From positions 1-53,527 of the forward strand of contig JAHDCX010000021.1 in assembly GCA_020629635.1 (NCBI GenBank): 53,527 bases of DNA. Direction: 5' to 3'. Shown one piece after another: positions 1 through 53,527 of the stretch; position 1 is the stretch's first letter, and each line of letters opens with the position of its first letter. Origin of the DNA: Acidimicrobiales bacterium (GTDB taxonomy: Bacteria > Actinomycetota > Acidimicrobiia > Acidimicrobiales > SHLQ01). The position numbers and the translations under genes are program-made. Under the pieces are notes generated by a model. That model was not told the origin of the DNA and did not search any database. It was given only the letters and a program-made list of their open reading frames with translations.

Positions 1-228
1 CTCGCCTTCGCTCCGATGCCGCTCTTCGCCGCCTACGGGTTGCTCACCGCACTGATGATCATGATGGCGCTCGTCGCCACCCTGGTCGTCCTGCCGAGCC
101 TGCTCTACGTCATCACGAGCGACGCTACGGGCCGTGCCGCCGGCCCCAGCTCGGGCTCCGAGGGCTCCGAGATCCGACTCGCTTCGCTCGCCGCGGCCAC
201 CACCCAACGAGCTCTCGTCAACCACTGA
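1..228 (+). CDS. C-terminal end of an RND/MMPL-type membrane transporter (5' truncated by the window)
   Basis: The frame is open from the first base, so only the last 75 residues are present. They contain one long hydrophobic segment (GLLTALMIMMALVATLVVLP) followed by LPSLLY and a polar cytoplasmic tail. A last membrane helix ending in ATLVVLPSLL is typical of the C-terminus of RND/MMPL-family exporters, which use the proton gradient to move lipids or other hydrophobic compounds. The rest of the protein lies outside the window, so the substrate cannot be judged. The in-frame ATG at 16 is internal, not a start. Family call is from the tail alone and could be another polytopic protein. Confidence 0.6.
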   Translation, partial: LAFAPMPLFAAYGLLTALMIMMALVATLVVLPSLLYVITSDATGRAAGPSSGSEGSEIRLASLAAATTQRALVNH

Positions 229-247
229 CCCAATCGACCCCCGGTCA

Positions 248-281
248 CAACGGGTGCGCCGCTCCCCCGGCGCATCCGTTG
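248..281. terminator. Bidirectional hairpin between convergent genes
   Basis: A 14-bp inverted repeat (CAACGGGTGCGCCG at 248-261 against CGGCGCATCCGTTG at 268-281, one wobble position) with a 6-base C/T loop sits between the ends of two converging genes. Its position and GC-rich stem suit a shared terminator. There is no clear U-tract, as is common in actinobacteria. Confidence 0.6.
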
Positions 282-292
282 TTGACGTCGGC

Positions 293-1105
293 TCACAGCG
301 ACCACCGTCTCGACGAGTCGGGTGCGCTCGACCAGGTTCGGATCGTCAATGGGGTCACTTCGATCAACGCCTGACCGTCGGTGCTCGGGTTCCACTCGTA
401 CTTGTCGATGAAGACGGCCGAGACCGCGTGCATCGAATGGGGCGCACGGGTCGCCCAGCCGTCGATGATCACCACGTCCATTGGATCCGGTAGCGAGACG
501 ACGACACCGGGGTTGGCCGTGACATTGCGGATCTTGATCGCGTTTTCGGGCGTTGCGAAGTAGAGCCGATTGCCGTGTTCGACGTGCCACATCGGAACTG
601 CGTGCGCCCGACCGTCCGACGTCGCCGACGCAAACCAGCTGAACTCGGCCTCTCGAACCCGACCGATCACGACCGCGAGTTCCGGGTCGTCCGGAAGTTC
701 GAGACGAGGAGCGACCTGTGGCGTTCGAGGTCGATCGAACCAGTCCCCGCTCTCGATCACGGGCCGATTCGCCAGCAGAGCCGATGGCGCCCAGTAGACC
801 CAGGCCTCGACCGCGTCGTTGCCGACCATGATCGTCTCGAGATGGCGCTCGTAGAAGTCGGGGTGGCCTTCGATCTCGTCCGCTCGCGCCAAGCCGTCGT
901 CATCGATCTCGAACACCTCGCCGATGACGGTTCCGTCGCCGCGAGCAACTCCGGGGTAGGCACCGAAGTCGAGAAGGACGGCACCGTCGAGTCTCCCGGA
1001 GACCGAAGACGCGACCGACGCAGCGATCTGCGTGTGGTACGTCGTGTCGGTCGGAGGACCGCCGACCGGGGTCCGAAGCGTTCCGTACACGAACAATCTC
1101 GGCAT
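293..1105 (-). CDS. Fusion of gamma-glutamylcyclotransferase-like and pyridoxamine-5'-phosphate-oxidase-like domains
   Basis: The 270-residue product has two domains. Residues 1-120 begin MPRLFVYGTLR, the YGTLR signature of the GGCT/AIG2 fold, and contain DEIEGHPDFYER, matching the region that carries the family's catalytic Glu (the first E of EIEG is the likely one). Residues 135-270 resemble FMN-binding split-barrel proteins of the PPOX type (REAEFSWFASATSDGRAHAVPMW, then GNRLYFATPENAIKIRN). The first domain of such proteins acts on gamma-glutamyl or related amide-linked compounds. The second usually binds FMN or F420 and reduces small molecules. The combined role is unknown. The gene stands alone, 6 bp after the SGNH hydrolase gene on the same strand, so it may be the last gene of that transcript. 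Confidence 0.7.
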   Translation of the reverse strand: MPRLFVYGTLRTPVGGPPTDTTYHTQIAASVASSVSGRLDGAVLLDFGAYPGVARGDGTVIGEVFEIDDDGLARADEIEGHPDFYERHLETIMVGNDAVEAWVYWAPSALLANRPVIESGDWFDRPRTPQVAPRLELPDDPELAVVIGRVREAEFSWFASATSDGRAHAVPMWHVEHGNRLYFATPENAIKIRNVTANPGVVVSLPDPMDVVIIDGWATRAPHSMHAVSAVFIDKYEWNPSTDGQALIEVTPLTIRTWSSAPDSSRRWSL

Positions 1106-1111
1106 CTTGCG

Positions 1112-2023
1112 CTACTCCGATTCGCCCGAAGCGCGTTGTATCTCGTCGACCGCGTCCGCGATCCGTTCGGCCGCGATGGCAGCGCCGAGCTCACCGAAGT
1201 GTGTGCCGTCGACGTAGTACTGCTCGTCGAGAATGTCGCGGACGTCGACGACTCCACCGTCGAGGCTGGACAACAGGGCGAAGTAGCGGTCCGCCTGATC
1301 GGGATTGGTGGCGTACTGCGGATGTGGAGACCGTTGTTGAATGTCGGTGTTGATCACCGGAGGGTAGGCGACCCAGATCAGCTCTTTGACGCCAGCCGCC
1401 GTCGCCTCGAGGGCGATCGCCTGGTGCGCAGAGCGCAGACGCTCCACAAGCGTCGGATCGCCGAGATCGACGGGCCCGGCACCGACGTCGTAGCCCCACA
1501 TGCTCGACGGGCCGAATGACACGACCAGCACGTCGAGGTCCATCTCGGCGAACGCGTCCGGAAGCCACTTGGTCCAATCACAGGTGAGTTCGGGTTCGGG
1601 GGCGTGGTTGTTGCGCATGGGCAGTGGCCCGAGTTCGGGGTTGTAGAAGAAGTCGAGGTCGTCGCCGAAGGCCCCGCAGCCGTTGCGGTCCAAGCCTCCC
1701 GTCCCGCTCGTCCAGATCGCCAAGGCCTCCGGCACCGACACCCAGTTCTGTGGGATCGCGTCGGCAATCGCGGCGTTCATGAACATCATGCTGCTGTCAC
1801 CTGCAGTGCCGACCCGCAGGACCTCGGAATCGGTGCCCTCTCCCGTCTCGGCAGTTTCGTCGATCGACCCATCCGGTCCCTGCGGCTCCTCCGCCGCCGC
1901 AACTCGTGTCTGCCCGAGCAGCACGCTCTCGTCAGCCGGGTCATCCCAGAACGGCAACAATCCGGTGACCGCTGCGGCAACGAAGAGGGCGACGCACACG
2001 AGGCGCGCATCACGCACGTTCAT
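1112..2023 (-). CDS. Secreted or membrane-anchored SGNH-family hydrolase
   Basis: 303 residues. A hydrophobic N-terminal segment (LVCVALFVAAAVTGLLPF) suggests a signal anchor. GDSSMMF is block I of the SGNH fold with the nucleophilic Ser, and DGTHF near the C-terminus is block V with the Asp-His pair. Such domains are esterases or acyl-transfer partners acting outside the membrane. The ATG at 2023 is chosen because it overlaps the stop of the acyltransferase gene upstream (ATGA), and the reading frame further upstream is only a shadow of that gene. Acyltransferase-3 plus SGNH is the domain order of OafA-type O-acetyltransferases, here as two coupled proteins instead of one. The likely joint job is O-acylation of a surface glycan. 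Confidence 0.75.
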   Translation of the reverse strand: MNVRDARLVCVALFVAAAVTGLLPFWDDPADESVLLGQTRVAAAEEPQGPDGSIDETAETGEGTDSEVLRVGTAGDSSMMFMNAAIADAIPQNWVSVPEALAIWTSGTGGLDRNGCGAFGDDLDFFYNPELGPLPMRNNHAPEPELTCDWTKWLPDAFAEMDLDVLVVSFGPSSMWGYDVGAGPVDLGDPTLVERLRSAHQAIALEATAAGVKELIWVAYPPVINTDIQQRSPHPQYATNPDQADRYFALLSSLDGGVVDVRDILDEQYYVDGTHFGELGAAIAAERIADAVDEIQRASGESE

Positions 2024-3027
2024 CCGCTGGCCACCGCCCGAGACCGCCGAATCGGGTTCTCGATGAGGTGATACGAGCCGAGACTGAGCACCACGGTGAG
2101 CAGAATCTGAGCTGCGGCCGAGTCGATGAGCGTGAACACCGGCCAATGCCACAGATAGATCGAGTAGCTGTAGCGACCCAGTATTCGAAGGACCGGGTTG
2201 GCCAACGGGGCCGCAGCGGGGGCAGCGAGCCCGATCAAAACAAGGGCGAGGGTCGCTGCGGAGGTGACGAGAATCGCGATGCTCGGAAGTTCGCCCCCGA
2301 GGGGGAGTTCGACGACGCGAGCCAGGAAGACCACAACTGCGGTGATGGCCACGGCGGCCACTGCGACACGCGGCCCGTCGTGTCGAGCGATCGGTCGTCG
2401 GTGAAGACCCACGGCAAGCGCGCACCCGGCGGCGATCTCCCCCACCCGAGCCCCGGTGTGCAGGTAGCGATCGATCACCAGCGCTGCCGGAACGGCGATC
2501 ACCAGCGCTCCGGCGACCAGGAGCCGCACGCCCTGCACGCCGGAGAGCTTCGCGCTCAACAGAACCAGTGCGGGGAACACCAGATAGAACTGCTCCTCGA
2601 TCGACAACGACCAGTAGTGCGCCAACACCGACGCGTCCGCACCGCCGTACGTCACGTCGCGCAGAATCTCGTGAACGTTGAAGTACCAGAAGGTCGCGGC
2701 GAAGATGTCGCCGCTCGAGATCAGGGAGAGTCGGTCAGCGAAATACACCCATGCGGCCGACCCGATGATCGTCACGCACGCCGCAGGAAGAAGCCGGCGA
2801 AATCGACGGTCGTAGAAGCGGCGCAGATCAACCGATCCGGTCGCCGCCACCTCGGCGAGCAAGAGCCGAGTGATCAAGAAGCCCGACAGCGTGAAGAACA
2901 TCGACACGCCGAGATACCCACCCGGAAGCCAGGATTCCTCGAAGTGATACACCACGACGAGCGCCACGGCGATCCCCCGAAGTCCGTCGAGGGCTTGCAC
3001 GTGAGAAAGCCCGGACGTCGCCTTCAT
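2020..3027 (-). CDS. Acyltransferase-3 family integral membrane O-acyltransferase
   Basis: About 335 residues with roughly ten hydrophobic helices. The N-terminal motif ALDGLRGIAVALVVVYHF carries the conserved His, FFTLSGFLI and RFYDRRFRRLLP follow, then YWSLSIEEQFY, and near the C-terminus LGRYSYSIYLWHWPVF. All are hallmarks of the OafA/YrhL acyltransferase-3 family, which transfers acyl groups from the cytoplasm to glycans outside. ATG 3027 is chosen because the acyltransferase domain begins 12 residues later; upstream alternatives reach a TTG at 3099. The gene is divergent from the CMP-sugar synthetase gene, with about 95 bp shared upstream region, and is coupled to the SGNH hydrolase gene by an ATGA overlap. 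Confidence 0.88.
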   Translation of the reverse strand: MKATSGLSHVQALDGLRGIAVALVVVYHFEESWLPGGYLGVSMFFTLSGFLITRLLLAEVAATGSVDLRRFYDRRFRRLLPAACVTIIGSAAWVYFADRLSLISSGDIFAATFWYFNVHEILRDVTYGGADASVLAHYWSLSIEEQFYLVFPALVLLSAKLSGVQGVRLLVAGALVIAVPAALVIDRYLHTGARVGEIAAGCALAVGLHRRPIARHDGPRVAVAAVAITAVVVFLARVVELPLGGELPSIAILVTSAATLALVLIGLAAPAAAPLANPVLRILGRYSYSIYLWHWPVFTLIDSAAAQILLTVVLSLGSYHLIENPIRRSRAVASG

Positions 3028-3122
3028 CGCGTCGACGTCAACCGCTCCCTGGATCACCGGATTGACGATAGCCACGGGTCTATCATCCAGCCCATCCAAT
3101 CCGAGCCGTGGGGGTCCCGAAC

Positions 3123-3815
3123 ATGAACCGGCAGGTCGCTGCCCTCGTGCCGATGCGTCACAACTCTGAGCGCGTGCCCGGCAAGAACTACCGGATGTTC
3201 GGAGACGCCCCTCTGTTCCACCACATCGTCCGAACGCTGCAATCCAGCGCGTTGATCTCGGAGATCATCATCGATACCGACAGCCCGGTGATCATGGAGC
3301 AGTGCGCGGAGACGTTCCCCGACGTCGTTGTCGTCGAACGACCGATCGATCTCCGCGATGGCGACATTGCGATGAACCGAATCATCGAACACGACCTCGA
3401 GTACACGACGGCGAATGTGTTGTTGCAGACGCACTCCACCAATCCGCTGCTCTCGGTAGCCGCCGTCGACGAGGTTGTTCAGACCTACTTCGACGAGGAC
3501 TGTGATTCGGTTTTCACGGTCACCCGTCTCCAGCAGCGTCTTTGGCGGCACGGCAACGCCGGAACCCCGGCAGCCGTGAACCACGACCCGGACGTGCTTC
3601 TGCGGACCCAGGACCTCGAGCCGCTCTTCATCGAGAACTCGTGCGCCTTCGTCTTCTCGCGCCAGTTGATCATCGAGACGGGCGTCCGAATCGGCGCACG
3701 GCCTCGCATGGTCGAGACCGATCCGATCGAGTCACTCGACATCGACGAAGAACCGGACTTCGTGCTCGCAGAAGCCATGTGGGAGCAACGGCGCACAAAG
3801 GGAAGAACCTCATGA
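3123..3815 (+). CDS. CMP-acylneuraminate/Kdo-type cytidylyltransferase
   Basis: 230 residues resembling CMP-N-acetylneuraminate synthetase and related enzymes, which activate acidic 2-keto sugars with CTP. The N-terminus ALVPMRHNSERVPGKNYRMF matches the nucleotide-binding motif (R-x-x-S-x-R-x-P-x-K-N). The C-terminus IESLDIDEEPDFVLAE matches the metal-binding IDxxxDF(x)LAE motif. ATG 3123 follows a G-rich stretch that can serve as a ribosome site; GTG 3108 is an in-frame alternative. The next gene starts on its stop (ATGA). No neighbouring synthase (NeuB-like) or epimerase (NeuC-like) is seen, so the substrate is uncertain. It could also activate another carboxylated or phosphonate compound. 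Confidence 0.8.
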   Translation: MNRQVAALVPMRHNSERVPGKNYRMFGDAPLFHHIVRTLQSSALISEIIIDTDSPVIMEQCAETFPDVVVVERPIDLRDGDIAMNRIIEHDLEYTTANVLLQTHSTNPLLSVAAVDEVVQTYFDEDCDSVFTVTRLQQRLWRHGNAGTPAAVNHDPDVLLRTQDLEPLFIENSCAFVFSRQLIIETGVRIGARPRMVETDPIESLDIDEEPDFVLAEAMWEQRRTKGRTS

Positions 3816-4744
3816 CCACCGTCGCAGTGACCTGCACACACCTCCAGCGTGACATCGACGACTACCGCGACCGCTTTGCCGCCGCGGGACTCGACCTCGT
3901 CGTGCCTGACGTACCGGGCCAAGAACTGGCCGGCGATGAACTCGTCGCGGCGATGTCTGGCGTTGCGGGCGTCGTCGCTGGCGACGACGCGTTCACCCAC
4001 GACGTGATGGCCCAGCTGCCGGATCTCCGCGTGATCTCCAAGTGGGGTATCGGTTTGGATGGGATCGATCTTCCTGCCGCCGAGTCTCTCGGCATTCGTG
4101 TCACCAACACGCCTGGCATGTTCGGCAATGAGGTCGCCGAGCAGGCGCTCGCGTACCTCTTCGCACTGGTTCGCGGCATCGTCGACGTCGATCGAGAGGT
4201 CCGTGCCGGCGGCTGGCCGAAGCCTGTCGGTCGATCGATCGGATCTCTCTCGGCACTCGTCATCGGGCTCGGGGACATCGGCAGGACCCTGGCCTCGAAG
4301 CTCCGCACGTTGGGCGTGGACGTTTCTGGTAGCGACCCCTCGCCGGAGGCCGCGACGTGGGCGCAGGGTGCGTCGATCCCGGTGGGCGATGCGGCTTCGA
4401 TGGCGGCGCACGTCGACGTCGTCTTCGTCACCACCCCGTTGAACGAGGCCACTCGAGGAATGATCGATGCGCCATTCATCTCGGGCATGCGTGAGGGGTC
4501 GTGGTTGATCAACGTCGGGAGGGGGCCGGTCGTCATTGGTTCGGCCGTCGCCGACGCGCTCGACTCCGGCCAACTCGCCGGCGCCGCACTCGACGTGTTC
4601 GAGATCGAACCACTGATCGACGATCGACTTCGATCGGCGCCAAATCTCCTCCTGGGGTCGCACAACGCGAGCAACACCTTCGAGGCGTGTCATCGGACGC
4701 ATGGGGCAGCGATCGACAACCTGATCGACGGTCTCGCCGGCTGA
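3812..4744 (+). CDS. D-isomer-specific 2-hydroxyacid dehydrogenase (phosphoglycerate-dehydrogenase-like)
   Basis: 310 residues. The nucleotide-binding fingerprint is ALVIGLGDIGRTLASKL (GxGxxG), and the catalytic Arg lies in LINVGRGPVV. A Glu follows in DVFEIEPL and the catalytic His in GSHNASNT. The family interconverts 2-keto and D-2-hydroxy acids with NAD(P). The start at 3812 overlaps the stop of the CMP-sugar synthetase (ATGA), so the two are co-translated and may act on the same acid. A serine-biosynthesis role is less likely here because the regulatory C-terminal domains of SerA are missing and the context is glycan synthesis. Confidence 0.85.
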   Translation: MTTVAVTCTHLQRDIDDYRDRFAAAGLDLVVPDVPGQELAGDELVAAMSGVAGVVAGDDAFTHDVMAQLPDLRVISKWGIGLDGIDLPAAESLGIRVTNTPGMFGNEVAEQALAYLFALVRGIVDVDREVRAGGWPKPVGRSIGSLSALVIGLGDIGRTLASKLRTLGVDVSGSDPSPEAATWAQGASIPVGDAASMAAHVDVVFVTTPLNEATRGMIDAPFISGMREGSWLINVGRGPVVIGSAVADALDSGQLAGAALDVFEIEPLIDDRLRSAPNLLLGSHNASNTFEACHRTHGAAIDNLIDGLAG

Positions 4745-4799
4745 ACGACGAACCGGCGGGATAGGGTTCGCGCAGGGCACTCAGGAGGATCGCTCGGCA

Positions 4800-5891
4800 A
4801 TGGTGTGGCTCAGTTTTCTCGCGGGTGCGATCGCTCTCGCCGTTGCGGGTGGAGCGTGGCAGAAGATCCGTTCGGTCAGCGCCACGAACCAGGCGCTCGA
4901 AGCCGAGCTCGGCGCCCTGCGCACGTCGATCTCCGATGCGGGCGACCGTGCGGACGCAGCGAACGCGAGCGCTGCCGCGGCTCGGCGCGATGTCTCCTCC
5001 GTCCGCGAACGGGTCGAAGAGGTCAATCGGCACCGAAGCAACACGCTCGCAGACACACGAGCGACCCTCGACGGGCAGCGGCGCCTCAATGAAGAGCTGC
5101 GGAGCGGAGTTCAGGATGCGAAGGAACGGGCGGCTGACGGCCTGGTCCGCGCCAAAGACCTGAGCGGCGAGCCGATCCACGGCTCGAAGCGCACCGTGAC
5201 CGACGACGAACGCGCCACGCTGCTCCAGATCGCACACGAGGACCTCGGTCTCACCTGGCTCGATGCTCGCCATGTGCTCTATCTGATCCATGCCGTACCC
5301 GCGCTGGAGTCGCGACTCCGGGGGAGGCTGGCTGCTCCCTCGGCTGCGATGGTTCTGCGCGCACTCGTGGCGATGGCGTCACCAGAGCCCGGCCGTGTTC
5401 TCGAGATCGGCACGCTGTATGGCCATTCGGCGGCCTTCATGCACGAGATCGTCGAGCCGACGAAGCACGGCTTCCATCAGACGATCATCGACCCGTTCTT
5501 CGGGTACTACGAACATGACGCCCCGGACCTGTTCGTCCCCATTCCGATCACCGAATCGGTGTTCGTCGACAACATGTCACGGGTGGGAGCAACCGACGAA
5601 ACGCTCGAGGTCATCGTCGGTCTCGCCGAGGATCCGCCCATCCTCCAGCGGCTCGCCGACCGACGCTTCGATCTTCTCGTGATCGACGGCGATCACTCTC
5701 TCGATGGCGTCAGGCGAGACTTCGAGAACTACGCCGGCGCTGTGGAGCCGGGTGGCTACATCATCATCGACGACTATCAAGGACTCTCCTGGCCCGACGT
5801 CACGACCTATGTTGATGACGTCGTGTTCACCGATCAACGCTTCGAAGTCGTCACCGGCGAGATGCGGACCGCCGTGGTCAGGCGGAAGTGA
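4800..5891 (+). CDS. Membrane-anchored coiled-coil class I methyltransferase
   Basis: 363 residues. Residues 2-20 form one membrane helix, residues 27-125 are Ala/Arg/Glu-rich and predicted coiled coil, and residues 180-363 form a SAM-dependent methyltransferase domain. Visible motifs are RVLEIGTLYGHSAAFM (SAM-binding loop), FDLLVIDGDHSLDGVRRDFE and GGYIIIDDYQG, as in the Methyltransf_24 group associated with surface-sugar loci. An AGGAGG lies about 11 bases before the ATG. The gene sits 55 bp after the dehydrogenase gene and just before two sulfotransferases, which suggests methylation of the same glycan. The anchor and rod would hold the enzyme near membrane-bound substrate. Confidence 0.78.
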   Translation: MVWLSFLAGAIALAVAGGAWQKIRSVSATNQALEAELGALRTSISDAGDRADAANASAAAARRDVSSVRERVEEVNRHRSNTLADTRATLDGQRRLNEELRSGVQDAKERAADGLVRAKDLSGEPIHGSKRTVTDDERATLLQIAHEDLGLTWLDARHVLYLIHAVPALESRLRGRLAAPSAAMVLRALVAMASPEPGRVLEIGTLYGHSAAFMHEIVEPTKHGFHQTIIDPFFGYYEHDAPDLFVPIPITESVFVDNMSRVGATDETLEVIVGLAEDPPILQRLADRRFDLLVIDGDHSLDGVRRDFENYAGAVEPGGYIIIDDYQGLSWPDVTTYVDDVVFTDQRFEVVTGEMRTAVVRRK

Positions 5892-5910
5892 TCGTCTCGT
5901 GATCGTCTCG
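5889..5910 (+). repeat. 11-bp tandem duplication at a stop/start junction
   Basis: TGATCGTCTCG occurs twice in direct succession (5889-5899 and 5900-5910). The first copy carries the stop of the methyltransferase, while the second overlaps the GTG start region of the first sulfotransferase and encodes its first residues. The start of the second sulfotransferase has nearly the same sequence. Confidence 0.8.
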
Positions 5911-6639
5911 CACAGCCGCCGGATCATCATCTTTGGCAACCGCAAGTGCGGATCGACGACGGTGCATCGCTATCTCGAGCATCGCAACGAGATGCCCGAG
6001 TCGATGTTCGATTTCCGCAACGACAGCACGGCGCACGCGACGCACTACGACGGACGCCCGCTCCCCGAATCGTTGCGCCGGTTGCTGGCCGGGACCCACG
6101 CTCAGCACTGGACCGGACAGCAGATGCACGCCCTGTTCGACCACCTCGGCCTTCCGTGGGACGACTATCGCAAGATCGTCACGATCCGGAATCCCTGGGA
6201 TCGCATGGTCTCGACGTTCATGTGGATGTTGAAGGTCGAGAACCCCCACGGCGTCGACCTCGACCAACTCGACTTCACCACTCCGGAGGAGCTCGAGGCG
6301 TTCCTGTTCACCAATCGCAAGATCTACTCGGATCCGCTGCCGTGGTTCTCTGGTGTCGTCGATGGCGACTACACCGCTCATGGCTTCGAGCTCATTCGGC
6401 TCGAAGACTTTCCGGAGCGCCTTCCCGATCTGTGGGCCGACATGACCGATGAGCCGATGCCCGAGAAGGTCGGCTTCTACAACCGGACCCGACATCCGAG
6501 CTATGTCGGTTGCTACACCGATCGAGCGCGTGACTGGGTGGCCGATGCCTTTGCCGAAGACATCCGCGTCGGCGACTACGAATACGGCATGACTCCGGCA
6601 CCCGCAGGCATGCGCACCTGGATTGCCGAGAACACATGA
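5899..6639 (+). CDS. PAPS-dependent sulfotransferase (copy 1)
   Basis: 246 residues. The N-terminal GNRKCGSTTVHRYL is the 5'-phosphosulfate-binding loop, and VTIRNPWDRMVSTFMW fits the 3'-phosphate-binding region of carbohydrate sulfotransferases (Sulfotransfer_2-like). The enzyme would move sulfate from PAPS onto a hydroxyl of a sugar. No PAPS synthesis genes are in the window. The GTG at 5899 is chosen because its product (MIVSHSRRI) aligns end to end with the paralogue next door. The upstream reading frame is a shadow of the methyltransferase. The downstream copy starts on this gene's stop. Confidence 0.85.
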   Translation: MIVSHSRRIIIFGNRKCGSTTVHRYLEHRNEMPESMFDFRNDSTAHATHYDGRPLPESLRRLLAGTHAQHWTGQQMHALFDHLGLPWDDYRKIVTIRNPWDRMVSTFMWMLKVENPHGVDLDQLDFTTPEELEAFLFTNRKIYSDPLPWFSGVVDGDYTAHGFELIRLEDFPERLPDLWADMTDEPMPEKVGFYNRTRHPSYVGCYTDRARDWVADAFAEDIRVGDYEYGMTPAPAGMRTWIAENT

Positions 6640-7382
6640 TCGTCTCCCATTCGCGACGCATCGTGATCCTCGGCAACCGCAAGTGCGGGACGACCACGCT
6701 CCAGAGATATCTGGGGCACCTCAACGAGATGCCGAAGGAATCGTTCGAGTTCGCCGACCCCAACGCCCGCTCGAACGCCATCGGCTTCGAGGGTCAGGAG
6801 TTTTCTCCCGACCTGCAGCGGCTGCTTTCCAACACGCGGATCCGGCACTGGACCGGCTACCAGCTCGAACGGCTCTTTGCAGAGCTCGATTTCGACTGGT
6901 CCGCCTATCGGAAGGTCGTCACGATTCGCAATCCGTGGGATCGCATGGTGTCGAACTTCATGTGGTCCTTGAAGTCACGAGCTCCGGCAGAGACCGACCA
7001 GTCAGCAATCACGTTCACCGATCCGAGCGACATGCAGCAGTTCCTCTTCGGGGACCGGCGGACCTATTCCGATCCCGTCCACTACTTCACGGGTGTGCTC
7101 GACGGCGATTGGCAGGGACATGGCTTCGACGTGATTCGGCTCGAGGATTTTCCGGAGAAGCTCCCCTTGCTCTGGAAGGCGATGACCGACGATCCGATGC
7201 CGGATCGCGTCGGGTTCTACAACCGGACCGAACACCCCGCCTACGTCGACTGCTACACCGACATCGCCCGCCAGTGGGTCGAGCGTCTGTTTGCGTCCGA
7301 CATCGCTGCCGGAGACTACGAGTTCGGCATGACCGGTGCGAAGGCGTCCATGCGCTCGTGGATGCTCGACAACTTGGCCTGA
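6636..7382 (+). CDS. PAPS-dependent sulfotransferase (copy 2)
   Basis: 248 residues, clearly a tandem duplicate of the preceding gene. They share MIVSHSRRI, GNRKCGxTT, VTIRNPWDRMVSxFMW, IRLEDFPE, VGFYNRT and a common C-terminal region. The two differ mainly in residues 35-75 and 105-130, where acceptor recognition could differ. The start overlaps the previous stop (ATGA), so both are made together. Two enzymes of similar but not identical sequence suggest two sulfation positions or two acceptors. The gene ends 10 bp from the convergent end of the large GT2 gene. Confidence 0.85.
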   Translation: MIVSHSRRIVILGNRKCGTTTLQRYLGHLNEMPKESFEFADPNARSNAIGFEGQEFSPDLQRLLSNTRIRHWTGYQLERLFAELDFDWSAYRKVVTIRNPWDRMVSNFMWSLKSRAPAETDQSAITFTDPSDMQQFLFGDRRTYSDPVHYFTGVLDGDWQGHGFDVIRLEDFPEKLPLLWKAMTDDPMPDRVGFYNRTEHPAYVDCYTDIARQWVERLFASDIAAGDYEFGMTGAKASMRSWMLDNLA

Positions 7383-7392
7383 GTTCGTCGGG

Positions 7393-9873
7393 TCAGGCTC
7401 GCATCGCGTCGACGAAGTCGACGCGCGTAAAGACATCGAGACTTCCGCCAGGCGTCGCATTGAGGATGCTCCGGCCGGTCGCCTCGTACACCGATCTCAC
7501 CAGCTGGTAGTTGTTCCGCACACGATCGAGCTTCGGGTCCTTCCACGTCTTTCCTGCGCCGAAATAGTCAGGATGGAAGTGATTCGGATCATCGTCGTTG
7601 GAGGTGATCAGGTCACCGTCGCGTTCGGCGCTGTCAGGAATCGTGTAACTGAAGTCCATCCCGATCAGGATGACCTCCTCGAAACCCATCCAGTACGCGA
7701 GCTGAAGGTTGATGATGGTGACCGACTGACCGCAGTAGAGGCGCTGAGATGCGTCGAACGAGAATCGCGGCACGCAGAAGTGCGGGCTGATCTTCGAGTA
7801 GAACCCACGATTCATCGTGAAGAACGTGACGTTGTCGGTCGGGGCTTCCCACATCTCGCGGTAGATCGTCGGGAAGAACTTGTGGCCCGCATCAAAAGTC
7901 CGAATCGCCTCGAGGTTCTCACGCATGACCGAGGTGTCCTCGACCACGTAGTAGCTCGGTGGCTCGGGCAAGTCGGCATAGAAGATCCCGTTCACCGCGA
8001 TCGTCGTCTGTCCGGCGAGCAGCGAGAGGTCGAGCGAGTTGAGCGATGGTCCGTTGCCGATCACGACACAACGCTCACCCCGGTGACGATCTCGAAAGGA
8101 CGCCATGTCGGCGATGTCCGCCGGCAGGTGTGGATACTCCTCGATCGTCGCGAGTGCCGCTCTCCCCGGATCCGGCGGCGTCCAGCGCACGGAGCGCTCA
8201 CCGCTCGTCCGACCCTCGACGAGCGCAACCAATTCCTCTGCAGTGACCGGTCGCGGTTGCGGGCCCGGCGCCGGTTCGAGGCGAGCGACCTCTGACGGCA
8301 ACGTGACGACCTCGGTCCCCGCTGCGGAAAAGCGGTCGATGATCGTCGAGGTGGCGGAGCCGTGCGGCCACGCCACCACCACGACCTCTGGAGTGCGCTC
8401 GCTCAAGAGAAGCTCGTTGATCGGGATCGTCGAGCGATCACCCACATCGACCTGTGCGAAGCCCGGATCGGCGATGGGCTCGAGTGAGATCAAACCCGCC
8501 GAAACCTCGGCGGACTGCACGCGTGCGAGCACCTGGCTCATTCGGGTGATCTGCTCCGGTGTTTCCGGGACAAACAGCACAGTGGGACATGGCGCCGGTT
8601 CTGATGACTCCGCTGACGAAATCGCTTCTGCGGAGCGCTGATCGAGTGTTCGGACGATCGACTTTCGGATCCTGTCGGCTTCGGGTCGGCGACCCTCGAA
8701 CTCCTCGGGAGACGCGGCCATCCCGCGTCGTATTCCGGCGTTGAGCAAGTGCGTCACTCGCATGTGCCGTTTGACGGCCGGCCAGACGACCGGGTCGAGC
8801 CGATCGATCGCCACATCCAGGGTCGAACCGTCATCAGACGACTGCGCCGCAATGCCTGCGAAGGTCAGCACACGCCGGGCGAGCGCCATCTTCGTGTCGT
8901 ATCGACCGAGCGGTTCGTGGTACCGCGCCGGCGTACCGGCGACCATCCGTTGCGGGTCGAGCGGCTCCTGCACGCTGCCGAGCAGTCGTGCGGCCTCGGC
9001 GAGATGGTCTCCGGGCATGGTCCGGATCATGCTGGATCGCTTCTGCCGATAGGCCCCGAGAATCTCGTCGATTCCGCGGAACCAGTATCCGTGTCGAAGC
9101 AGTCGGAGCCAGAAGTCCCAGTCTTCGGCACCGCCGCGCATGGTCTCGTCGAATCCCCCCATTCGGCGAGTGGGTGCTGTCCGCAGAAGCGGTGCGTGGC
9201 AGTTGAACGGGCAGGCGCCGCGTGCCGAGATGTGGTCCACGAAGGCCGGCGCACCGCCTGACGGCCCATCGAGCGGATCGTCGATCGAGGCGTCTTCGCT
9301 GCACTCGGCGATTCGGGAGAACACACCGATGAGCGACTCGTCACCTGCTTCGTCGGCAAATGCGTTGATCCGGACCGCGAGGTTGTCCGTGCGGAAGAAG
9401 TCGTCGGAATCCAGGAAGCAGATGAGCGCGCCGCGGGCGAGCCGCATGCCGGTGTTGCGCGAGGCACTCAATCCGCCGTTGACCACGTGTCGGATGAGCA
9501 TGAAACGATCGTCATCCGCGATCGCAGCCGTGATAACAGACACCGATTCGTCGGTGGAGGCGTCGTCGACGATCAGGCACTCGAAGTCGCGGACGGATTG
9601 GCGACGTACCGACTCGATCGTGGCAGCGACGAAGCGAGCATCGTTGTAGTTCGGGATGACCACGGACACGAGCGGCGCGTCACTCGGGTGCCCGTCGAAG
9701 ACCGCGCGTGTCCGGACGATGACGTCGTCGACGTCGACCGGTGCCTCGGGGACTGTTGTCTCCTCCACGAGCGAGACGCTTCGGCGCTGGTCGATCTCGG
9801 CTCTGAGCCGTCGGGCGAGACGACCGGTTTGTCGCCGCGCTCGACGTGCGAACGCGATCGAGTGATCACGCAT
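7393..9873 (-). CDS. Two-domain enzyme: GT2 glycosyltransferase plus Maf/DUF115-like (GT42-like) domain
   Basis: 826 residues. Residues 66-310 are a GT-A family 2 glycosyltransferase: VSVVIPNYNDARF, CLIVDDASTDES, the metal-binding FLDSDD, and GGAEDWDFWLRL with the probable catalytic ED. A middle section (about 330-580) is not recognised. Residues 590-826 contain [36 protein letters not shown] and LIGMDFSY. This order resembles the MAF_flag10/DUF115 domain of flagellin nonulosonic-acid transferases and, more loosely, GT42 sialyltransferases. If correct, the protein adds two sugars, one perhaps from the CMP-sugar made by the product of the gene at 3123. It overlaps the upstream membrane gene by 8 bp. 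A longer paralogue lies at 22022-24802. Confidence 0.75.
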   Translation of the reverse strand: MRDHSIAFARRARRQTGRLARRLRAEIDQRRSVSLVEETTVPEAPVDVDDVIVRTRAVFDGHPSDAPLVSVVIPNYNDARFVAATIESVRRQSVRDFECLIVDDASTDESVSVITAAIADDDRFMLIRHVVNGGLSASRNTGMRLARGALICFLDSDDFFRTDNLAVRINAFADEAGDESLIGVFSRIAECSEDASIDDPLDGPSGGAPAFVDHISARGACPFNCHAPLLRTAPTRRMGGFDETMRGGAEDWDFWLRLLRHGYWFRGIDEILGAYRQKRSSMIRTMPGDHLAEAARLLGSVQEPLDPQRMVAGTPARYHEPLGRYDTKMALARRVLTFAGIAAQSSDDGSTLDVAIDRLDPVVWPAVKRHMRVTHLLNAGIRRGMAASPEEFEGRRPEADRIRKSIVRTLDQRSAEAISSAESSEPAPCPTVLFVPETPEQITRMSQVLARVQSAEVSAGLISLEPIADPGFAQVDVGDRSTIPINELLLSERTPEVVVVAWPHGSATSTIIDRFSAAGTEVVTLPSEVARLEPAPGPQPRPVTAEELVALVEGRTSGERSVRWTPPDPGRAALATIEEYPHLPADIADMASFRDRHRGERCVVIGNGPSLNSLDLSLLAGQTTIAVNGIFYADLPEPPSYYVVEDTSVMRENLEAIRTFDAGHKFFPTIYREMWEAPTDNVTFFTMNRGFYSKISPHFCVPRFSFDASQRLYCGQSVTIINLQLAYWMGFEEVILIGMDFSYTIPDSAERDGDLITSNDDDPNHFHPDYFGAGKTWKDPKLDRVRNNYQLVRSVYEATGRSILNATPGGSLDVFTRVDFVDAMRA

Positions 9874-11638
9874 TCGGCGGTTCGCCTCCGTAGAGGACCT
9901 CGACGATCACAGACATGTCGGTCTTTCCTCGCGGCACGAGTCGAACGTATTCCTCGAAGTACTCGACTCCGCGGATTTCGCCCAATCGCATCCACACGAC
10001 CTCGAGGGTGTCTTCATCGATCGGCTCGAGCAAGTACGGCGTGATGTGCGATACCCAGAGATCCGCATCGTCTGGTTGGATACGCGAGACGACACGAGCC
10101 CAATCGGCTCGGAGTTCGTCGCTGGCGAGCACGATGAACTTTGGCTGGTGCTCGGAGATGAAGTAGTGCGTCCGGACCGTCCGGTCGAGCCCGTCGTTGG
10201 GCCAACCCACCACCTCTTCGCCCGCGTCCACGATCAGCTGGCGGTGGTCGTTTCCGACGGCGAGACAACGTGAGTACGTACACGCGGCCGCGTCACGATC
10301 GGACACGTAGGCGACGAGCGCGTTCTCCCACCAACGCATGAGGTCGAAGAAGACCGCGTCGGTCGAGTCGGACCTGGCGAGCACGATGTCGGCAGAGTTC
10401 TGGATGCCCGCGGGAACCCGCGCTTCGAGCGCGTCGACCTGGACCGTGGCAAAGCTGTAGATGCCAAACGCGCAGGCGATCGCCACTGAACCGTGGGCGA
10501 TCTTGTTGGCGAAGTCGTCACTCGTCCGTTGAGCCAACGCCGGACCGAATCGCCGCCAGAGTCCGACGCCTGCGATCGCAAACGTCGCCATGAGGAACGG
10601 CGCCACGGCGATGACGATCCGATAACTCGCATGGGGGGCGGCCCCGGTCAACTGAGCGAACACGTTGACCGCCAGATACGAAAACGATGCTGACGCGACG
10701 ACCAGGTGACCGTTCCAGACACCTCCGGCGTGCCTTCCGAAGAGCGAGAACGTGATCGCCCCGATCACCCCCAACACGAAGATGACGGTCCCTGGCTCGT
10801 CGATGAGCTGGCGGATGAAGTCGGTGTGGATCAGCCGCGACAACGACACGCGACCGTTGAAGTACGCGTCACCGACGTTCAAAGCCGTGAGTCCTTCGGC
10901 GAAGAACATCGACCAGATCAGCTTCGCGATGTCATACGCACCGGCGAACACGCCGAACCATGCGGCACGTCGGAATCCGATGATCGCCCAAAGGGCGAGG
11001 CAGATCCCTGGAAGCAGAAACGCGGTTTCGGGGCGGGTCATCGACGCTGCCGTGAAGGCGAGACCGCCGAGCGCCAGTCGGGCAGTGGAGTCCGTGATCG
11101 ATCGTTCGTCACGGCTCGTCAACATCACCAGACCCAGTGCGACCAGCGGCGCCGCCGTCGCCTCACCCATGGCGGAGAGCTTGATGTCATTGAAGGTGTA
11201 ACTCGCCAGGAGAAAGGCGATCGTCACGAAACCGGCGACCGAACCGGCGACTCTGCGGGCGAACAGGCCGAACAGGACGTGGGCGAGGCTCACCGAAACG
11301 AGACTGAGCAGGAACATTGCGGTCACGGGATGGAGGCCGGACAGCCCGATGAGCGACAACGCTCGCGCCGAGACGCCCCTCACCAAGAAGTCGCCAGGCG
11401 GGTGCACGCCGAACACTCCGGACCACGCATGGCCCAGAACACCCGAGTCGGAGAATCGGTTCTGGTACCCGAAGGCCGTCTGGTAGGCATCGAAGATACG
11501 GACACCTTCGTCGCCCTGATAGCTGGCGCCGATCGTGCCGTACCGGAGCGCCCAGAAGAGCCGCAGGGCGCTGAGAGCGACGACAGCGACCGCGATGAGC
11601 ACGAATCGACGTTCGCCGGGGAGCCGCTCGAGCCGCAC
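9866..11638 (-). CDS. Polytopic membrane glycosyltransferase-like protein (GT-C / GT39 type)
   Basis: 590 residues, about ten to twelve membrane helices in the first 400, then a soluble C-terminal domain of about 190. The first external loop contains SYQGDEGVRIFDAY, with the acidic pair expected at the active site of lipid-phosphate-sugar-dependent GT-C enzymes (ArnT/PMT). SMTRPETAFLLP follows in a later loop. Such proteins use polyprenyl-phosphate sugars outside the membrane. The start is GTG 11638. The gene follows the GT-B-like gene by 9 bp and overlaps the large GT2 gene by 8 bp, so it belongs to the same leftward operon. Exact family is uncertain because the acceptor domain is not recognised. 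Confidence 0.65.
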   Translation of the reverse strand: MRLERLPGERRFVLIAVAVVALSALRLFWALRYGTIGASYQGDEGVRIFDAYQTAFGYQNRFSDSGVLGHAWSGVFGVHPPGDFLVRGVSARALSLIGLSGLHPVTAMFLLSLVSVSLAHVLFGLFARRVAGSVAGFVTIAFLLASYTFNDIKLSAMGEATAAPLVALGLVMLTSRDERSITDSTARLALGGLAFTAASMTRPETAFLLPGICLALWAIIGFRRAAWFGVFAGAYDIAKLIWSMFFAEGLTALNVGDAYFNGRVSLSRLIHTDFIRQLIDEPGTVIFVLGVIGAITFSLFGRHAGGVWNGHLVVASASFSYLAVNVFAQLTGAAPHASYRIVIAVAPFLMATFAIAGVGLWRRFGPALAQRTSDDFANKIAHGSVAIACAFGIYSFATVQVDALEARVPAGIQNSADIVLARSDSTDAVFFDLMRWWENALVAYVSDRDAAACTYSRCLAVGNDHRQLIVDAGEEVVGWPNDGLDRTVRTHYFISEHQPKFIVLASDELRADWARVVSRIQPDDADLWVSHITPYLLEPIDEDTLEVVWMRLGEIRGVEYFEEYVRLVPRGKTDMSVIVEVLYGGEPPNA

Positions 11639-11647
11639 GACCGAACT

Positions 11648-12655
11648 CTACCCAGCCCTTGACAGTTCGTGGATCACGTTCGCCGCTCGACGGGCGCTGC
11701 TCATCGTTTCCCGATCCACCTGTGCGCCGAAGAAGCGCTCCACCGCGTGGTCGCTCGGTCGCCAGCCCGCAAGGATGTCCTTCAGCGTCGACGTCAGGGT
11801 CGACGCGTCTCCGGCTGACGCGAAGGCTCCGTCCGGATCGGCGAAGGTGACAACGCGCTCTCGGTGCGGGTTGAAGTACACAACAGGCCGACGGCGAGCC
11901 ATGGCCTCGTAGATCACGGTGCTGAATCGGGTCACGAGGACGACCGGACCGTCGAGGAGTTCGGACAGAGGCGGACTGGCGAGACGCGTTCGAAGATCCT
12001 CGGGGAGCAGCGTGTCGGCCGGGTGCCTCGAAATCTGCACCGCAATGCCTGCCGCCTCAGCGCTCGAGATTGCGGCGCGAAGAAAGTCGTCTCGATGCTC
12101 GGTCAACACCCCGTAGGTGAAGTTCGAGTTGATGATGGCGAGCGTGGGTGTCACCGGCTTGATCGAGCTCCGGGCCTGCCACAACTCCTCGAGGTGGGCG
12201 TTTCCGACGATGTGGACCGACGGCCGGTCGAGGGCGCGCACGTCGTTCTGTCCTTGCGCGAGCACATGGTCGGCGGTGCGGTACGGGCGGCGAACGAAGG
12301 GCGTGTCGACGTCGTCGAAGTCCTGGACACCTTCGACCTTGGCGAAGGTCGGAACGCCGTTTGCCGCGCACCACTCGTAGATCGCTCGGCTCGGACCCCA
12401 GTCGTTCAGCGCCACGAAACCCTCGGCCCCGCGCATGATCGTGGGGATCGTCTCGGGCTTCCAGACGTGGTGCGATCGACCACCGAGACCGGGCACGATC
12501 TGGCCTCGATCGGCTTCGGGGACGATCATCTCGACCGTGCGTCCCATGCGCTCGAGCTCGTCCGCGATCGCCGACAACTCGAGGGCGTGATACCGAGCGA
12601 GGGGACACATGACGACGCATGGCCGCCGCCTCGAAAAGCTCGGCCGTCGGATCAC
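11648..12655 (-). CDS. GT-B-like transferase (CDP-glycerol/Kdo-transferase-like)
   Basis: 335 residues. The N-terminal half contains ADELERMGRTVEMIVPEAD and FVALNDWGPSRAIYEWC. The C-terminal half contains PVVLVTRFSTVIYEAMARRR followed by PVVYFNPH, the nucleotide-binding style of CDP-glycerol glycerophosphotransferases and capsule GT-B enzymes. The GTG at 12655 is chosen because it overlaps the stop of the SDR gene (GTGA). ATG 12610 is an alternative 15 codons later. It probably transfers a glycosyl or phosphoglycosyl unit from a nucleotide donor in the cytoplasm. The donor cannot be told from sequence. Confidence 0.6.
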   Translation of the reverse strand: MIRRPSFSRRRPCVVMCPLARYHALELSAIADELERMGRTVEMIVPEADRGQIVPGLGGRSHHVWKPETIPTIMRGAEGFVALNDWGPSRAIYEWCAANGVPTFAKVEGVQDFDDVDTPFVRRPYRTADHVLAQGQNDVRALDRPSVHIVGNAHLEELWQARSSIKPVTPTLAIINSNFTYGVLTEHRDDFLRAAISSAEAAGIAVQISRHPADTLLPEDLRTRLASPPLSELLDGPVVLVTRFSTVIYEAMARRRPVVYFNPHRERVVTFADPDGAFASAGDASTLTSTLKDILAGWRPSDHAVERFFGAQVDRETMSSARRAANVIHELSRAG

Positions 12656-13401
12656 TCGGTCGAAAGCCGAATCGTGGCGCCCCCGTCGAGGACGACCGTC
12701 TGTCCGGTCGTGTAGGCCGACTGATCGTTGTCGGCGAGATGCAGAATCGTCGGCGCGATCTGGTCGGCCGAGGCGACGAATCCGAGAGGAGTCCGCTCGG
12801 CAAGAATCCGCAGGTTGCCCTCCGGACCGTCGGGGTGCGGCCGACGGTCGAGACCGTCGCGCAACATCTTCGTGTCGATGGCTCCGGGGAGCACGGCGTT
12901 GCATCGGACACCGTCGTTGGCGAGTTCGAGCGCCGCGGACCGCGTGAGGGCGACGAGCGCACCCTTCGAAATCGCGTACACGGCAACGTTCATCGACGTC
13001 GCCACGGCGTGCACGGAGCTGACGTTGACGACCGCGCCGCGACAGGCGGCGAGGAGCGGGTGGGCGTCACGAATGCACTGGAACGCGGCACGCACATTCG
13101 TGTTGATGATCAGTTCCCAGTCGGCGTCGGTGGTCTCCACGATGGGTTTGTTGATCTGGATGGCCGCGTTGTTGACCAGCGCGTTGAGCTCGGTCCGTTC
13201 GGATCGAAGCCGAGCGAAGAGGTCGGCGATCTGCTCGGACTGTCCAATGTCGACGAGCTCGAACCGATCGACGGCGAGGTCTGCGTCGGGTTCGCGTCGA
13301 TCGAGGCCGATCACGCGCCAACCGGCGTTGTGGAACGTCTCGGCTGCGGCGGCGCCGATGCCTCCGCCGACACCGGTGATCAGGACGGATCGTTGGGCCA
13401 T
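12652..13401 (-). CDS. Short-chain dehydrogenase/reductase
   Basis: 249 residues, standard SDR length. The cofactor motif is VLITGVGGGIGAAAAE, the structural motif is LVNNAAI, and the catalytic residues are Ser in VVNVSSVHA and Tyr/Lys in YAISKGAL. A glycine-rich GQTVVLDGGATI closes the protein as in classical SDRs. A GGAGG lies about 5 bases before the ATG, supporting the start even though it lies 22 bp inside the upstream gene. Within this operon it may set a keto or hydroxyl group on a nucleotide sugar, but the substrate is not visible. Confidence 0.88.
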   Translation of the reverse strand: MAQRSVLITGVGGGIGAAAAETFHNAGWRVIGLDRREPDADLAVDRFELVDIGQSEQIADLFARLRSERTELNALVNNAAIQINKPIVETTDADWELIINTNVRAAFQCIRDAHPLLAACRGAVVNVSSVHAVATSMNVAVYAISKGALVALTRSAALELANDGVRCNAVLPGAIDTKMLRDGLDRRPHPDGPEGNLRILAERTPLGFVASADQIAPTILHLADNDQSAYTTGQTVVLDGGATIRLSTE

Positions 13402-14000
13402 GCGTACCTCCGCACCGGGCTCGAGTCGTCCGTACCGTATCGTTCGCCGTCGTCGTTCCAGGCGATGTCGAGCGGGCCATCGGTCACCTCGATCGATCGG
13501 GCTCGCCCGATCCGGGTCAGCGCCGCGAGGGGCTGACCGTACCGATCGACGCAGCGGTCGAACACGGCAGACTCGATCCCGAGAAGCACACCGACGTGCG
13601 CTCCGAGAACGAGCTCTGCAAGCACGGCCGCCACGTCGACCTCGTGACCGTTTTCGTCGGCGAAGTCCTCATCTTGGAGCACGACAAGGCGACCGAGGTG
13701 GCGATCGAGCCGTGCGATGGCGTCGGCGTCGAGGGGCCGTCCCGTACAGACGATGGACGCTCCGTCGACGACGAGAGGATCGAGGCGGCGAAGCAGTCGG
13801 ACCTCGGACACCTCCGCATCATGGAAGTTCTGCAGCAGCTCGTCGCGCTCGAGCAGATCGCCGATCGCTGGTGGATGAAGCTCTGCCAACCCGGCGAGCT
13901 CTTGGCGAACCGCCGTCGATGGGTGGAATGGCGCGACGCGATGCGTGTGAACCGGAGGTGCAGCCGCGGGCTCGCTCCGTGAGAACCAGCGGCGGATCAT
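13380..14000 (-). CDS. Unrecognised 206-residue protein of the polysaccharide operon
   Basis: No known family is recognised. The product starts MIRRWFSRSEP at ATG 14000, which overlaps the stop of the GT2 gene (ATGA). The body is acidic with many Asp/Glu/Leu and no membrane segment or signal peptide. A stretch ARLDRHLGRLVVLQDEDFADENGHEVDV precedes a hydrophobic LAELVLGAHVGVLLGI. The end overlaps the SDR start by 22 bp. The tight packing on both sides argues for a real gene with a role in the same pathway. Function unknown. Confidence 0.65.
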   Translation of the reverse strand: MIRRWFSRSEPAAAPPVHTHRVAPFHPSTAVRQELAGLAELHPPAIGDLLERDELLQNFHDAEVSEVRLLRRLDPLVVDGASIVCTGRPLDADAIARLDRHLGRLVVLQDEDFADENGHEVDVAAVLAELVLGAHVGVLLGIESAVFDRCVDRYGQPLAALTRIGRARSIEVTDGPLDIAWNDDGERYGTDDSSPVRRYAWPNDPS

Positions 14001-14722
14001 GGATCCACCTGCCGCCACGGCGTGCGAAGCGACGCCTGTGAGCGGGCGATGAGCGACGAGTTGGCCGCATCTCTGCGGATGGCGTGCACCGTGTCGGGAA
14101 CGATGCGGTGTGCACCGCCACGGTCGAGAATCTCGGTGTTCCACGACCAGTCCTCGAACCCGAAACCGTGCGCAAGGCGATTGCGACGGTACGGCACCGT
14201 CAACACCACCTCACGTTCGACGAAGCACAGTGCGGTCCAGGCGTTGTGCAGCCGGAACCGCGTACGGTCGAAGCCCGGCGACAGAGAATCCGGGTGATGA
14301 ACCGCCCGGCGGGTCTCCCCGAAGTAGAGGCTCAGCTCGGGATGCCAAACGACGGGGTCGATCTCCGTCGGCGCACTCGCCGCCTGATGCGCTGCGGCAA
14401 GCCACGACGCGCCCCACAGGTCGTCGCCGTCGAGGTAGGCCACCCATCGCCCCCTCGCTTCGGCGGCAGCAGCGTTACGGGCCTCCCCGAGATCTCCCAC
14501 GTCCAAGACGAGTGTGTTCGCTCCCGGGATCGACTCGACGAGTTCGACGGTCTCGGCGTCTGGACGGTCGGCGACGAGGAGCAGCTCGACCTCCACACCG
14601 AGTCCGCGGGCCCGCTCGACGGCGATCTCGGCCGATCGAACGGTCGGTTGGGCGTCGCGGCCCTCTCGATGGAGATTGACGACCGCCGTGATCGCGGGGG
14701 TCGAAGGTGGCGCCGTCGTCAC
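13997..14722 (-). CDS. Family 2 glycosyltransferase
   Basis: About 241 residues. ITAVVNLHREG opens the GT-A fold, ARNAAAAEARGRWVAYLDGDD carries the DxD metal site, and GFGFEDWSWNTEIL holds the probable ED catalytic pair. The frame is open up to ATG 14788, but that codon overlaps the ATG of the divergent gene. GTG 14722 is preferred because the fold begins 10 residues later and it leaves room for promoters. It is the first gene of the leftward operon that runs to 7393. Confidence 0.78.
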   Translation of the reverse strand: MTTAPPSTPAITAVVNLHREGRDAQPTVRSAEIAVERARGLGVEVELLLVADRPDAETVELVESIPGANTLVLDVGDLGEARNAAAAEARGRWVAYLDGDDLWGASWLAAAHQAASAPTEIDPVVWHPELSLYFGETRRAVHHPDSLSPGFDRTRFRLHNAWTALCFVEREVVLTVPYRRNRLAHGFGFEDWSWNTEILDRGGAHRIVPDTVHAIRRDAANSSLIARSQASLRTPWRQVDP

Positions 14723-14786
14723 GGCCGCAACGCTACTTGGCTCTAGACTCCCAACTTCGACGACGGCGAACCGCACGGGACATCGC

Positions 14787-15701
14787 ATGGGATCAGTGGG
14801 ACGCGCACTCCTCCATCAGACGACGACCGCAACCGGTCTCGCAAACGTCGGTTGGTGGCTCCTGATCGGGATCGCCCTGCTCGTCACCGGTAGCGCTGCA
14901 TGGGTCATCTTCGTTGGCGTCGCCGGATTCGCCCTGGTGTGGTTGCCGCTGAAGTTGCATCGCCTTGGCCACTTGCTCTCGGCAGCGCCGGAGCCGATCG
15001 CACCGATCTCGCACGATCCGGCGATGGGGGCGATCGACGCGATGCGCGACGAGATGGTCGGCGTCGTGAGGAGCGTCGAGCGATCCCTGCGAGCCGATGT
15101 CGATTCGATCCGGGTGGCGCGAGAACCGCTCCCCCCAACCCCAGACACCGAGCTCGGACTCCTCGGCCAGACCGTTGCCGCAGCGTTGGACCCTCGCCAG
15201 ACACAGTTGCTGGTCGACATCGGAAACGTTGGTGCCGACATCACGTTGGACCTCGCCAACTCCCTGGAGCGCATCGACGCGACCGGTTCGGTCGTGTCCC
15301 TCGTGACCGACGCCGACAACCATGCGCTCAGCGCCGCGCGGATTTCCGCTCATCCGGCAGCGCATCGCATCGACGTTCGCCTCGTCGACGGCCCACCGTC
15401 GCCGGTCATCGACGCCACGATCGACGCGGCCAATGCGCCACTGTCGGTCGCCGTCATCGACGTCGGCGCCGACCCCGATGGCATCGAGGACCTGACCCGA
15501 ACCCTTGCCCGACGCCTGCGTGCCGGCGGACTGTTGGTGTTCGTCAACCTTCCGGCGCCAGCCGAAGACGAAGATCTCGACGAGGTCAACGAGCTCCGGG
15601 ACCGACTCGTCGGACGACTCGGCGGATCGTCACTCGATCTTCGTCATCTTCGAGGTCCCGCCGACGGTGCCGTCGTCTGGCAGGCACCGCACGATCCGTG
15701 A
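14787..15701 (+). CDS. Membrane-anchored methyltransferase-like protein
   Basis: 304 residues. Two hydrophobic helices near residues 20-55 (VGWWLLIGIALLVTGSAAWV, then IFVGVAGFALVWLPL) are followed by a linker, then an alpha/beta domain from about residue 130. The domain shows LLVDIGNVGADITLDLANSL where a SAM loop would be, SVAVIDVGADPDG and LRAGGLLVFVNLP, resembling a class I methyltransferase but with a weak glycine motif. It may be catalytically reduced or act as a scaffold. The layout (membrane anchor plus methyltransferase fold) repeats that of the protein at 4800. The next gene starts on its stop (GTGA). Confidence 0.55.
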   Translation: MGSVGRALLHQTTTATGLANVGWWLLIGIALLVTGSAAWVIFVGVAGFALVWLPLKLHRLGHLLSAAPEPIAPISHDPAMGAIDAMRDEMVGVVRSVERSLRADVDSIRVAREPLPPTPDTELGLLGQTVAAALDPRQTQLLVDIGNVGADITLDLANSLERIDATGSVVSLVTDADNHALSAARISAHPAAHRIDVRLVDGPPSPVIDATIDAANAPLSVAVIDVGADPDGIEDLTRTLARRLRAGGLLVFVNLPAPAEDEDLDEVNELRDRLVGRLGGSSLDLRHLRGPADGAVVWQAPHDP

Positions 15702-18130
15702 AGATCCTCCTGATCAATCCGTCCTTCGGCTCGCGGCCCGAACAACACGCGTGGGCCAGCCTCGCCGAAGGGGTGCGGCAGGGACGGGCAACGGTGCACG
15801 TATGGGCGGCTCGACCTGTCGCGACCCCAGATGAGTTCGAGCCGACGATCCGTCCGGCCAAGCTCGTCGACCACGCCGACGAGCTGCTCGGATCGCTGGG
15901 CCCGCTCGAGCGCACGATGATCCCTCCGAGGCCGGCGTGGATCAGCGGAGAGGACGTCGCCCGCCATGCAGATTGGGAGCAACGGCGCCACGTCCATCCA
16001 TTCGATCCGCTCTCGCTCGTGCGTGGGATCCATCTGCTTGCCGCCGAGGTCGACGAGGTGCTCGACGGTGTCGACCCCGACGTCGTCGTGACGACGAACA
16101 AGATCGACCATCCCTGCGCGCTCTTCCGAGCTGGTGCGATCGCACGAGGAACGCCGTCGATCGTCGTCGAGCGATCGCCCGTAGCCGGGCTGTGGTTCGA
16201 GCACGCCGGCATCTTCGCGGAATCGCGGATCGGCAACGCCTGGAGCGATCACGATTCGACATCCGAGGACCGACACGCTGGAGATCGGGCTCGTCGTCAC
16301 CTCATCGACGATCCGGCGACGTTCCGCGCCCGAGAGGACTATCGAGGCGAACCTGCCGGAACCGCCCCACACGTCCTGTTGCCGATGGACAACGCCGCCT
16401 GGACGGGTTGGGCGCAACCGGACCATCCGCAAGGCGACGTCGACTATCCGTGGCTTCGTTCCCCGCAGCAGGCGATCGATGCAGTCGCATCAGCAGCAGC
16501 CGCAGCCGGCCTCGACGTGCATCTTCGCCCGCATCCGAGTTGCCGAGAAGTCGACCGGTGGGTACTCCCACCGAACGTCGCGATCGACCGGAGCCCGCTG
16601 TCGGACGCGCTGCGCTCGGCCGTGGGGTGCGTCGCGTTCAACACGAAGGTTGTGTTTCCCGCGGTCGCCGCTGGGCTCCCGACCGTCACGTGTAGTCCCA
16701 ATCCGATCGAACCGGGCGAGCTGACCACGTCGGTCCGCGACGAGCAGGCGTTGCGGGCCATCGTGCAACGCATGGCGGACGGGAGCGCAGCGCGCCCGAC
16801 CGACGAGCGCATCGAGCAGTACTTCGGGTTCCTCGTGCGCTCGGTGATGGTCGGCGAGCCCATGGGCCCCGAGCTCACCCCCGACACGATCCCCGATCTG
16901 ATCGAGCGTCTCGTCGGGTCCGTGGATCGAACCGCATCTTCATCGCCTCGTCGTGGTGTCGAAACGCCGGATGGCGCCTCGACGACCGGACCCCGGCTGA
17001 TCCTGGACGTCTCGCGGCTGCAAGAAGGAGGGAGCCGTCGATTCAGCGGAATCGCCGAGTACGAACGGCAACTCCTCGGGGCGCTCGTGACCGCACGAAC
17101 GCGCGGCCTCCATGGTCTGATCCGCAGCGTTGGCGGCTCGGCAACCGATCTCGAGCTCGCGACCGTCTCGGACCTCGCCAACGCCCTTGACGGACGCCTC
17201 ATTGCGCTCGCACCGGGACTGATCGACTCGCCCAATTCGCCGTTGGCGACACTCGGCGAGGACGACTGTCTGCACTCGCTGCATCTCGCACTGCCACCTC
17301 GACCCGCGACCGGTCGCGCTCGACGCATCCTCACCGTCCATGACGTCATCCACGAGTTCCGACCGGAGCTCGACAACCGACCGACATCGGAGATCAGCGA
17401 GATTCTCGATGCGAGCCTGGCCGATGCCGACCACCTCATCTGTGTCTCCTCGCAGACTCGACGCGACCTCCACCAGTCCCGCCCGCTCGGCGACATCCCG
17501 ACCTCGGTGATCATGCACGGCACGATCGGTCCTCGACCCGACGAAGACCTCCGTCCGCGATGGTGGGAGACGGGCGGGCCCTCCGTCGTCCTTCCGGTCC
17601 AGGAGTCTCGTCGAAAGAACGTGATCAACGGCGTGCGGGCGCTCAACGCCGTCGCCGCCCAACCCACCCTCGATGCGGTGCGATTCGTCCTTGCCGGCTC
17701 CGCGAACGCCGTCGACGGCGCCGACCGCCACCTCTCCCCCGGCGCTCGACGCCGGACGGACCGACTCGTTGCCCCGGAGGTCGACGAGCTCCGAGCGGCC
17801 TATCGCGGCGCTGCGGTTGTCCTGTTCCCCTCGGCGTTCGAGGGGTTCGGCATGATCCCACTCGACGCCATGGCACAGGGGGCCGTCGTCGTGACGCCAT
17901 GGAACAGTTCGCTCGCCGAAGTGTGCGGCGATGGCGTCGAGTACGCCCTCGGCACGGATGCTCGGACCCTCGGTCGTGCGCTTCTTCGGGTGCTCACCAA
18001 CGAGTCGCTTCGAGCCGACCTGGTCGATCGAGCCACCGTCCGCGCCGCCATGATGACCTGGGACCGGACCGCATCCGCCCACCGACGGATCTACGATCAG
18101 GTCGTCGCACGAGGAGACCACGTCGCATGA
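15698..18130 (+). CDS. Double glycosyltransferase: capsule-type GT-B domain plus GT4 domain
   Basis: 810 residues. Residues 1-420 start VKILLINPSFGSRPEQ and contain DVHLRPHPS and VGCVAFNTKVVFPAVAAGLP, resembling capsule-polysaccharide GT-B enzymes of the Kdo or CDP-glycerol type. Residues 440-810 are GT4-like: LILDVSRLQEGGSRRFSGIA, RRILTVHDVIHEF, CVSSQTRRDL and FPSAFEGFGMIPLDAMAQG. In GT4 enzymes the last motif is E-x7-E, but here the second acid is Asp. The GTG at 15698 overlaps the previous stop (GTGA) and the upstream frame is a shadow. A single chain would add two sugars in turn. Donors unknown. Confidence 0.75.
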   Translation: MKILLINPSFGSRPEQHAWASLAEGVRQGRATVHVWAARPVATPDEFEPTIRPAKLVDHADELLGSLGPLERTMIPPRPAWISGEDVARHADWEQRRHVHPFDPLSLVRGIHLLAAEVDEVLDGVDPDVVVTTNKIDHPCALFRAGAIARGTPSIVVERSPVAGLWFEHAGIFAESRIGNAWSDHDSTSEDRHAGDRARRHLIDDPATFRAREDYRGEPAGTAPHVLLPMDNAAWTGWAQPDHPQGDVDYPWLRSPQQAIDAVASAAAAAGLDVHLRPHPSCREVDRWVLPPNVAIDRSPLSDALRSAVGCVAFNTKVVFPAVAAGLPTVTCSPNPIEPGELTTSVRDEQALRAIVQRMADGSAARPTDERIEQYFGFLVRSVMVGEPMGPELTPDTIPDLIERLVGSVDRTASSSPRRGVETPDGASTTGPRLILDVSRLQEGGSRRFSGIAEYERQLLGALVTARTRGLHGLIRSVGGSATDLELATVSDLANALDGRLIALAPGLIDSPNSPLATLGEDDCLHSLHLALPPRPATGRARRILTVHDVIHEFRPELDNRPTSEISEILDASLADADHLICVSSQTRRDLHQSRPLGDIPTSVIMHGTIGPRPDEDLRPRWWETGGPSVVLPVQESRRKNVINGVRALNAVAAQPTLDAVRFVLAGSANAVDGADRHLSPGARRRTDRLVAPEVDELRAAYRGAAVVLFPSAFEGFGMIPLDAMAQGAVVVTPWNSSLAEVCGDGVEYALGTDARTLGRALLRVLTNESLRADLVDRATVRAAMMTWDRTASAHRRIYDQVVARGDHVA

Positions 18131-18783
18131 GCGTTCAACAAGCCAGCTCGAACGAGGGCCAGACTTCGGGCGGAGTCCGTGGGCTCCTCGAATCCGCGAC
18201 GTTCTACGAATCCTTTCAGCGGATCATGGGCAAACAGCAGCTCCGACAGGAGTTCGTCGACACCTACGTCCGACCGTCTGCCGACCTCTCGATCGTCGAC
18301 GTCGGTTGCGGACCCGGCGACCTCGCCCCGCATTGCGCGCCGGCGAGCTACACGGGCGTCGACACGAGCGAGCGGTACATCACTGCCGCCGAGCGTCGCT
18401 TCGGTGCCCATGGCCGATTCTTCTGCGGCACCGTCGCCGAGCTCGACGAGCCGGGCACCTTCGACGTCGCCGTCATGGTCGGAGTCCTCCATCACCTCGA
18501 CGACGCCACAGCGACGGCCGTCATCGACGAGATCCGCACCGCACTCGTTCCCGGCGGACGCTTCGTCGCCCTCGAACCGCACTTCCACGCCGGGCAGCAT
18601 CCGGTGTCGAAGACCCTCATTCGAATGGATCGAGGCAACAACGTCCGTGACGAGTCGGGCTACACCGCGCTGCTCGACGGATTCGACGTCACGATCGACC
18701 CCCGCGACGACATGTTCCGAGTTCCCTACTCGCTGCTGATCCTCGAGGCGACGCTCGCTGGCGGACCTTCCCGCACGACGTAG
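18127..18783 (+). CDS. Class I SAM-dependent methyltransferase
   Basis: 218 residues. IVDVGCGPGDLAPHC is the SAM-binding motif, followed by YTGVDTSERYI, VMVGVLHHLDD and LVPGGRFVALEPHF, in standard order for a small-molecule methyltransferase (Methyltransf_11/25). ATG 18127 overlaps the stop of the double glycosyltransferase (ATGA), so it closes that three-gene unit. Its last 58 bases overlap the end of the convergent DPM-like gene, which is unusually long for an overlap. It probably methylates a sugar or lipid-linked intermediate. Confidence 0.85.
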   Translation: MSVQQASSNEGQTSGGVRGLLESATFYESFQRIMGKQQLRQEFVDTYVRPSADLSIVDVGCGPGDLAPHCAPASYTGVDTSERYITAAERRFGAHGRFFCGTVAELDEPGTFDVAVMVGVLHHLDDATATAVIDEIRTALVPGGRFVALEPHFHAGQHPVSKTLIRMDRGNNVRDESGYTALLDGFDVTIDPRDDMFRVPYSLLILEATLAGGPSRTT

Positions 18784-19685
18784 AGCGGGCGGCCAGACCC
18801 CAGACTGATTGCGACCGACAGATACTCCGAGATCACGCCCAAGGCGGTCAGGATCAACCCACCGAGAAACAGTGTGGCCGTCATCACCGACGCCCAACCT
18901 TGGGGCGTCTGCCCACCGAACACGGCGCCAAGCACCACCGCGACCAGCGCCGCGAACGCGAGCACGGTGGTCGCGATGCCGACCCCAGCGATGAACCGAA
19001 GCGGTCGAGTACCCGCCGTGACGATGAGCCGGCGAAAGTGGCTGAACAGCGACCGGGCGCGGTACCCCGAACCGTCTGGCCGGCGTTCTTTTCGGTAGTC
19101 GACTCGCTCGATCGCCACATTCGACACCGCCCACGACAACGCGACGTCGAGAAAGACGTCGTGACCGGCCTGGTCGACGACGGAGCGTGCCCGGTGCCCG
19201 TCCATGGCCCGGAAGCTGCAGATGTCGGCGGCGTAGGGCATGCCCGAACTCCACCGGAGCACCCGCTTTGCGAGACGACTGGTCGTGTTCCGGTAGAACC
19301 CGTGCGGTGGCGGCGACGCCGGCGTGCCGTACACGAGGTCGGCGCCGGCGAGCACCCGAGCGGCGAGCCGATCGACCGACGCCGGATCGTGAAGGCCGTC
19401 TTCGTCCATCGTGACAACCACGTCGGCCTGCGAGGCAGCGATGCCCGCCATGGTCGCGGCGTGCTGGCCGTAGTTGCGTGCGAGCCAGACCGTTTCGATC
19501 CAGTCGTGGTGAGCTGACAGCGTGGTCATCACGCCCGCCGACCCGTCGATGGCCCCGTCCCACACGAGGATCAGTCGTCGAATGTCGACCGTCGCGTCTC
19601 GGCGAAAGTCGTCGAGCTCCTCAACAAGCGCATCGAGCACGTATTCGCCCTGATACACGGGTACGACGACGTCGACCTGGGTCAC
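18726..19685 (-). CDS. DPM/GtrB-type polyprenyl-phosphate glycosyltransferase
   Basis: 319 residues. The catalytic domain reads VDVVVPVYQGEYVLDALVEE, NYGQHAATMAGIA and VVVTMDEDGLHDP, followed by two C-terminal membrane helices (GVGIATTVLAFAALVAVVLG, and MTATLFLGGLILTALGVISE). This is the form of GtrB/ArnC-like enzymes that load a sugar onto undecaprenyl phosphate. The product could feed GT-C enzymes and be flipped by a GtrA-like protein, which is encoded at the head of the same operon. The GTG at 19685 overlaps the methyltransferase stop (GTGA). Confidence 0.85.
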   Translation of the reverse strand: MTQVDVVVPVYQGEYVLDALVEELDDFRRDATVDIRRLILVWDGAIDGSAGVMTTLSAHHDWIETVWLARNYGQHAATMAGIAASQADVVVTMDEDGLHDPASVDRLAARVLAGADLVYGTPASPPPHGFYRNTTSRLAKRVLRWSSGMPYAADICSFRAMDGHRARSVVDQAGHDVFLDVALSWAVSNVAIERVDYRKERRPDGSGYRARSLFSHFRRLIVTAGTRPLRFIAGVGIATTVLAFAALVAVVLGAVFGGQTPQGWASVMTATLFLGGLILTALGVISEYLSVAISLGSGRPLYVVREGPPASVASRISSE

Positions 19686-20518
19686 CGTGGCTCCGCCACC
19701 GCAATCACGGAGGTCCCGAATGGCAACGCCGTCCGAGCGAGAAGTGACCGCTCGACGCCGAGTACCGCTCGCACCCCACGATCGATCGGGCCCGGAGGTG
19801 AGAGTTGCTCGTGCAACCGCTCGACCGTCGTGTCGACCGCCGGCGGGTTGCGCTGCAGTCGTGAAGCGAGCGCTCGGGCCAACCCGAACGGGAGCAACGG
19901 CGCGAAGAAGTAGGTCGAGGCAACGACGTCGAACCCGCACGACTGGAGGTCCTCCACGAGCACTGGGCGCCGATAGCGGCGCTTGTGCTCGTTCCAGACG
20001 TCGTGGTCGCTCCACAACCACGAGAACGCGGGCACGGTGACCGCGAGTCGACCCGAGGGTCGGAGCAGCGAACGTGCACCCTCGACGACGTCTCGCCACT
20101 GGTCGAGGTGCTCGATGACGTCGTACAACCCGACGATGTCCGCGCTCGCTTCGGGGAGGCCCGCCTGGTCGAGCGTTCCTTCGATGGCGAGCGAGGCACC
20201 TCTTCGGTGGGCGAGATGCGCGCCGCCCGGAGACGGCTCGACGGCGGTGACCGACGCTCCCTCTCGGACGAGGCGCTCGACCATCACGCCGGAGCCACTG
20301 CCGATCTCGACAACCTGAGCACCGGCCAACGATCGGTCGGGTGCCGAGCTCCGAAGGGCATCGACGATCACGTCCGCCCGATGCGCGAACCAAAAGCTGT
20401 CGCCGTCGACATCGGCAAACGCCTGCACGCCCTCTGACGGGAATGATGCGGTGGCGCCACCGCAGACCCACACCCCGGCGGACTCGTCAAAGACCCCCGA
20501 CGGAACCCATGTGTCCAT
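19682..20518 (-). CDS. Class I SAM-dependent methyltransferase
   Basis: 278 residues. VVEIGSGSGVMVERLVREG is the SAM loop, VGLYDVIEHLDQW the post-II motif and LRPSGRLAVTVPAF the beta-strand 5 region; WLWSDHDVWNEHKRRY is a common follow-on in sugar-locus methyltransferases. The N-terminal 50 residues (with CGGATASFPSEG) are an extension. ATG 20518 is chosen; TTG 20527 is possible. It lies 10 bp after the membrane protein gene and is coupled to the GT2 gene by GTGA. Confidence 0.82.
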   Translation of the reverse strand: MDTWVPSGVFDESAGVWVCGGATASFPSEGVQAFADVDGDSFWFAHRADVIVDALRSSAPDRSLAGAQVVEIGSGSGVMVERLVREGASVTAVEPSPGGAHLAHRRGASLAIEGTLDQAGLPEASADIVGLYDVIEHLDQWRDVVEGARSLLRPSGRLAVTVPAFSWLWSDHDVWNEHKRRYRRPVLVEDLQSCGFDVVASTYFFAPLLPFGLARALASRLQRNPPAVDTTVERLHEQLSPPGPIDRGVRAVLGVERSLLARTALPFGTSVIAVAEPR

Positions 20519-20528
20519 GCGCCGCAAC

Positions 20529-22025
20529 CTACCAGTCGAGGGAGTTTCGCCGATCGTGCCCGAAGAAACGTTCGAGTCCGAATCCGATCGAGATCACGGC
20601 GAAGACCAACAGCAGGGCGGCCGGGCCGAACGAGCCTGGTGCGGGCGTGGCCAAGGCCAGAAGACTCGAGCCAGCCATCGTCAGTGTCGCCAGCCCGACG
20701 AGTATTCGGTCCGACGTCGAACCTCGAAGCCCACGTCGTGCGATGAGGCCGATGGCCGCGACGGCGGCGAGCAAGGCGGGGAGCCAGGAGCTCGCCGACA
20801 ACGACACGTCGTACCGCTCGCCAACTTGGCGGGTGGTGCGGTCAATGTTGTCCAAGAGGACGCGAACGTAGTTCCTCGGGTGGTCACGGACGTATTGCCA
20901 GAAGACGTCGCGAGACGCTTCCTCGTAGCCGGGCGAGTAGGCGTTGCCCCGAAACCCGGTTTCTTCTCGAACGCGTTCGACTACGGTTCGGCCGTTGGTC
21001 GCACCGAGCACGTTGGTGTTGGCTTGCGCGATCGCCAGCAACAGCGAGTGATACACGGGATGCCCGGGGACGAGTGCGTCGTCCGCGACCTCGAGCACGA
21101 CGGTGTCGCGTCGCTCGACGATTCGTCCGACCGCGACGTCCGGAACGACGAATCCCATCACGAATGCGCCCAGGGCAGCAACGGCGATCACGGCCCGGAT
21201 CCGATCGCGCTGACGGAACGCCCACGCGACGGCGGCGAGACTCACGACGGTCGCCGCCGCCAGCCAGACGAGACCTTCGGAGCGTCGGATGATCGCCACG
21301 ACCCCGACCGTGCCGCCCGCTGCGGCGCAGAGCAGCGCACTCGTCGCCCATCCCCGACGCGAATCGAATCCGTGCACGGACCGGTGATACACCTCGGCGA
21401 TGGCCAGGAGAATGGCCACGAAAGCGGCGAGTGCGAGGGCGGGGACAAGACCATGCTGATGCAATCGTTCGGCGAAGAGTTGGGGAAGCAGATGCGGCGC
21501 AACCTGGGTGACCACGAAGACCGCGAACGCGAACGTGTCGAGGCCTGCGAGGTCACGTGACCGGCTCGTGGCCCGCCACAGCAACAGGACGACCGTCGAC
21601 ACCAGACCGACGAGCGCGAAGGCGACACGATTGAGGTTCTGGACCTCAGGAAGCAGCGGTCCGATCATGTGCGCCCGGCCGACGTCTGGCTCCCACCGCG
21701 TCGACACCAACGCCCGAGTCTCCTCGCCGAACTCGACGAGCCCGACCTTCACGAGCCCGCTGAGAAGCAGCGGGTAGCCGAGGTCGTCGGCGGAGAGAAA
21801 CTCGACACGCTGCGGCGGATCGGGTGCGCGCTCAACGATCAGGAGGTCGCCGGTCTCGTCGTAGTGCACGGCGCTCGCCACGCTGAGGAGGAGCGACTGA
21901 TACTGGGTTTCTGCGACGACGTAGGCGGGTGGAGCGGTGGACGCGAGGAGCCACAGATTGCCGAGGCCGAGCAGAGCGAGCGCAGCAACGGCGGTCAACC
22001 GGCGCCCGAGGGGGGCGTTGGTCAT
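20529..22025 (-). CDS. Polytopic membrane protein of unknown family
   Basis: 498 residues with about ten hydrophobic helices. A first helix (LTAVAALALLGLGNLWLLAS) is followed by a large external loop of about 100 residues containing SVASAVHYDETGDLLIVER and SADDLGYPLLLSGLVK. A second large loop near residue 330-420 contains NAYSPGYEEASRDVFWQYV. The arrangement fits an unclassified GT-C-like transferase or polymerase, but no catalytic motif is certain. ATG 22025 overlaps the stop of the second GT2-Maf gene (ATGA). Confidence 0.6.
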   Translation of the reverse strand: MTNAPLGRRLTAVAALALLGLGNLWLLASTAPPAYVVAETQYQSLLLSVASAVHYDETGDLLIVERAPDPPQRVEFLSADDLGYPLLLSGLVKVGLVEFGEETRALVSTRWEPDVGRAHMIGPLLPEVQNLNRVAFALVGLVSTVVLLLWRATSRSRDLAGLDTFAFAVFVVTQVAPHLLPQLFAERLHQHGLVPALALAAFVAILLAIAEVYHRSVHGFDSRRGWATSALLCAAAGGTVGVVAIIRRSEGLVWLAAATVVSLAAVAWAFRQRDRIRAVIAVAALGAFVMGFVVPDVAVGRIVERRDTVVLEVADDALVPGHPVYHSLLLAIAQANTNVLGATNGRTVVERVREETGFRGNAYSPGYEEASRDVFWQYVRDHPRNYVRVLLDNIDRTTRQVGERYDVSLSASSWLPALLAAVAAIGLIARRGLRGSTSDRILVGLATLTMAGSSLLALATPAPGSFGPAALLLVFAVISIGFGLERFFGHDRRNSLDW

Positions 22026-24802
22026 CCGCCGAAGACCGAATCGAAGTCGACCCGCGGGAACAGTTCGAGCGCCCCTCCAGCCGTCGCGTTGTGGATCCGG
22101 CGCCCATCGGCTTCGAACATGACCTTGGCCAATTGATAGTTGTTCAGCACCCGCTCGAGCTTCGGGTCCTTCCACGTCTTTCCCTTCCCGAAGTAGTCGG
22201 GATGAAAGTGGTTGGGGTCATCGGTGGTCGACGTGATGAGGTCGCCTTCGACCTCGGCCGAATCCGGGATCGTGTAGCTGAAGTCCATGCCGATCAGGTA
22301 CACGTCGGAGAAGCCCATCCAATAGGCGAGCTGCAGGTTGATGATCGTGACCGACTGGCCACAGAAGACGCGTTGAGACGCGTCCGTCGAGAACCGCGGC
22401 GTGCAGAAGTTGGGCGAGTTCTTCGCATAGAACCCGCGGTTCATGGTGAAGAAGGTGACGTTGTCCTCACCAGTCTCGCCGTAGAGCTCTCGATAGATGG
22501 TCGGGAAGAACTTGTGGCCGGCACGGAACTCGCGGATGCGGTCGAGGTTCTCGTTGATGACGGAGGAGTCCTCGACGACGTAGTACGACGGCGGAAAGTT
22601 CATCGACTCGGCGTAGAAGATGCCGTTGACGGCGATGGTGTACTCGTTTCGGAGCTTGGTGAGGTCGAGCTTGTTGAGCGACGGCCCGTTGCCAACGATC
22701 ACGCACCGCTCGCCGACGTGGCGATTGCGGAAGGCGAGCATCTCCTCGGAGTCCGGAGTCCGGTCCGCGTACTCCTCGACGACAGAGAGTCCGGCGCGGC
22801 CGCCGTCACCGACGTGGACGAGCCGGCGCGGTGACGTCGACGAGGGAGTGGGCTCGCCGCCGACGTCGTGGGCCCGCGCCTCGTCGAGTCGATTCACCTC
22901 GACCCCAGGGACCTCGACGATGCCGACACCGCTCTCCGCCGCGGCGCGCACGATGGCATCGATGGATGCCGGCCACGGCCATTGCACGACGAGGCGCCCG
23001 ACCCCACCGGTGCGCAGCGCCAGATCGTTCTCGGTGATGACGGCGAACGCCTCCGCGTCGAGCGAGTCGGTCGCCGGCGCAATGTCGGGGCTGCGTCGTG
23101 CATCCAAGACGGCGACACGTCCGGCCTCTGCCCCGGCCGTTTCGAGCAGTGCCGCCGTCTGTGCGGGATTGGACGGTGCGACGACGACATCCCAAACCGG
23201 GAACGGGGCGTCGATCGTGATGTCGGCGGCGGGCGACGCAGCCGACACCCGTGCGTCGATCGCGCTGCGGACAGCATCTCGCCGCTCGTCAGGTGCGTCG
23301 GGAAGCGACTCGAACGTGTCTCCGTCGAGCCCAAGTCCTCGGCGCAACCCGCGGTCGATCACGTCGTCGACATCGACATGGCGACGGATCAGGGGCCAGT
23401 GCGAGAAGTCGATCATGTCGAGCGCCCGTTCGAGCTGCTCGTGGTCGTCGGCGAGGGACGCGATCGCCGAATACTGGACCCCACGTCGAGCAAACTGAAT
23501 CGCCTGGCTGTACGTGACGAGCGGCTCGTGCAGCACCCGAGTGCCCGACCCGACCCGCTGGCCGTCGTCGAGCGGTTCGTTGACGCTCGCCAGCAGCCGT
23601 TCGGCCTCTCGGACGTGTTCGGACGGCATCGAACGGACCATGCTCCGCTGCTTCTGACGGTACGCCGCGAGAATCGAGCCGGTCCCGACGAACCAGTACC
23701 CGTGTCGCATCAGCCGAAGCCAGAGATCCCAGTCTTCGGCTCCGTGCAGCATGGTCTCGTCGAACCCGCCGAATGAGCGAAGCACCGATGTGCGTAGGAG
23801 CGGGGCATGGCAGTTGAACGGGCACTCACCACCACTCGACACGAGGTCGTGAAACTCGGGGCCCTCCCACCGCGTGCGCGGATCGAGGTCATCGAGCTGC
23901 GCGTCCTCGGGGAGCTGGACGATTCCGGAATAGGACCCCGCAACCATCGGATCGTTCGCGTGCTCGAGCGCCGTGACGAGTCGGTCCGCGAGGTTCTCGG
24001 TGGAGAAGAAGTCGTCGCTGTCCAAGAACGTGACGAAGGGGGCCGACGCGAGTCGGAGGCCCGTGTTCCGACTCGCCGACAAGCCACCGTTGACGGCGTG
24101 ACGCACGAGCCGGAATCGTTCCTTGTTGCCGATGAAGCCAGCGATCCGGGCGACGGAGTCGTCGGTCGATGCGTCGTCGACCACGATGCACTCCCACCCG
24201 CCGAAGGTCTGCGCGTCGACCGAGCGGAGCGTGTCGACGACAAACGATGCATCGTTGAAGTTCGGAACGACGACGGTGACCAGCGGCGCGTCATCGCCGT
24301 TCGAGACGTGCACGTTCGACGGATCCGCGGCTGCGGCTCGGGCGAGGCGCCGCACCCGGTGGTTGGCGTCGCGAGCCGCCCGTGCAGGCTCGGGCGGCGG
24401 ACGCATCCAGCGCTGGCGCTCGGCAAGCGCTTCTTGACGCTCGCGGAGCCACTTCACCCGTGCCCGCAACGTCGGAAGCTTCGTCAGTCGTTTCTGATGT
24501 TGGGCGAGCCGGTCCGAATGTCCGTCGCTCACCTTCGCGAGATGGCCAACGCCGGCTTCGGCGGCCTGGAGTCGAGTCTCTGCGTGTGCCACCTGCTGTT
24601 CGAGCGAGCGCAGGCTGGTGGCCGTCAGCGTGTAGATGACCAGCAAGGGCAGAACCGCCGACAACCCGACGAGCGGCGCCCACCAGGCATCGACGTAGAC
24701 ACCGATGAGCGCAAGGATGGCCGAGACGGCGAGTGCGCCCAGCCGCCAGGACAGCCAAAATCGACCCAGCCGTCGAACGGCATTCCGCACCCGTGTCTGC
24801 AT
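22022..24802 (-). CDS. Membrane-anchored GT2 plus Maf/DUF115-like two-domain enzyme
   Basis: 926 residues, a paralogue of the 826-residue protein at 7393. Two membrane helices at about residues 18-62 and a coiled coil at 65-140 are extra. The GT2 domain starts near residue 175 ([39 protein letters not shown]). The last 240 residues match the paralogue's C-terminal domain closely: [43 protein letters not shown] and [16 protein letters not shown]. The family inference is the same: a hexosyl- and nonulosonate-type transferase pair in one chain, here tethered to the membrane. ATG 24802 is preferred over the GTG one codon before. It starts 21 bp after purH. Confidence 0.75.
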
Positions 24803-24823
24803 CACCGGGAGTCTACGGAACCA

Positions 24824-26326
24824 TCAGTGGCGGAAGTGGCGTTCTCCGGTGAAGACCATGGCGATGCCGGCCTCATTGGCGGCCGCGATGACTTCGTCGT
24901 CCCGAATCGAACCGCCCGGTTGGATCACCGAGGTGCAGCCGGCCTCGATCGCAACGTCGAGTCCGTCCCGGAACGGGAAGAATGCATCCGAGGCGCACGC
25001 ACCGCCGGCCGCCCGGCCCGCCGCCTTGTCGGCAGCGATTCGCCCTGCGTCCCGGCGATTCTGCTGACCGGCGCCGATGCCGACGGCTTGACGGTCCTTG
25101 GCGAGGACGATGGTGTTGGAGCTCACCCGGGCGGCGACAGCCCACGCGAAGGCGAGGTCGTCGAGCTCCTCGGCCGATGGTGCCCGGTCGGTCACGGTCC
25201 GCCACGTGTCACGATCGGCGATCCGACGGTCGACGGTCTGCACCAGCAGCCCACCATCGATCGACCGCATCTCCAGCGCGGCACCGCTCGGCGGCGCAGC
25301 TTCGAGGACACGGACATTCGGCTTGCTGGCGAAGATCTCCCGAGCGTCGGCGTCGATCGAGGGCGCGATCACGACCTCGGTGAAGACCTCGCAGATCGCC
25401 GAGGCGATCGGCCCCGTGATGGGCTCGGTGATCGCGACGATTCCCCCGAACGCGGAGACCGGATCGCACGCATGGGCGTTTGTGTACGCGGTCAGCGGGT
25501 CGTCGTCCACGGCAACCCCACACGGATTCGCGTGCTTGATGACCACAGCGGTCGGCTGGCCCTCGTGCAGGTCCCACACGAGCTGCCACGCCGCCTCAGC
25601 GTCGTACAGATTAAGAAAGCTCATCTCCTTGCCCTGGAGCTGAGTGGCCGTGTCCCACCATCCAGTGCGTCCGGCGACCCGGTATCGGGCGCCAGTCTGA
25701 TGCGGGTTCTCCCCGTACCGCAGATCCTGGGCTCGGTCGGCGGCGAGGTGAAGGGACTTCGGCAGCGGATCGTCGTTTGCGTCGAGCTCGTCGAACCAGG
25801 TCACGATGTTTGCGTCGTAGGCGGCGGTGTGTGCGAAGGCCTTGCGGGCGAGGCGTCGGCGCATCGCGGCATCGAGACCGCCCTCGGCGACGGCGTCGGC
25901 CACCGCTGCGTAGTCGTCCGGATCGACGACTACCCCGACGTGCTCGTGGTTCTTCGCTGCCGCACGCACCATCGTCGGGCCACCGATGTCGATCAACTCG
26001 ATCCCCGGGTCCGAGTCGAACGGGTAGAGGTTGACGACGACGAGATCGATCGGCGTGATGCCGTGGGTCTCGAGATCCGCTTGGTGCTCAGCGTTGGCCC
26101 GGTCGGCGAGGATCCCACCGTGGATCGTCGGATGCAGCGTCACCACGCGATGCCCGAGCATGATCGGCGAACCGGTGTGATCTGCGACGTCGACGACCGG
26201 AATCTCTGCCGCGGCGATGGCCGCAGCCGTTCCGCCGCTCGAAAGAAGACTCCAGCCGCGGTCATGAAGTGACTGTGCGAGGTCGGTGATTCCCGTCTTG
26301 TCGTAGACCGAGAGCAGCGCATGCAT
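24824..26326 (-). CDS. purH: Bifunctional AICAR formyltransferase / IMP cyclohydrolase
   Basis: 500 residues, the usual length. The IMP cyclohydrolase half starts [13 protein letters not shown] and includes [11 protein letters not shown] and [10 protein letters not shown]. The formyltransferase half contains [11 protein letters not shown], the catalytic [20 protein letters not shown] and [11 protein letters not shown]. It carries out the last two steps of IMP synthesis. The start at 26326 shares one base with the purN stop (TGATG), so the pair is coupled. It is unusual to find it inside a glycan-synthesis operon. Confidence 0.97.
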
Positions 26327-26913
26327 CAGGGGGTGTCCTTGCCGTTGGCGGGTGGGTTTGGGTCGGTGTTCTTGCACAGTGCGTGCAACGTCTGAACGTA
26401 GAGTCGCCGCTCCACGACCTTGATGCGTTCGTGGAGCGTGGCTTCGGTGTCGTCGTCGTGCACGGCGACCGCCTCTTGGGCCAGGATTGGACCCGCATCG
26501 ACGACAGGCGTGGCGACATGCACGGTGCATCCCGTGACCTTCACGCCGTGATCGAGGGCATCGCGCACGGCATGCCAGCCCGGAAAGCTCGGGAGCAGGG
26601 AGGGGTGCGTGTTGACGATCCGTCCGGGCAGGGCATTGAACACGGCGTCCGTCAACACTGTGCCGAAACCCGCCATGGCGACGAGCTCGATCCGATGCTC
26701 GTGGAGCACCTCGACGACGGCTTCGCTGTAGGCGACGCGATCGAACGACGAGCTCCAGTCCGAACGCGACAGCACCTCGGTGTGAATGTCGGGCCCCGCC
26801 AGCTCCGCTGCGCGGCACGGTCGATCGACGAGCACGAGCTCGACCGGGAGGTCTGTTGCGAGGATGGCGTCGAGCAGGGTCCCGGATCCGCTGGCGAAGA
26901 CGGCGAGTCGCAT
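26326..26913 (-). CDS. purN: Phosphoribosylglycinamide formyltransferase
   Basis: 195 residues. ASGSGTLLDAIL is the phosphate-binding loop, MAGFGTVL and NTHPSLLPSFPG give the catalytic Asn and His, and CTVHVATPVVDAGPIL gives the catalytic Asp. It transfers a formyl group from 10-formyl-THF to GAR in purine synthesis. The C-terminal end (NTDPNPPANGKDTP) is a short variable tail. It lies 10 bp downstream of a membrane-protein gene and is coupled to purH. Confidence 0.95.
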   Translation of the reverse strand: MRLAVFASGSGTLLDAILATDLPVELVLVDRPCRAAELAGPDIHTEVLSRSDWSSSFDRVAYSEAVVEVLHEHRIELVAMAGFGTVLTDAVFNALPGRIVNTHPSLLPSFPGWHAVRDALDHGVKVTGCTVHVATPVVDAGPILAQEAVAVHDDDTEATLHERIKVVERRLYVQTLHALCKNTDPNPPANGKDTP

Positions 26914-26923
26914 TCGGTCGAAC

Positions 26924-28354
26924 CTAGGCCCGAGTGGTCCGACGATGCATCACCGCGCCGCGCACGGCGATCGACGCGGCGACGAGCATCATCGTGAACG
27001 GGCCGAGTAGGTATCTCGCATTGTCGATGTAGGCCGTTCCGAGCGCGAAGGAGACGGACCCGATCACCCCGAGCGCCCCGAGACTCATCGGTCGATGCGC
27101 TCCGGGAAACGCGAGCGAGACGGCAACAACGAGGAGCGCAATCACGGCGAAGGTCGACTTGAGCGGGCGGTAGTCGTGGTAGAGGTCGCCGAGCCAGCCG
27201 AACGCGGCGCTGGTGCCGAGCAGCCGATTCGGGCGACCATCGTTGACTTCCTCCAGCACCGCGTCGGTGCCGCGGCCGCGTCCGATCATGTTCGGGAAGA
27301 CGCGCTGGCTCGGGTCGTCGGGTGTGGCCGACAAGGCCCGGTCGACCATGCCGCGCACGTCGTCGGTCCGCCCGGCGCGAAGCGACCCGAAGAATGCATC
27401 GACGAACTGTTCGAATCGGGTCGTCCCGGCGGCGGCGAACATGTCGTCGGTTCGGGTCCGCAGCACCTCGCTTCGGGTGAGGTAGTCGGGTTCTTCGGCT
27501 TCGAGCGCTTTGAGGAACGTCCCGTAGCTCCCGCCATCGAACCATTCGTCGAGTGATGGATCGGTGCGATTGTCGAGGTCAGCGATGAAGATCGCGACCC
27601 AGGCCCCGTACCATTCGGCGCGTGCCCGTTCGGATACCGGCTCATAGACGCCGAGCTCGTCGTGGTTCTCGATGGCCTGCGCTCCGGCAAGGATCGCCGA
27701 AAGCGCGAACGGGACGGCGAGCGCGGTGACCGCCATGCGACGTGAGATGGCCTGTTCGCGCCACAGCGTCCACGCCACGGCGGCGGTGAGGCAGAGCAGC
27801 GAGGCGTACTGAAGCTTGATGGTGGACAGGGCGAAGGCCGTGAGCCCCGACGCGAACACCGCGAGCTTCGGATACCGCCGGGTCAGCGGTCGTTCCGTGA
27901 TGACGATGGCCGCCAGACCCGCGGCCACAAGCGTGCCCGGCACGAGCACACCCTCGGGAAGGATCAGGTCGGTGTGGGCGACGAGCGTCGGCGTCGTGAT
28001 GATGATCAACGCCGGAATCGACCACCACCGCAGCGCCCACCACACGAGCCCGACGCCGAGCAGGAGGATCATGCGTTGGGCGAGCGCCACGCCGAACAAG
28101 CGGTCCCACCCGGTGACGTCACCGATCGCATCGTTGAGGACCACCCACAACGGCATGGCGACCTGCCGATATCCCTGGAGCACGAGACCGCCACGAAAGG
28201 GGTCCTCGGCTGCCCGACGCAGGTAGCCGAGTGAGTCGTTGGCGACGACACCACCGATGTCGGCGCTGAGCGCCCGGGCGAAAAGGAGCGCCGGGACGAC
28301 GATCAGCGCGGCACGTACGGGTGCGCTTGCCTCGCGGAAACGGGTCGCCTGCAC
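26924..28354 (-). CDS. Polytopic membrane protein, paralogue 1 (candidate GT-C-like)
   Basis: 476 residues with about nine or ten membrane helices and a soluble loop of about 120 residues (roughly 245-365). Key stretches are SADIGGVVANDSLGYLRRAA after the first helix, VLQGYRQVAMPLW, WWALRWWSIPALIIITTPT, STIKLQYASLLCLTAA, SERARAEWYGAW and YIDNARYLLGP. The same stretches recur in the protein at 30990, so the two are paralogues. An acidic Asp pair in the first external loop and the operon context suggest a glycosyltransferase-like or lipid-sugar handling role. I do not recognise a named family. It follows the amidase by 9 bp. Confidence 0.65.
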   Translation of the reverse strand: MQATRFREASAPVRAALIVVPALLFARALSADIGGVVANDSLGYLRRAAEDPFRGGLVLQGYRQVAMPLWVVLNDAIGDVTGWDRLFGVALAQRMILLLGVGLVWWALRWWSIPALIIITTPTLVAHTDLILPEGVLVPGTLVAAGLAAIVITERPLTRRYPKLAVFASGLTAFALSTIKLQYASLLCLTAAVAWTLWREQAISRRMAVTALAVPFALSAILAGAQAIENHDELGVYEPVSERARAEWYGAWVAIFIADLDNRTDPSLDEWFDGGSYGTFLKALEAEEPDYLTRSEVLRTRTDDMFAAAGTTRFEQFVDAFFGSLRAGRTDDVRGMVDRALSATPDDPSQRVFPNMIGRGRGTDAVLEEVNDGRPNRLLGTSAAFGWLGDLYHDYRPLKSTFAVIALLVVAVSLAFPGAHRPMSLGALGVIGSVSFALGTAYIDNARYLLGPFTMMLVAASIAVRGAVMHRRTTRA

Positions 28355-28363
28355 GCCGGGACT

Positions 28364-29467
28364 CTACTCGCCGACTCCGAGGGTCACGTTCGGCGGGTCG
28401 GCGGTGTCGAGACCGAGGTCGGGATCGGCGCAGCCAGCGAGTCCACCGCCGCCACCGGACGACCGGAGGCCAAAGCTCGGCTCGACAAACCCCGAACCGG
28501 GATCGTCAGTCGTGTACCACCGGACGACCGCGTCGGTGATCGCCTGGGCCTCTGCGACCCGGAAGCGGCGCGTCGCCAGGAGCTCGATCTCGGCCGGGTT
28601 CCCCATGAAGGCCATCTCGGCCAGCACGGCGGGCATCGAGGGCAGCCGGACCATGCCGTAGAAGTCTTCGCCGGTTGCGGCGTTCGGACGACGGGTTGCG
28701 CCAGCGTCAACGCCAGCAAACCACTCCTCGACCTCGAACGCACCGAGGTGCTCGATCGCCTCCTCGTGCAAAAGCCCCGCGAATCGCTTCGACTCCGGGG
28801 CATCGATTTGGTGATAGATCTCGGTACCCGGTTCATCCTGGACGGGGATGTTGGTCTCGGTTCCCTGATGGTGGATCGAGACGAGCAACGGTGCGTCGAG
28901 CGCCTCTGCGACCTCGACCCGTGTCGCGAGCGGCACACGATGATCGCCATAGCGGGTGAGGACAGCGACGAAGCCGAGACCTTCGAGCTGGCGTTGCGCG
29001 ATCTGGGCGACCGAGTAGTTGAGTTCGGCCTCGCTGAGACCGTCGGCGGTCACTGCGCCCGGTTCGAGCCCACCGTGACCCGGATCCAACACGACGTGCA
29101 CCCCCGCGAGGGATCGGACCGCCTGAGCCGGGTTCGTGACGACCCGCTCGTTCTGGCAGGGGGTCACGACGAGTGGTCGGTCACCGCCTCGTCGGATGGG
29201 GAGGACGACGCCCGTCTCGGTGACGAGCGCACCCACGGGAGTCTCAGGAATCGGCGGCGCGAGCGTCGTCGTCGTGGTCGTTGTGGTTGTCGGAACAACC
29301 GTGGTCGCCGTCGGTGCCTCCTCCACTTCTCGGACGACTCTCGCGGGGCTCGAGGTCGTGGGCGCCGGCTCGGAGGCGTCCGTGGAGTCGGCGCCGGACC
29401 CACACCCCAGGAGCAGGCAGGCGAGGAGAACGCCCCCGCCCCCGAGACGACGACCAGAACGGGTCAC
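28364..29467 (-). CDS. Lipoprotein N-acetylmuramoyl-L-alanine amidase (Amidase_3)
   Basis: 367 residues. A lipobox-like LACLLLGCGSG near residue 22 indicates an outer-face lipoprotein, and a Thr/Pro linker with a run of Thr follows. The catalytic domain starts HVVLDPGHGG (zinc His), continues with SEAELNYSVA (zinc Glu), SIHHQG (zinc His) and ends AEMAFMGNPAE (catalytic Glu), in the right order for Amidase_3. It cleaves the amide between MurNAc and L-Ala of peptidoglycan. The GTG at 29467 overlaps the GT2 stop (GTGA). Co-expression with glycan genes suggests wall remodelling as the polymer is attached. Confidence 0.9.
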   Translation of the reverse strand: MTRSGRRLGGGGVLLACLLLGCGSGADSTDASEPAPTTSSPARVVREVEEAPTATTVVPTTTTTTTTTLAPPIPETPVGALVTETGVVLPIRRGGDRPLVVTPCQNERVVTNPAQAVRSLAGVHVVLDPGHGGLEPGAVTADGLSEAELNYSVAQIAQRQLEGLGFVAVLTRYGDHRVPLATRVEVAEALDAPLLVSIHHQGTETNIPVQDEPGTEIYHQIDAPESKRFAGLLHEEAIEHLGAFEVEEWFAGVDAGATRRPNAATGEDFYGMVRLPSMPAVLAEMAFMGNPAEIELLATRRFRVAEAQAITDAVVRWYTTDDPGSGFVEPSFGLRSSGGGGGLAGCADPDLGLDTADPPNVTLGVGE

Positions 29468-30990
29468 GATGTCGGCGCGTCGCTCCCGGCGAGGATCAAC
29501 GGCGGCTGCTCGGTCTCTGTCGTCGAGCCTGCGTGGCTGTGGGACAGTCGAAGCATCTTGTCGAGATCGGCGGGCGCCCGCAGGTCGAGGAAGAACTGGA
29601 AGCTGAAGAGCCGCGGCATCGCCCGAATGGCGAGCGCGTTCAGCTTCAGCAGCGCGTTGGCCTTCGCCCCCTCGCCGAGCGCAAGCGGGAACGGCGCCGG
29701 AATCCCCTCGATCGAGGAGACCTCGAACCCGGCCTGACGGAACAACCGTCGGATGGTGCGACGGGTGAAGAGGCGGGTGTGGGTCATGTCGAGGATGCCA
29801 CGCGGACCGTAGTTGAACTGCCCGGCCAGCAGACCCAGTCGCGTGATGAGGAAGGCGATGTTGCCGGTGGACACGTGGAGTCGTAGAACGTTGCGATCGC
29901 GGCAGAACTGGGCGATCTCCTCGACGAAGTCCTCGGGCGACTTGAGGTGCTCGATGACGTCGAGCATCACGATGACGTCGATGTCTTCATCGATCTTTGG
30001 CAGGCCGTGGTCGAGGTTCCACAGGATGAAGTCGTCGAAGGCGTCCTCGTCCTGGGGTTGTTCGAGATCGACGCCAATGACCCGACAGCCTCTTGAGCGA
30101 AGCTCGCGGGCCAGATGGCCATCGGAGCTCCCGAGATCCAGGACGGTGGAGCGCGGCGGGATCTTCTGGATGGCCACGTACGTCGGGCTGAGGTAGTCGA
30201 CCTTCGACTCGTAGATGCCCTCACGACCCTCCACGTCGTACTTGCGCTCGTAGAAGAGGCCCATGTCGTGCAGCTTCGAGCGCATGCTCTGCGAAACGAC
30301 CTTGCGGGCGTATTCGACTCCATTCACCCGACAGATCTCGTCGCCGTAATGCGTCGGAATCGCGATCTCGCCGATCGTCCACCCGGCGCGGCTCAGCTGG
30401 ATGAAGATTTCGGTGTCGAAGTGGAAGTCGTTGGAGTTGAGCGAGAACGGAATCGAGCGCAGTGCCTCGGTCGAGTAGGCCCGAAAGCCGCTGTGGAACT
30501 CGGTGAGCTCGGTCCCGAGCACGCCGTTCTGGAATGTGGTGAGGATCTGATTGCCGACGAACTTGTAGGTGGGCATGCCGCCTTCGAGCGCTGCCCCCTC
30601 GGTGGCGAAGCGCGAGCCGAATGCGGCCCCGTTCTCGAGTGCGCACCGGGCGATCGTGCGGATCTCCTCCGGGGGGTACTGGCCGTCGCCGTGGACCATC
30701 ACGACCACGTCGAAGCCGCCCTTGACCGCGTACTGGTAACCGAGCTTCTGGTTGCCGCCGTAGCCCTGATTCCGCGGGTTGGTCAGCACTCGGTAGGCGT
30801 ACGGGAGATCGCTGTTCTCGAGTGCCCGCACGGCCACCTCGGATGTCTGGTCCTTGGAGGCGTCGTCGAACACGGCGATCTCGACGTCGAACTCGTCGCC
30901 GAGGTCACGGGGGATCCGGTCGAGCACCCACTCGATGTGCTTCTCGGCCATGTAGGCGATCACGAATACGAGGAGTCGTTTGCGTTCCAT
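29464..30990 (-). CDS. Bifunctional GT2 glycosyltransferase / class I methyltransferase
   Basis: 508 residues. Residues 1-230 are a DPM-like GT2 without membrane helices: VFVIAYMAEKHI, AVFDDASKDQT, NQGYGGNQKLGYQYA and VVMVHGDGQYPPEEI. Residues 265-450 are a methyltransferase: TVLDLGSSDGHLARELRSRG, RVIGVDLEQ and VIVMLDVIEHLKSPEDF. This domain order is known from other bacterial loci, usually without biochemical proof. The ATG at 30990 shares one base with the stop upstream (TGATG). It would add and methylate a sugar, or methylate the glycosylated product. Confidence 0.85.
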   Translation of the reverse strand: MERKRLLVFVIAYMAEKHIEWVLDRIPRDLGDEFDVEIAVFDDASKDQTSEVAVRALENSDLPYAYRVLTNPRNQGYGGNQKLGYQYAVKGGFDVVVMVHGDGQYPPEEIRTIARCALENGAAFGSRFATEGAALEGGMPTYKFVGNQILTTFQNGVLGTELTEFHSGFRAYSTEALRSIPFSLNSNDFHFDTEIFIQLSRAGWTIGEIAIPTHYGDEICRVNGVEYARKVVSQSMRSKLHDMGLFYERKYDVEGREGIYESKVDYLSPTYVAIQKIPPRSTVLDLGSSDGHLARELRSRGCRVIGVDLEQPQDEDAFDDFILWNLDHGLPKIDEDIDVIVMLDVIEHLKSPEDFVEEIAQFCRDRNVLRLHVSTGNIAFLITRLGLLAGQFNYGPRGILDMTHTRLFTRRTIRRLFRQAGFEVSSIEGIPAPFPLALGEGAKANALLKLNALAIRAMPRLFSFQFFLDLRAPADLDKMLRLSHSHAGSTTETEQPPLILAGSDAPTS

Positions 30991-32420
30991 CAGCTGACCT
31001 TTCGGGGTCGGGTGAGCAACATGCTCCGGGTCGCCACCGACGCAGCGACCACTATGACGCTAAGCGGTCCGAGCAGGTATCGGGCGTTGTCGATGTAGGC
31101 CGAACCCAAGGCCATCGACACCGAGACGATGACACCGAGTGCGCCGAGCGCCATCGGCCGGTGCGGCCCGCGCACCAGGAGCGACCCGACGAGGATGATG
31201 AGCGACACGGTGGCGAAGGTGGCCTTGAGGGGTCGGTAGTCGCGATAGAGGCTGCCGAAACGGCCGAACAGGACACTCGTCTCCATGAATCCGGCGGGAC
31301 GGCCTTCGTTCACCGTCTGTTCGACGGCGACGACGCCACCCTCGCGGCCCACCCAGTTCAGGGTGAGGCGGCCGGTCTGGTCGCGGTTGTGGGAGTCGAG
31401 CGCCCGGTTGACGATGCCGGCGATGTCATCGGTCCGGCCTGCCTGCAGGCCGCCGAGGAACGATCGGAAACGCTCGCGGGAGACAGAGGTCCCCGCAGCG
31501 TCGAACATGTCGTGCGTTCGGTCACGGACGAGCTCGTGACGCTCGGAATACTCCGGAACCGTCGACTCGATGCCTTTCAGGAAGGTGTAGAGGTTGCCTT
31601 CGTCGTACCACTCGGCCTGCGCGGGATCGGCACGGTTTTCGGTGTCGACGTTGAAGGTCGCCTGCCAGGCCCCGTACCACTCGGCACGGGCCCGCTCCGA
31701 CACCGGTTCGAACACTCCGAGCTCGTCCTGGTTCTCGAAGGACTGGGCGAGTGCAAGTGTCGCCGAGAGCGCAAAGGGGACCGCGAGAACGACAAGTCCG
31801 GTACGCCGGCTGAGGTGGCCCTCGCGCCAGAACGTCCACACCACTGCTGCGGTGAGACACAGCAACGACGTGTACTGAAGCTTGATGGTCGAGAGCAGAA
31901 AGGCGAGGGCGCCCGATGCTGCGGCGAAGAGCAGGGGATGTGCTCGGGTGAGGGGGCGTTCGGTCATGACCGAGGCTGCGAGCCCTGCAGCGACCAGAGA
32001 GCCGGGGATGAGGACCCCCTCGGGCAGGACGAAATCTGCGTGCACGATGTAGGTCGGCGTCGTGAAGATGGCGAGCGCAGGGATTGCCCACCAGCGCAGT
32101 GCCCACCAGACGAGTCCGAGACCGACCAGGAGAATCGTTCGGTGCAGCAGGGCCACGCCGAAGATTCGGTCCCATCCGCCGGCGCTCGCGAGAAGGTCAC
32201 TGGACCAAACCCAGAGCGGGAGGGCGACTTGTCGGTAACCCTGCACGACGAGGCCTTCGCCGAAGGGGTTGTCGGCCGCCCGGCTGAAGTACCCGAGCGA
32301 GTCGTTGGTGACCACTCCCCCGATGTCGGCACTGAGGAACCGTGCGAAGAAAACGGCCGGGACAAACACGGCCAGGAGGGACGCGACCAGCGATCTCGGG
32401 GGATCTTCGGTTGCGGTCAT
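30990..32420 (-). CDS. Polytopic membrane protein, paralogue 2 (candidate GT-C-like)
   Basis: 476 residues, the same length as the protein at 26924. It shares SADIGGVVTNDSLGYFSRAA, VVQGYRQVALPLW, STIKLQYTSLLCLTAA, SERARAEWYGAW, RDYRPLKATFA, HRPMALGALGVI and YIDNARYLLGP. About ten helices are evident. The start at ATG 32420 overlaps the GtrA stop (ATGA); the longer open frame is a shadow of gtrA. Its place between a GtrA-like protein and a GT2 suggests use of a lipid-linked sugar, but this is inference. Confidence 0.68.
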   Translation of the reverse strand: MTATEDPPRSLVASLLAVFVPAVFFARFLSADIGGVVTNDSLGYFSRAADNPFGEGLVVQGYRQVALPLWVWSSDLLASAGGWDRIFGVALLHRTILLVGLGLVWWALRWWAIPALAIFTTPTYIVHADFVLPEGVLIPGSLVAAGLAASVMTERPLTRAHPLLFAAASGALAFLLSTIKLQYTSLLCLTAAVVWTFWREGHLSRRTGLVVLAVPFALSATLALAQSFENQDELGVFEPVSERARAEWYGAWQATFNVDTENRADPAQAEWYDEGNLYTFLKGIESTVPEYSERHELVRDRTHDMFDAAGTSVSRERFRSFLGGLQAGRTDDIAGIVNRALDSHNRDQTGRLTLNWVGREGGVVAVEQTVNEGRPAGFMETSVLFGRFGSLYRDYRPLKATFATVSLIILVGSLLVRGPHRPMALGALGVIVSVSMALGSAYIDNARYLLGPLSVIVVAASVATRSMLLTRPRKVS

Positions 32421-32836
32421 GCGGTGTCGTTGAACACGAGTCGGTCGAGCACGATGAAGCGCAGACCCCACGCAAGCCCGTATCCAGCGATGCTTCCGAT
32501 GTTGGCGGCAAGGATGCTGTCGAGTCGGCTGGTGACCAGCTCGACAGTGATGCTCGACAGGACGAGACCAATGGCGGTCATCACGAAGTACATGACGACG
32601 TGGTTGGTCTCGACCTTTCCATCGGGGCGCCTCCAGACGAATCGAAGGCTCAAGAACAGACCAACGACGGCGACGCAGGCGACGGCGGTTGCGTTGGCCG
32701 CAAGTCCGGACCAGCCCAGCAGGGCGAAGAACACGAAGATGAGCATCTGGCCCAGGCTCGCGGTCACGCAGGTCACGGCGAGAAAGCGCAGCGCCCGGCT
32801 GTGCACGGTGGTTTCGGTGGCCGCCACGGTCTGCAC
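32417..32836 (-). CDS. GtrA-like membrane protein
   Basis: 139 residues from GTG 32836, with four membrane helices (FLAVTCVTASLGQMLIFVFF; NATAVACVAVVGLFLSLRFV; VVMYFVMTAIGLVLSSITV; and one around NIGSIAGYGLAWGLRF). The C-terminal RFIVLDRLVF is typical of GtrA/DPMS-type proteins, proposed to flip polyprenyl-linked sugars. The GTG is preferred over ATG 32890 because a TATACT -10 box lies 6 bases before it, which fits a leaderless message. It opens the 11-gene leftward operon that ends with a GtrB-like enzyme. Confidence 0.78.
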   Translation of the reverse strand: MQTVAATETTVHSRALRFLAVTCVTASLGQMLIFVFFALLGWSGLAANATAVACVAVVGLFLSLRFVWRRPDGKVETNHVVMYFVMTAIGLVLSSITVELVTSRLDSILAANIGSIAGYGLAWGLRFIVLDRLVFNDTA

Positions 32837-32842
32837 GGGAGG

Positions 32843-32848
32843 AGTATA
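32843..32848 (-). promoter_or_regulatory. -10 box of a leaderless promoter for the 11-gene glycan operon
   Basis: TATACT on the minus strand is followed by 6 bases and the GTG at 32836. That spacing places transcription start at the start codon. No clear -35 is seen. Confidence 0.55.
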
Positions 32849-32907
32849 GGGCTGCCCACCGGGCTGACCGGCGCACATCCGCCCGTACACGCCTATCCAA
32901 TAACCCC

Positions 32908-32936
32908 TTTACTTTGATGCCTAATCGTGGTAGGAT
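32908..32936 (+). promoter_or_regulatory. Leaderless promoter of the small membrane protein and M48 protease genes
   Basis: TTTACT (32908-32913), a 17-base spacer and TAGGAT (32931-32936) lie 6 bases before the ATG at 32943. This is the same spacing as in the divergent promoter about 90 bp away. Confidence 0.55.
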
Positions 32937-32942
32937 AGGGGC

Positions 32943-33131
32943 ATGACACTTCTCAAGAAGCCCGGAGTTTCCCTTCTTCTCGCAGGCCTCGCCCTGTTCT
33001 TCGTCGTCCGACCAATCGTCGACGGGATCTGGGTGATCGGCGGCCTCCTCGGCGCGTTCAGCTTCATCGTCGGCCTGCTGGGCATCGTCGGCGGCGGCTA
33101 CATCTTCATGCGTTCGATGGGCAAGACCTGA
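32943..33131 (+). CDS. Small two-helix membrane protein
   Basis: 62 residues with hydrophobic segments at about 8-24 and 30-54 (SLLLAGLALFFVVRPIV, then IGGLLGAFSFIVGLLGIVGG). Both ends carry basic residues. The stop shares one base with the start of the M48 protease (TGATG), so the two are co-translated and the small protein may anchor or regulate the protease. It has a good promoter directly upstream. No family recognised. Confidence 0.75.
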   Translation: MTLLKKPGVSLLLAGLALFFVVRPIVDGIWVIGGLLGAFSFIVGLLGIVGGGYIFMRSMGKT

Positions 33132-34132
33132 TGGCCGGCACCGACCTCGCCCTTCACCCCTCCGGACGATCGATCCTCACCGACATCTCCCCGCGGGCAT
33201 GGGAACACCCGACCGATCGAGCCGCGCTCGCCGCGCTCCAGCAAATCCCGGGGTTCGACACCCTCCTGCGCAAGGTCGTGGGCATGTTCGGAGAGAAGAA
33301 CATCAACACGATCTACACGGCGGCCTCGGTGAAGGTCGGGCCCACGCAGTACCCCGACATTCACGACGCCCTTGTTCGTGCCTGCGAGGTCCTTGACACC
33401 GACGTGCCGCCGCTGTTCATCTCCCAGACCCCAATGGTGAACGCCGGCGCCGTCGGCATGGACCATCCCTTCATCGTGCTGAACTCGAGCCTCATCGAGA
33501 TCGCCACACCCGAAGAGGTCGAAGTGGTCCTCGGGCACGAAGTCGGCCACATCGTCAGCGAGCACGCCCTCTACCGGACACTGCTGTTCTTGTTGCTCAA
33601 CTTCTCGAGCGGCACCATGCCGATCGTCAGCCAGGCGGTGGTGCCCATCACCCTGGCCCTGCTCGAATGGAGCCGGAAGGCCGAAGTCAGCTGCGATCGT
33701 GCCGGATTGCTCGCCGTGCAAGACGTCGACGCAGCCATGTCGATGCACATGGTGTTGGCTGGCGGCATTCGGGGCCGACGCGACGAGATGGACCTCGGGG
33801 CCTTCGTCGAACAGTCCGACGAATACCGCGACGCTGGGGGCCTGTCGGCGTACTACCGAATGATGGCGACACTCGGCCGTTCGCATCCGTTCCCGGTGAT
33901 CCGGGTAGCCGAGCTCCGCAACTGGATCGACTCAGGCGAGTACGACCAGATCCTCGCGGGTGACTACCGACGACGAAGCGATCCGGTAACGACACGCGAC
34001 GACGTGACCGCGGGCGCCAAGCACTTCAGCGAGCGGGCGGAGAAGGTGTTCACCGACACCGACCGCTACGTGAACGATGCGCTCACCAACTTCATGACGT
34101 CGGCACGGCGGATCTTCGACGACGCGGTGTGA
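33131..34132 (+). CDS. M48-family zinc metalloprotease
   Basis: 333 residues. HEVGH at residues 136-140 supplies two zinc His and the catalytic Glu, and Glu185 in KAEVSCDRAG is the third zinc ligand. A hydrophobic stretch between them (TLLFLLLNFSSGTMP and on) may sit in the membrane. LGRSHPFPVIRVAEL is the conserved later motif of M48 members. It resembles Ste24/HtpX-like proteases but lacks their set of N-terminal helices. The coupled 62-residue membrane protein may supply them. Likely a membrane-associated quality-control protease. Confidence 0.88.
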   Translation: MAGTDLALHPSGRSILTDISPRAWEHPTDRAALAALQQIPGFDTLLRKVVGMFGEKNINTIYTAASVKVGPTQYPDIHDALVRACEVLDTDVPPLFISQTPMVNAGAVGMDHPFIVLNSSLIEIATPEEVEVVLGHEVGHIVSEHALYRTLLFLLLNFSSGTMPIVSQAVVPITLALLEWSRKAEVSCDRAGLLAVQDVDAAMSMHMVLAGGIRGRRDEMDLGAFVEQSDEYRDAGGLSAYYRMMATLGRSHPFPVIRVAELRNWIDSGEYDQILAGDYRRRSDPVTTRDDVTAGAKHFSERAEKVFTDTDRYVNDALTNFMTSARRIFDDAV

Positions 34133-34217
34133 CAACCGGCGCCGTGCAAACGGAATCGCGGTCGGCTGGTCCGGGTTCCCTCTTCCACAAGGCTGGACAC
34201 CCGGAAGGACCCACGAC

Positions 34218-34604
34218 ATGAGCACCATCGACATCACCGCGGAGCAGTTCGAAGAGACCATCCTCGGAAACGACATCGTCCTGGTCGATTTCTGGGCGAG
34301 CTGGTGCGGGCCGTGTCGGTCGTTTGCCCCGGTCTACGAAGCGGCCTCGGAGACGCACGCCGACATCACCTTTGCCAAGGTCGACACCGAAGCCGAACAG
34401 GCGCTCTCTGGAGGCCTCGGCATTCAGTCGATCCCCACGATCATGGCCTTTCGTGACGGCGTCCAGATCTTCTCCCAGCCCGGCGCGCTCCCCGAAGCCG
34501 CGCTCGAGAGCCTGATCTCCCAGATTCGCGACCTCGACATGGACGAAGTCCATCGCCAGATCGCGGAGCACGACGCCTCACACGAGCACGCGGCGACCAG
34601 CTGA
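34218..34604 (+). CDS. Thioredoxin
   Basis: 128 residues. WASWCGPC gives the redox pair Cys30 and Cys33, and SIPTIMAFRDG gives the cis-Pro. A C-terminal extension of about 20 residues (EVHRQIAEHDASHEH) is longer than in standard thioredoxin and His-rich. A ribosome site (GGAAGGA) lies about 9 bases before the ATG. The end overlaps the convergent AraC-type gene by 27 bp. Confidence 0.93.
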   Translation: MSTIDITAEQFEETILGNDIVLVDFWASWCGPCRSFAPVYEAASETHADITFAKVDTEAEQALSGGLGIQSIPTIMAFRDGVQIFSQPGALPEAALESLISQIRDLDMDEVHRQIAEHDASHEHAATS

Positions 34605-35570
34605 GCGCTGTTCGAAGCTCGCCCGGTAGGCGCTCGGCGTGACCCCGAGGGTGCGCCGGAAGTGCTGGCGCATGTTCGTGGCCGTCCCGAACCCGCTGTG
34701 GGCGGCCACCTGCTCGATGGCCGCATCGGTCGACTCGAGCAGGGTGCGAGCACGAGCGACTCGCTGCTGGATGACCCATTGCTGTGGAGTCGACCCGACG
34801 GCGGCTTTGAACCAGCGATGAAATGCCGTCACCGACATGTTGACCTCGCTCGCCAACTCGAGGACGGTGAGCGGCCGGTGCAGATGTTGTTCGACGTGAT
34901 GCTGAAGTGCCGCCAAGGACGTCGACCGCGCATCCACCGGGCGCGGCGGATCGACGAACTGCCGCTGATCGCCGGGACGGTGGGCCGGAAAGACGAGCCG
35001 GCGGGCCACCACGTTGACGGCGTCTTCTCCATGGTCGTGCCGGACGAGCTGAAGCGAAAGGTCGATCGCTGCAGCTGACCCTGCGGCGGTCCAGAAGGGC
35101 GCGTCTTCGACGTAGAGCACGTCGCGTCGAAGACGAACCGCAGGAAACCGTGCGGCGAGTTCATCGGCATAGCGCCAGTGAGTGGTTGCCTCTCTCCCGT
35201 CGAGCAGGCCGGCCTCGGCGAGCAGGAGCGACCCACTGCAAAACGACACGATTCGGGCGCCGCGTTCGTGTGCGTCCCGGAGCACGCCCAGGACGTCTGA
35301 GGGTGCGGGCTCACCCGGCGACGGGTGTCCAGGAACGATCAACGTGTCCATGTCGACGAGCGCCTCGAGCGGCGCCGACGGCGTGAGGGTGAAAAAGCCC
35401 TGCCGCATTCGGACGGGTCCGGGACCGCAGATCTCGACCTCGTAGGGGCGGCCCGACAACTCCGGTCGATCCAAGCCGAACACCTCGGTGGCGACGCCCA
35501 TCTCGAACGGGTTGGTGTCGGCAACGACCAGAACGCCAACCCGGTGCGGGGTGCAGGAATCTTTCGACAT
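34578..35570 (-). CDS. GlxA-type AraC-family transcriptional regulator
   Basis: 330 residues. The N-terminal 190 form a DJ-1/GATase1-like sensing domain (VGVLVVADTNPFEMGVATEV; ARIVSFCSGSLLLAEAGLLD with the nucleophile-position Cys). Residues 220-320 hold two helix-turn-helix motifs of AraC type (LASEVNMSVTAFHRWFK; AAHSGFGTATNMRQHFRR, then LGVTPSAYR). Regulators of this type often activate adjacent genes. Divergent from the DinB-like gene, so that gene may be a target. AGGAA lies about 6 bases before the ATG. Confidence 0.92.
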   Translation of the reverse strand: MSKDSCTPHRVGVLVVADTNPFEMGVATEVFGLDRPELSGRPYEVEICGPGPVRMRQGFFTLTPSAPLEALVDMDTLIVPGHPSPGEPAPSDVLGVLRDAHERGARIVSFCSGSLLLAEAGLLDGREATTHWRYADELAARFPAVRLRRDVLYVEDAPFWTAAGSAAAIDLSLQLVRHDHGEDAVNVVARRLVFPAHRPGDQRQFVDPPRPVDARSTSLAALQHHVEQHLHRPLTVLELASEVNMSVTAFHRWFKAAVGSTPQQWVIQQRVARARTLLESTDAAIEQVAAHSGFGTATNMRQHFRRTLGVTPSAYRASFEQRSAGRRVLV

Positions 35571-35622
35571 GGTGTATTCCTACCACTCCTCGACGTGAGT
35601 GGAACCTGCTTGGCTTGGCGTC

Positions 35623-36258
35623 ATGACCCACGACGAGAAGCCCCAGCCCGCAGCCGCACCCGAACCCCGCGCCGGCACGACGCCGCTCGCAAGCACCGGC
35701 CCAGCCGAACACGAGCCCCAACCCGCAGCTACACCCGAACCCGGTCAGGCAGACGACAAGGACTGGACGTGGGTTCTCGATCGACCGTGCGGCGAGTGCG
35801 GGGCGGACGTGGGCGGGCTGAGCGTCGCGGAGGTGGCGACCGCGAACCGCGACATCGCCTCCGCGTTCGCCGCGGCCCTTCGAACCCGCAGTGATGTTCG
35901 CGACCGACCAGAACCAGACGTGTGGAGTCCCCTGGAGTACGGCGCACACGTGCTCGATGTGTTCCGGTTGTTCCTCACCCGGCTCGAACTGATGTTGACC
36001 GAAGATGATCCGCTCTTCGCCAACTGGAACCCCAACGAGACCGCCGAGTCCGATCGCTACGACCTGATGGACCCTGCGATGGTCGCCGACGATCTGGAGT
36101 CGGCCGCAGACGAGCTCGCCACCCGGTTCGAGAGTCTGACCCCACAGCAGTTGGATCGCACAGGGCGACGTTCGGATGGGGCGGCGTTCAGCGTCCTGTC
36201 ATTTGCTCGCTACGAGATCCACGACCCCATCCACCACCTCTGGGACATCGGCGGCTGA
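35623..36258 (+). CDS. DinB-superfamily (mycothiol-dependent-type) protein with Pro-rich N-terminus
   Basis: 211 residues. The first 45 residues are low-complexity Pro/Ala/Glu with a repeated QPAA(A/T)PEP. After this come WTWVLDRPCGECGADVGG, SPLEYGAHVLDVFRLFL and YEIHDPIHHLWDIGG. The His residues in YGAHVLDV and HDPIHHLW suit the metal site of DinB/DUF664 four-helix proteins, which in actinobacteria include mycothiol-dependent isomerases. ATG 35623 is chosen; GTG 35599 is possible. It lies divergent from the AraC-type regulator. Confidence 0.8.
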   Translation: MTHDEKPQPAAAPEPRAGTTPLASTGPAEHEPQPAATPEPGQADDKDWTWVLDRPCGECGADVGGLSVAEVATANRDIASAFAAALRTRSDVRDRPEPDVWSPLEYGAHVLDVFRLFLTRLELMLTEDDPLFANWNPNETAESDRYDLMDPAMVADDLESAADELATRFESLTPQQLDRTGRRSDGAAFSVLSFARYEIHDPIHHLWDIGG

Positions 36259-36262
36259 GGCT

Positions 36263-36307
36263 TCTGTGGACCGCCAGCCCCGCCAAGCGGGGCTGAGCGT
36301 CCACAGA
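36263..36307. repeat. 45-bp palindromic repeat, copy 1 (inverted)
   Basis: TCTGTGGA...TCCACAGA outer arms with AGCCCCGC...GCGGGGCT inner arms. Its reverse complement is identical to copies 2 and 3 except for the central loop. It lies between the convergent ends of the DinB-like and flavoprotein genes, where it may also terminate transcription. Confidence 0.9.
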
Positions 36308-36312
36308 TCGGC

Positions 36313-37698
36313 TCAGAGGGGCTGCAGGTCGTCGAGGATCCACGGAAGAAGCTCGCCCACCGTTGGGTGGGTGAACACGGCCTTGCGGAACGTCCGGTAG
36401 CTCTGCCTCGCATACATGAACGGGGCGAAGATGTTGATGATCTCATCGCCACCAACCCCGAGGATGGACACGCCGAGGAACTCCTCGGTGTCGGCATCCA
36501 CGAGGATCTTGATCATCCCGGCGGTTTCGTCCTTCTCCTTGGCTCGGGAGATGGCCGCCATCGGGCGGGTCGCCATCAACACGTTGCGACCGCTCTCGCG
36601 GGCTTCACGTTCGGTCATGCCGATCCGACCGAGCGGCGGATCGATGAACATGGCGTGGATCGGGATGCGGCCGGCGAGGGTTCGGTCACCTTCGCCGGTG
36701 TAGTTGTCCCAGAAGGTCTCACCGTCGTTGACTGAGGTGTGGGTGAACGCGCCTCGCCCGTTCACGTCGCCGATCGCGTAGATGTGGTCGACGTTTGTTC
36801 GAAGCGCATCATCAACCGTGATGTACCCCCGCTGGTTGGCTTCCACTCCGGCCGCTTCCAGCGCGAGGCGGTCGCTGTTCGGTACCCGGCCGACGGCGAG
36901 CAGAAGGTGACTCCCGACGAGGGTCTCGACGCCGTCGGCGCCGTCGAAGGTGACCTCGATGCGACCGGCTTCGGGCTGCGCCACCGATTGCACGAGCGCG
37001 CCCGTGCGGACGTCTATCCCCTCATCGATGAGGATCTGCTTCGCAGACTCGGCGATGTCGGCATCCTCACGAGGCATCAGCTGATCAGCTCCCTCGAGCA
37101 CCGTCACGCGACTCCCGAAGCGCCGGAAGATCTGCCCGAACTCGAGGCCGATGTAGCTGCCACCCACGATCATCAAGTGCTCAGGCACCTCGGTGAGATC
37201 GAGCAGCCGAGCGTTGTCGAGCCAGTCGACGTCGTCGATGCCGGAGATGGGTACTTCGAGCGGCCGGGTGCCGGTGTGGATGACGATCGTGTCTCCGGAG
37301 ATGACGTGCCCGCCGACCTCAACCTCGTGCGCAGAGACGAAGTGGGCGTACTCCGCGAAGAAGTCGACATTCTCCATTGTGCGGAGCCACTGCTCCATGC
37401 CGGTGTTGTCGCGCATGGCGTTCATCCGCTTCATCACGGTGTCGAAGTTGATCGAGATCTCCGGAATCTCAACGCCGAACTCCGGTCCCCGGCGCGCCAT
37501 GTGCGCGGCGCGGGCGCTGGCCACCAGCGTCTTGGTTGGCGTGCAGCCGTAGTTGACGCACGACCCACCAACCTTGCCTCCCTCGATGAGGGCCACTCGT
37601 TTGCCTGCGGCGCTCAGCCGCGGGATCACTGTCCCGGTCGCCTGTCCTGTCCCGATCCAGATCACGTCGTAGTTCGTCATGATCCCGAAACCCGGCAT
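36313..37698 (-). CDS. Mercuric-reductase/Lpd-like FAD-dependent disulfide oxidoreductase
   Basis: 461 residues. The FAD motif is VIWIGTGQATGT, the redox disulfide GGSCVNYGCTPTKTL (Cys-x4-Cys), the NAD motif MIVGGSYIGLEFGQI, the second FAD motif IYAIGDVNGRGAF and the C-terminal His-Glu pair HPTVGELLPW. All catalytic residues of the class are present. The extra Cys pair of MerA is absent, so it is a general dithiol or pyridine-nucleotide oxidoreductase of the MerA/lipoamide-dehydrogenase group. ATG 37698 has a good upstream GGGGG/GAAGG; ATG 37680 (MTNYDV) is an alternative. Flanked on both sides by copies of the 45-bp palindrome. Confidence 0.9.
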   Translation of the reverse strand: MPGFGIMTNYDVIWIGTGQATGTVIPRLSAAGKRVALIEGGKVGGSCVNYGCTPTKTLVASARAAHMARRGPEFGVEIPEISINFDTVMKRMNAMRDNTGMEQWLRTMENVDFFAEYAHFVSAHEVEVGGHVISGDTIVIHTGTRPLEVPISGIDDVDWLDNARLLDLTEVPEHLMIVGGSYIGLEFGQIFRRFGSRVTVLEGADQLMPREDADIAESAKQILIDEGIDVRTGALVQSVAQPEAGRIEVTFDGADGVETLVGSHLLLAVGRVPNSDRLALEAAGVEANQRGYITVDDALRTNVDHIYAIGDVNGRGAFTHTSVNDGETFWDNYTGEGDRTLAGRIPIHAMFIDPPLGRIGMTEREARESGRNVLMATRPMAAISRAKEKDETAGMIKILVDADTEEFLGVSILGVGGDEIINIFAPFMYARQSYRTFRKAVFTHPTVGELLPWILDDLQPL

Positions 37699-37721
37699 TC
37701 AACCCCCGCCTTCCCAGGGCT

Positions 37722-37766
37722 TCTGTGGACGCTCAGCCCCGCTCCGCGGGGCTGGCGGTCCACAGA
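37722..37766. repeat. 45-bp palindromic repeat, copy 2
   Basis: The same element in the opposite orientation to copy 1 (loop CTCC region differs). It lies between two divergent start codons, 24 bp from the ATG at 37698, so here it cannot act simply as a gene-end terminator. Confidence 0.9.
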
Positions 37767-37850
37767 TGCCGTTGGTCGAGCTGTCAGACGGCTCCCCTAC
37801 GGTGAAGGACCAACTTCCCCCGACATCCCAACCGTTCGGAGGGAAGCAGA

Positions 37851-38753
37851 ATGCACGAGCTGTACCACCACGCGGCGACTCATCACGGGGTCGTCTCGCG
37901 AATCGAGGCCCAATCGCTGGGGCTCACGAGCAAACGCGTCGACCGCGCCGTCCAGCGAGGAGTCCTCAGGAGGGCGGCGCCACGGGTGTTCGTCATCGCC
38001 GGGGCTCCGTCCACCTGGGAACAGCGGTGCCGGGTCGCCGCGCTCTCCGCTGCGGGAGTGGTCAGCCACCGATCGGCTGCACGACTCCATCAGCTGGATG
38101 GATTCTCGGCCGGCCCGGTCGAGGTGACTGTCCCGAAGACTCGGAGACCTCGAGGCATTGACGCAACCATCCATCGCTCGACGCAGTTTGATCTGATCGA
38201 CGCCACGAGCATCGATGCATTGCCGGTCACTGGCCTTCCTCGGACTGTGCTGGACCTCGGCGCCGTGATCTCAACAAACCGGCTCGACCACGTGATCGAT
38301 CAGGTCCTTCGCGATCGCGCCTGCACGCTGCAAGACCTCTGGACAACCTTGATCATTCACTCCGAACACGGCCGCAACGGGTGCGGGCCACTCCGCTTGC
38401 TCCTCGATCGCCGGACCGAGAGCGACCCGATCCCGGACAGCGCATGGAACCGCATGGTCGGTCAACTCCTCGAGTATCGAGGTCTCGCTCCCCGCTATGA
38501 ATACGAGATCCGGACCGCGACCGGCCGGTTCATTGGTCGAACCGATCTCGCCTTCCCGACTCGGAGGCTGGCAATCGAGTTGGACAGTCGACGATGGCAC
38601 ATGACGCGCAACGCATTCGTCAACGACCCGCGACGGAAGAACCAGCTCACCCTTGCCGGCTGGACCGTGTTGTCGTTCACCTGGGATGACTACAAGGAGC
38701 GACCTCAAGACCTCGTGCGGACCGTGATCGACGCCCTCAACCCGGCCGCGTAA
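37851..38753 (+). CDS. AbiEi-type HTH plus DUF559 (Vsr-like nuclease fold) protein
   Basis: 300 residues. The N-terminal region (HGVVSRIEAQSLGLTSKRVDRAV, then RGVLRRAAPRVFVI) is the winged-helix domain seen in AbiEi antitoxin-like proteins. The last 100 residues contain RTDLAFPTRRLAIELDSRRWH, NDPRRKNQLTLAGWTVLSFT and RPQDLV, the DUF559 form of the PD-(D/E)xK/Vsr nuclease fold with acidic residues in place. Such proteins are common in actinobacteria, usually without a toxin partner. GGAGGGAA lies before the ATG. Copies 2 and 3 of the 45-bp palindrome flank the gene in the same orientation. Confidence 0.82.
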   Translation: MHELYHHAATHHGVVSRIEAQSLGLTSKRVDRAVQRGVLRRAAPRVFVIAGAPSTWEQRCRVAALSAAGVVSHRSAARLHQLDGFSAGPVEVTVPKTRRPRGIDATIHRSTQFDLIDATSIDALPVTGLPRTVLDLGAVISTNRLDHVIDQVLRDRACTLQDLWTTLIIHSEHGRNGCGPLRLLLDRRTESDPIPDSAWNRMVGQLLEYRGLAPRYEYEIRTATGRFIGRTDLAFPTRRLAIELDSRRWHMTRNAFVNDPRRKNQLTLAGWTVLSFTWDDYKERPQDLVRTVIDALNPAA

Positions 38754-38757
38754 GAGT

Positions 38758-38802
38758 TCTGTGGACGCTCAGCCCCGCAGAGCGGGGCTGGCGGTCCACA
38801 GA
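38758..38802. repeat. 45-bp palindromic repeat, copy 3
   Basis: Same orientation as copy 2, differing only in the loop. It lies between the convergent ends of the DUF559 gene and sucD. Confidence 0.9.
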
Positions 38803-38807
38803 TGCCG

Positions 38808-39692
38808 CTACAGGGTGGCGACGATCCCGGCCATGAGGTCGCCCGCTTCGGTCGGGTTGAGGCCGACCTTGACGCCGGCGTCCTCGAGGGCTTCCATCTT
38901 GGCTTTGGCCGTGCCCTTGCCGCCCGACACGATGGCGCCTGCATGGCCCATCTTCTTGCCGGGAGGGGCAGTCACCCCGGCGACGTAAGAGACGACGGGC
39001 TTGGTCACGTTGGCCTTGATGAACTCGGCGGCTTCTTCTTCGGCCGAACCGCCGATCTCACCGATCATCATGATGGCCTCGGTGGCCGGGTCAGCTTCGA
39101 ACGCGGCGAGGCAGTCGATGAAGTTGGTGCCGGGCACGGGGTCACCGCCGATGCCGACCGAGGTCGTCACGCCGATGTCCTTCTCTTTGAGCTCGTACAC
39201 CGCCTGATAGGTGAGCGTGCCGGACCGGCTCACGACACCAACCGGACCTCCGGCCTTGGCGATGTGGCCTGCGGTGATCCCGATGTTGGCCTTGCCGGGG
39301 CTGATGATGCCCGGGCAGTTGGGACCGAGCAGACGGGTGTCGGGGAAGTCGGCCTTGAGCTTGTTGTAGAACCACGCCTCGTCGTGCATCGGCACGCCCT
39401 CGGTGATCACCACCACGAGCTCCATGCCGGCTTCGGCGGCCTCCATCACGGCGCCCTTCACCGCAACCGGCGGCACGAACACGCAGCTCGCGTTGCAGCC
39501 AGTCGCTTCCTTCGCCTCGGCGACGCTGGCGTAGATCGGCGTGCCGTCCACATCGGTGCCGGCTTTCTTTGGATGGGTGCCGGCGACGACCTGCGTGCCG
39601 TACTCCTTGTTGAGGTTGCCGTAGTAGCGGCCCGTCGAGCCGGTCAGGCCTTGGTAGACGACCTTGGTGGTCTCGTCCAGAAAGATGCTCAT
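38808..39692 (-). CDS. sucD: Succinate-CoA ligase alpha subunit
   Basis: 294 residues, full length. [17 protein letters not shown] near the N-terminus is the CoA-binding Rossmann part, [11 protein letters not shown] follows, and the phosphorylated active-site His lies in [15 protein letters not shown]. With SucC it makes succinate and CoA from succinyl-CoA with formation of NTP in the TCA cycle. It lies 52 bp after sucC and ends next to the third palindromic repeat. Confidence 0.97.
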
Positions 39693-39744
39693 TCGTTTCG
39701 TCCTTGTCGTTCTTGTCGTGCAGTGAACAGTTCGTGTCCGGCGA

Positions 39745-40887
39745 TCAGCCGGCGGCCAACGCGACGGCCTTCTCGGCAGCGCTGAGCATCGTCGTTTCCA
39801 TCATCAGCGCGTCGCCGAGGTGCGGCGCGAGCAGATCGCGACCCTCTTGAGCGTTCGTGCCGTCGAGGCGGATCACAATCGGGCTGTCGATGTCGACCCG
39901 CTGCATCGCCTCGATGATTCCGTTCGCGACCTCTTCGCCGCGGGTGATGCCGCCAAAGATGTTGATGAAGATCGACTTCACGTTGGGGTCGTTGTTGATC
40001 ACCTCGAGTGCACCTGCCATGACGTCGGCATTGGCGCCGCCACCGATGTCGAGGAAGTTGGCCGGCTTGCCGCCGACCTGGTTGACCACGTCGACCGTGC
40101 TCATCGCGAGCCCGGCACCGTTGGCGATCACGCCGACCGAACCCTCGAGGCCCACGTACTGGAGACCCTTCGCGTGCGCTGCTTCTTCGCGCTCGTCGCG
40201 GGTCTGGGTCTCGTCGTACTGCTCGTAATCCGGATGGCGGAACTCGGAGTTGCCATCGAGGGTGACCTTGGAGTCGAGCACATGCACCTTGCCCTCGGGC
40301 GTGAGGATCAACGGGTTGATCTCGACCATGTCGGCGTCGCCCTCGGTGTACGCGGTGTAGAGCTTGCCGAGGATGTCGACCGAGCCCTCGACCGCCGCTT
40401 CCGGAAGACCGGCAGCGGCGATCCAGTCGCGGAGCATCTCCTCGCTGAGGCCATCGACCGGGTTGACCCAGATCTTGGCGATCGCATCCGGGTTCTCCTC
40501 TGCGACGGTCTCGATGTCGACCCCGCCCTCTTTGGAGAGCATGCCGAGGTGCAGCTTGGCCGAACGGTCGAGCGTGAAGCTCGCGTAGTACTCCTCGGCG
40601 ATGTCCGACGCCTTCTCGATCCAGACGCGCTGGACGATGTGGCCCTTGATGTCGAGACCGAGGATGTTCGAGGCGTGCTCGCGGACGGCGTCGACGTCGG
40701 CGGCGAACTTCACCCCGCCCGCCTTGCCGCGGCCACCCGTGTGGACCTGCGCCTTCACCATGACGGGCGTGCCGAGACGCTCGGCGGCCGCAACGGCCTC
40801 GTCGACCGAGAAAGCGATCTCGCCTGGCGACACTGGCATGCCGTACTGGGCGAAGAACTCCTTGCCCTGATACTCGAACAGATCCAC
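39745..40887 (-). CDS. sucC: Succinate-CoA ligase beta subunit
   Basis: 380 residues. The start [20 protein letters not shown] is the family N-terminus (ATP-grasp), and later [35 protein letters not shown] and [13 protein letters not shown] are seen. GTG 40887 is chosen because AGGAGG (40893-40898 on the minus strand) lies 5 bases before it. The frame extends a little upstream without a ribosome site. First gene of sucCD. Confidence 0.97.
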
Positions 40888-40989
40888 GTGATCCTCCTGG
40901 GGGGCTGTGCCCACCGACTCACCACGGTGGGCGGCACGAGCGTGGCGCCCGAAACCTCGACGGCGATACTAGGCACCGGAGGAACAGAC

Positions 40990-41487
40990 ATGCCGGTAGC
41001 AAAGGGACCAACATTCGACGCACGCAGTGCTGCGATCTTCGGCGGCATCGCCGTCGTCGCCGCGCTCGTCATCGGTTTCGCCGCCGTCACCCTTGCGAAC
41101 CGCTCGGATCGTCTCATCCTCGGCGACGTCGACTTTCGTGATCTCGACGCCCAGAACATGGCCGACGAGATCGCCGAGCGAGGCCCGATCCTCTGGCCAG
41201 ATGTCGCATCAGGAAATCGCGATATCTGGCTGAATCACCTCGGCGACGACCCTGGCGACGGATGGGTGGCGTTCGAGGCGCGAGTGACTGGAAGCTCGCG
41301 CGACTGCAACGTGGTGTGGTCCCCCGAGGACGACACGTTCACCGACCCCTGCACCGACATGGTGTATCCAGCCGATGGCGTGGGCCTCGACGAAATCCCG
41401 GTCTACATCGACGGCCGAGACCTCGTCATCGACATCAACGGCGTCAGGGATCCAGACGATTTCGCTGGATTCGACCCCGATGCGTGA
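40990..41487 (+). CDS. Membrane-anchored Rieske-fold-like protein without cluster ligands
   Basis: 165 residues. One membrane helix at about residues 13-36 is followed by a soluble domain. The end reads RDCNVVWSPEDDTFTDPCTD, then MVYPADG, IPVYIDGRDLVIDI. The order and spacing recall a Rieske domain (C-x-H ... C-x-x-H, then a Pro loop and two final strands), but the His ligands are absent: only two Cys remain and could form a disulfide. It may be a structural relative that has lost the iron-sulfur centre. GGAGG lies 8 bases before the ATG. Divergent from sucC. Confidence 0.55.
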   Translation: MPVAKGPTFDARSAAIFGGIAVVAALVIGFAAVTLANRSDRLILGDVDFRDLDAQNMADEIAERGPILWPDVASGNRDIWLNHLGDDPGDGWVAFEARVTGSSRDCNVVWSPEDDTFTDPCTDMVYPADGVGLDEIPVYIDGRDLVIDINGVRDPDDFAGFDPDA

Positions 41488-41504
41488 GCGAGATTTCTTC
41501 AAAA

Positions 41505-41520
41505 TGACAACCAGTTGTCA
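41505..41520. promoter_or_regulatory. Perfect 16-bp palindrome, possible operator
   Basis: TGACAAC-CA-GTTGTCA lies 17 bp after the Rieske-like gene. Its AT content exceeds its surroundings and it is too weak for a terminator, so an operator-like site is more likely. Confidence 0.4.
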
Positions 41521-41628
41521 GAATCGCACGCCCCGCCGTGGTGCAGTGATGCTCAGTAACGGGCGGCGAACCCGTAGTACATGGATCGATTCGGTGTCGG
41601 CGGGGCAGGCGGGATACCGAACCGGTGA

Positions 41629-41655
41629 GGCCCCGGAGCGGCGGGCTCCGGGGCC
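41629..41655 (+). terminator. GC-rich hairpin terminator
   Basis: A perfect 11-bp stem (GGCCCCGGAGC / GCTCCGGGGCC) with a 5-base loop, followed by CCCTCC. It lies 140 bp after the Rieske-like gene and 31 bp before the acetyltransferase start. Confidence 0.7.
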
Positions 41656-41685
41656 CCCTCCATGCCCTCCCCGACCGGCGAGGCG

Positions 41686-42219
41686 ATGACCTTGGCCACA
41701 ACCGACCCATGGGCGTCGCTCAACGAACTCGAACGCCGGGAGGCGACCCGACTCTGGGAGTTCGTGTGGCCCTCAGAGGGCGGCACCGACAAACGTCTCC
41801 AGAAGCTCTCTGAAACCTATCGGCGCCTCGACGATCATCGGGTCCATCGGGTGTCGGTGAACCAGCAGCTCGTGGCGATCGCTCGCACCTTTCGCCATGT
41901 TGTCGGCCTCGACGGACGCGACACTGACATCGTTGCGCTCGCCAGCGTCTGCACCCATCCCGATGTCCGCGGCGACGGCCACGGTGATGCCGTGGTGCGA
42001 GCGTCGTTCGCCCATGTGGCCGAGCTCGCGATTCCCGCGCTGTTCCAGACGCCGGTCCCGGACTTCTATGCCCGATTCGGCAGTCGGACGATCCCGAACC
42101 CAATCACCTCGAGTACGCCAGGAGCCGAGCTCTTCGATGATCCCTGGGTGATGATTCATCCGGGCGACGCGACCTGGGACGACGACGCCGTCGTCGACCT
42201 CCGCGGCTCGGGGTGGTGA
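41686..42219 (+). CDS. GNAT-family N-acetyltransferase
   Basis: 177 residues. ALASVCTHPDVRGDGHGDAVV is the acetyl-CoA-binding motif A (R-x-x-G-x-G form, RGDGHG), and FYARFGSR near the end is motif B. ATG 41686 is preferred over ATG 41662, which lies almost on the terminator hairpin. The substrate is unknown. It ends 11 bp from the convergent end of pcrA. Confidence 0.82.
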   Translation: MTLATTDPWASLNELERREATRLWEFVWPSEGGTDKRLQKLSETYRRLDDHRVHRVSVNQQLVAIARTFRHVVGLDGRDTDIVALASVCTHPDVRGDGHGDAVVRASFAHVAELAIPALFQTPVPDFYARFGSRTIPNPITSSTPGAELFDDPWVMIHPGDATWDDDAVVDLRGSGW

Positions 42220-42230
42220 CTGGGTCTCGA

Positions 42231-44468
42231 TCAGATTCTTTCGAGAGGCGCCCAGCTGAGCAGGAGCTGCTTCTCGCCGGCGCCGGGGAAGCGCACCCGC
42301 GCCTCGGCCTTCTCGCCAGCGCCCGAGATGTCGATGATCACCCCTTCGCCAAACTTGGCGTGTCGGACGTCGTCGCCGACCTTCAGCCCGAGTTCGTGGG
42401 AGCCTGTCGTTTGGGCCCCACGACCACCCGAGGTCGATCCCGAGCGGTTGATGGCGGCATCGACCATCGCCTCGCGGCTCGCAATTCGTCGAGCCTCTCG
42501 ATCCTCGCCGCTCCATCCACCTGAGCCAAAGCTCGCCGAGCGGCGACGGGCGCGACTGCCCTCGGCATCGACGACAAGTTCGTCGGGGATCTCGTCGAGA
42601 AACCGGCTCGGTGGGTTGTACTGAGTGGTGCCGTGCAACATCCGGCTCCATGCGTGTGAGATGTGGAGGCGTTCCATCGCCCGGGTGATGCCGACGTAGG
42701 CGAGCCGACGCTCCTCCTCGAGCTCTCGTGGCTCGCCCAACGAGCGCATATGCGGAAAGACTCCGTCCTCGAGGCCAATCATGAACACGATCGGAAACTC
42801 GAGCCCCTTCGCCGAATGCAACGTCATCAAAATGACCTGGGATTCGTCGTCGTTGAGGTCGTCGGTGTCCGCGACGAGTGAGATCTGTTCGAGATACTCC
42901 TCTGCGGTATCGAAATCCTCTGCGCCACCCACAAGTTCGGCGAGGTTCTCGATCCGACCCTCGGCCTCGATCGAGCGCTCCTCTTCGAGCTCGGCGAGGT
43001 ACCCGCTGCGATCGAGCAGGACCCGCAACAACTCATCAGGCCGCTCCCCCGCCTCGTGCAGCTCGGCGACCTGGTCCACCAACGCGAGGAACTCGTCGAT
43101 GCCCTTGGGCGCGCGACCGGAGATCCCGACCTCGTCGTGGTGCCGCAACGCATCGATGAACGGCACACCGTTGACGGCCGCCCACTGGTCGAGCTTGGCG
43201 ACGCTCGAGTCACCGACGCCGCGCTTGGGCGTGTTCAGCACCCGCTTGACCGACACTTCGTCGACCGGGTTGACGACCGCTTTCAGATAGGCGAGCGCGT
43301 CCTTCACCTCGCGCCGGTCGTAGAAGCGTGTGCCGCCGACGACCTTGTACGGGATGTTGACCCGAACGAGGTACTCCTCGAGCGCACGACTCTGCGCGTT
43401 GGTCCGGTAGAAGACCGCCATGTCTCCCCAGCGATGCAATCCCCCCTCGTGGTAGCGGGCGAGCTCGTGGGCAACCCATTGGGCCTCGTCGGTCTCGTCG
43501 TCGGCGAAGTAGCGCAGGATCTTCTCGCCGTCGCCGGATTCGGTCCACAGCTCTTTCGGCTTGCGGCCCTCGTTGTTCTCGATGACCGCGTTGGCGGCGG
43601 ACAGCACGGTTTGCGTGGAGCGGTAGTTCTGCTCGAGGAGAACAACGGTGGCGTCGGGGAAGGTGTGTTCGAACTCGAGAATGTTGCGAATGTCCGCGCC
43701 GCGGAATCGGTAGATCGACTGATCGCCGTCACCCACCACACACACTTGTCGGTGATCCTCCGCCAACATGGTCACCATCGCGTTCTGCACCGCGTTCGTG
43801 TCTTGATACTCGTCGACGAGGACGTGCTTGAACCGGCGGCGATAGTGATCGAGCACATCGGGATGCCGCTGGAAGAGCTCGACCGTGTTGAACAACAGAT
43901 CGTCGAAATCCATGGCGCCTGCTGTCCGGAGACGCTTCTGGTACTCGGTGAACACCTCGGCGATCTTGCGCTCGAAGATCGTCGATGCCTCGGCGGCGAA
44001 CGCGTCCGGACCGCGGTGATCGTTCTTCGCTGCACTGATCGTGGCGTGAACCGTGCGGGGCGGAAACTTTTTCGAGTCGATGTTGAGATCACGGATGACG
44101 TACCCGGTGAGGCGAACCGCGTCCGCCTGGTCATAGATCGTGAACGACGACGGGAAACCGAGCCGCTCACCATCCCGCCGCAGAATTCGCACGCACGCCG
44201 AGTGGAACGTCGAAACCCACATCTTCTCGGCAACCGGGCCGACGAGCGCACCCACGCGGGTCTTCATCTCGTTGGCGGCCTTGTTCGTGAACGTGATTGC
44301 CAGGATCTCGAAGGGCGACACCCCACGTTCCATGACCAGGTGCGCGATTCGGTGTGTCAGCACGCGGGTCTTGCCAGACCCGGCTCCCGCGATGATCAGG
44401 AGGGGCCCGGCCTCATGCAACACGGCGTCCTCTTGGGCAGGATTGAGGCCGTCGATCAGCGTGGACAT
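42231..44468 (-). CDS. pcrA: ATP-dependent DNA helicase PcrA/UvrD
   Basis: 745 residues with all superfamily-1 motifs in order: IIAGAGSGKTRVLTHRI (I), FEILAITFTNKAANEMK (Ia), VDEYQDTN (II), VGDGDQSIYRFRGADI (III), LLEQNYRST (IV), TLHSAKGLEFP (V) and AYVGITRA (VI). The C-terminal VGDDVRHAKFGEGVIIDI is the Tudor-like RNA-polymerase-binding region found in PcrA/UvrD. It works in repair and removal of stalled replication or transcription complexes. A TATCGT -10-like box lies 7 bases before the ATG. Confidence 0.97.
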   Translation of the reverse strand: MSTLIDGLNPAQEDAVLHEAGPLLIIAGAGSGKTRVLTHRIAHLVMERGVSPFEILAITFTNKAANEMKTRVGALVGPVAEKMWVSTFHSACVRILRRDGERLGFPSSFTIYDQADAVRLTGYVIRDLNIDSKKFPPRTVHATISAAKNDHRGPDAFAAEASTIFERKIAEVFTEYQKRLRTAGAMDFDDLLFNTVELFQRHPDVLDHYRRRFKHVLVDEYQDTNAVQNAMVTMLAEDHRQVCVVGDGDQSIYRFRGADIRNILEFEHTFPDATVVLLEQNYRSTQTVLSAANAVIENNEGRKPKELWTESGDGEKILRYFADDETDEAQWVAHELARYHEGGLHRWGDMAVFYRTNAQSRALEEYLVRVNIPYKVVGGTRFYDRREVKDALAYLKAVVNPVDEVSVKRVLNTPKRGVGDSSVAKLDQWAAVNGVPFIDALRHHDEVGISGRAPKGIDEFLALVDQVAELHEAGERPDELLRVLLDRSGYLAELEEERSIEAEGRIENLAELVGGAEDFDTAEEYLEQISLVADTDDLNDDESQVILMTLHSAKGLEFPIVFMIGLEDGVFPHMRSLGEPRELEEERRLAYVGITRAMERLHISHAWSRMLHGTTQYNPPSRFLDEIPDELVVDAEGSRARRRSASFGSGGWSGEDREARRIASREAMVDAAINRSGSTSGGRGAQTTGSHELGLKVGDDVRHAKFGEGVIIDISGAGEKAEARVRFPGAGEKQLLLSWAPLERI

Positions 44469-44475
44469 CGCCGCA

Positions 44476-44481
44476 ACGATA
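44476..44481 (-). promoter_or_regulatory. Possible leaderless -10 box of pcrA
   Basis: TATCGT on the minus strand is 7 bases before the pcrA ATG. No ribosome site is seen in the same stretch. Confidence 0.4.
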
Positions 44482-44530
44482 ACCGAACGAATGATCGATC
44501 ACCCGAGCCCGGGTGGCGAATCAGCGACGG

Positions 44531-44548
44531 GCTGAGAAAATGCTCAGC
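44531..44548 (-). terminator. Small hairpin at the end of the sigma/anti-sigma transcript
   Basis: GCTGAG-AAAATG-CTCAGC overlaps the stop of the putative anti-sigma gene. The stem is short, so termination is a guess. Confidence 0.35.
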
Positions 44549-45935
44549 GGCTCGCCCGAATCCACACGAGTCCGCCGCTTGTGTCGGCGAGCAGAATCGC
44601 CTCACCCGGTCGGGCGGCGAGCAGTTCGACTCGAGCGCCGGGCTCGAGGTCGAGCGCCACCTGGTCCGACGTCTGCCCATCGGCGAGCATCACCGTCGAC
44701 GCCCCGGAGGCCGTCCCAAGGAAGCCGACTTCTCCCCCGGACGACGCGACGGCCTCAACTGCGGCGTCGCCGAGATCGAGTCGAGCCCACGTCTCACCGC
44801 CGTCGGTGGAGGTCGCGGACCAACTCATGCCGCCGATGTCGCCGGGACCACCGGCGAGCACGAGCGTGTCACCGTTGGTGGTCAGGGACATGACTCGGCC
44901 CGTCTCGAGATCGTCGTCGAGCATCGACAGCTCGTTCTCCTGCCATTCGCGTCCGTCGGTCGACACGAACAACGACGCACCCGAGAGGCCGGACCCGGCG
45001 GCGACGAACCCGTCGCTGGCCGGCACCACACCGACAACGCCTCTCGCCGTCTCGATGCGACCCAGCGCTTCGTAGGGGCCCCCGAGCGGACCGCCCCAGA
45101 CCATCGGCGACGAACCATCGCCGATCACGACCACCGAATCGTCGGACACCGTCACGTCGATCGGCACATCCGTCCCGGCTGGGAGCGAGGGCGTCACCGC
45201 CCAAGAGAACAGGTCGGCGCTCGTGGCCACGAAGTGGAACATGGTCTGGGCATCCACGTCGAACGACGAGACCAGCGCCACGAACGCTCCCGCCTGGGTT
45301 TCACGCACCACCGAAATCGTGGCACCAGCGGGTAGGCCGGACACTGAAGCGTCCTCCCACGCCAAGCCGTCATCGGAGCGCAGGCCGATCATTCGCACGC
45401 CCGACGACCCGCCGAAGCTGGACGCAATGGCCCGCCACTCGCCGTCGACCGCGGCGACGTGCACGCCCGATCCGCCGCCGAAGGCAACCTCAGAAGCCCG
45501 AGTCTCGACCGTCATGGCCTCCCCGGCCTGAAGGCTGCCGTTGTTCTCGACGACGACCGTCGACGTCGGCTCGGCCGACTCGACGTCGGGACCGGGGTCG
45601 GGGTCTCCGGTCGCCTCATCCTCGGTCTCGGTGGGTTCCTCGGCAGGAGCCTCCGGGGACACCTCGACGTCGGTATCCGCAGAATCGTCGTCCGTTGCCT
45701 CCGCTACGGGCACATCGTCGGCAGCCGTCACCACGTCGCTCGGCTCATCACCGATCGAGAGCACGCCGACCGCAACCACCACCGCCATCGCCATGACGGC
45801 GCCAGACGTCGCGATCCGGTTCCGGGCACGACGTCGCCCGACGGTCTGCTGCATCTCCTCGAACGACGGGGCCGACCCGACCGAACGCGGCGCAAGCCCA
45901 TCCAAGGCATCACGAAGTTCCTGTGGCGATTCCAT
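44544..45935 (-). CDS. Membrane protein with cytoplasmic N-terminus and BNR-like beta-propeller, putative anti-sigma factor
   Basis: 463 residues. The first 45 residues (MESPQELRDALDGLAPRSV and FEEMQQTVGRRRARNR) are cytoplasmic, then one membrane helix (VMAMAVVVAVGVLSIG), an acidic Asp/Glu/Pro linker of about 60 residues and an extracytoplasmic domain. It contains Asp-box-like repeats (SDDGLAWEDASV, STDGREWQENEL, STDGGETWARLD) as in sialidase or Ycf48-type propellers. AAGGAG lies 8 bases before ATG 45935, 2 bp after the sigma stop. The layout and coupling suggest the membrane partner of the sigma factor. The zinc-binding HxxxCxxC motif of ZAS anti-sigmas is absent. Confidence 0.7.
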   Translation of the reverse strand: MESPQELRDALDGLAPRSVGSAPSFEEMQQTVGRRRARNRIATSGAVMAMAVVVAVGVLSIGDEPSDVVTAADDVPVAEATDDDSADTDVEVSPEAPAEEPTETEDEATGDPDPGPDVESAEPTSTVVVENNGSLQAGEAMTVETRASEVAFGGGSGVHVAAVDGEWRAIASSFGGSSGVRMIGLRSDDGLAWEDASVSGLPAGATISVVRETQAGAFVALVSSFDVDAQTMFHFVATSADLFSWAVTPSLPAGTDVPIDVTVSDDSVVVIGDGSSPMVWGGPLGGPYEALGRIETARGVVGVVPASDGFVAAGSGLSGASLFVSTDGREWQENELSMLDDDLETGRVMSLTTNGDTLVLAGGPGDIGGMSWSATSTDGGETWARLDLGDAAVEAVASSGGEVGFLGTASGASTVMLADGQTSDQVALDLEPGARVELLAARPGEAILLADTSGGLVWIRASR

Positions 45936-45937
45936 GA

Positions 45938-46417
45938 TCAACGCTCCTTCTGCGAATTCATCCGTCGACGGCACTCCTCGAGCGCCCGATGCGTGCGACT
46001 TTTCACGGTTCCTGGCGAGATCTCGAGCACGTCTGCGACCGTTTCGATCGACCAGTCCAGTTGGTAGCGGAGCACCAGGATCGTCCGCAGGTCCTCGGGC
46101 AGCGACGTGAGCGCCCGCTGGAGATCGGTCAAGGGCTCGGCCGCGTCGACGTGCTCGTCGCGAGCCACAGACGGAGCGAAGCGACGATCACGACGCAGTC
46201 GCCGGAACCGCGAGGTCGCATGGTTGCGAGCCGTCCGGAAGATCCACGCCTGAGGCCGCTCGAAGTCACCAACCACATGCCACCGATGCAGGGCGCGAAC
46301 GAAGGCCTCATCGACCGACTCCTGTGCCAGGTCGACGTCGCCTGTCGATATCGCCAATGCCCGAATCATCTCGTCGCGATGGCCACGCCAGATCGTTTGA
46401 AAGTCCTGCGCTCCCAT
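45938..46417 (-). CDS. ECF-type sigma factor (SigE/SigK-like)
   Basis: 159 residues. Region 2 reads DVDLAQESVDEAFVRALHRW and FERPQAWIFRTARNHA; region 4 reads LPEDLRTILVLRYQLDWS and ADVLEISPGTVKSRTHRAL. It directs RNA polymerase to a stress or surface regulon. ATG 46417 has a GGAGGG 3-9 bases upstream; the longer frame runs into the repeat region. The partner anti-sigma-like gene follows directly. Confidence 0.93.
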   Translation of the reverse strand: MGAQDFQTIWRGHRDEMIRALAISTGDVDLAQESVDEAFVRALHRWHVVGDFERPQAWIFRTARNHATSRFRRLRRDRRFAPSVARDEHVDAAEPLTDLQRALTSLPEDLRTILVLRYQLDWSIETVADVLEISPGTVKSRTHRALEECRRRMNSQKER

Positions 46418-46467
46418 CGCCCTCCAAGCCTTCCACGCCTGAGCGGCCCAAAAGGTTCTGTGTTTTT

Positions 46468-46531
46468 GCCGCACGGCTCGCAACAGGCTCGCACTGCGGA
46501 ACGCCCGAGGCCCCAACCGCACCGACCGGCA
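46468..46531. repeat. 64-bp direct repeat, copy 1
   Basis: The sequence from GCCGCACGGCTCGCAACAGG to ACCGCACCGACCGGCA recurs exactly 88 bp downstream. It lies in the 220-bp intergenic region between the sigma factor and the LLM gene. Confidence 0.9.
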
Positions 46532-46555
46532 CAGCCGGACCGGCGCTACGTCTTC

Positions 46556-46619
46556 GCCGCACGGCTCGCAACAGGCTCGCACTGCGGAACGCCCGAGGCC
46601 CCAACCGCACCGACCGGCA
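46556..46619. repeat. 64-bp direct repeat, copy 2
   Basis: An exact second copy, ending 19 bp before the LLM gene's ATG. The 24 bases between the copies are different. Confidence 0.9.
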
Positions 46620-46625
46620 GCACCG

Positions 46626-46631
46626 TAAGGT
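46626..46631 (+). promoter_or_regulatory. -10 box of a leaderless promoter for the LLM gene
   Basis: TAAGGT is followed by 6 bases and the ATG at 46638, the same spacing as at 32931 and 51642. Confidence 0.5.
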
Positions 46632-46637
46632 TTTGGG

Positions 46638-47564
46638 ATGGCTCATCCTTTTCGATTCAGTGCATCACTCGGCGGACTCCCCCTCGATGCGATGGTGTCG
46701 ACCGCGCAACGCGCCGAGGCGCTCGGATACGCCACCGTGACCCTGCCCGATCATCTGGACGATCAGCCGGCGCCGCTCATCGGTCTCACCGCCGTCGCCA
46801 TGCACACGACATCGATCACCTTGCTTCCGCTCGTGCTCGCCAACGACTACCGGCACCCCGCCGTTCTCGCCAAGGAGCTCGCCACGCTCGACCGGCTCTC
46901 CAACGGCCGGCTCGAGTTCGGCATCGGCGCCGGCTGGATGACCACCGACTACGAACACTCCGGAATCACCCACGACGGTCCAGGCACTCGGATTCGGCGG
47001 CTGCGCGAAGCCGTCGACGTGCTGACCCCCCTGCTCGCTGGCGAAGCGGTCGATCACGACGGCGAGTTCTACGCCGTGCATGGGGCCATGGGCGAACCAC
47101 GTCCGTCGACTGGACGGTTGCCGCTCCTGCTCGCCGGCGGCAAGGAGAAGATGTTGACCCTCGCAGGCGAGAAGGCCGACATCGTCGGTATCAACCCCGG
47201 CCTGACGGCTGGCGTCATCGATGAGCGGGCTGGACGTGATGCGACCCTGCAACAAACCGACCGCAAGCTCGAGTGGGTTCGCAATGGTGCTGGAGCGCGC
47301 TTCGATCGCATCGAGCTGCAGACCCGAGTCCACATGGTCGTGATCAGCGACGACCGTGAGACGACGGCCGCCGAGCTCGGCCCGCTGCTCGGCCTGACCG
47401 GCGAAGAGACGCTCGCTTCCCCCCATGCCCTGATCGGGACCACCGACCAGATCGCTGAAGAAATCCAGGGCTGGCGTGACCGCTGGGGCATCTCGTTCGT
47501 CTCGATCAACGGCGACCAACTCGAGGAATTCGCTCCAGTCGTCGAGGCGCTCGCCGGGACATGA
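46638..47564 (+). CDS. LLM-class F420-dependent oxidoreductase
   Basis: 308 residues. The luciferase-like TIM barrel shows FRFSASLGG, AEALGYATVTLPDHLDDQ, TLDRLSNGRLEFGIGAGWM and PLLLAGGKEKML. It resembles the actinobacterial F420-dependent subgroup (TIGR03621-like, MSMEG_2516). The reaction is a hydride transfer between F420 and an unknown substrate. It is coupled to the HIT gene by ATGA. Confidence 0.88.
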   Translation: MAHPFRFSASLGGLPLDAMVSTAQRAEALGYATVTLPDHLDDQPAPLIGLTAVAMHTTSITLLPLVLANDYRHPAVLAKELATLDRLSNGRLEFGIGAGWMTTDYEHSGITHDGPGTRIRRLREAVDVLTPLLAGEAVDHDGEFYAVHGAMGEPRPSTGRLPLLLAGGKEKMLTLAGEKADIVGINPGLTAGVIDERAGRDATLQQTDRKLEWVRNGAGARFDRIELQTRVHMVVISDDRETTAAELGPLLGLTGEETLASPHALIGTTDQIAEEIQGWRDRWGISFVSINGDQLEEFAPVVEALAGT

Positions 47565-47977
47565 AGAGCTGCGTCTTCTGCGCCATCGTCAGCGGAACGC
47601 TCGCCGCGCATGTGGTGTTCGAGGACGATGACGTCGTTGCGTTCCTCGATACCTCACCGCTCTTCGTCGGCCACACACTCGTCGTCCCTCGCGATCACCA
47701 CGAAACCCTCGCCGACCTCCCTCCCGAGTTGATCCAACCGCTCTTCTGTCGAGCCCAGCGCCTCTCGGCCGCGATGGTCGGCTTCGGGGCCCAAGGCAGT
47801 TTCGTGGCCATGAACAACACCGTCAGCCAGTCCGTGCCCCACCTTCACGTTCACGTGGTGCCCCGCACGAAGGGTGATGGACTTCGGGGGTTCTTCTGGC
47901 CACGCACCCGCTACGACGACGACGAGCACATGGCCTCGACAGCACGCCGCCTCGGCGAGATCTACGAATCGACCTGA
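47561..47977 (+). CDS. HIT-family nucleotide hydrolase
   Basis: 138 residues. CVFCAIVSG at the N-terminus has paired Cys that may bind zinc, and the catalytic HIT motif is PHLHVHVVPR with His-x-His-x-His. The family hydrolyses dinucleotides or nucleoside phosphoramidates. ATG 47561 overlaps the LLM stop (ATGA). The end overlaps hemD by 16 bp. Confidence 0.93.
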   Translation: MKSCVFCAIVSGTLAAHVVFEDDDVVAFLDTSPLFVGHTLVVPRDHHETLADLPPELIQPLFCRAQRLSAAMVGFGAQGSFVAMNNTVSQSVPHLHVHVVPRTKGDGLRGFFWPRTRYDDDEHMASTARRLGEIYEST

Positions 47978-48705
47978 TCGAGCGCTGTCAGGGTTGCCTC
48001 GGCCACCCCGTCGACCGTCGGTGCCCGGGCAGTGACGACGGTGAAGCCTCGCTCGGTCGCCGCACGCGCCGTCGTCGGGCCGAAGGCAACGGCCAACCCG
48101 GGATCAGCTCCTCGATGATGGAACCAACGATCCACCGCGCTCGGAGACGCAAAGATCACCGCGTCGAGGACCCCCGCAGCAACGACGTCGGCCGCAGCTG
48201 AAGCTGGCTCGATGTTTCGGTAGGTCACGACCCGTTCGACTCGAACGCCCGCAGCCACCAGTGCGTCGTGGACGTCGGGCAACCCCGACTCCGCCTGCGC
48301 GATGAGCACGCGAGTACGTCGCTCATCGATCACCTCGAGGAGACGCTTGGCCAGATCGACCGCCGTCGGAGGATCCGCAACCAGGTCCACGGCGCGCCCT
48401 CGCTCCTCGAAGACCGCAGCGGTTCGAGACCCGACCACACCGACATTGACGTCATCCGCGACGAGATCAACGACGGCCCGCGCACCATTCGGCGACAACA
48501 CGATGAGCCAATCATCTGACTCGAGTGCCTCGATCGAATCGACCAACTCCTCGCCGCCATCTCGCGGTGGAACGATGTCGATCAGCGGCACGCCGACCGC
48601 ATCGAGACCGCAACCAATCAAGGCGTCGAGGAGTTCTGCGGCGTCGATCGCCGTCCTCGTCACGGCGACTCTCGCACGCCTCCGGCCGGCAGCCTCGCCG
48701 ATCAC
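47962..48705 (-). CDS. hemD: Uroporphyrinogen-III synthase
   Basis: 247 residues. The two-lobed fold shows VAVTRTAIDAAELLDALI, WLIVLSPNGARAV, RVLIAQAESGLPDVHDALV, RVERVVTYRN and DAVIFASPSAVDRWF, the usual HemD marks despite its low conservation. It closes the hydroxymethylbilane ring. The GTG start overlaps the hemC stop (GTGA), so it is coupled. It is the last gene of the haem operon. Confidence 0.92.
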   Translation of the reverse strand: MIGEAAGRRRARVAVTRTAIDAAELLDALIGCGLDAVGVPLIDIVPPRDGGEELVDSIEALESDDWLIVLSPNGARAVVDLVADDVNVGVVGSRTAAVFEERGRAVDLVADPPTAVDLAKRLLEVIDERRTRVLIAQAESGLPDVHDALVAAGVRVERVVTYRNIEPASAAADVVAAGVLDAVIFASPSAVDRWFHHRGADPGLAVAFGPTTARAATERGFTVVTARAPTVDGVAEATLTALDQVDS

Positions 48706-49586
48706 CCCAGCCGACTTCGCAGCATGCGAGCGACGGCTGCCCCGAGCGCCGGTCCGGCCGGTCCATCCAGCTCAACACGATGCACCCGACCGGCGTCGTC
48801 CGCGAGGACGCCTCGACAGCGCATCTCGCCGCGATCGTTGGGCGACGCGTGCGCTCCGGCCGGAAGGTCGCAGTCGCCGCCGAGCTCCATCAAGAAGCCC
48901 CGTTCGGTGTCGAGTTGGCGCCGGCTGGGTGCATCTTCGATCCGCCCCAACAGCTCGAGCAGTTCGTGGTCGTCGGCTCGACACTCGACCGCCAGGGCCC
49001 CCTGCCCGACCTGCGGTACCACGACCACCGGATCGAGGGGATCGACGATCGACGGCGACCGCCCGAGCCGGTCCAACGCGGCCTCCGCCATCACGATGGC
49101 ATCGAGCGACGCAGACGAGGAGCTCGCGTCGAGGAGAGCCAGACGGGTGTCGATGTTTCCGCGGATCTCGACAAACCGAAGATCCGGGCGGCGGTCCGCC
49201 AACTGGACCCGACGGCGCACCGAGCCGGTGCCGACCGTCGCTTCGGGCGGCAAGGTCGCCAGCGTCGACCCAACGAGCATGTCGCGCGCAGAACCACGCG
49301 CCGGAACTGCAGCAATGACGAGTCCGTCCGGGGTCTCCGCAGGCAAGTCCTTCGCCGAATGCACCGCGAGATCCGCTCGGCCGTCCAGCACCGCCGCCTG
49401 GACCTCCTTGACGAAAACGCCCTTGCCGCCGATGGCGTGGATCGGCGTCGTCACGTCCCGGTCGCCCATCGTCGACACGATCACGTCCTCAACCGGAGAA
49501 GACGCATGCTCCGCCAACAGTCGGGCGATGTGGGCGGTCTGCCACCGCGCAAGAGCGCTCCCGCGCGTTGCGGCCCGAATCGTCAC
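48702..49586 (-). CDS. hemC: Porphobilinogen deaminase (hydroxymethylbilane synthase)
   Basis: 294 residues. RAATRGSALARWQTAHI begins the protein; GGKGVFVKEVQAAVLDGRAD, AVHSAKDLPAE and GTGSVRRRVQL follow. The dipyrromethane-cofactor Cys lies in FLMELGGDCDLPAGAHA. It assembles four porphobilinogens. The start lies 1 bp after the hemA stop, and the end is coupled to hemD. Confidence 0.97.
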   Translation of the reverse strand: MTIRAATRGSALARWQTAHIARLLAEHASSPVEDVIVSTMGDRDVTTPIHAIGGKGVFVKEVQAAVLDGRADLAVHSAKDLPAETPDGLVIAAVPARGSARDMLVGSTLATLPPEATVGTGSVRRRVQLADRRPDLRFVEIRGNIDTRLALLDASSSSASLDAIVMAEAALDRLGRSPSIVDPLDPVVVVPQVGQGALAVECRADDHELLELLGRIEDAPSRRQLDTERGFLMELGGDCDLPAGAHASPNDRGEMRCRGVLADDAGRVHRVELDGPAGPALGAAVARMLRSRLG

Positions 49587-49587
49587 G

Positions 49588-50868
49588 TCAGTACTCGTCT
49601 GGGGCGACCTCGGAGGAGTCCAGGTCGAAGAGCTCGCTCAACGAGGAAGCGAGCCGTTCACCCCGAATCGTGCCCGCAGCGTCCTTGAGCTCCGTCGTGG
49701 GCCGGTGCAGGAGTTTGTTGAGAACCCGGCGGGTCGCCGCATCCACCTGAGCGAGCGTGTCGTCGTCGAGCTGGGCTCCGAGACGTTCGACCTCGGCGAC
49801 TCGCATCTGTTCCATCTCTTGTCGGAATGACGCCACGAGCGGCTCGACGAGTCGATGTGCGGAGGCGGCCTTGAAGCGGGAGACCTCTTCGTCGATGAGC
49901 TGACGGACCGCAGCGATCTCCGCACGTCGTTCGTTGCGACCGACCTCGGCGAAGGCGGTCAGATCTTCCATGTCGAGCAGCGTCACGCCGTCGATGTCCG
50001 CCGCATCGGGATCGACGTCGCGAGGGACGGCAATGTCGACGATCAGCAGTGGACGTTGCGATCGATGGGCCATCACCTCGGCGAGCGCGCCTGCCCCGAC
50101 CATGAGGTCGTTGGCCCCCGTGGACGTCAGGAGCACGTCGACCTGTTCGAGCATCGTCGGCAGTTCGTCGAGCGACGCCACTCGCCCTCCGACACGGTCG
50201 GCAAGCTCGGCGGCTCGCTCGGCCGTGCGGTTGGCAATCACCACGTCGCGTGCGCCCCCGTCGCGCAGGGCAACGGTCATTCGTTCGCTCATTTCGCCGG
50301 CACCGAGAACCCCGATGGTGCGTCCGTCGAGTGTGCCGAGCCGCTCTGTCGCCATGGCGACTGCTGCTCGCGACACCGAGGTGATGTTGCGGGCAATGCC
50401 AGTGTTCGCCCGGACCTTCCGGCCCGTCGTGCACGATGCAGTGAAGAGATCGGTGAGGGTCACGCCGACTGTGTCGGCCTCGGCCGCGTCGTCGTAGGCC
50501 CGGCGCACCTGGCCGAGAATCTCCGTCTCGCCGAGCACCGCCGAATCGAGTCCGCAGGTCACGCCGAAGAGGTGTCGGGCGGCGTCCTCGTCGTGATGGG
50601 CGTAGAGGTGCTCTGAGAAGTCGTTGGGCTCGAGGCCGCCGTGGCGCGCGAGTGCGTCACGGATGTCGCCGAACGCCGGGTGAAAGCGTTCGACGTTGGC
50701 GTACACCTCGGTGCGGTTGCACGTGGAGAGTACGACTGCCTCGGAAACGTCCGGTGAAGACAGGAGATCGTCCAGCACCTTCTGGACCTCCGAAGAGGCG
50801 ATCGTCAACTGTTCGAAGGTCCCGAGCGGAACCGAACGCTGATTGACTCCGATGACGACTACTGACAT
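49588..50868 (-). CDS. hemA: Glutamyl-tRNA reductase
   Basis: 426 residues. VLSTCNRTEVYA carries the catalytic Cys, GLDSAVLGETEILGQVR and ARNITSVSRAAV are family blocks, and VLGAGEMSERM is the NADPH motif. It is the first step of C5-pathway tetrapyrrole synthesis. A GAAGG lies 3-7 bases before the ATG. Downstream of rex, it is probably controlled by redox state as in other actinobacteria. Confidence 0.97.
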   Translation of the reverse strand: MSVVVIGVNQRSVPLGTFEQLTIASSEVQKVLDDLLSSPDVSEAVVLSTCNRTEVYANVERFHPAFGDIRDALARHGGLEPNDFSEHLYAHHDEDAARHLFGVTCGLDSAVLGETEILGQVRRAYDDAAEADTVGVTLTDLFTASCTTGRKVRANTGIARNITSVSRAAVAMATERLGTLDGRTIGVLGAGEMSERMTVALRDGGARDVVIANRTAERAAELADRVGGRVASLDELPTMLEQVDVLLTSTGANDLMVGAGALAEVMAHRSQRPLLIVDIAVPRDVDPDAADIDGVTLLDMEDLTAFAEVGRNERRAEIAAVRQLIDEEVSRFKAASAHRLVEPLVASFRQEMEQMRVAEVERLGAQLDDDTLAQVDAATRRVLNKLLHRPTTELKDAAGTIRGERLASSLSELFDLDSSEVAPDEY

Positions 50869-50939
50869 TGCCCTTCAGTCTGTCTGCACTCTGGCGAACG
50901 CACACCGCCCATTGTCGATGTTTCGGTAAGAACCCTGCC

Positions 50940-50955
50940 AAGTCCCACGGGACTT
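50940..50955. promoter_or_regulatory. 16-bp palindrome between rex and hemA
   Basis: AAGTCCC-AC-GGGACTT, a perfect inverted repeat in the 113-bp gap. It may be an operator or a short hairpin. It is unlike the Rex box (TTGTGA...TCACAA). Confidence 0.45.
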
Positions 50956-50981
50956 CCGCGCTATGACGTTGTTCACGCGGG

Positions 50982-51635
50982 TCAGGCGCTTCGGTCGTCC
51001 TCGAGCGCACCGCGCTGGTGGTAGTAGCCGAGAATCTGCAGCTCACTGGCCAGATCGACCTTTCGGAGCGGAATGTGCTCGGGGACCTGGATGATCGTCG
51101 GTGCGAAGGTGAGGATCGAGCCGATGCCGGCATCGATCAGGGCGTCGGCAACGGTTTGTGCGGCCGACGCGGGGGTGGAGATGATGCCGACGGCGAGGTC
51201 GAGTTCGTCGACGAGTTCGGGCAGATCACTCACTGACCGGACTTCGAGCCCGTCGATAACCGTGCCGACCTTGAGCGGGTCTGCGTCGACCAGCGCACGG
51301 ATCGGAAACCCGCGGGTGGTGAATCCGCCGTAGTGCGCGAGCGCGTGGCCGAGATTTCCCATACCGACGATGACGACCGGAGCGTCGGTGTCGAGCCCAA
51401 GTGCGGCACCGATCTGATGAAGCAGCACCTCGACTTCGTAGCCAACACCCCGGACCCCGTAGGTCCCGAGGTACGACAGGTCCTTGCGGACTTTGGCTGC
51501 GTTCACGCCAGCGCACTCGGCGAGCCGGGCCGAACTGACCGTCGCTTCGCCGGCGCGGGCCAGATCGACCAAGGCACGACGGTAGAGCGGGAGCCGCGCG
51601 ACCGTTGCGTCAGGGATGTCTCGGGGCTGCACCAC
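50982..51635 (-). CDS. rex: Redox-sensing transcriptional repressor Rex
   Basis: 217 residues. The winged-helix part reads IPDATVARLPLYRRALVDLA, AECAGVNAAKVRKDLSYLG and GVRGVGYEV. The NAD(H)-binding part reads VVIVGMGNLGHALAHYGGF and RALVDADPLKVGTVIDG. It represses respiration and related genes when NADH is low. GTG 51635 is chosen because a TACCGT -10 box is 6 bases before it; GTG 51632 is next. It heads the rex-hemACD block known from Streptomyces. Confidence 0.96.
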   Translation of the reverse strand: MVQPRDIPDATVARLPLYRRALVDLARAGEATVSSARLAECAGVNAAKVRKDLSYLGTYGVRGVGYEVEVLLHQIGAALGLDTDAPVVIVGMGNLGHALAHYGGFTTRGFPIRALVDADPLKVGTVIDGLEVRSVSDLPELVDELDLAVGIISTPASAAQTVADALIDAGIGSILTFAPTIIQVPEHIPLRKVDLASELQILGYYHQRGALEDDRSA

Positions 51636-51641
51636 GACACC

Positions 51642-51647
51642 ACGGTA
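51642..51647 (-). promoter_or_regulatory. -10 box of a leaderless promoter for rex
   Basis: TACCGT on the minus strand with a 6-base gap to the GTG of rex, and no ribosome site. Confidence 0.5.
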
Positions 51648-51706
51648 GCGCTGTTCGCCGTCGCCCGCCGTGGGCAGATCGTCGGATCCCCGCCCACCCC
51701 ATGTGG

Positions 51707-51732
51707 TTGAGTGGGCCCATCGCCCCACTCAA
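51707..51732. promoter_or_regulatory. Hairpin or operator between rex and the CAP-domain gene
   Basis: TTGAGTGGG-(8 bases)-CCCACTCAA, a perfect 9-bp stem in the 130-bp divergent gap, ending 33 bp before the CAP start. It could be a regulator's site for both genes or a 5'-leader hairpin. Confidence 0.45.
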
Positions 51733-51765
51733 GGTGAGGCGTCTTCCCGGCCGACACCTTTGGGG

Positions 51766-52491
51766 ATGTTGCTCGCACCGACGCTCGAACGACCCGTCCG
51801 TCGCCAGGTTCTGGCGATCATCGTCGCGATCTCGCTGGTCTTTCCGTTCCTCGGAGTGTCTGGCGCTTCCGCGTCGGCCTCAGACGAACTCGCCTTCATC
51901 GACCGGGTCAACCAGACCCGTGCCGCCGCAGGCCTCAGCCCCCTGACCTTCGACGTGCAACTCACGAATCTCGCACGCGGCTGGTCTCAAGAGATGCAGT
52001 CCGGTGTTTGCGGCGAGGGGGTGTTCATCTGCCATGCCAGTCCGATCTCGGCCGGCGTCACCCACGCCTGGGCCAAACTGGGCGAGAACGTCGGAACCGG
52101 TCCCGACATCAACTCGGTCATGGACGCGTTCGTCGCCTCCCCGGGGCACTACGCGAACATCGTCGATCCCGAGTTCACCCACATCGGCGTCGGTGTCGTC
52201 TGGGATGGCGCCCGGCTGTACACCACCCACCGATTCATGAAGCTCCAGGGCGCACCCCCGACCACCACGCAAGCGCCCACAACGACCGCCGCCCCGACCA
52301 CAACTGCCGTGCCGGCAACGGCACCCTCGACGACGGCCCCCACGTCGTCCCCCTCGACGACAGAAGCGCCGCCCACGACATCGGCGCCGACGACGACCAC
52401 CATTGCCCCTGCCCCGACGAGCGCGGTGCTCGTCGGCCCGTCAGGGCGCAGTCGCGCAAGTGTTCTCGCCGACGCCTTGATCGGACGCTAG
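51766..52491 (+). CDS. Secreted CAP/SCP-domain protein with Thr/Pro tail
   Basis: 241 residues. A signal peptide (about residues 14-43, RQVLAIIVAISLVFPFLGVS then ASASA) is followed by a CAP domain: FIDRVNQTRAAAGLSPLTF, GENVGTGPDINSVMDAFV and ASPGHYANIVDPEFTHIGVG. The conserved acidic and His residues of the family site are present. The final 75 residues are rich in Thr/Pro/Ala with TTT repeats, like wall-spanning linkers. Function is uncertain, perhaps cell-wall binding. No sortase motif is seen. Confidence 0.9.
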   Translation: MLLAPTLERPVRRQVLAIIVAISLVFPFLGVSGASASASDELAFIDRVNQTRAAAGLSPLTFDVQLTNLARGWSQEMQSGVCGEGVFICHASPISAGVTHAWAKLGENVGTGPDINSVMDAFVASPGHYANIVDPEFTHIGVGVVWDGARLYTTHRFMKLQGAPPTTTQAPTTTAAPTTTAVPATAPSTTAPTSSPSTTEAPPTTSAPTTTTIAPAPTSAVLVGPSGRSRASVLADALIGR

Positions 52492-52498
52492 GACTCGA

Positions 52499-52588
52499 TT
52501 ACCCCGCCAAGAAGACGAACTGCGTCAGCGCGGCACCAAGAATCACGATCAACAAGATGATGATCGTCAACGTGACCGCAGGTCTCAT
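52499..52588 (-). CDS. 29-residue single-pass membrane protein coupled to SAM hydrolase
   Basis: The product starts MRPAVTLTIIILLIVILGAA and ends LTQFVFLAG: one positively charged N-terminal residue and a long hydrophobic helix. GGAGGGG lies 5 bases before the ATG and the start overlaps the stop of the SAM hydrolase gene (ATGA), which together make translation likely. Function unknown. It could anchor or regulate the enzyme. It ends 7 bp from the convergent CAP gene. Confidence 0.65.
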   Translation of the reverse strand: MRPAVTLTIIILLIVILGAALTQFVFLAG

Positions 52589-53457
52589 GACCCCTCCGAT
52601 TCGCTGGACGAACGTCCGAGCGTCACCGAAACGCTCGCACCCGGCGATCGACCGTCCGTTCGGTCGATGCGGAGCTCGTCACTGGTCGAGATACCGAGCG
52701 CCTCTGCCGCCGATCCGCCATTGACCGCCAAGGACACCAGTCCGGAAGAATCGATCACCGCGCCGACCTCGCCGGTCGAAATCGCCCGGTACGCCGGCCG
52801 CATCGCGATCGTCGTTCGGCGATCTCCCACGATCAGGGAGAACGGATCGCCCCACTCCGCGAGATCATCGGGTCCGATGTTCAACTGCACGTTGCCGTAC
52901 TGGTCGACCCAGAGCGCTTCGACGAGGAGCACCCCATCTTCGACGCCGATGACCGGAAGCAACCCGGGCATGAGCGTCGCAGGATCGATGGCCGGTCCGA
53001 ATTCGTCCATGGGCACGCCGGCACACAAATGTGCGGCAGCGGGACCGAAGACGTCGCGGCCGTCGAAGGTTCCGCCGAGTTTGGGGAGCTGATAGGCGGG
53101 ATTGGTCAGCTCCACGGCGGCCGTTGCTCCGCCGACCATCGCCACCGCCGAAGCCAACAGGCCATTGTCGGGTCCGACCAGCACCGATGCGCCCTCGCCG
53201 ACCTCGATCGCCACCGCACGACGGTCCGTGCCGACACCGGGGTCCACCACCCCGAGCACCACACCCGGGCAGAGGAACTGCGCCGCTCGGGCAAGCGCCA
53301 GCGCCCCGGCACGCACATCGTGTGGACGGATCCCGTGGGTGATGTCAATGACGGTCGCGTCCGGCTCAATCGATCGAATCACCGAGTGGACCACGCCGAC
53401 GAACTCGTCGGCATGCCCAAAATCGGACAGAAAGGAGATCGTCGAGTACCGCACCAC
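52585..53457 (-). CDS. SAM hydroxide adenosyltransferase (DUF62 family)
   Basis: 290 residues. ISFLSDFGHADEFVGVVH begins the protein, VLGVVDPGVGTDRRAVAIE carries the conserved Arg and Asp, and LVGPDNGLL follows; VDQYGNVQLNI lies in the C-terminal barrel. The family splits S-adenosylmethionine to adenosine and methionine and is related to fluorinases and chlorinases. The 23-residue insertion of the fluorinase is not evident. A GTG start is used at 53457, and a TAGCCT box lies 5 bases before it. Confidence 0.92.
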   Translation of the reverse strand: MVRYSTISFLSDFGHADEFVGVVHSVIRSIEPDATVIDITHGIRPHDVRAGALALARAAQFLCPGVVLGVVDPGVGTDRRAVAIEVGEGASVLVGPDNGLLASAVAMVGGATAAVELTNPAYQLPKLGGTFDGRDVFGPAAAHLCAGVPMDEFGPAIDPATLMPGLLPVIGVEDGVLLVEALWVDQYGNVQLNIGPDDLAEWGDPFSLIVGDRRTTIAMRPAYRAISTGEVGAVIDSSGLVSLAVNGGSAAEALGISTSDELRIDRTDGRSPGASVSVTLGRSSSESEGS

Positions 53458-53472
53458 TCAAGAGGCTACAAG

Positions 53473-53491
53473 GCTGCCCAGCACGCAAACG
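53473..53491. repeat. 19-bp direct repeat, copy 1
   Basis: GCTGCCCAGCACGCAAACG, repeated after 17 bases. It lies just upstream of the SAM hydrolase promoter region. Confidence 0.75.
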
Positions 53492-53508
53492 GCCGGGCAC
53501 GATCACAT

Positions 53509-53527
53509 GCTGCCCAGCACGCAAACG
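53509..53527. repeat. 19-bp direct repeat, copy 2, at the window edge
   Basis: An exact copy ending on the last base of the window, so more copies may lie outside. Confidence 0.75.

Follow-up and report, generated by a model that had tools for sequence, protein, structure and literature searches.

A 45-bp palindrome brackets AbiEi-DUF559 nuclease genes and is scattered through the genome, possibly as a REP/RAYT-like partner of the encoded protein

The AbiEi-DUF559 gene of the window (the whole 53,527-nt stretch of DNA analysed here) is located between two copies of a 45-bp palindrome, and further copies are dispersed through the genome. Most of the examined genes of this kind are bracketed by matching sequences, these sequences are specific to the gene and near-fixed in geometry, and the presence or absence of copies differs between species. 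These observations are best read, in our opinion with fair probability, as a REP/RAYT-like partnership whose nuclease is unrelated to that of the RAYTs. No description of a partnership between a palindrome and AbiEi-DUF559 proteins was found in the open-access literature searched, and no role for AbiEi-DUF559 genes turned up in the sources consulted. The features concerned are the following.

35599..36258, + strand, DinB-superfamily gene, a neighbour common to several relatives
36263..36307, - strand, element copy 1, 45 bp, opposite in orientation to copies 2 and 3
36313..37698, - strand, flavoprotein (pyridine nucleotide-disulphide oxidoreductase), 461 aa, outside the proposed system
37722..37766, + strand, element copy 2, 45 bp, brackets the AbiEi-DUF559 gene on its upstream side
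37851..38753, + strand, AbiEi-DUF559 gene, 300 aa, proposed cognate protein of the 45-bp element
38758..38802, + strand, element copy 3, 45 bp, brackets the AbiEi-DUF559 gene on its downstream side
38808..39692, - strand, sucD, succinyl-CoA ligase alpha subunit, conserved neighbour and anchor for the cross-species site comparison

The three 45-bp copies at 36263, 37722 and 38758, reported in the first-pass annotation, are real (0/100 shuffles matching), and the inversion of copy 1 was described correctly. The copies are identical outside the centre as claimed, but the variable loop is smaller than the five or so bases suggested, the difference being three central bases only (TTG, TCC and AGA). 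The outer arms, 9 bp each (TCTGTGGAC/GTCCACAGA), are indeed perfect, and the middle segment is asymmetric, with GCTC opposite GGCG. Conserved flanks outside the palindrome, GGCW...WGCC, had been missed; the element consensus is GGCW-TCTGTGGAC-N27-GTCCACAGA-WGCC. The stops of the DinB-like and flavoprotein genes are 4 and 5 bp away from copy 1, respectively, and copy 3 is located 4 bp past the AbiEi-DUF559 stop and 5 bp past the sucD stop, so that each of these two copies sits between two convergent stops. Copy 2, 84 bp ahead of the AbiEi-DUF559 start codon and 23 bp from the flavoprotein start, lies between divergent starts as first noticed, and together with copy 3 it brackets the AbiEi-DUF559 gene, both on the + strand. 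The flavoprotein gene had been described as bracketed too; its product has the full pyridine nucleotide-disulphide oxidoreductase architecture, but its place between copies looks incidental, the gene being missing from the orthologous place in genome G016, where one element copy is missing too.

The arm search of the whole genome, proposed earlier as a check, returned 23 copies of 45 bp, so the element is not restricted to three sites. Twenty-two of them have perfect arms and one has a single mismatch, and all 22 perfect-arm copies are 45 bp long though spacers of 12-42 bases were permitted. Across the 23 copies, substitutions were found at 1/414 arm positions and at 90/552 interior positions. 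No match had two arm mismatches and one had three, which is the level of the control. No remains of a decaying element were seen in this genome by the mismatch-tolerant arm search, and the absence of decayed copies is explained at least as readily by sites still in use as by leftovers of a transposon. No target-site duplication was noticed on casual reading of the sites. The 45-bp length and a near-60-bp tandem spacing were found in two sequence families. Because the arms do not covary, the palindrome looks like a putative double-stranded binding site rather than an RNA hairpin; covariation was assessed on the interiors against shuffled arms, the arms varying too little for such a test, and left/right pairing of the interiors was no better within a copy than across copies in three genomes (z -0.1, -0.7 and -1.8). 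Rfam gave no match to the element.

The association of element and gene carries most of the argument. TCTGTG-type elements were found on both sides of the genus's eight best-scoring DUF559 genes and of the frameshifted sucD-locus gene of G016 (9/9, in 8 genomes), and they were absent at the 26 other DUF559 hits of the genus (0/21 with a locus and 0/5 further ones), 23 of which have some different matching sequence on both sides. With a flank-to-flank match score of 36 or more as the criterion, 50/57 full-length AbiEi-DUF559 genes are bracketed by matching sequence (44/51, 5/5 and one of G396), in mixed and not always inverted orientation; the seven unbracketed genes include the second gene of the same genome as the window (L147). 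The gene-repeat association implied by the REP/RAYT parallel of the first-pass annotation is therefore strongly supported. With a control ORF caller, 33/47 DUF559 genes were bracketed compared with 8/474 other ORFs in the same DNA; a first ORF control (3/265) had been filtered by composition, which excludes many DUF559 genes, and on repetition the DUF559 ORFs matching were 16/25 with the filter and 33/47 without it. Some of the eight bracketed control ORFs look like repeated or mobile genes. Two Y1 transposase genes were also bracketed in the same ORF test, and bracketing is thus not peculiar to DUF559 genes. When flanks of different genes were paired as a control, outliers of 54, 61 and 78 appeared, which we put down to orthologues. 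A DUF559-only gene of Methylophaga gave no flank match (score 17).

The protein consists of two parts. Residues 1-194 are AbiEi-antitoxin-like and residues 195-300 are Vsr/homing-endonuclease-like, with a D..ExD..H motif. For the earlier AbiEi/DUF559 naming, PADLOC AbiEi models matched at E 9e-23 and both folds were matched, but Pfam scores lie just under the cut-offs (MTES_1575 33.6 of 38.2, AbiEi_4 23.8 of 25, DUF559 19 of 20.6). In the structure model (mean pLDDT 74, below 50 at residues 247-254), the N-terminal part resembles S. agalactiae AbiEi 6y8q (Z 11.8 over 180 residues, rmsd 4.9) and M. tuberculosis Rv2827c 1zel (Z 8.1), and the guess of a Vsr-like fold fits the C-terminal part, which matches Vsr 1cw0 (Z 9.5), I-Bth0305I 3r3p (Z 11.0) and 3hrl (Z 11.5). 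A pattern search found ExD followed by H in 49/51 proteins, and we presume by analogy that this ExD..H motif of AbiEi-DUF559 proteins is catalytic. Pfam found no Y1_Tnp match in the bracketed protein, and no AbiEii toxin gene lies next door, the neighbours being the flavoprotein gene and sucD.

Between 5 and 37 copies of this type were counted in each of the 11 genomes searched within the genus, their arms being species-specific where seen, compared with 0-2 in eight genomes from other genera of the family. Copy number may follow the gene: the eight genomes with a bracketed gene of this type have 8-37 copies, compared with 5, 6 and 18 in G018, G012 and G014, which have none (one-sided exact p 0.024 for 11 genomes, mostly incomplete, G014 being 67% complete). 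The abundance without any related gene that had been named as a refutation was not seen. The element behind sucD is intact in 7/9 genomes, half present in 1/9 and absent in 1/9. Of five dispersed sites that were read in a relative, four were empty; these four were read in G012 and G018, the lowest-copy genomes, and both flanks aligned at one of the four. Elements of other lineages have dispersed copies as well (in G012, G018, G396 and Tsukamurella), but of seven elements traced through G012 (395 kb) and G018 (289 kb), four had no copy away from the gene. In genomes G413 and G414, which carry TCTGTGGAC elements, the four DUF559 genes detected all lie away from such elements, a point against the partnership. 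Viral contigs contained no exact element, and the Tsukamurella protein had no homologue in a phage collection. Palindromes with identical 9-bp arms in Rhodocyclaceae were rejected as look-alikes (one such genome was searched and gave no DUF559 match at E 1e-10), and a match in G096 was judged to be chance.

Species-specific intergenic palindromes and a nuclease gene between two copies of its own repeat are features shared with REP/RAYT systems and REPINs. According to PMC2817692, the RAYT gene evolves faster than its neighbours and coevolves with its repeat, and its presence tracks repeat abundance. The AbiEi-DUF559 gene is likewise fast-evolving, in step with its own repeat: orthologues are 47-56% identical, compared with 88-94% for the adjoining sucD, protein and element similarity are correlated (Mantel 0.207, 0/999 permutations as high), and elements are closely similar only where the proteins are at least 70% identical. 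On the other hand, the nuclease here is AbiEi plus Vsr-like whereas RAYTs are HUH Y1 enzymes, the 45-bp element has no GTAG (GT(A/G)G) head or CGTC tag, compensatory stem-loop changes were not seen in the interiors in three genomes, and there are tens of copies instead of the usual more than 100.

According to PMC7319586, AbiEi binds a pair of 23-bp inverted repeats separated by 3 bp, and two pairs of this kind lie in tandem in the Rv2827c promoter. The AbiEi fold and an upstream palindrome similar in size to those published operators, as a putative site, resemble AbiE type IV toxin-antitoxin systems; unlike these, the gene has no adjoining AbiEii nucleotidyltransferase toxin gene but a C-terminal nuclease domain, and its palindrome stands on both sides and throughout the genome. 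The C-terminal domain shares its fold and the ExD..H motif with the Vsr endonuclease and the homing endonuclease I-Bth0305I, but here an AbiEi domain is attached to it, neither a mismatch-repair nor an intron context was seen, and the proposed site is a long palindrome. TIRYT/TIRtrons, as described in PMC3733652, also have a nuclease gene between matching repeats, which form repeat families in some species, but they use a tyrosine transposase and long inverted repeats often with GGGGWSAS. TIRYT-type units exist separately in the own genome. PMC3733652 also describes CGTC-tagged REPs as palindromic repeats that are said to have no dedicated transposase; the element is a palindromic repeat as well, and their CGTC tag is absent from it.

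Several other explanations were weighed. The strongest, which we still regard as unlikely, is that the elements are regulatory sites without mobility, the protein being an AbiEi-type autoregulator, copy 2 its operator and the scattered copies selected regulon sites or transcription road-blocks. Autoregulation of AbiEi proteins through inverted repeats is described in PMC7319586, the distance from the upstream element to the gene is roughly 36 to 161 bp, near-invariant arms with variable interiors are the expectation for sites in use, and an upstream palindrome of 36-39 bp was found at 6/12 AbiEi genes without a nuclease domain. However, none of these nuclease-less genes was bracketed (0/12, whole-operon flanks being testable for six), 14/23 copies within 16 bp of a stop codon and 8/23 between convergent genes are odd places for operators, the conserved nuclease motif would be superfluous, and the differences between species, including the empty dispersed sites with the coverage given above, speak against it. 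One Rhodococcus AbiEi operon with a score of 87 beyond its second gene was set aside, the match being a non-palindromic repeat.

It is highly improbable that the copies are bidirectional intrinsic terminators which share sequence by descent and are linked to DUF559 by gene-end position only. They resemble GC-rich stem-loops right behind stop codons, often between convergent genes, two element-less places in a relative have an ordinary GC hairpin and T run (by eye), and a few T follow the element in G009 and G016. But the terminator scan did not pick the copies of the window and no T run follows them, the interiors pair no better within copies than between them, termination needs neither a fixed length nor invariant arms, and other ORFs are rarely bracketed. 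As the first-pass annotation had argued from copy 2, the copies are not always at gene ends, and 4/23 lie between divergent genes.

Passive repeats of other origin, with DUF559 genes landing nearby, e.g. both gathering in the same gaps, have a slighter chance still. G012, G014 and G018 do contain the element while lacking a bracketed gene of this type, but same-genome paralogues carry different palindromes (similarity at most 0.33 over 69 pairs), each gene having matching ones at its two ends, and this contradicts the explanation because shared hot spots would not yield gene-specific sequences. In G016, which has 11 AbiEi-DUF559 genes among 12 hits, TCTGTGGTC sites bracket one gene and TCTGTGGAG/GGAC sites a second. 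The least credible explanation is that the copies are a classical REP family mobilised by Y1 tyrosine transposases (RAYT) of the genome itself: there are three Y1_Tnp genes, one about 0.8 kb from a copy, but by eye different repeats border them, GGGGTCAGACACC in one case and GGGGTCAAGTCT in the other two. These repeats are similar to the GGGGWSAS motif that PMC3733652 gives for TIRYT genes, and the element has neither a GTAG or CGTC tag nor covariation of its left and right sides. A DnaA-like tail on the genome's RAYTs had no Pfam support for the one tested.

In the favoured REP/RAYT-like partnership, the AbiEi-DUF559 protein whose gene lies between copies 2 and 3 has the 45-bp palindrome as its predicted cognate double-stranded site. 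Each half-site of about 21-22 bp would be occupied by one of two protein molecules via the AbiEi-type domain, which would fix the element length and the 9-bp arms and leave much of the interior open to variation. Together with the sites at its two ends, the gene would form a REP/RAYT-like unit, i.e., a fast-evolving nuclease gene whose own repeat is also scattered genome-wide. The Vsr/homing-endonuclease-like domain may cut or nick at the site, and repair of the break may copy the repeat, and at times the gene too, to new places. Binding of the element by the protein is very likely in our judgement, and for cleavage at the element followed by its spread the chances appear about even. More tentatively, and with slightly less than even confidence, we propose a second REP system of independent origin, in which fusion of an AbiEi domain to a Vsr/homing-endonuclease-like nuclease turned a two-half-site operator into a mobile palindromic repeat, with many parallel gene-repeat pairs per genome in at least two classes of Actinomycetota.

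If the AbiEi-DUF559 proteins are a non-HUH counterpart of RAYTs, palindromic repeats and nucleases would have been linked on at least two occasions, by different chemistries. The AbiEi-DUF559 nuclease family would then have a definite candidate substrate, and scattered palindromes without a RAYT would have a possible explanation. The many parallel pairs in one genome would make the co-evolution of nuclease and site directly testable.

Three copies of a 45-bp palindromic element with 9-bp arms lie in the window, and two of them bracket an AbiEi-DUF559 gene, i.e., matching sequence is found before and after it:
36263, copy 1, 45-bp palindrome, inverted relative to copies 2 and 3
37722, copy 2, 45-bp palindrome
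37851..38753 (+), AbiEi-DUF559 gene, 300 aa, bracketed by copies 2 and 3
38758, copy 3, 45-bp palindrome

Once co-oriented, the three copies vary at three central bases only. Copies 1 and 3 each lie between convergent genes, 4-5 bp from their stop codons, and copy 2 lies between two divergent starts. The genome that holds the window (4.45 Mb, 37 contigs) carries 22 copies with perfect 9-bp arms and one more with a single mismatch, and all 22 were still 45 bp long when spacers of 12-42 bases were permitted. Up to three mismatches added just one place, equal to the count from the reversed control pattern, and BLAST with a whole copy plus flank, a query able to detect copies with decayed arms, returned 22 of the 23 places and otherwise short fragments with E values of 0.24 or worse. 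Substitutions relative to the consensus affected 1 of 414 arm positions and 90 of 552 interior positions (three central positions excluded), and the flanks around the element are conserved as GGCW...WGCC. By a heuristic gene call, the neighboring genes of the 23 copies were convergent in 8, tandem in 11 and divergent in 4 cases, a stop codon lay within 16 bp of 14 copies, and two copies were placed inside a gene, where the call is perhaps wrong; convergent gaps were modestly enriched for copies (8/23 vs 14/96, Fisher p 0.036). That the arms hardly vary and decayed copies are lacking favors a network of fixed regulatory sites, which is the main rival to a spreading repeat, but the positions of copies behind genes argue against such a network. 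The window also contains a 70-bp direct repeat (46462-46531 and 46550-46619, 97% identical, spacing 88 bp) and diverged duplications of 72-82% identity (7500-9682 and 22129-24293; 27501-28112 and 31567-32178; 5900-6234 and 6637-6974), which are probably paralogous genes.

The association of gene and bracket was assessed with no sequence assumed, by comparing 330 bp upstream with 330 bp downstream of each gene and counting a score of 36 or more as a match. A matching stretch was found at 44 of 51 genes from the genus, the order and the genomes of loci L052, L054 and L063, and again at 44 of 51 when a Tsukamurella gene replaced a frameshifted one. Five of five further genes of the genus genome G016 and one more gene of genome G396 were bracketed, therefore 50 of 57 full-length DUF559 genes are bracketed, though not as independent events because the genes are related. 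The flank comparison showed no bracket at a partial gene of the own genome (L153); four fragments (L160, L187-L189), five unfetched hits and one G396 gene at a stretch edge were left out. With an identical ORF caller, 33 of 47 DUF559 ORFs were bracketed versus 8 of 474 other ORFs (220-380 aa, DNA of G012, G018 and the own genome). Two Y1 transposase regions were also positive, through their own repeats. Of the 44 matching stretches upstream of genes, 38 contained a palindrome with perfect arms; the median length was 48, and 31 of the 38 measured 41-55 bp. The background for such arms was 19 of 390 random 66-mers. Among 12 AbiEi genes that lack the nuclease domain and precede an AbiEii gene, none was bracketed (top score 30), and six had an upstream palindrome of 36-39 bp. 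The downstream half of the bracket speaks against fixed regulatory sites.

Relatives were scanned with the shorter pattern TCTGTG-N30..37-CACAGA, and copies were present in all 11 genus genomes (23, 30, 36, 34, 6, 13, 18, 8, 37, 20 and 5 in the own genome and G009-G018, respectively); eight family genomes outside the genus had 0-2 copies each, the control pattern giving 0-5. Every copy among the matches listed (G009, G010 and part of the own genome) was 45 bp long. The arm ends depend on species, being GGAC in the own genome, GGAG in G009 and CAG or AAG in G010, and are known from fetched loci only in the remaining genus genomes. All ten close pairs in G010 were spaced at 60 bp; G011 had one at 59 bp and G016 two, at 59 and 61 bp. 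The GGAC form, with one mismatch permitted, was found in a 395-genome class sample only in the own genome and as one presumed chance match. A scan of genome contigs gave 23 stretches, with lengths of 43-47 bp, in groups that include uncultured Acidimicrobiales (including the public record of G016), Ilumatobacteraceae, Rhodocyclaceae and, as single matches, unrelated groups. The sole good palindrome among the few out-of-genus matches, a 45-bp TCTGTGAACC...GGTTCACAGA in another genus of the family (L116, G001:C3:73133-73177), may be a real element. Rhodocyclaceae drafts (L051, L056, L058, L060, L068) carry a 56-57 bp palindrome, CTAGGGTCTGTGGACATTTGTATGGCG..., with the same 9-bp arms, and no DUF559 match was found in G416, the one such genome searched. 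Ilumatobacteraceae genomes (L052, L054, L061, L067) carry 45-bp elements with TCTGTGGAC, and a cognate gene for these was looked for and not found. G413 and G414 have two DUF559 genes each, of which one is bracketed by a different palindrome (L185, L186).

Seven DUF559 orthologues used as queries gave 36 matches in 10 of the 11 genus genomes, the 36th being the second piece of a frameshifted gene. TCTGTG elements lay on both sides of the eight best-scoring genes, a grouping that rests on search score, and of the frameshifted sucD-locus gene of G016; they were absent within 1.5 kb of 21 of the 30 hits with a locus and at five more hits (L161-L165). Of the 26 hits in the genus that lack TCTGTG elements, 23 are bracketed by another sequence, two are unbracketed and one was outside the test. 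The two bracketed genes of G016 carry different arm types. Its sucD-locus gene (L064:3802-4884) is apparently frameshifted, both bracketing elements being intact. Copy number was 8-37 in genomes with a bracketed gene versus 5, 6 and 18 in those without (p 0.024, mostly incomplete genomes).

Element similarity across 69 same-genome gene pairs reached at most 0.33, by a strict measure that mostly gives just 0.07 to 0.39 when TCTGTG elements are compared between species; three G016 genes have TTTGT...ACAAA ends in common. Close similarity across the 44 genes was confined to proteins at least 70% identical. Dispersed copies were found for other gene lineages too. The TTTGTG-type elements of G012 occur at three further places, and a 45-bp pattern also fits every place located by BLAST; three tandem pairs there are spaced at 60 bp. 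Among seven elements traced, two more had one extra copy each and four had none away from the gene. Within 202 kb of G396, element copies occupy four additional places, mostly at contig ends so that the true number may be lower, and tandem arrays reach five copies with a period of 71 bp. One G396 contig starts with an array of five or more copies at this period (L273:1-329), therefore the repeat may break assemblies. In Tsukamurella tyrosinosolvens the element lies at six places on three records, two of them presumably the gene's own flanks, one between convergent genes, 8 bp from each stop, and another between divergent genes.

Downstream of sucD, the position of copy 3, intact elements of the same type, each with its own arms and interior, were found in seven of nine other genus genomes, as two tandem elements in G010 and G011; G018 has a half element and G012 none. 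The G018 half element is followed by unrelated sequence (L095), perhaps an inserted mobile element as guessed by eye. Eight sucD loci in other genera showed, by eye, other hairpins or none. At the orthologous place, G016 lacks the flavoprotein gene together with one copy of the element. Five dispersed sites were read in a relative, with both flanks aligned for L091 and L175 and one flank only for the other three. One was filled, by another element variant (L091 in G012), and four were empty: L092, L093 and L175 (a G009 site) when read in G012, and L065 (a G016 site) when read in G018. G012 and G018 have the lowest copy numbers, and two of the empty sites have an ordinary hairpin and T run. In a sixth comparison (L081 against G010) both carry elements, perhaps not at the same point, and the partly aligned cases L082 and L090 were left out. 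Such differences between species also weigh against fixed regulatory sites.

The AlphaFold model of the window protein has a mean pLDDT of 74 (under 50 at residues 247-254). In this predicted structure, residues 1-194 resemble the AbiEi antitoxin 6y8q (Z 11.8), and residues 195-300 resemble 3hrl (Z 11.5), the I-Bth0305I homing endonuclease domain (11.0) and Vsr (9.5). No AbiEii gene lies beside the window gene. The ExD..H motif is kept in 49 of 51 homologues, and a conserved nuclease motif is a further point against fixed regulatory sites. Within one copy, the left and right interiors showed no better pairing than interiors taken from different copies (z -0.1, -0.7 and -1.8 in the own genome, G009 and G010), therefore what is under selection looks like a pair of half-sites rather than a hairpin, apparently of ~21-22 bp each, at fixed distance in double-stranded DNA. 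AbiEi is reported to bind a pair of 23-bp inverted repeats separated by 3 bp, and two such pairs are described in the promoter of Rv2827c (PMC7319586). The element geometry fits an AbiEi operator, and the DUF559 protein probably binds it.

Three Y1 tyrosine transposase genes of the own genome are flanked by GGGGTCAGACACC or GGGGTCAAGTCT repeats and look like the published TIRYT/TIRtron units:
C27:200015-200923, Y1 tyrosine transposase gene (L071)
C4:59710-60630, Y1 tyrosine transposase gene (L072)
C33:258133-259128, Y1 tyrosine transposase gene (L073)

Titles and abstract openings of the open-access papers matched gave no report of a palindrome-AbiEi-DUF559 association, and a term search of the RepRanger REP survey gave no word starting with nuclease, AbiE or DUF (PMC12306157). 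The hallmarks described for RAYT/REP systems are two flanking repeats, coevolution, a fast-evolving gene and an abundance of the repeat that goes with the gene (PMC2817692). The DUF559 gene and its element repeat the first three of these hallmarks, and perhaps the last, but with another nuclease, which in the favored reading would spread its own site through cutting and repair.
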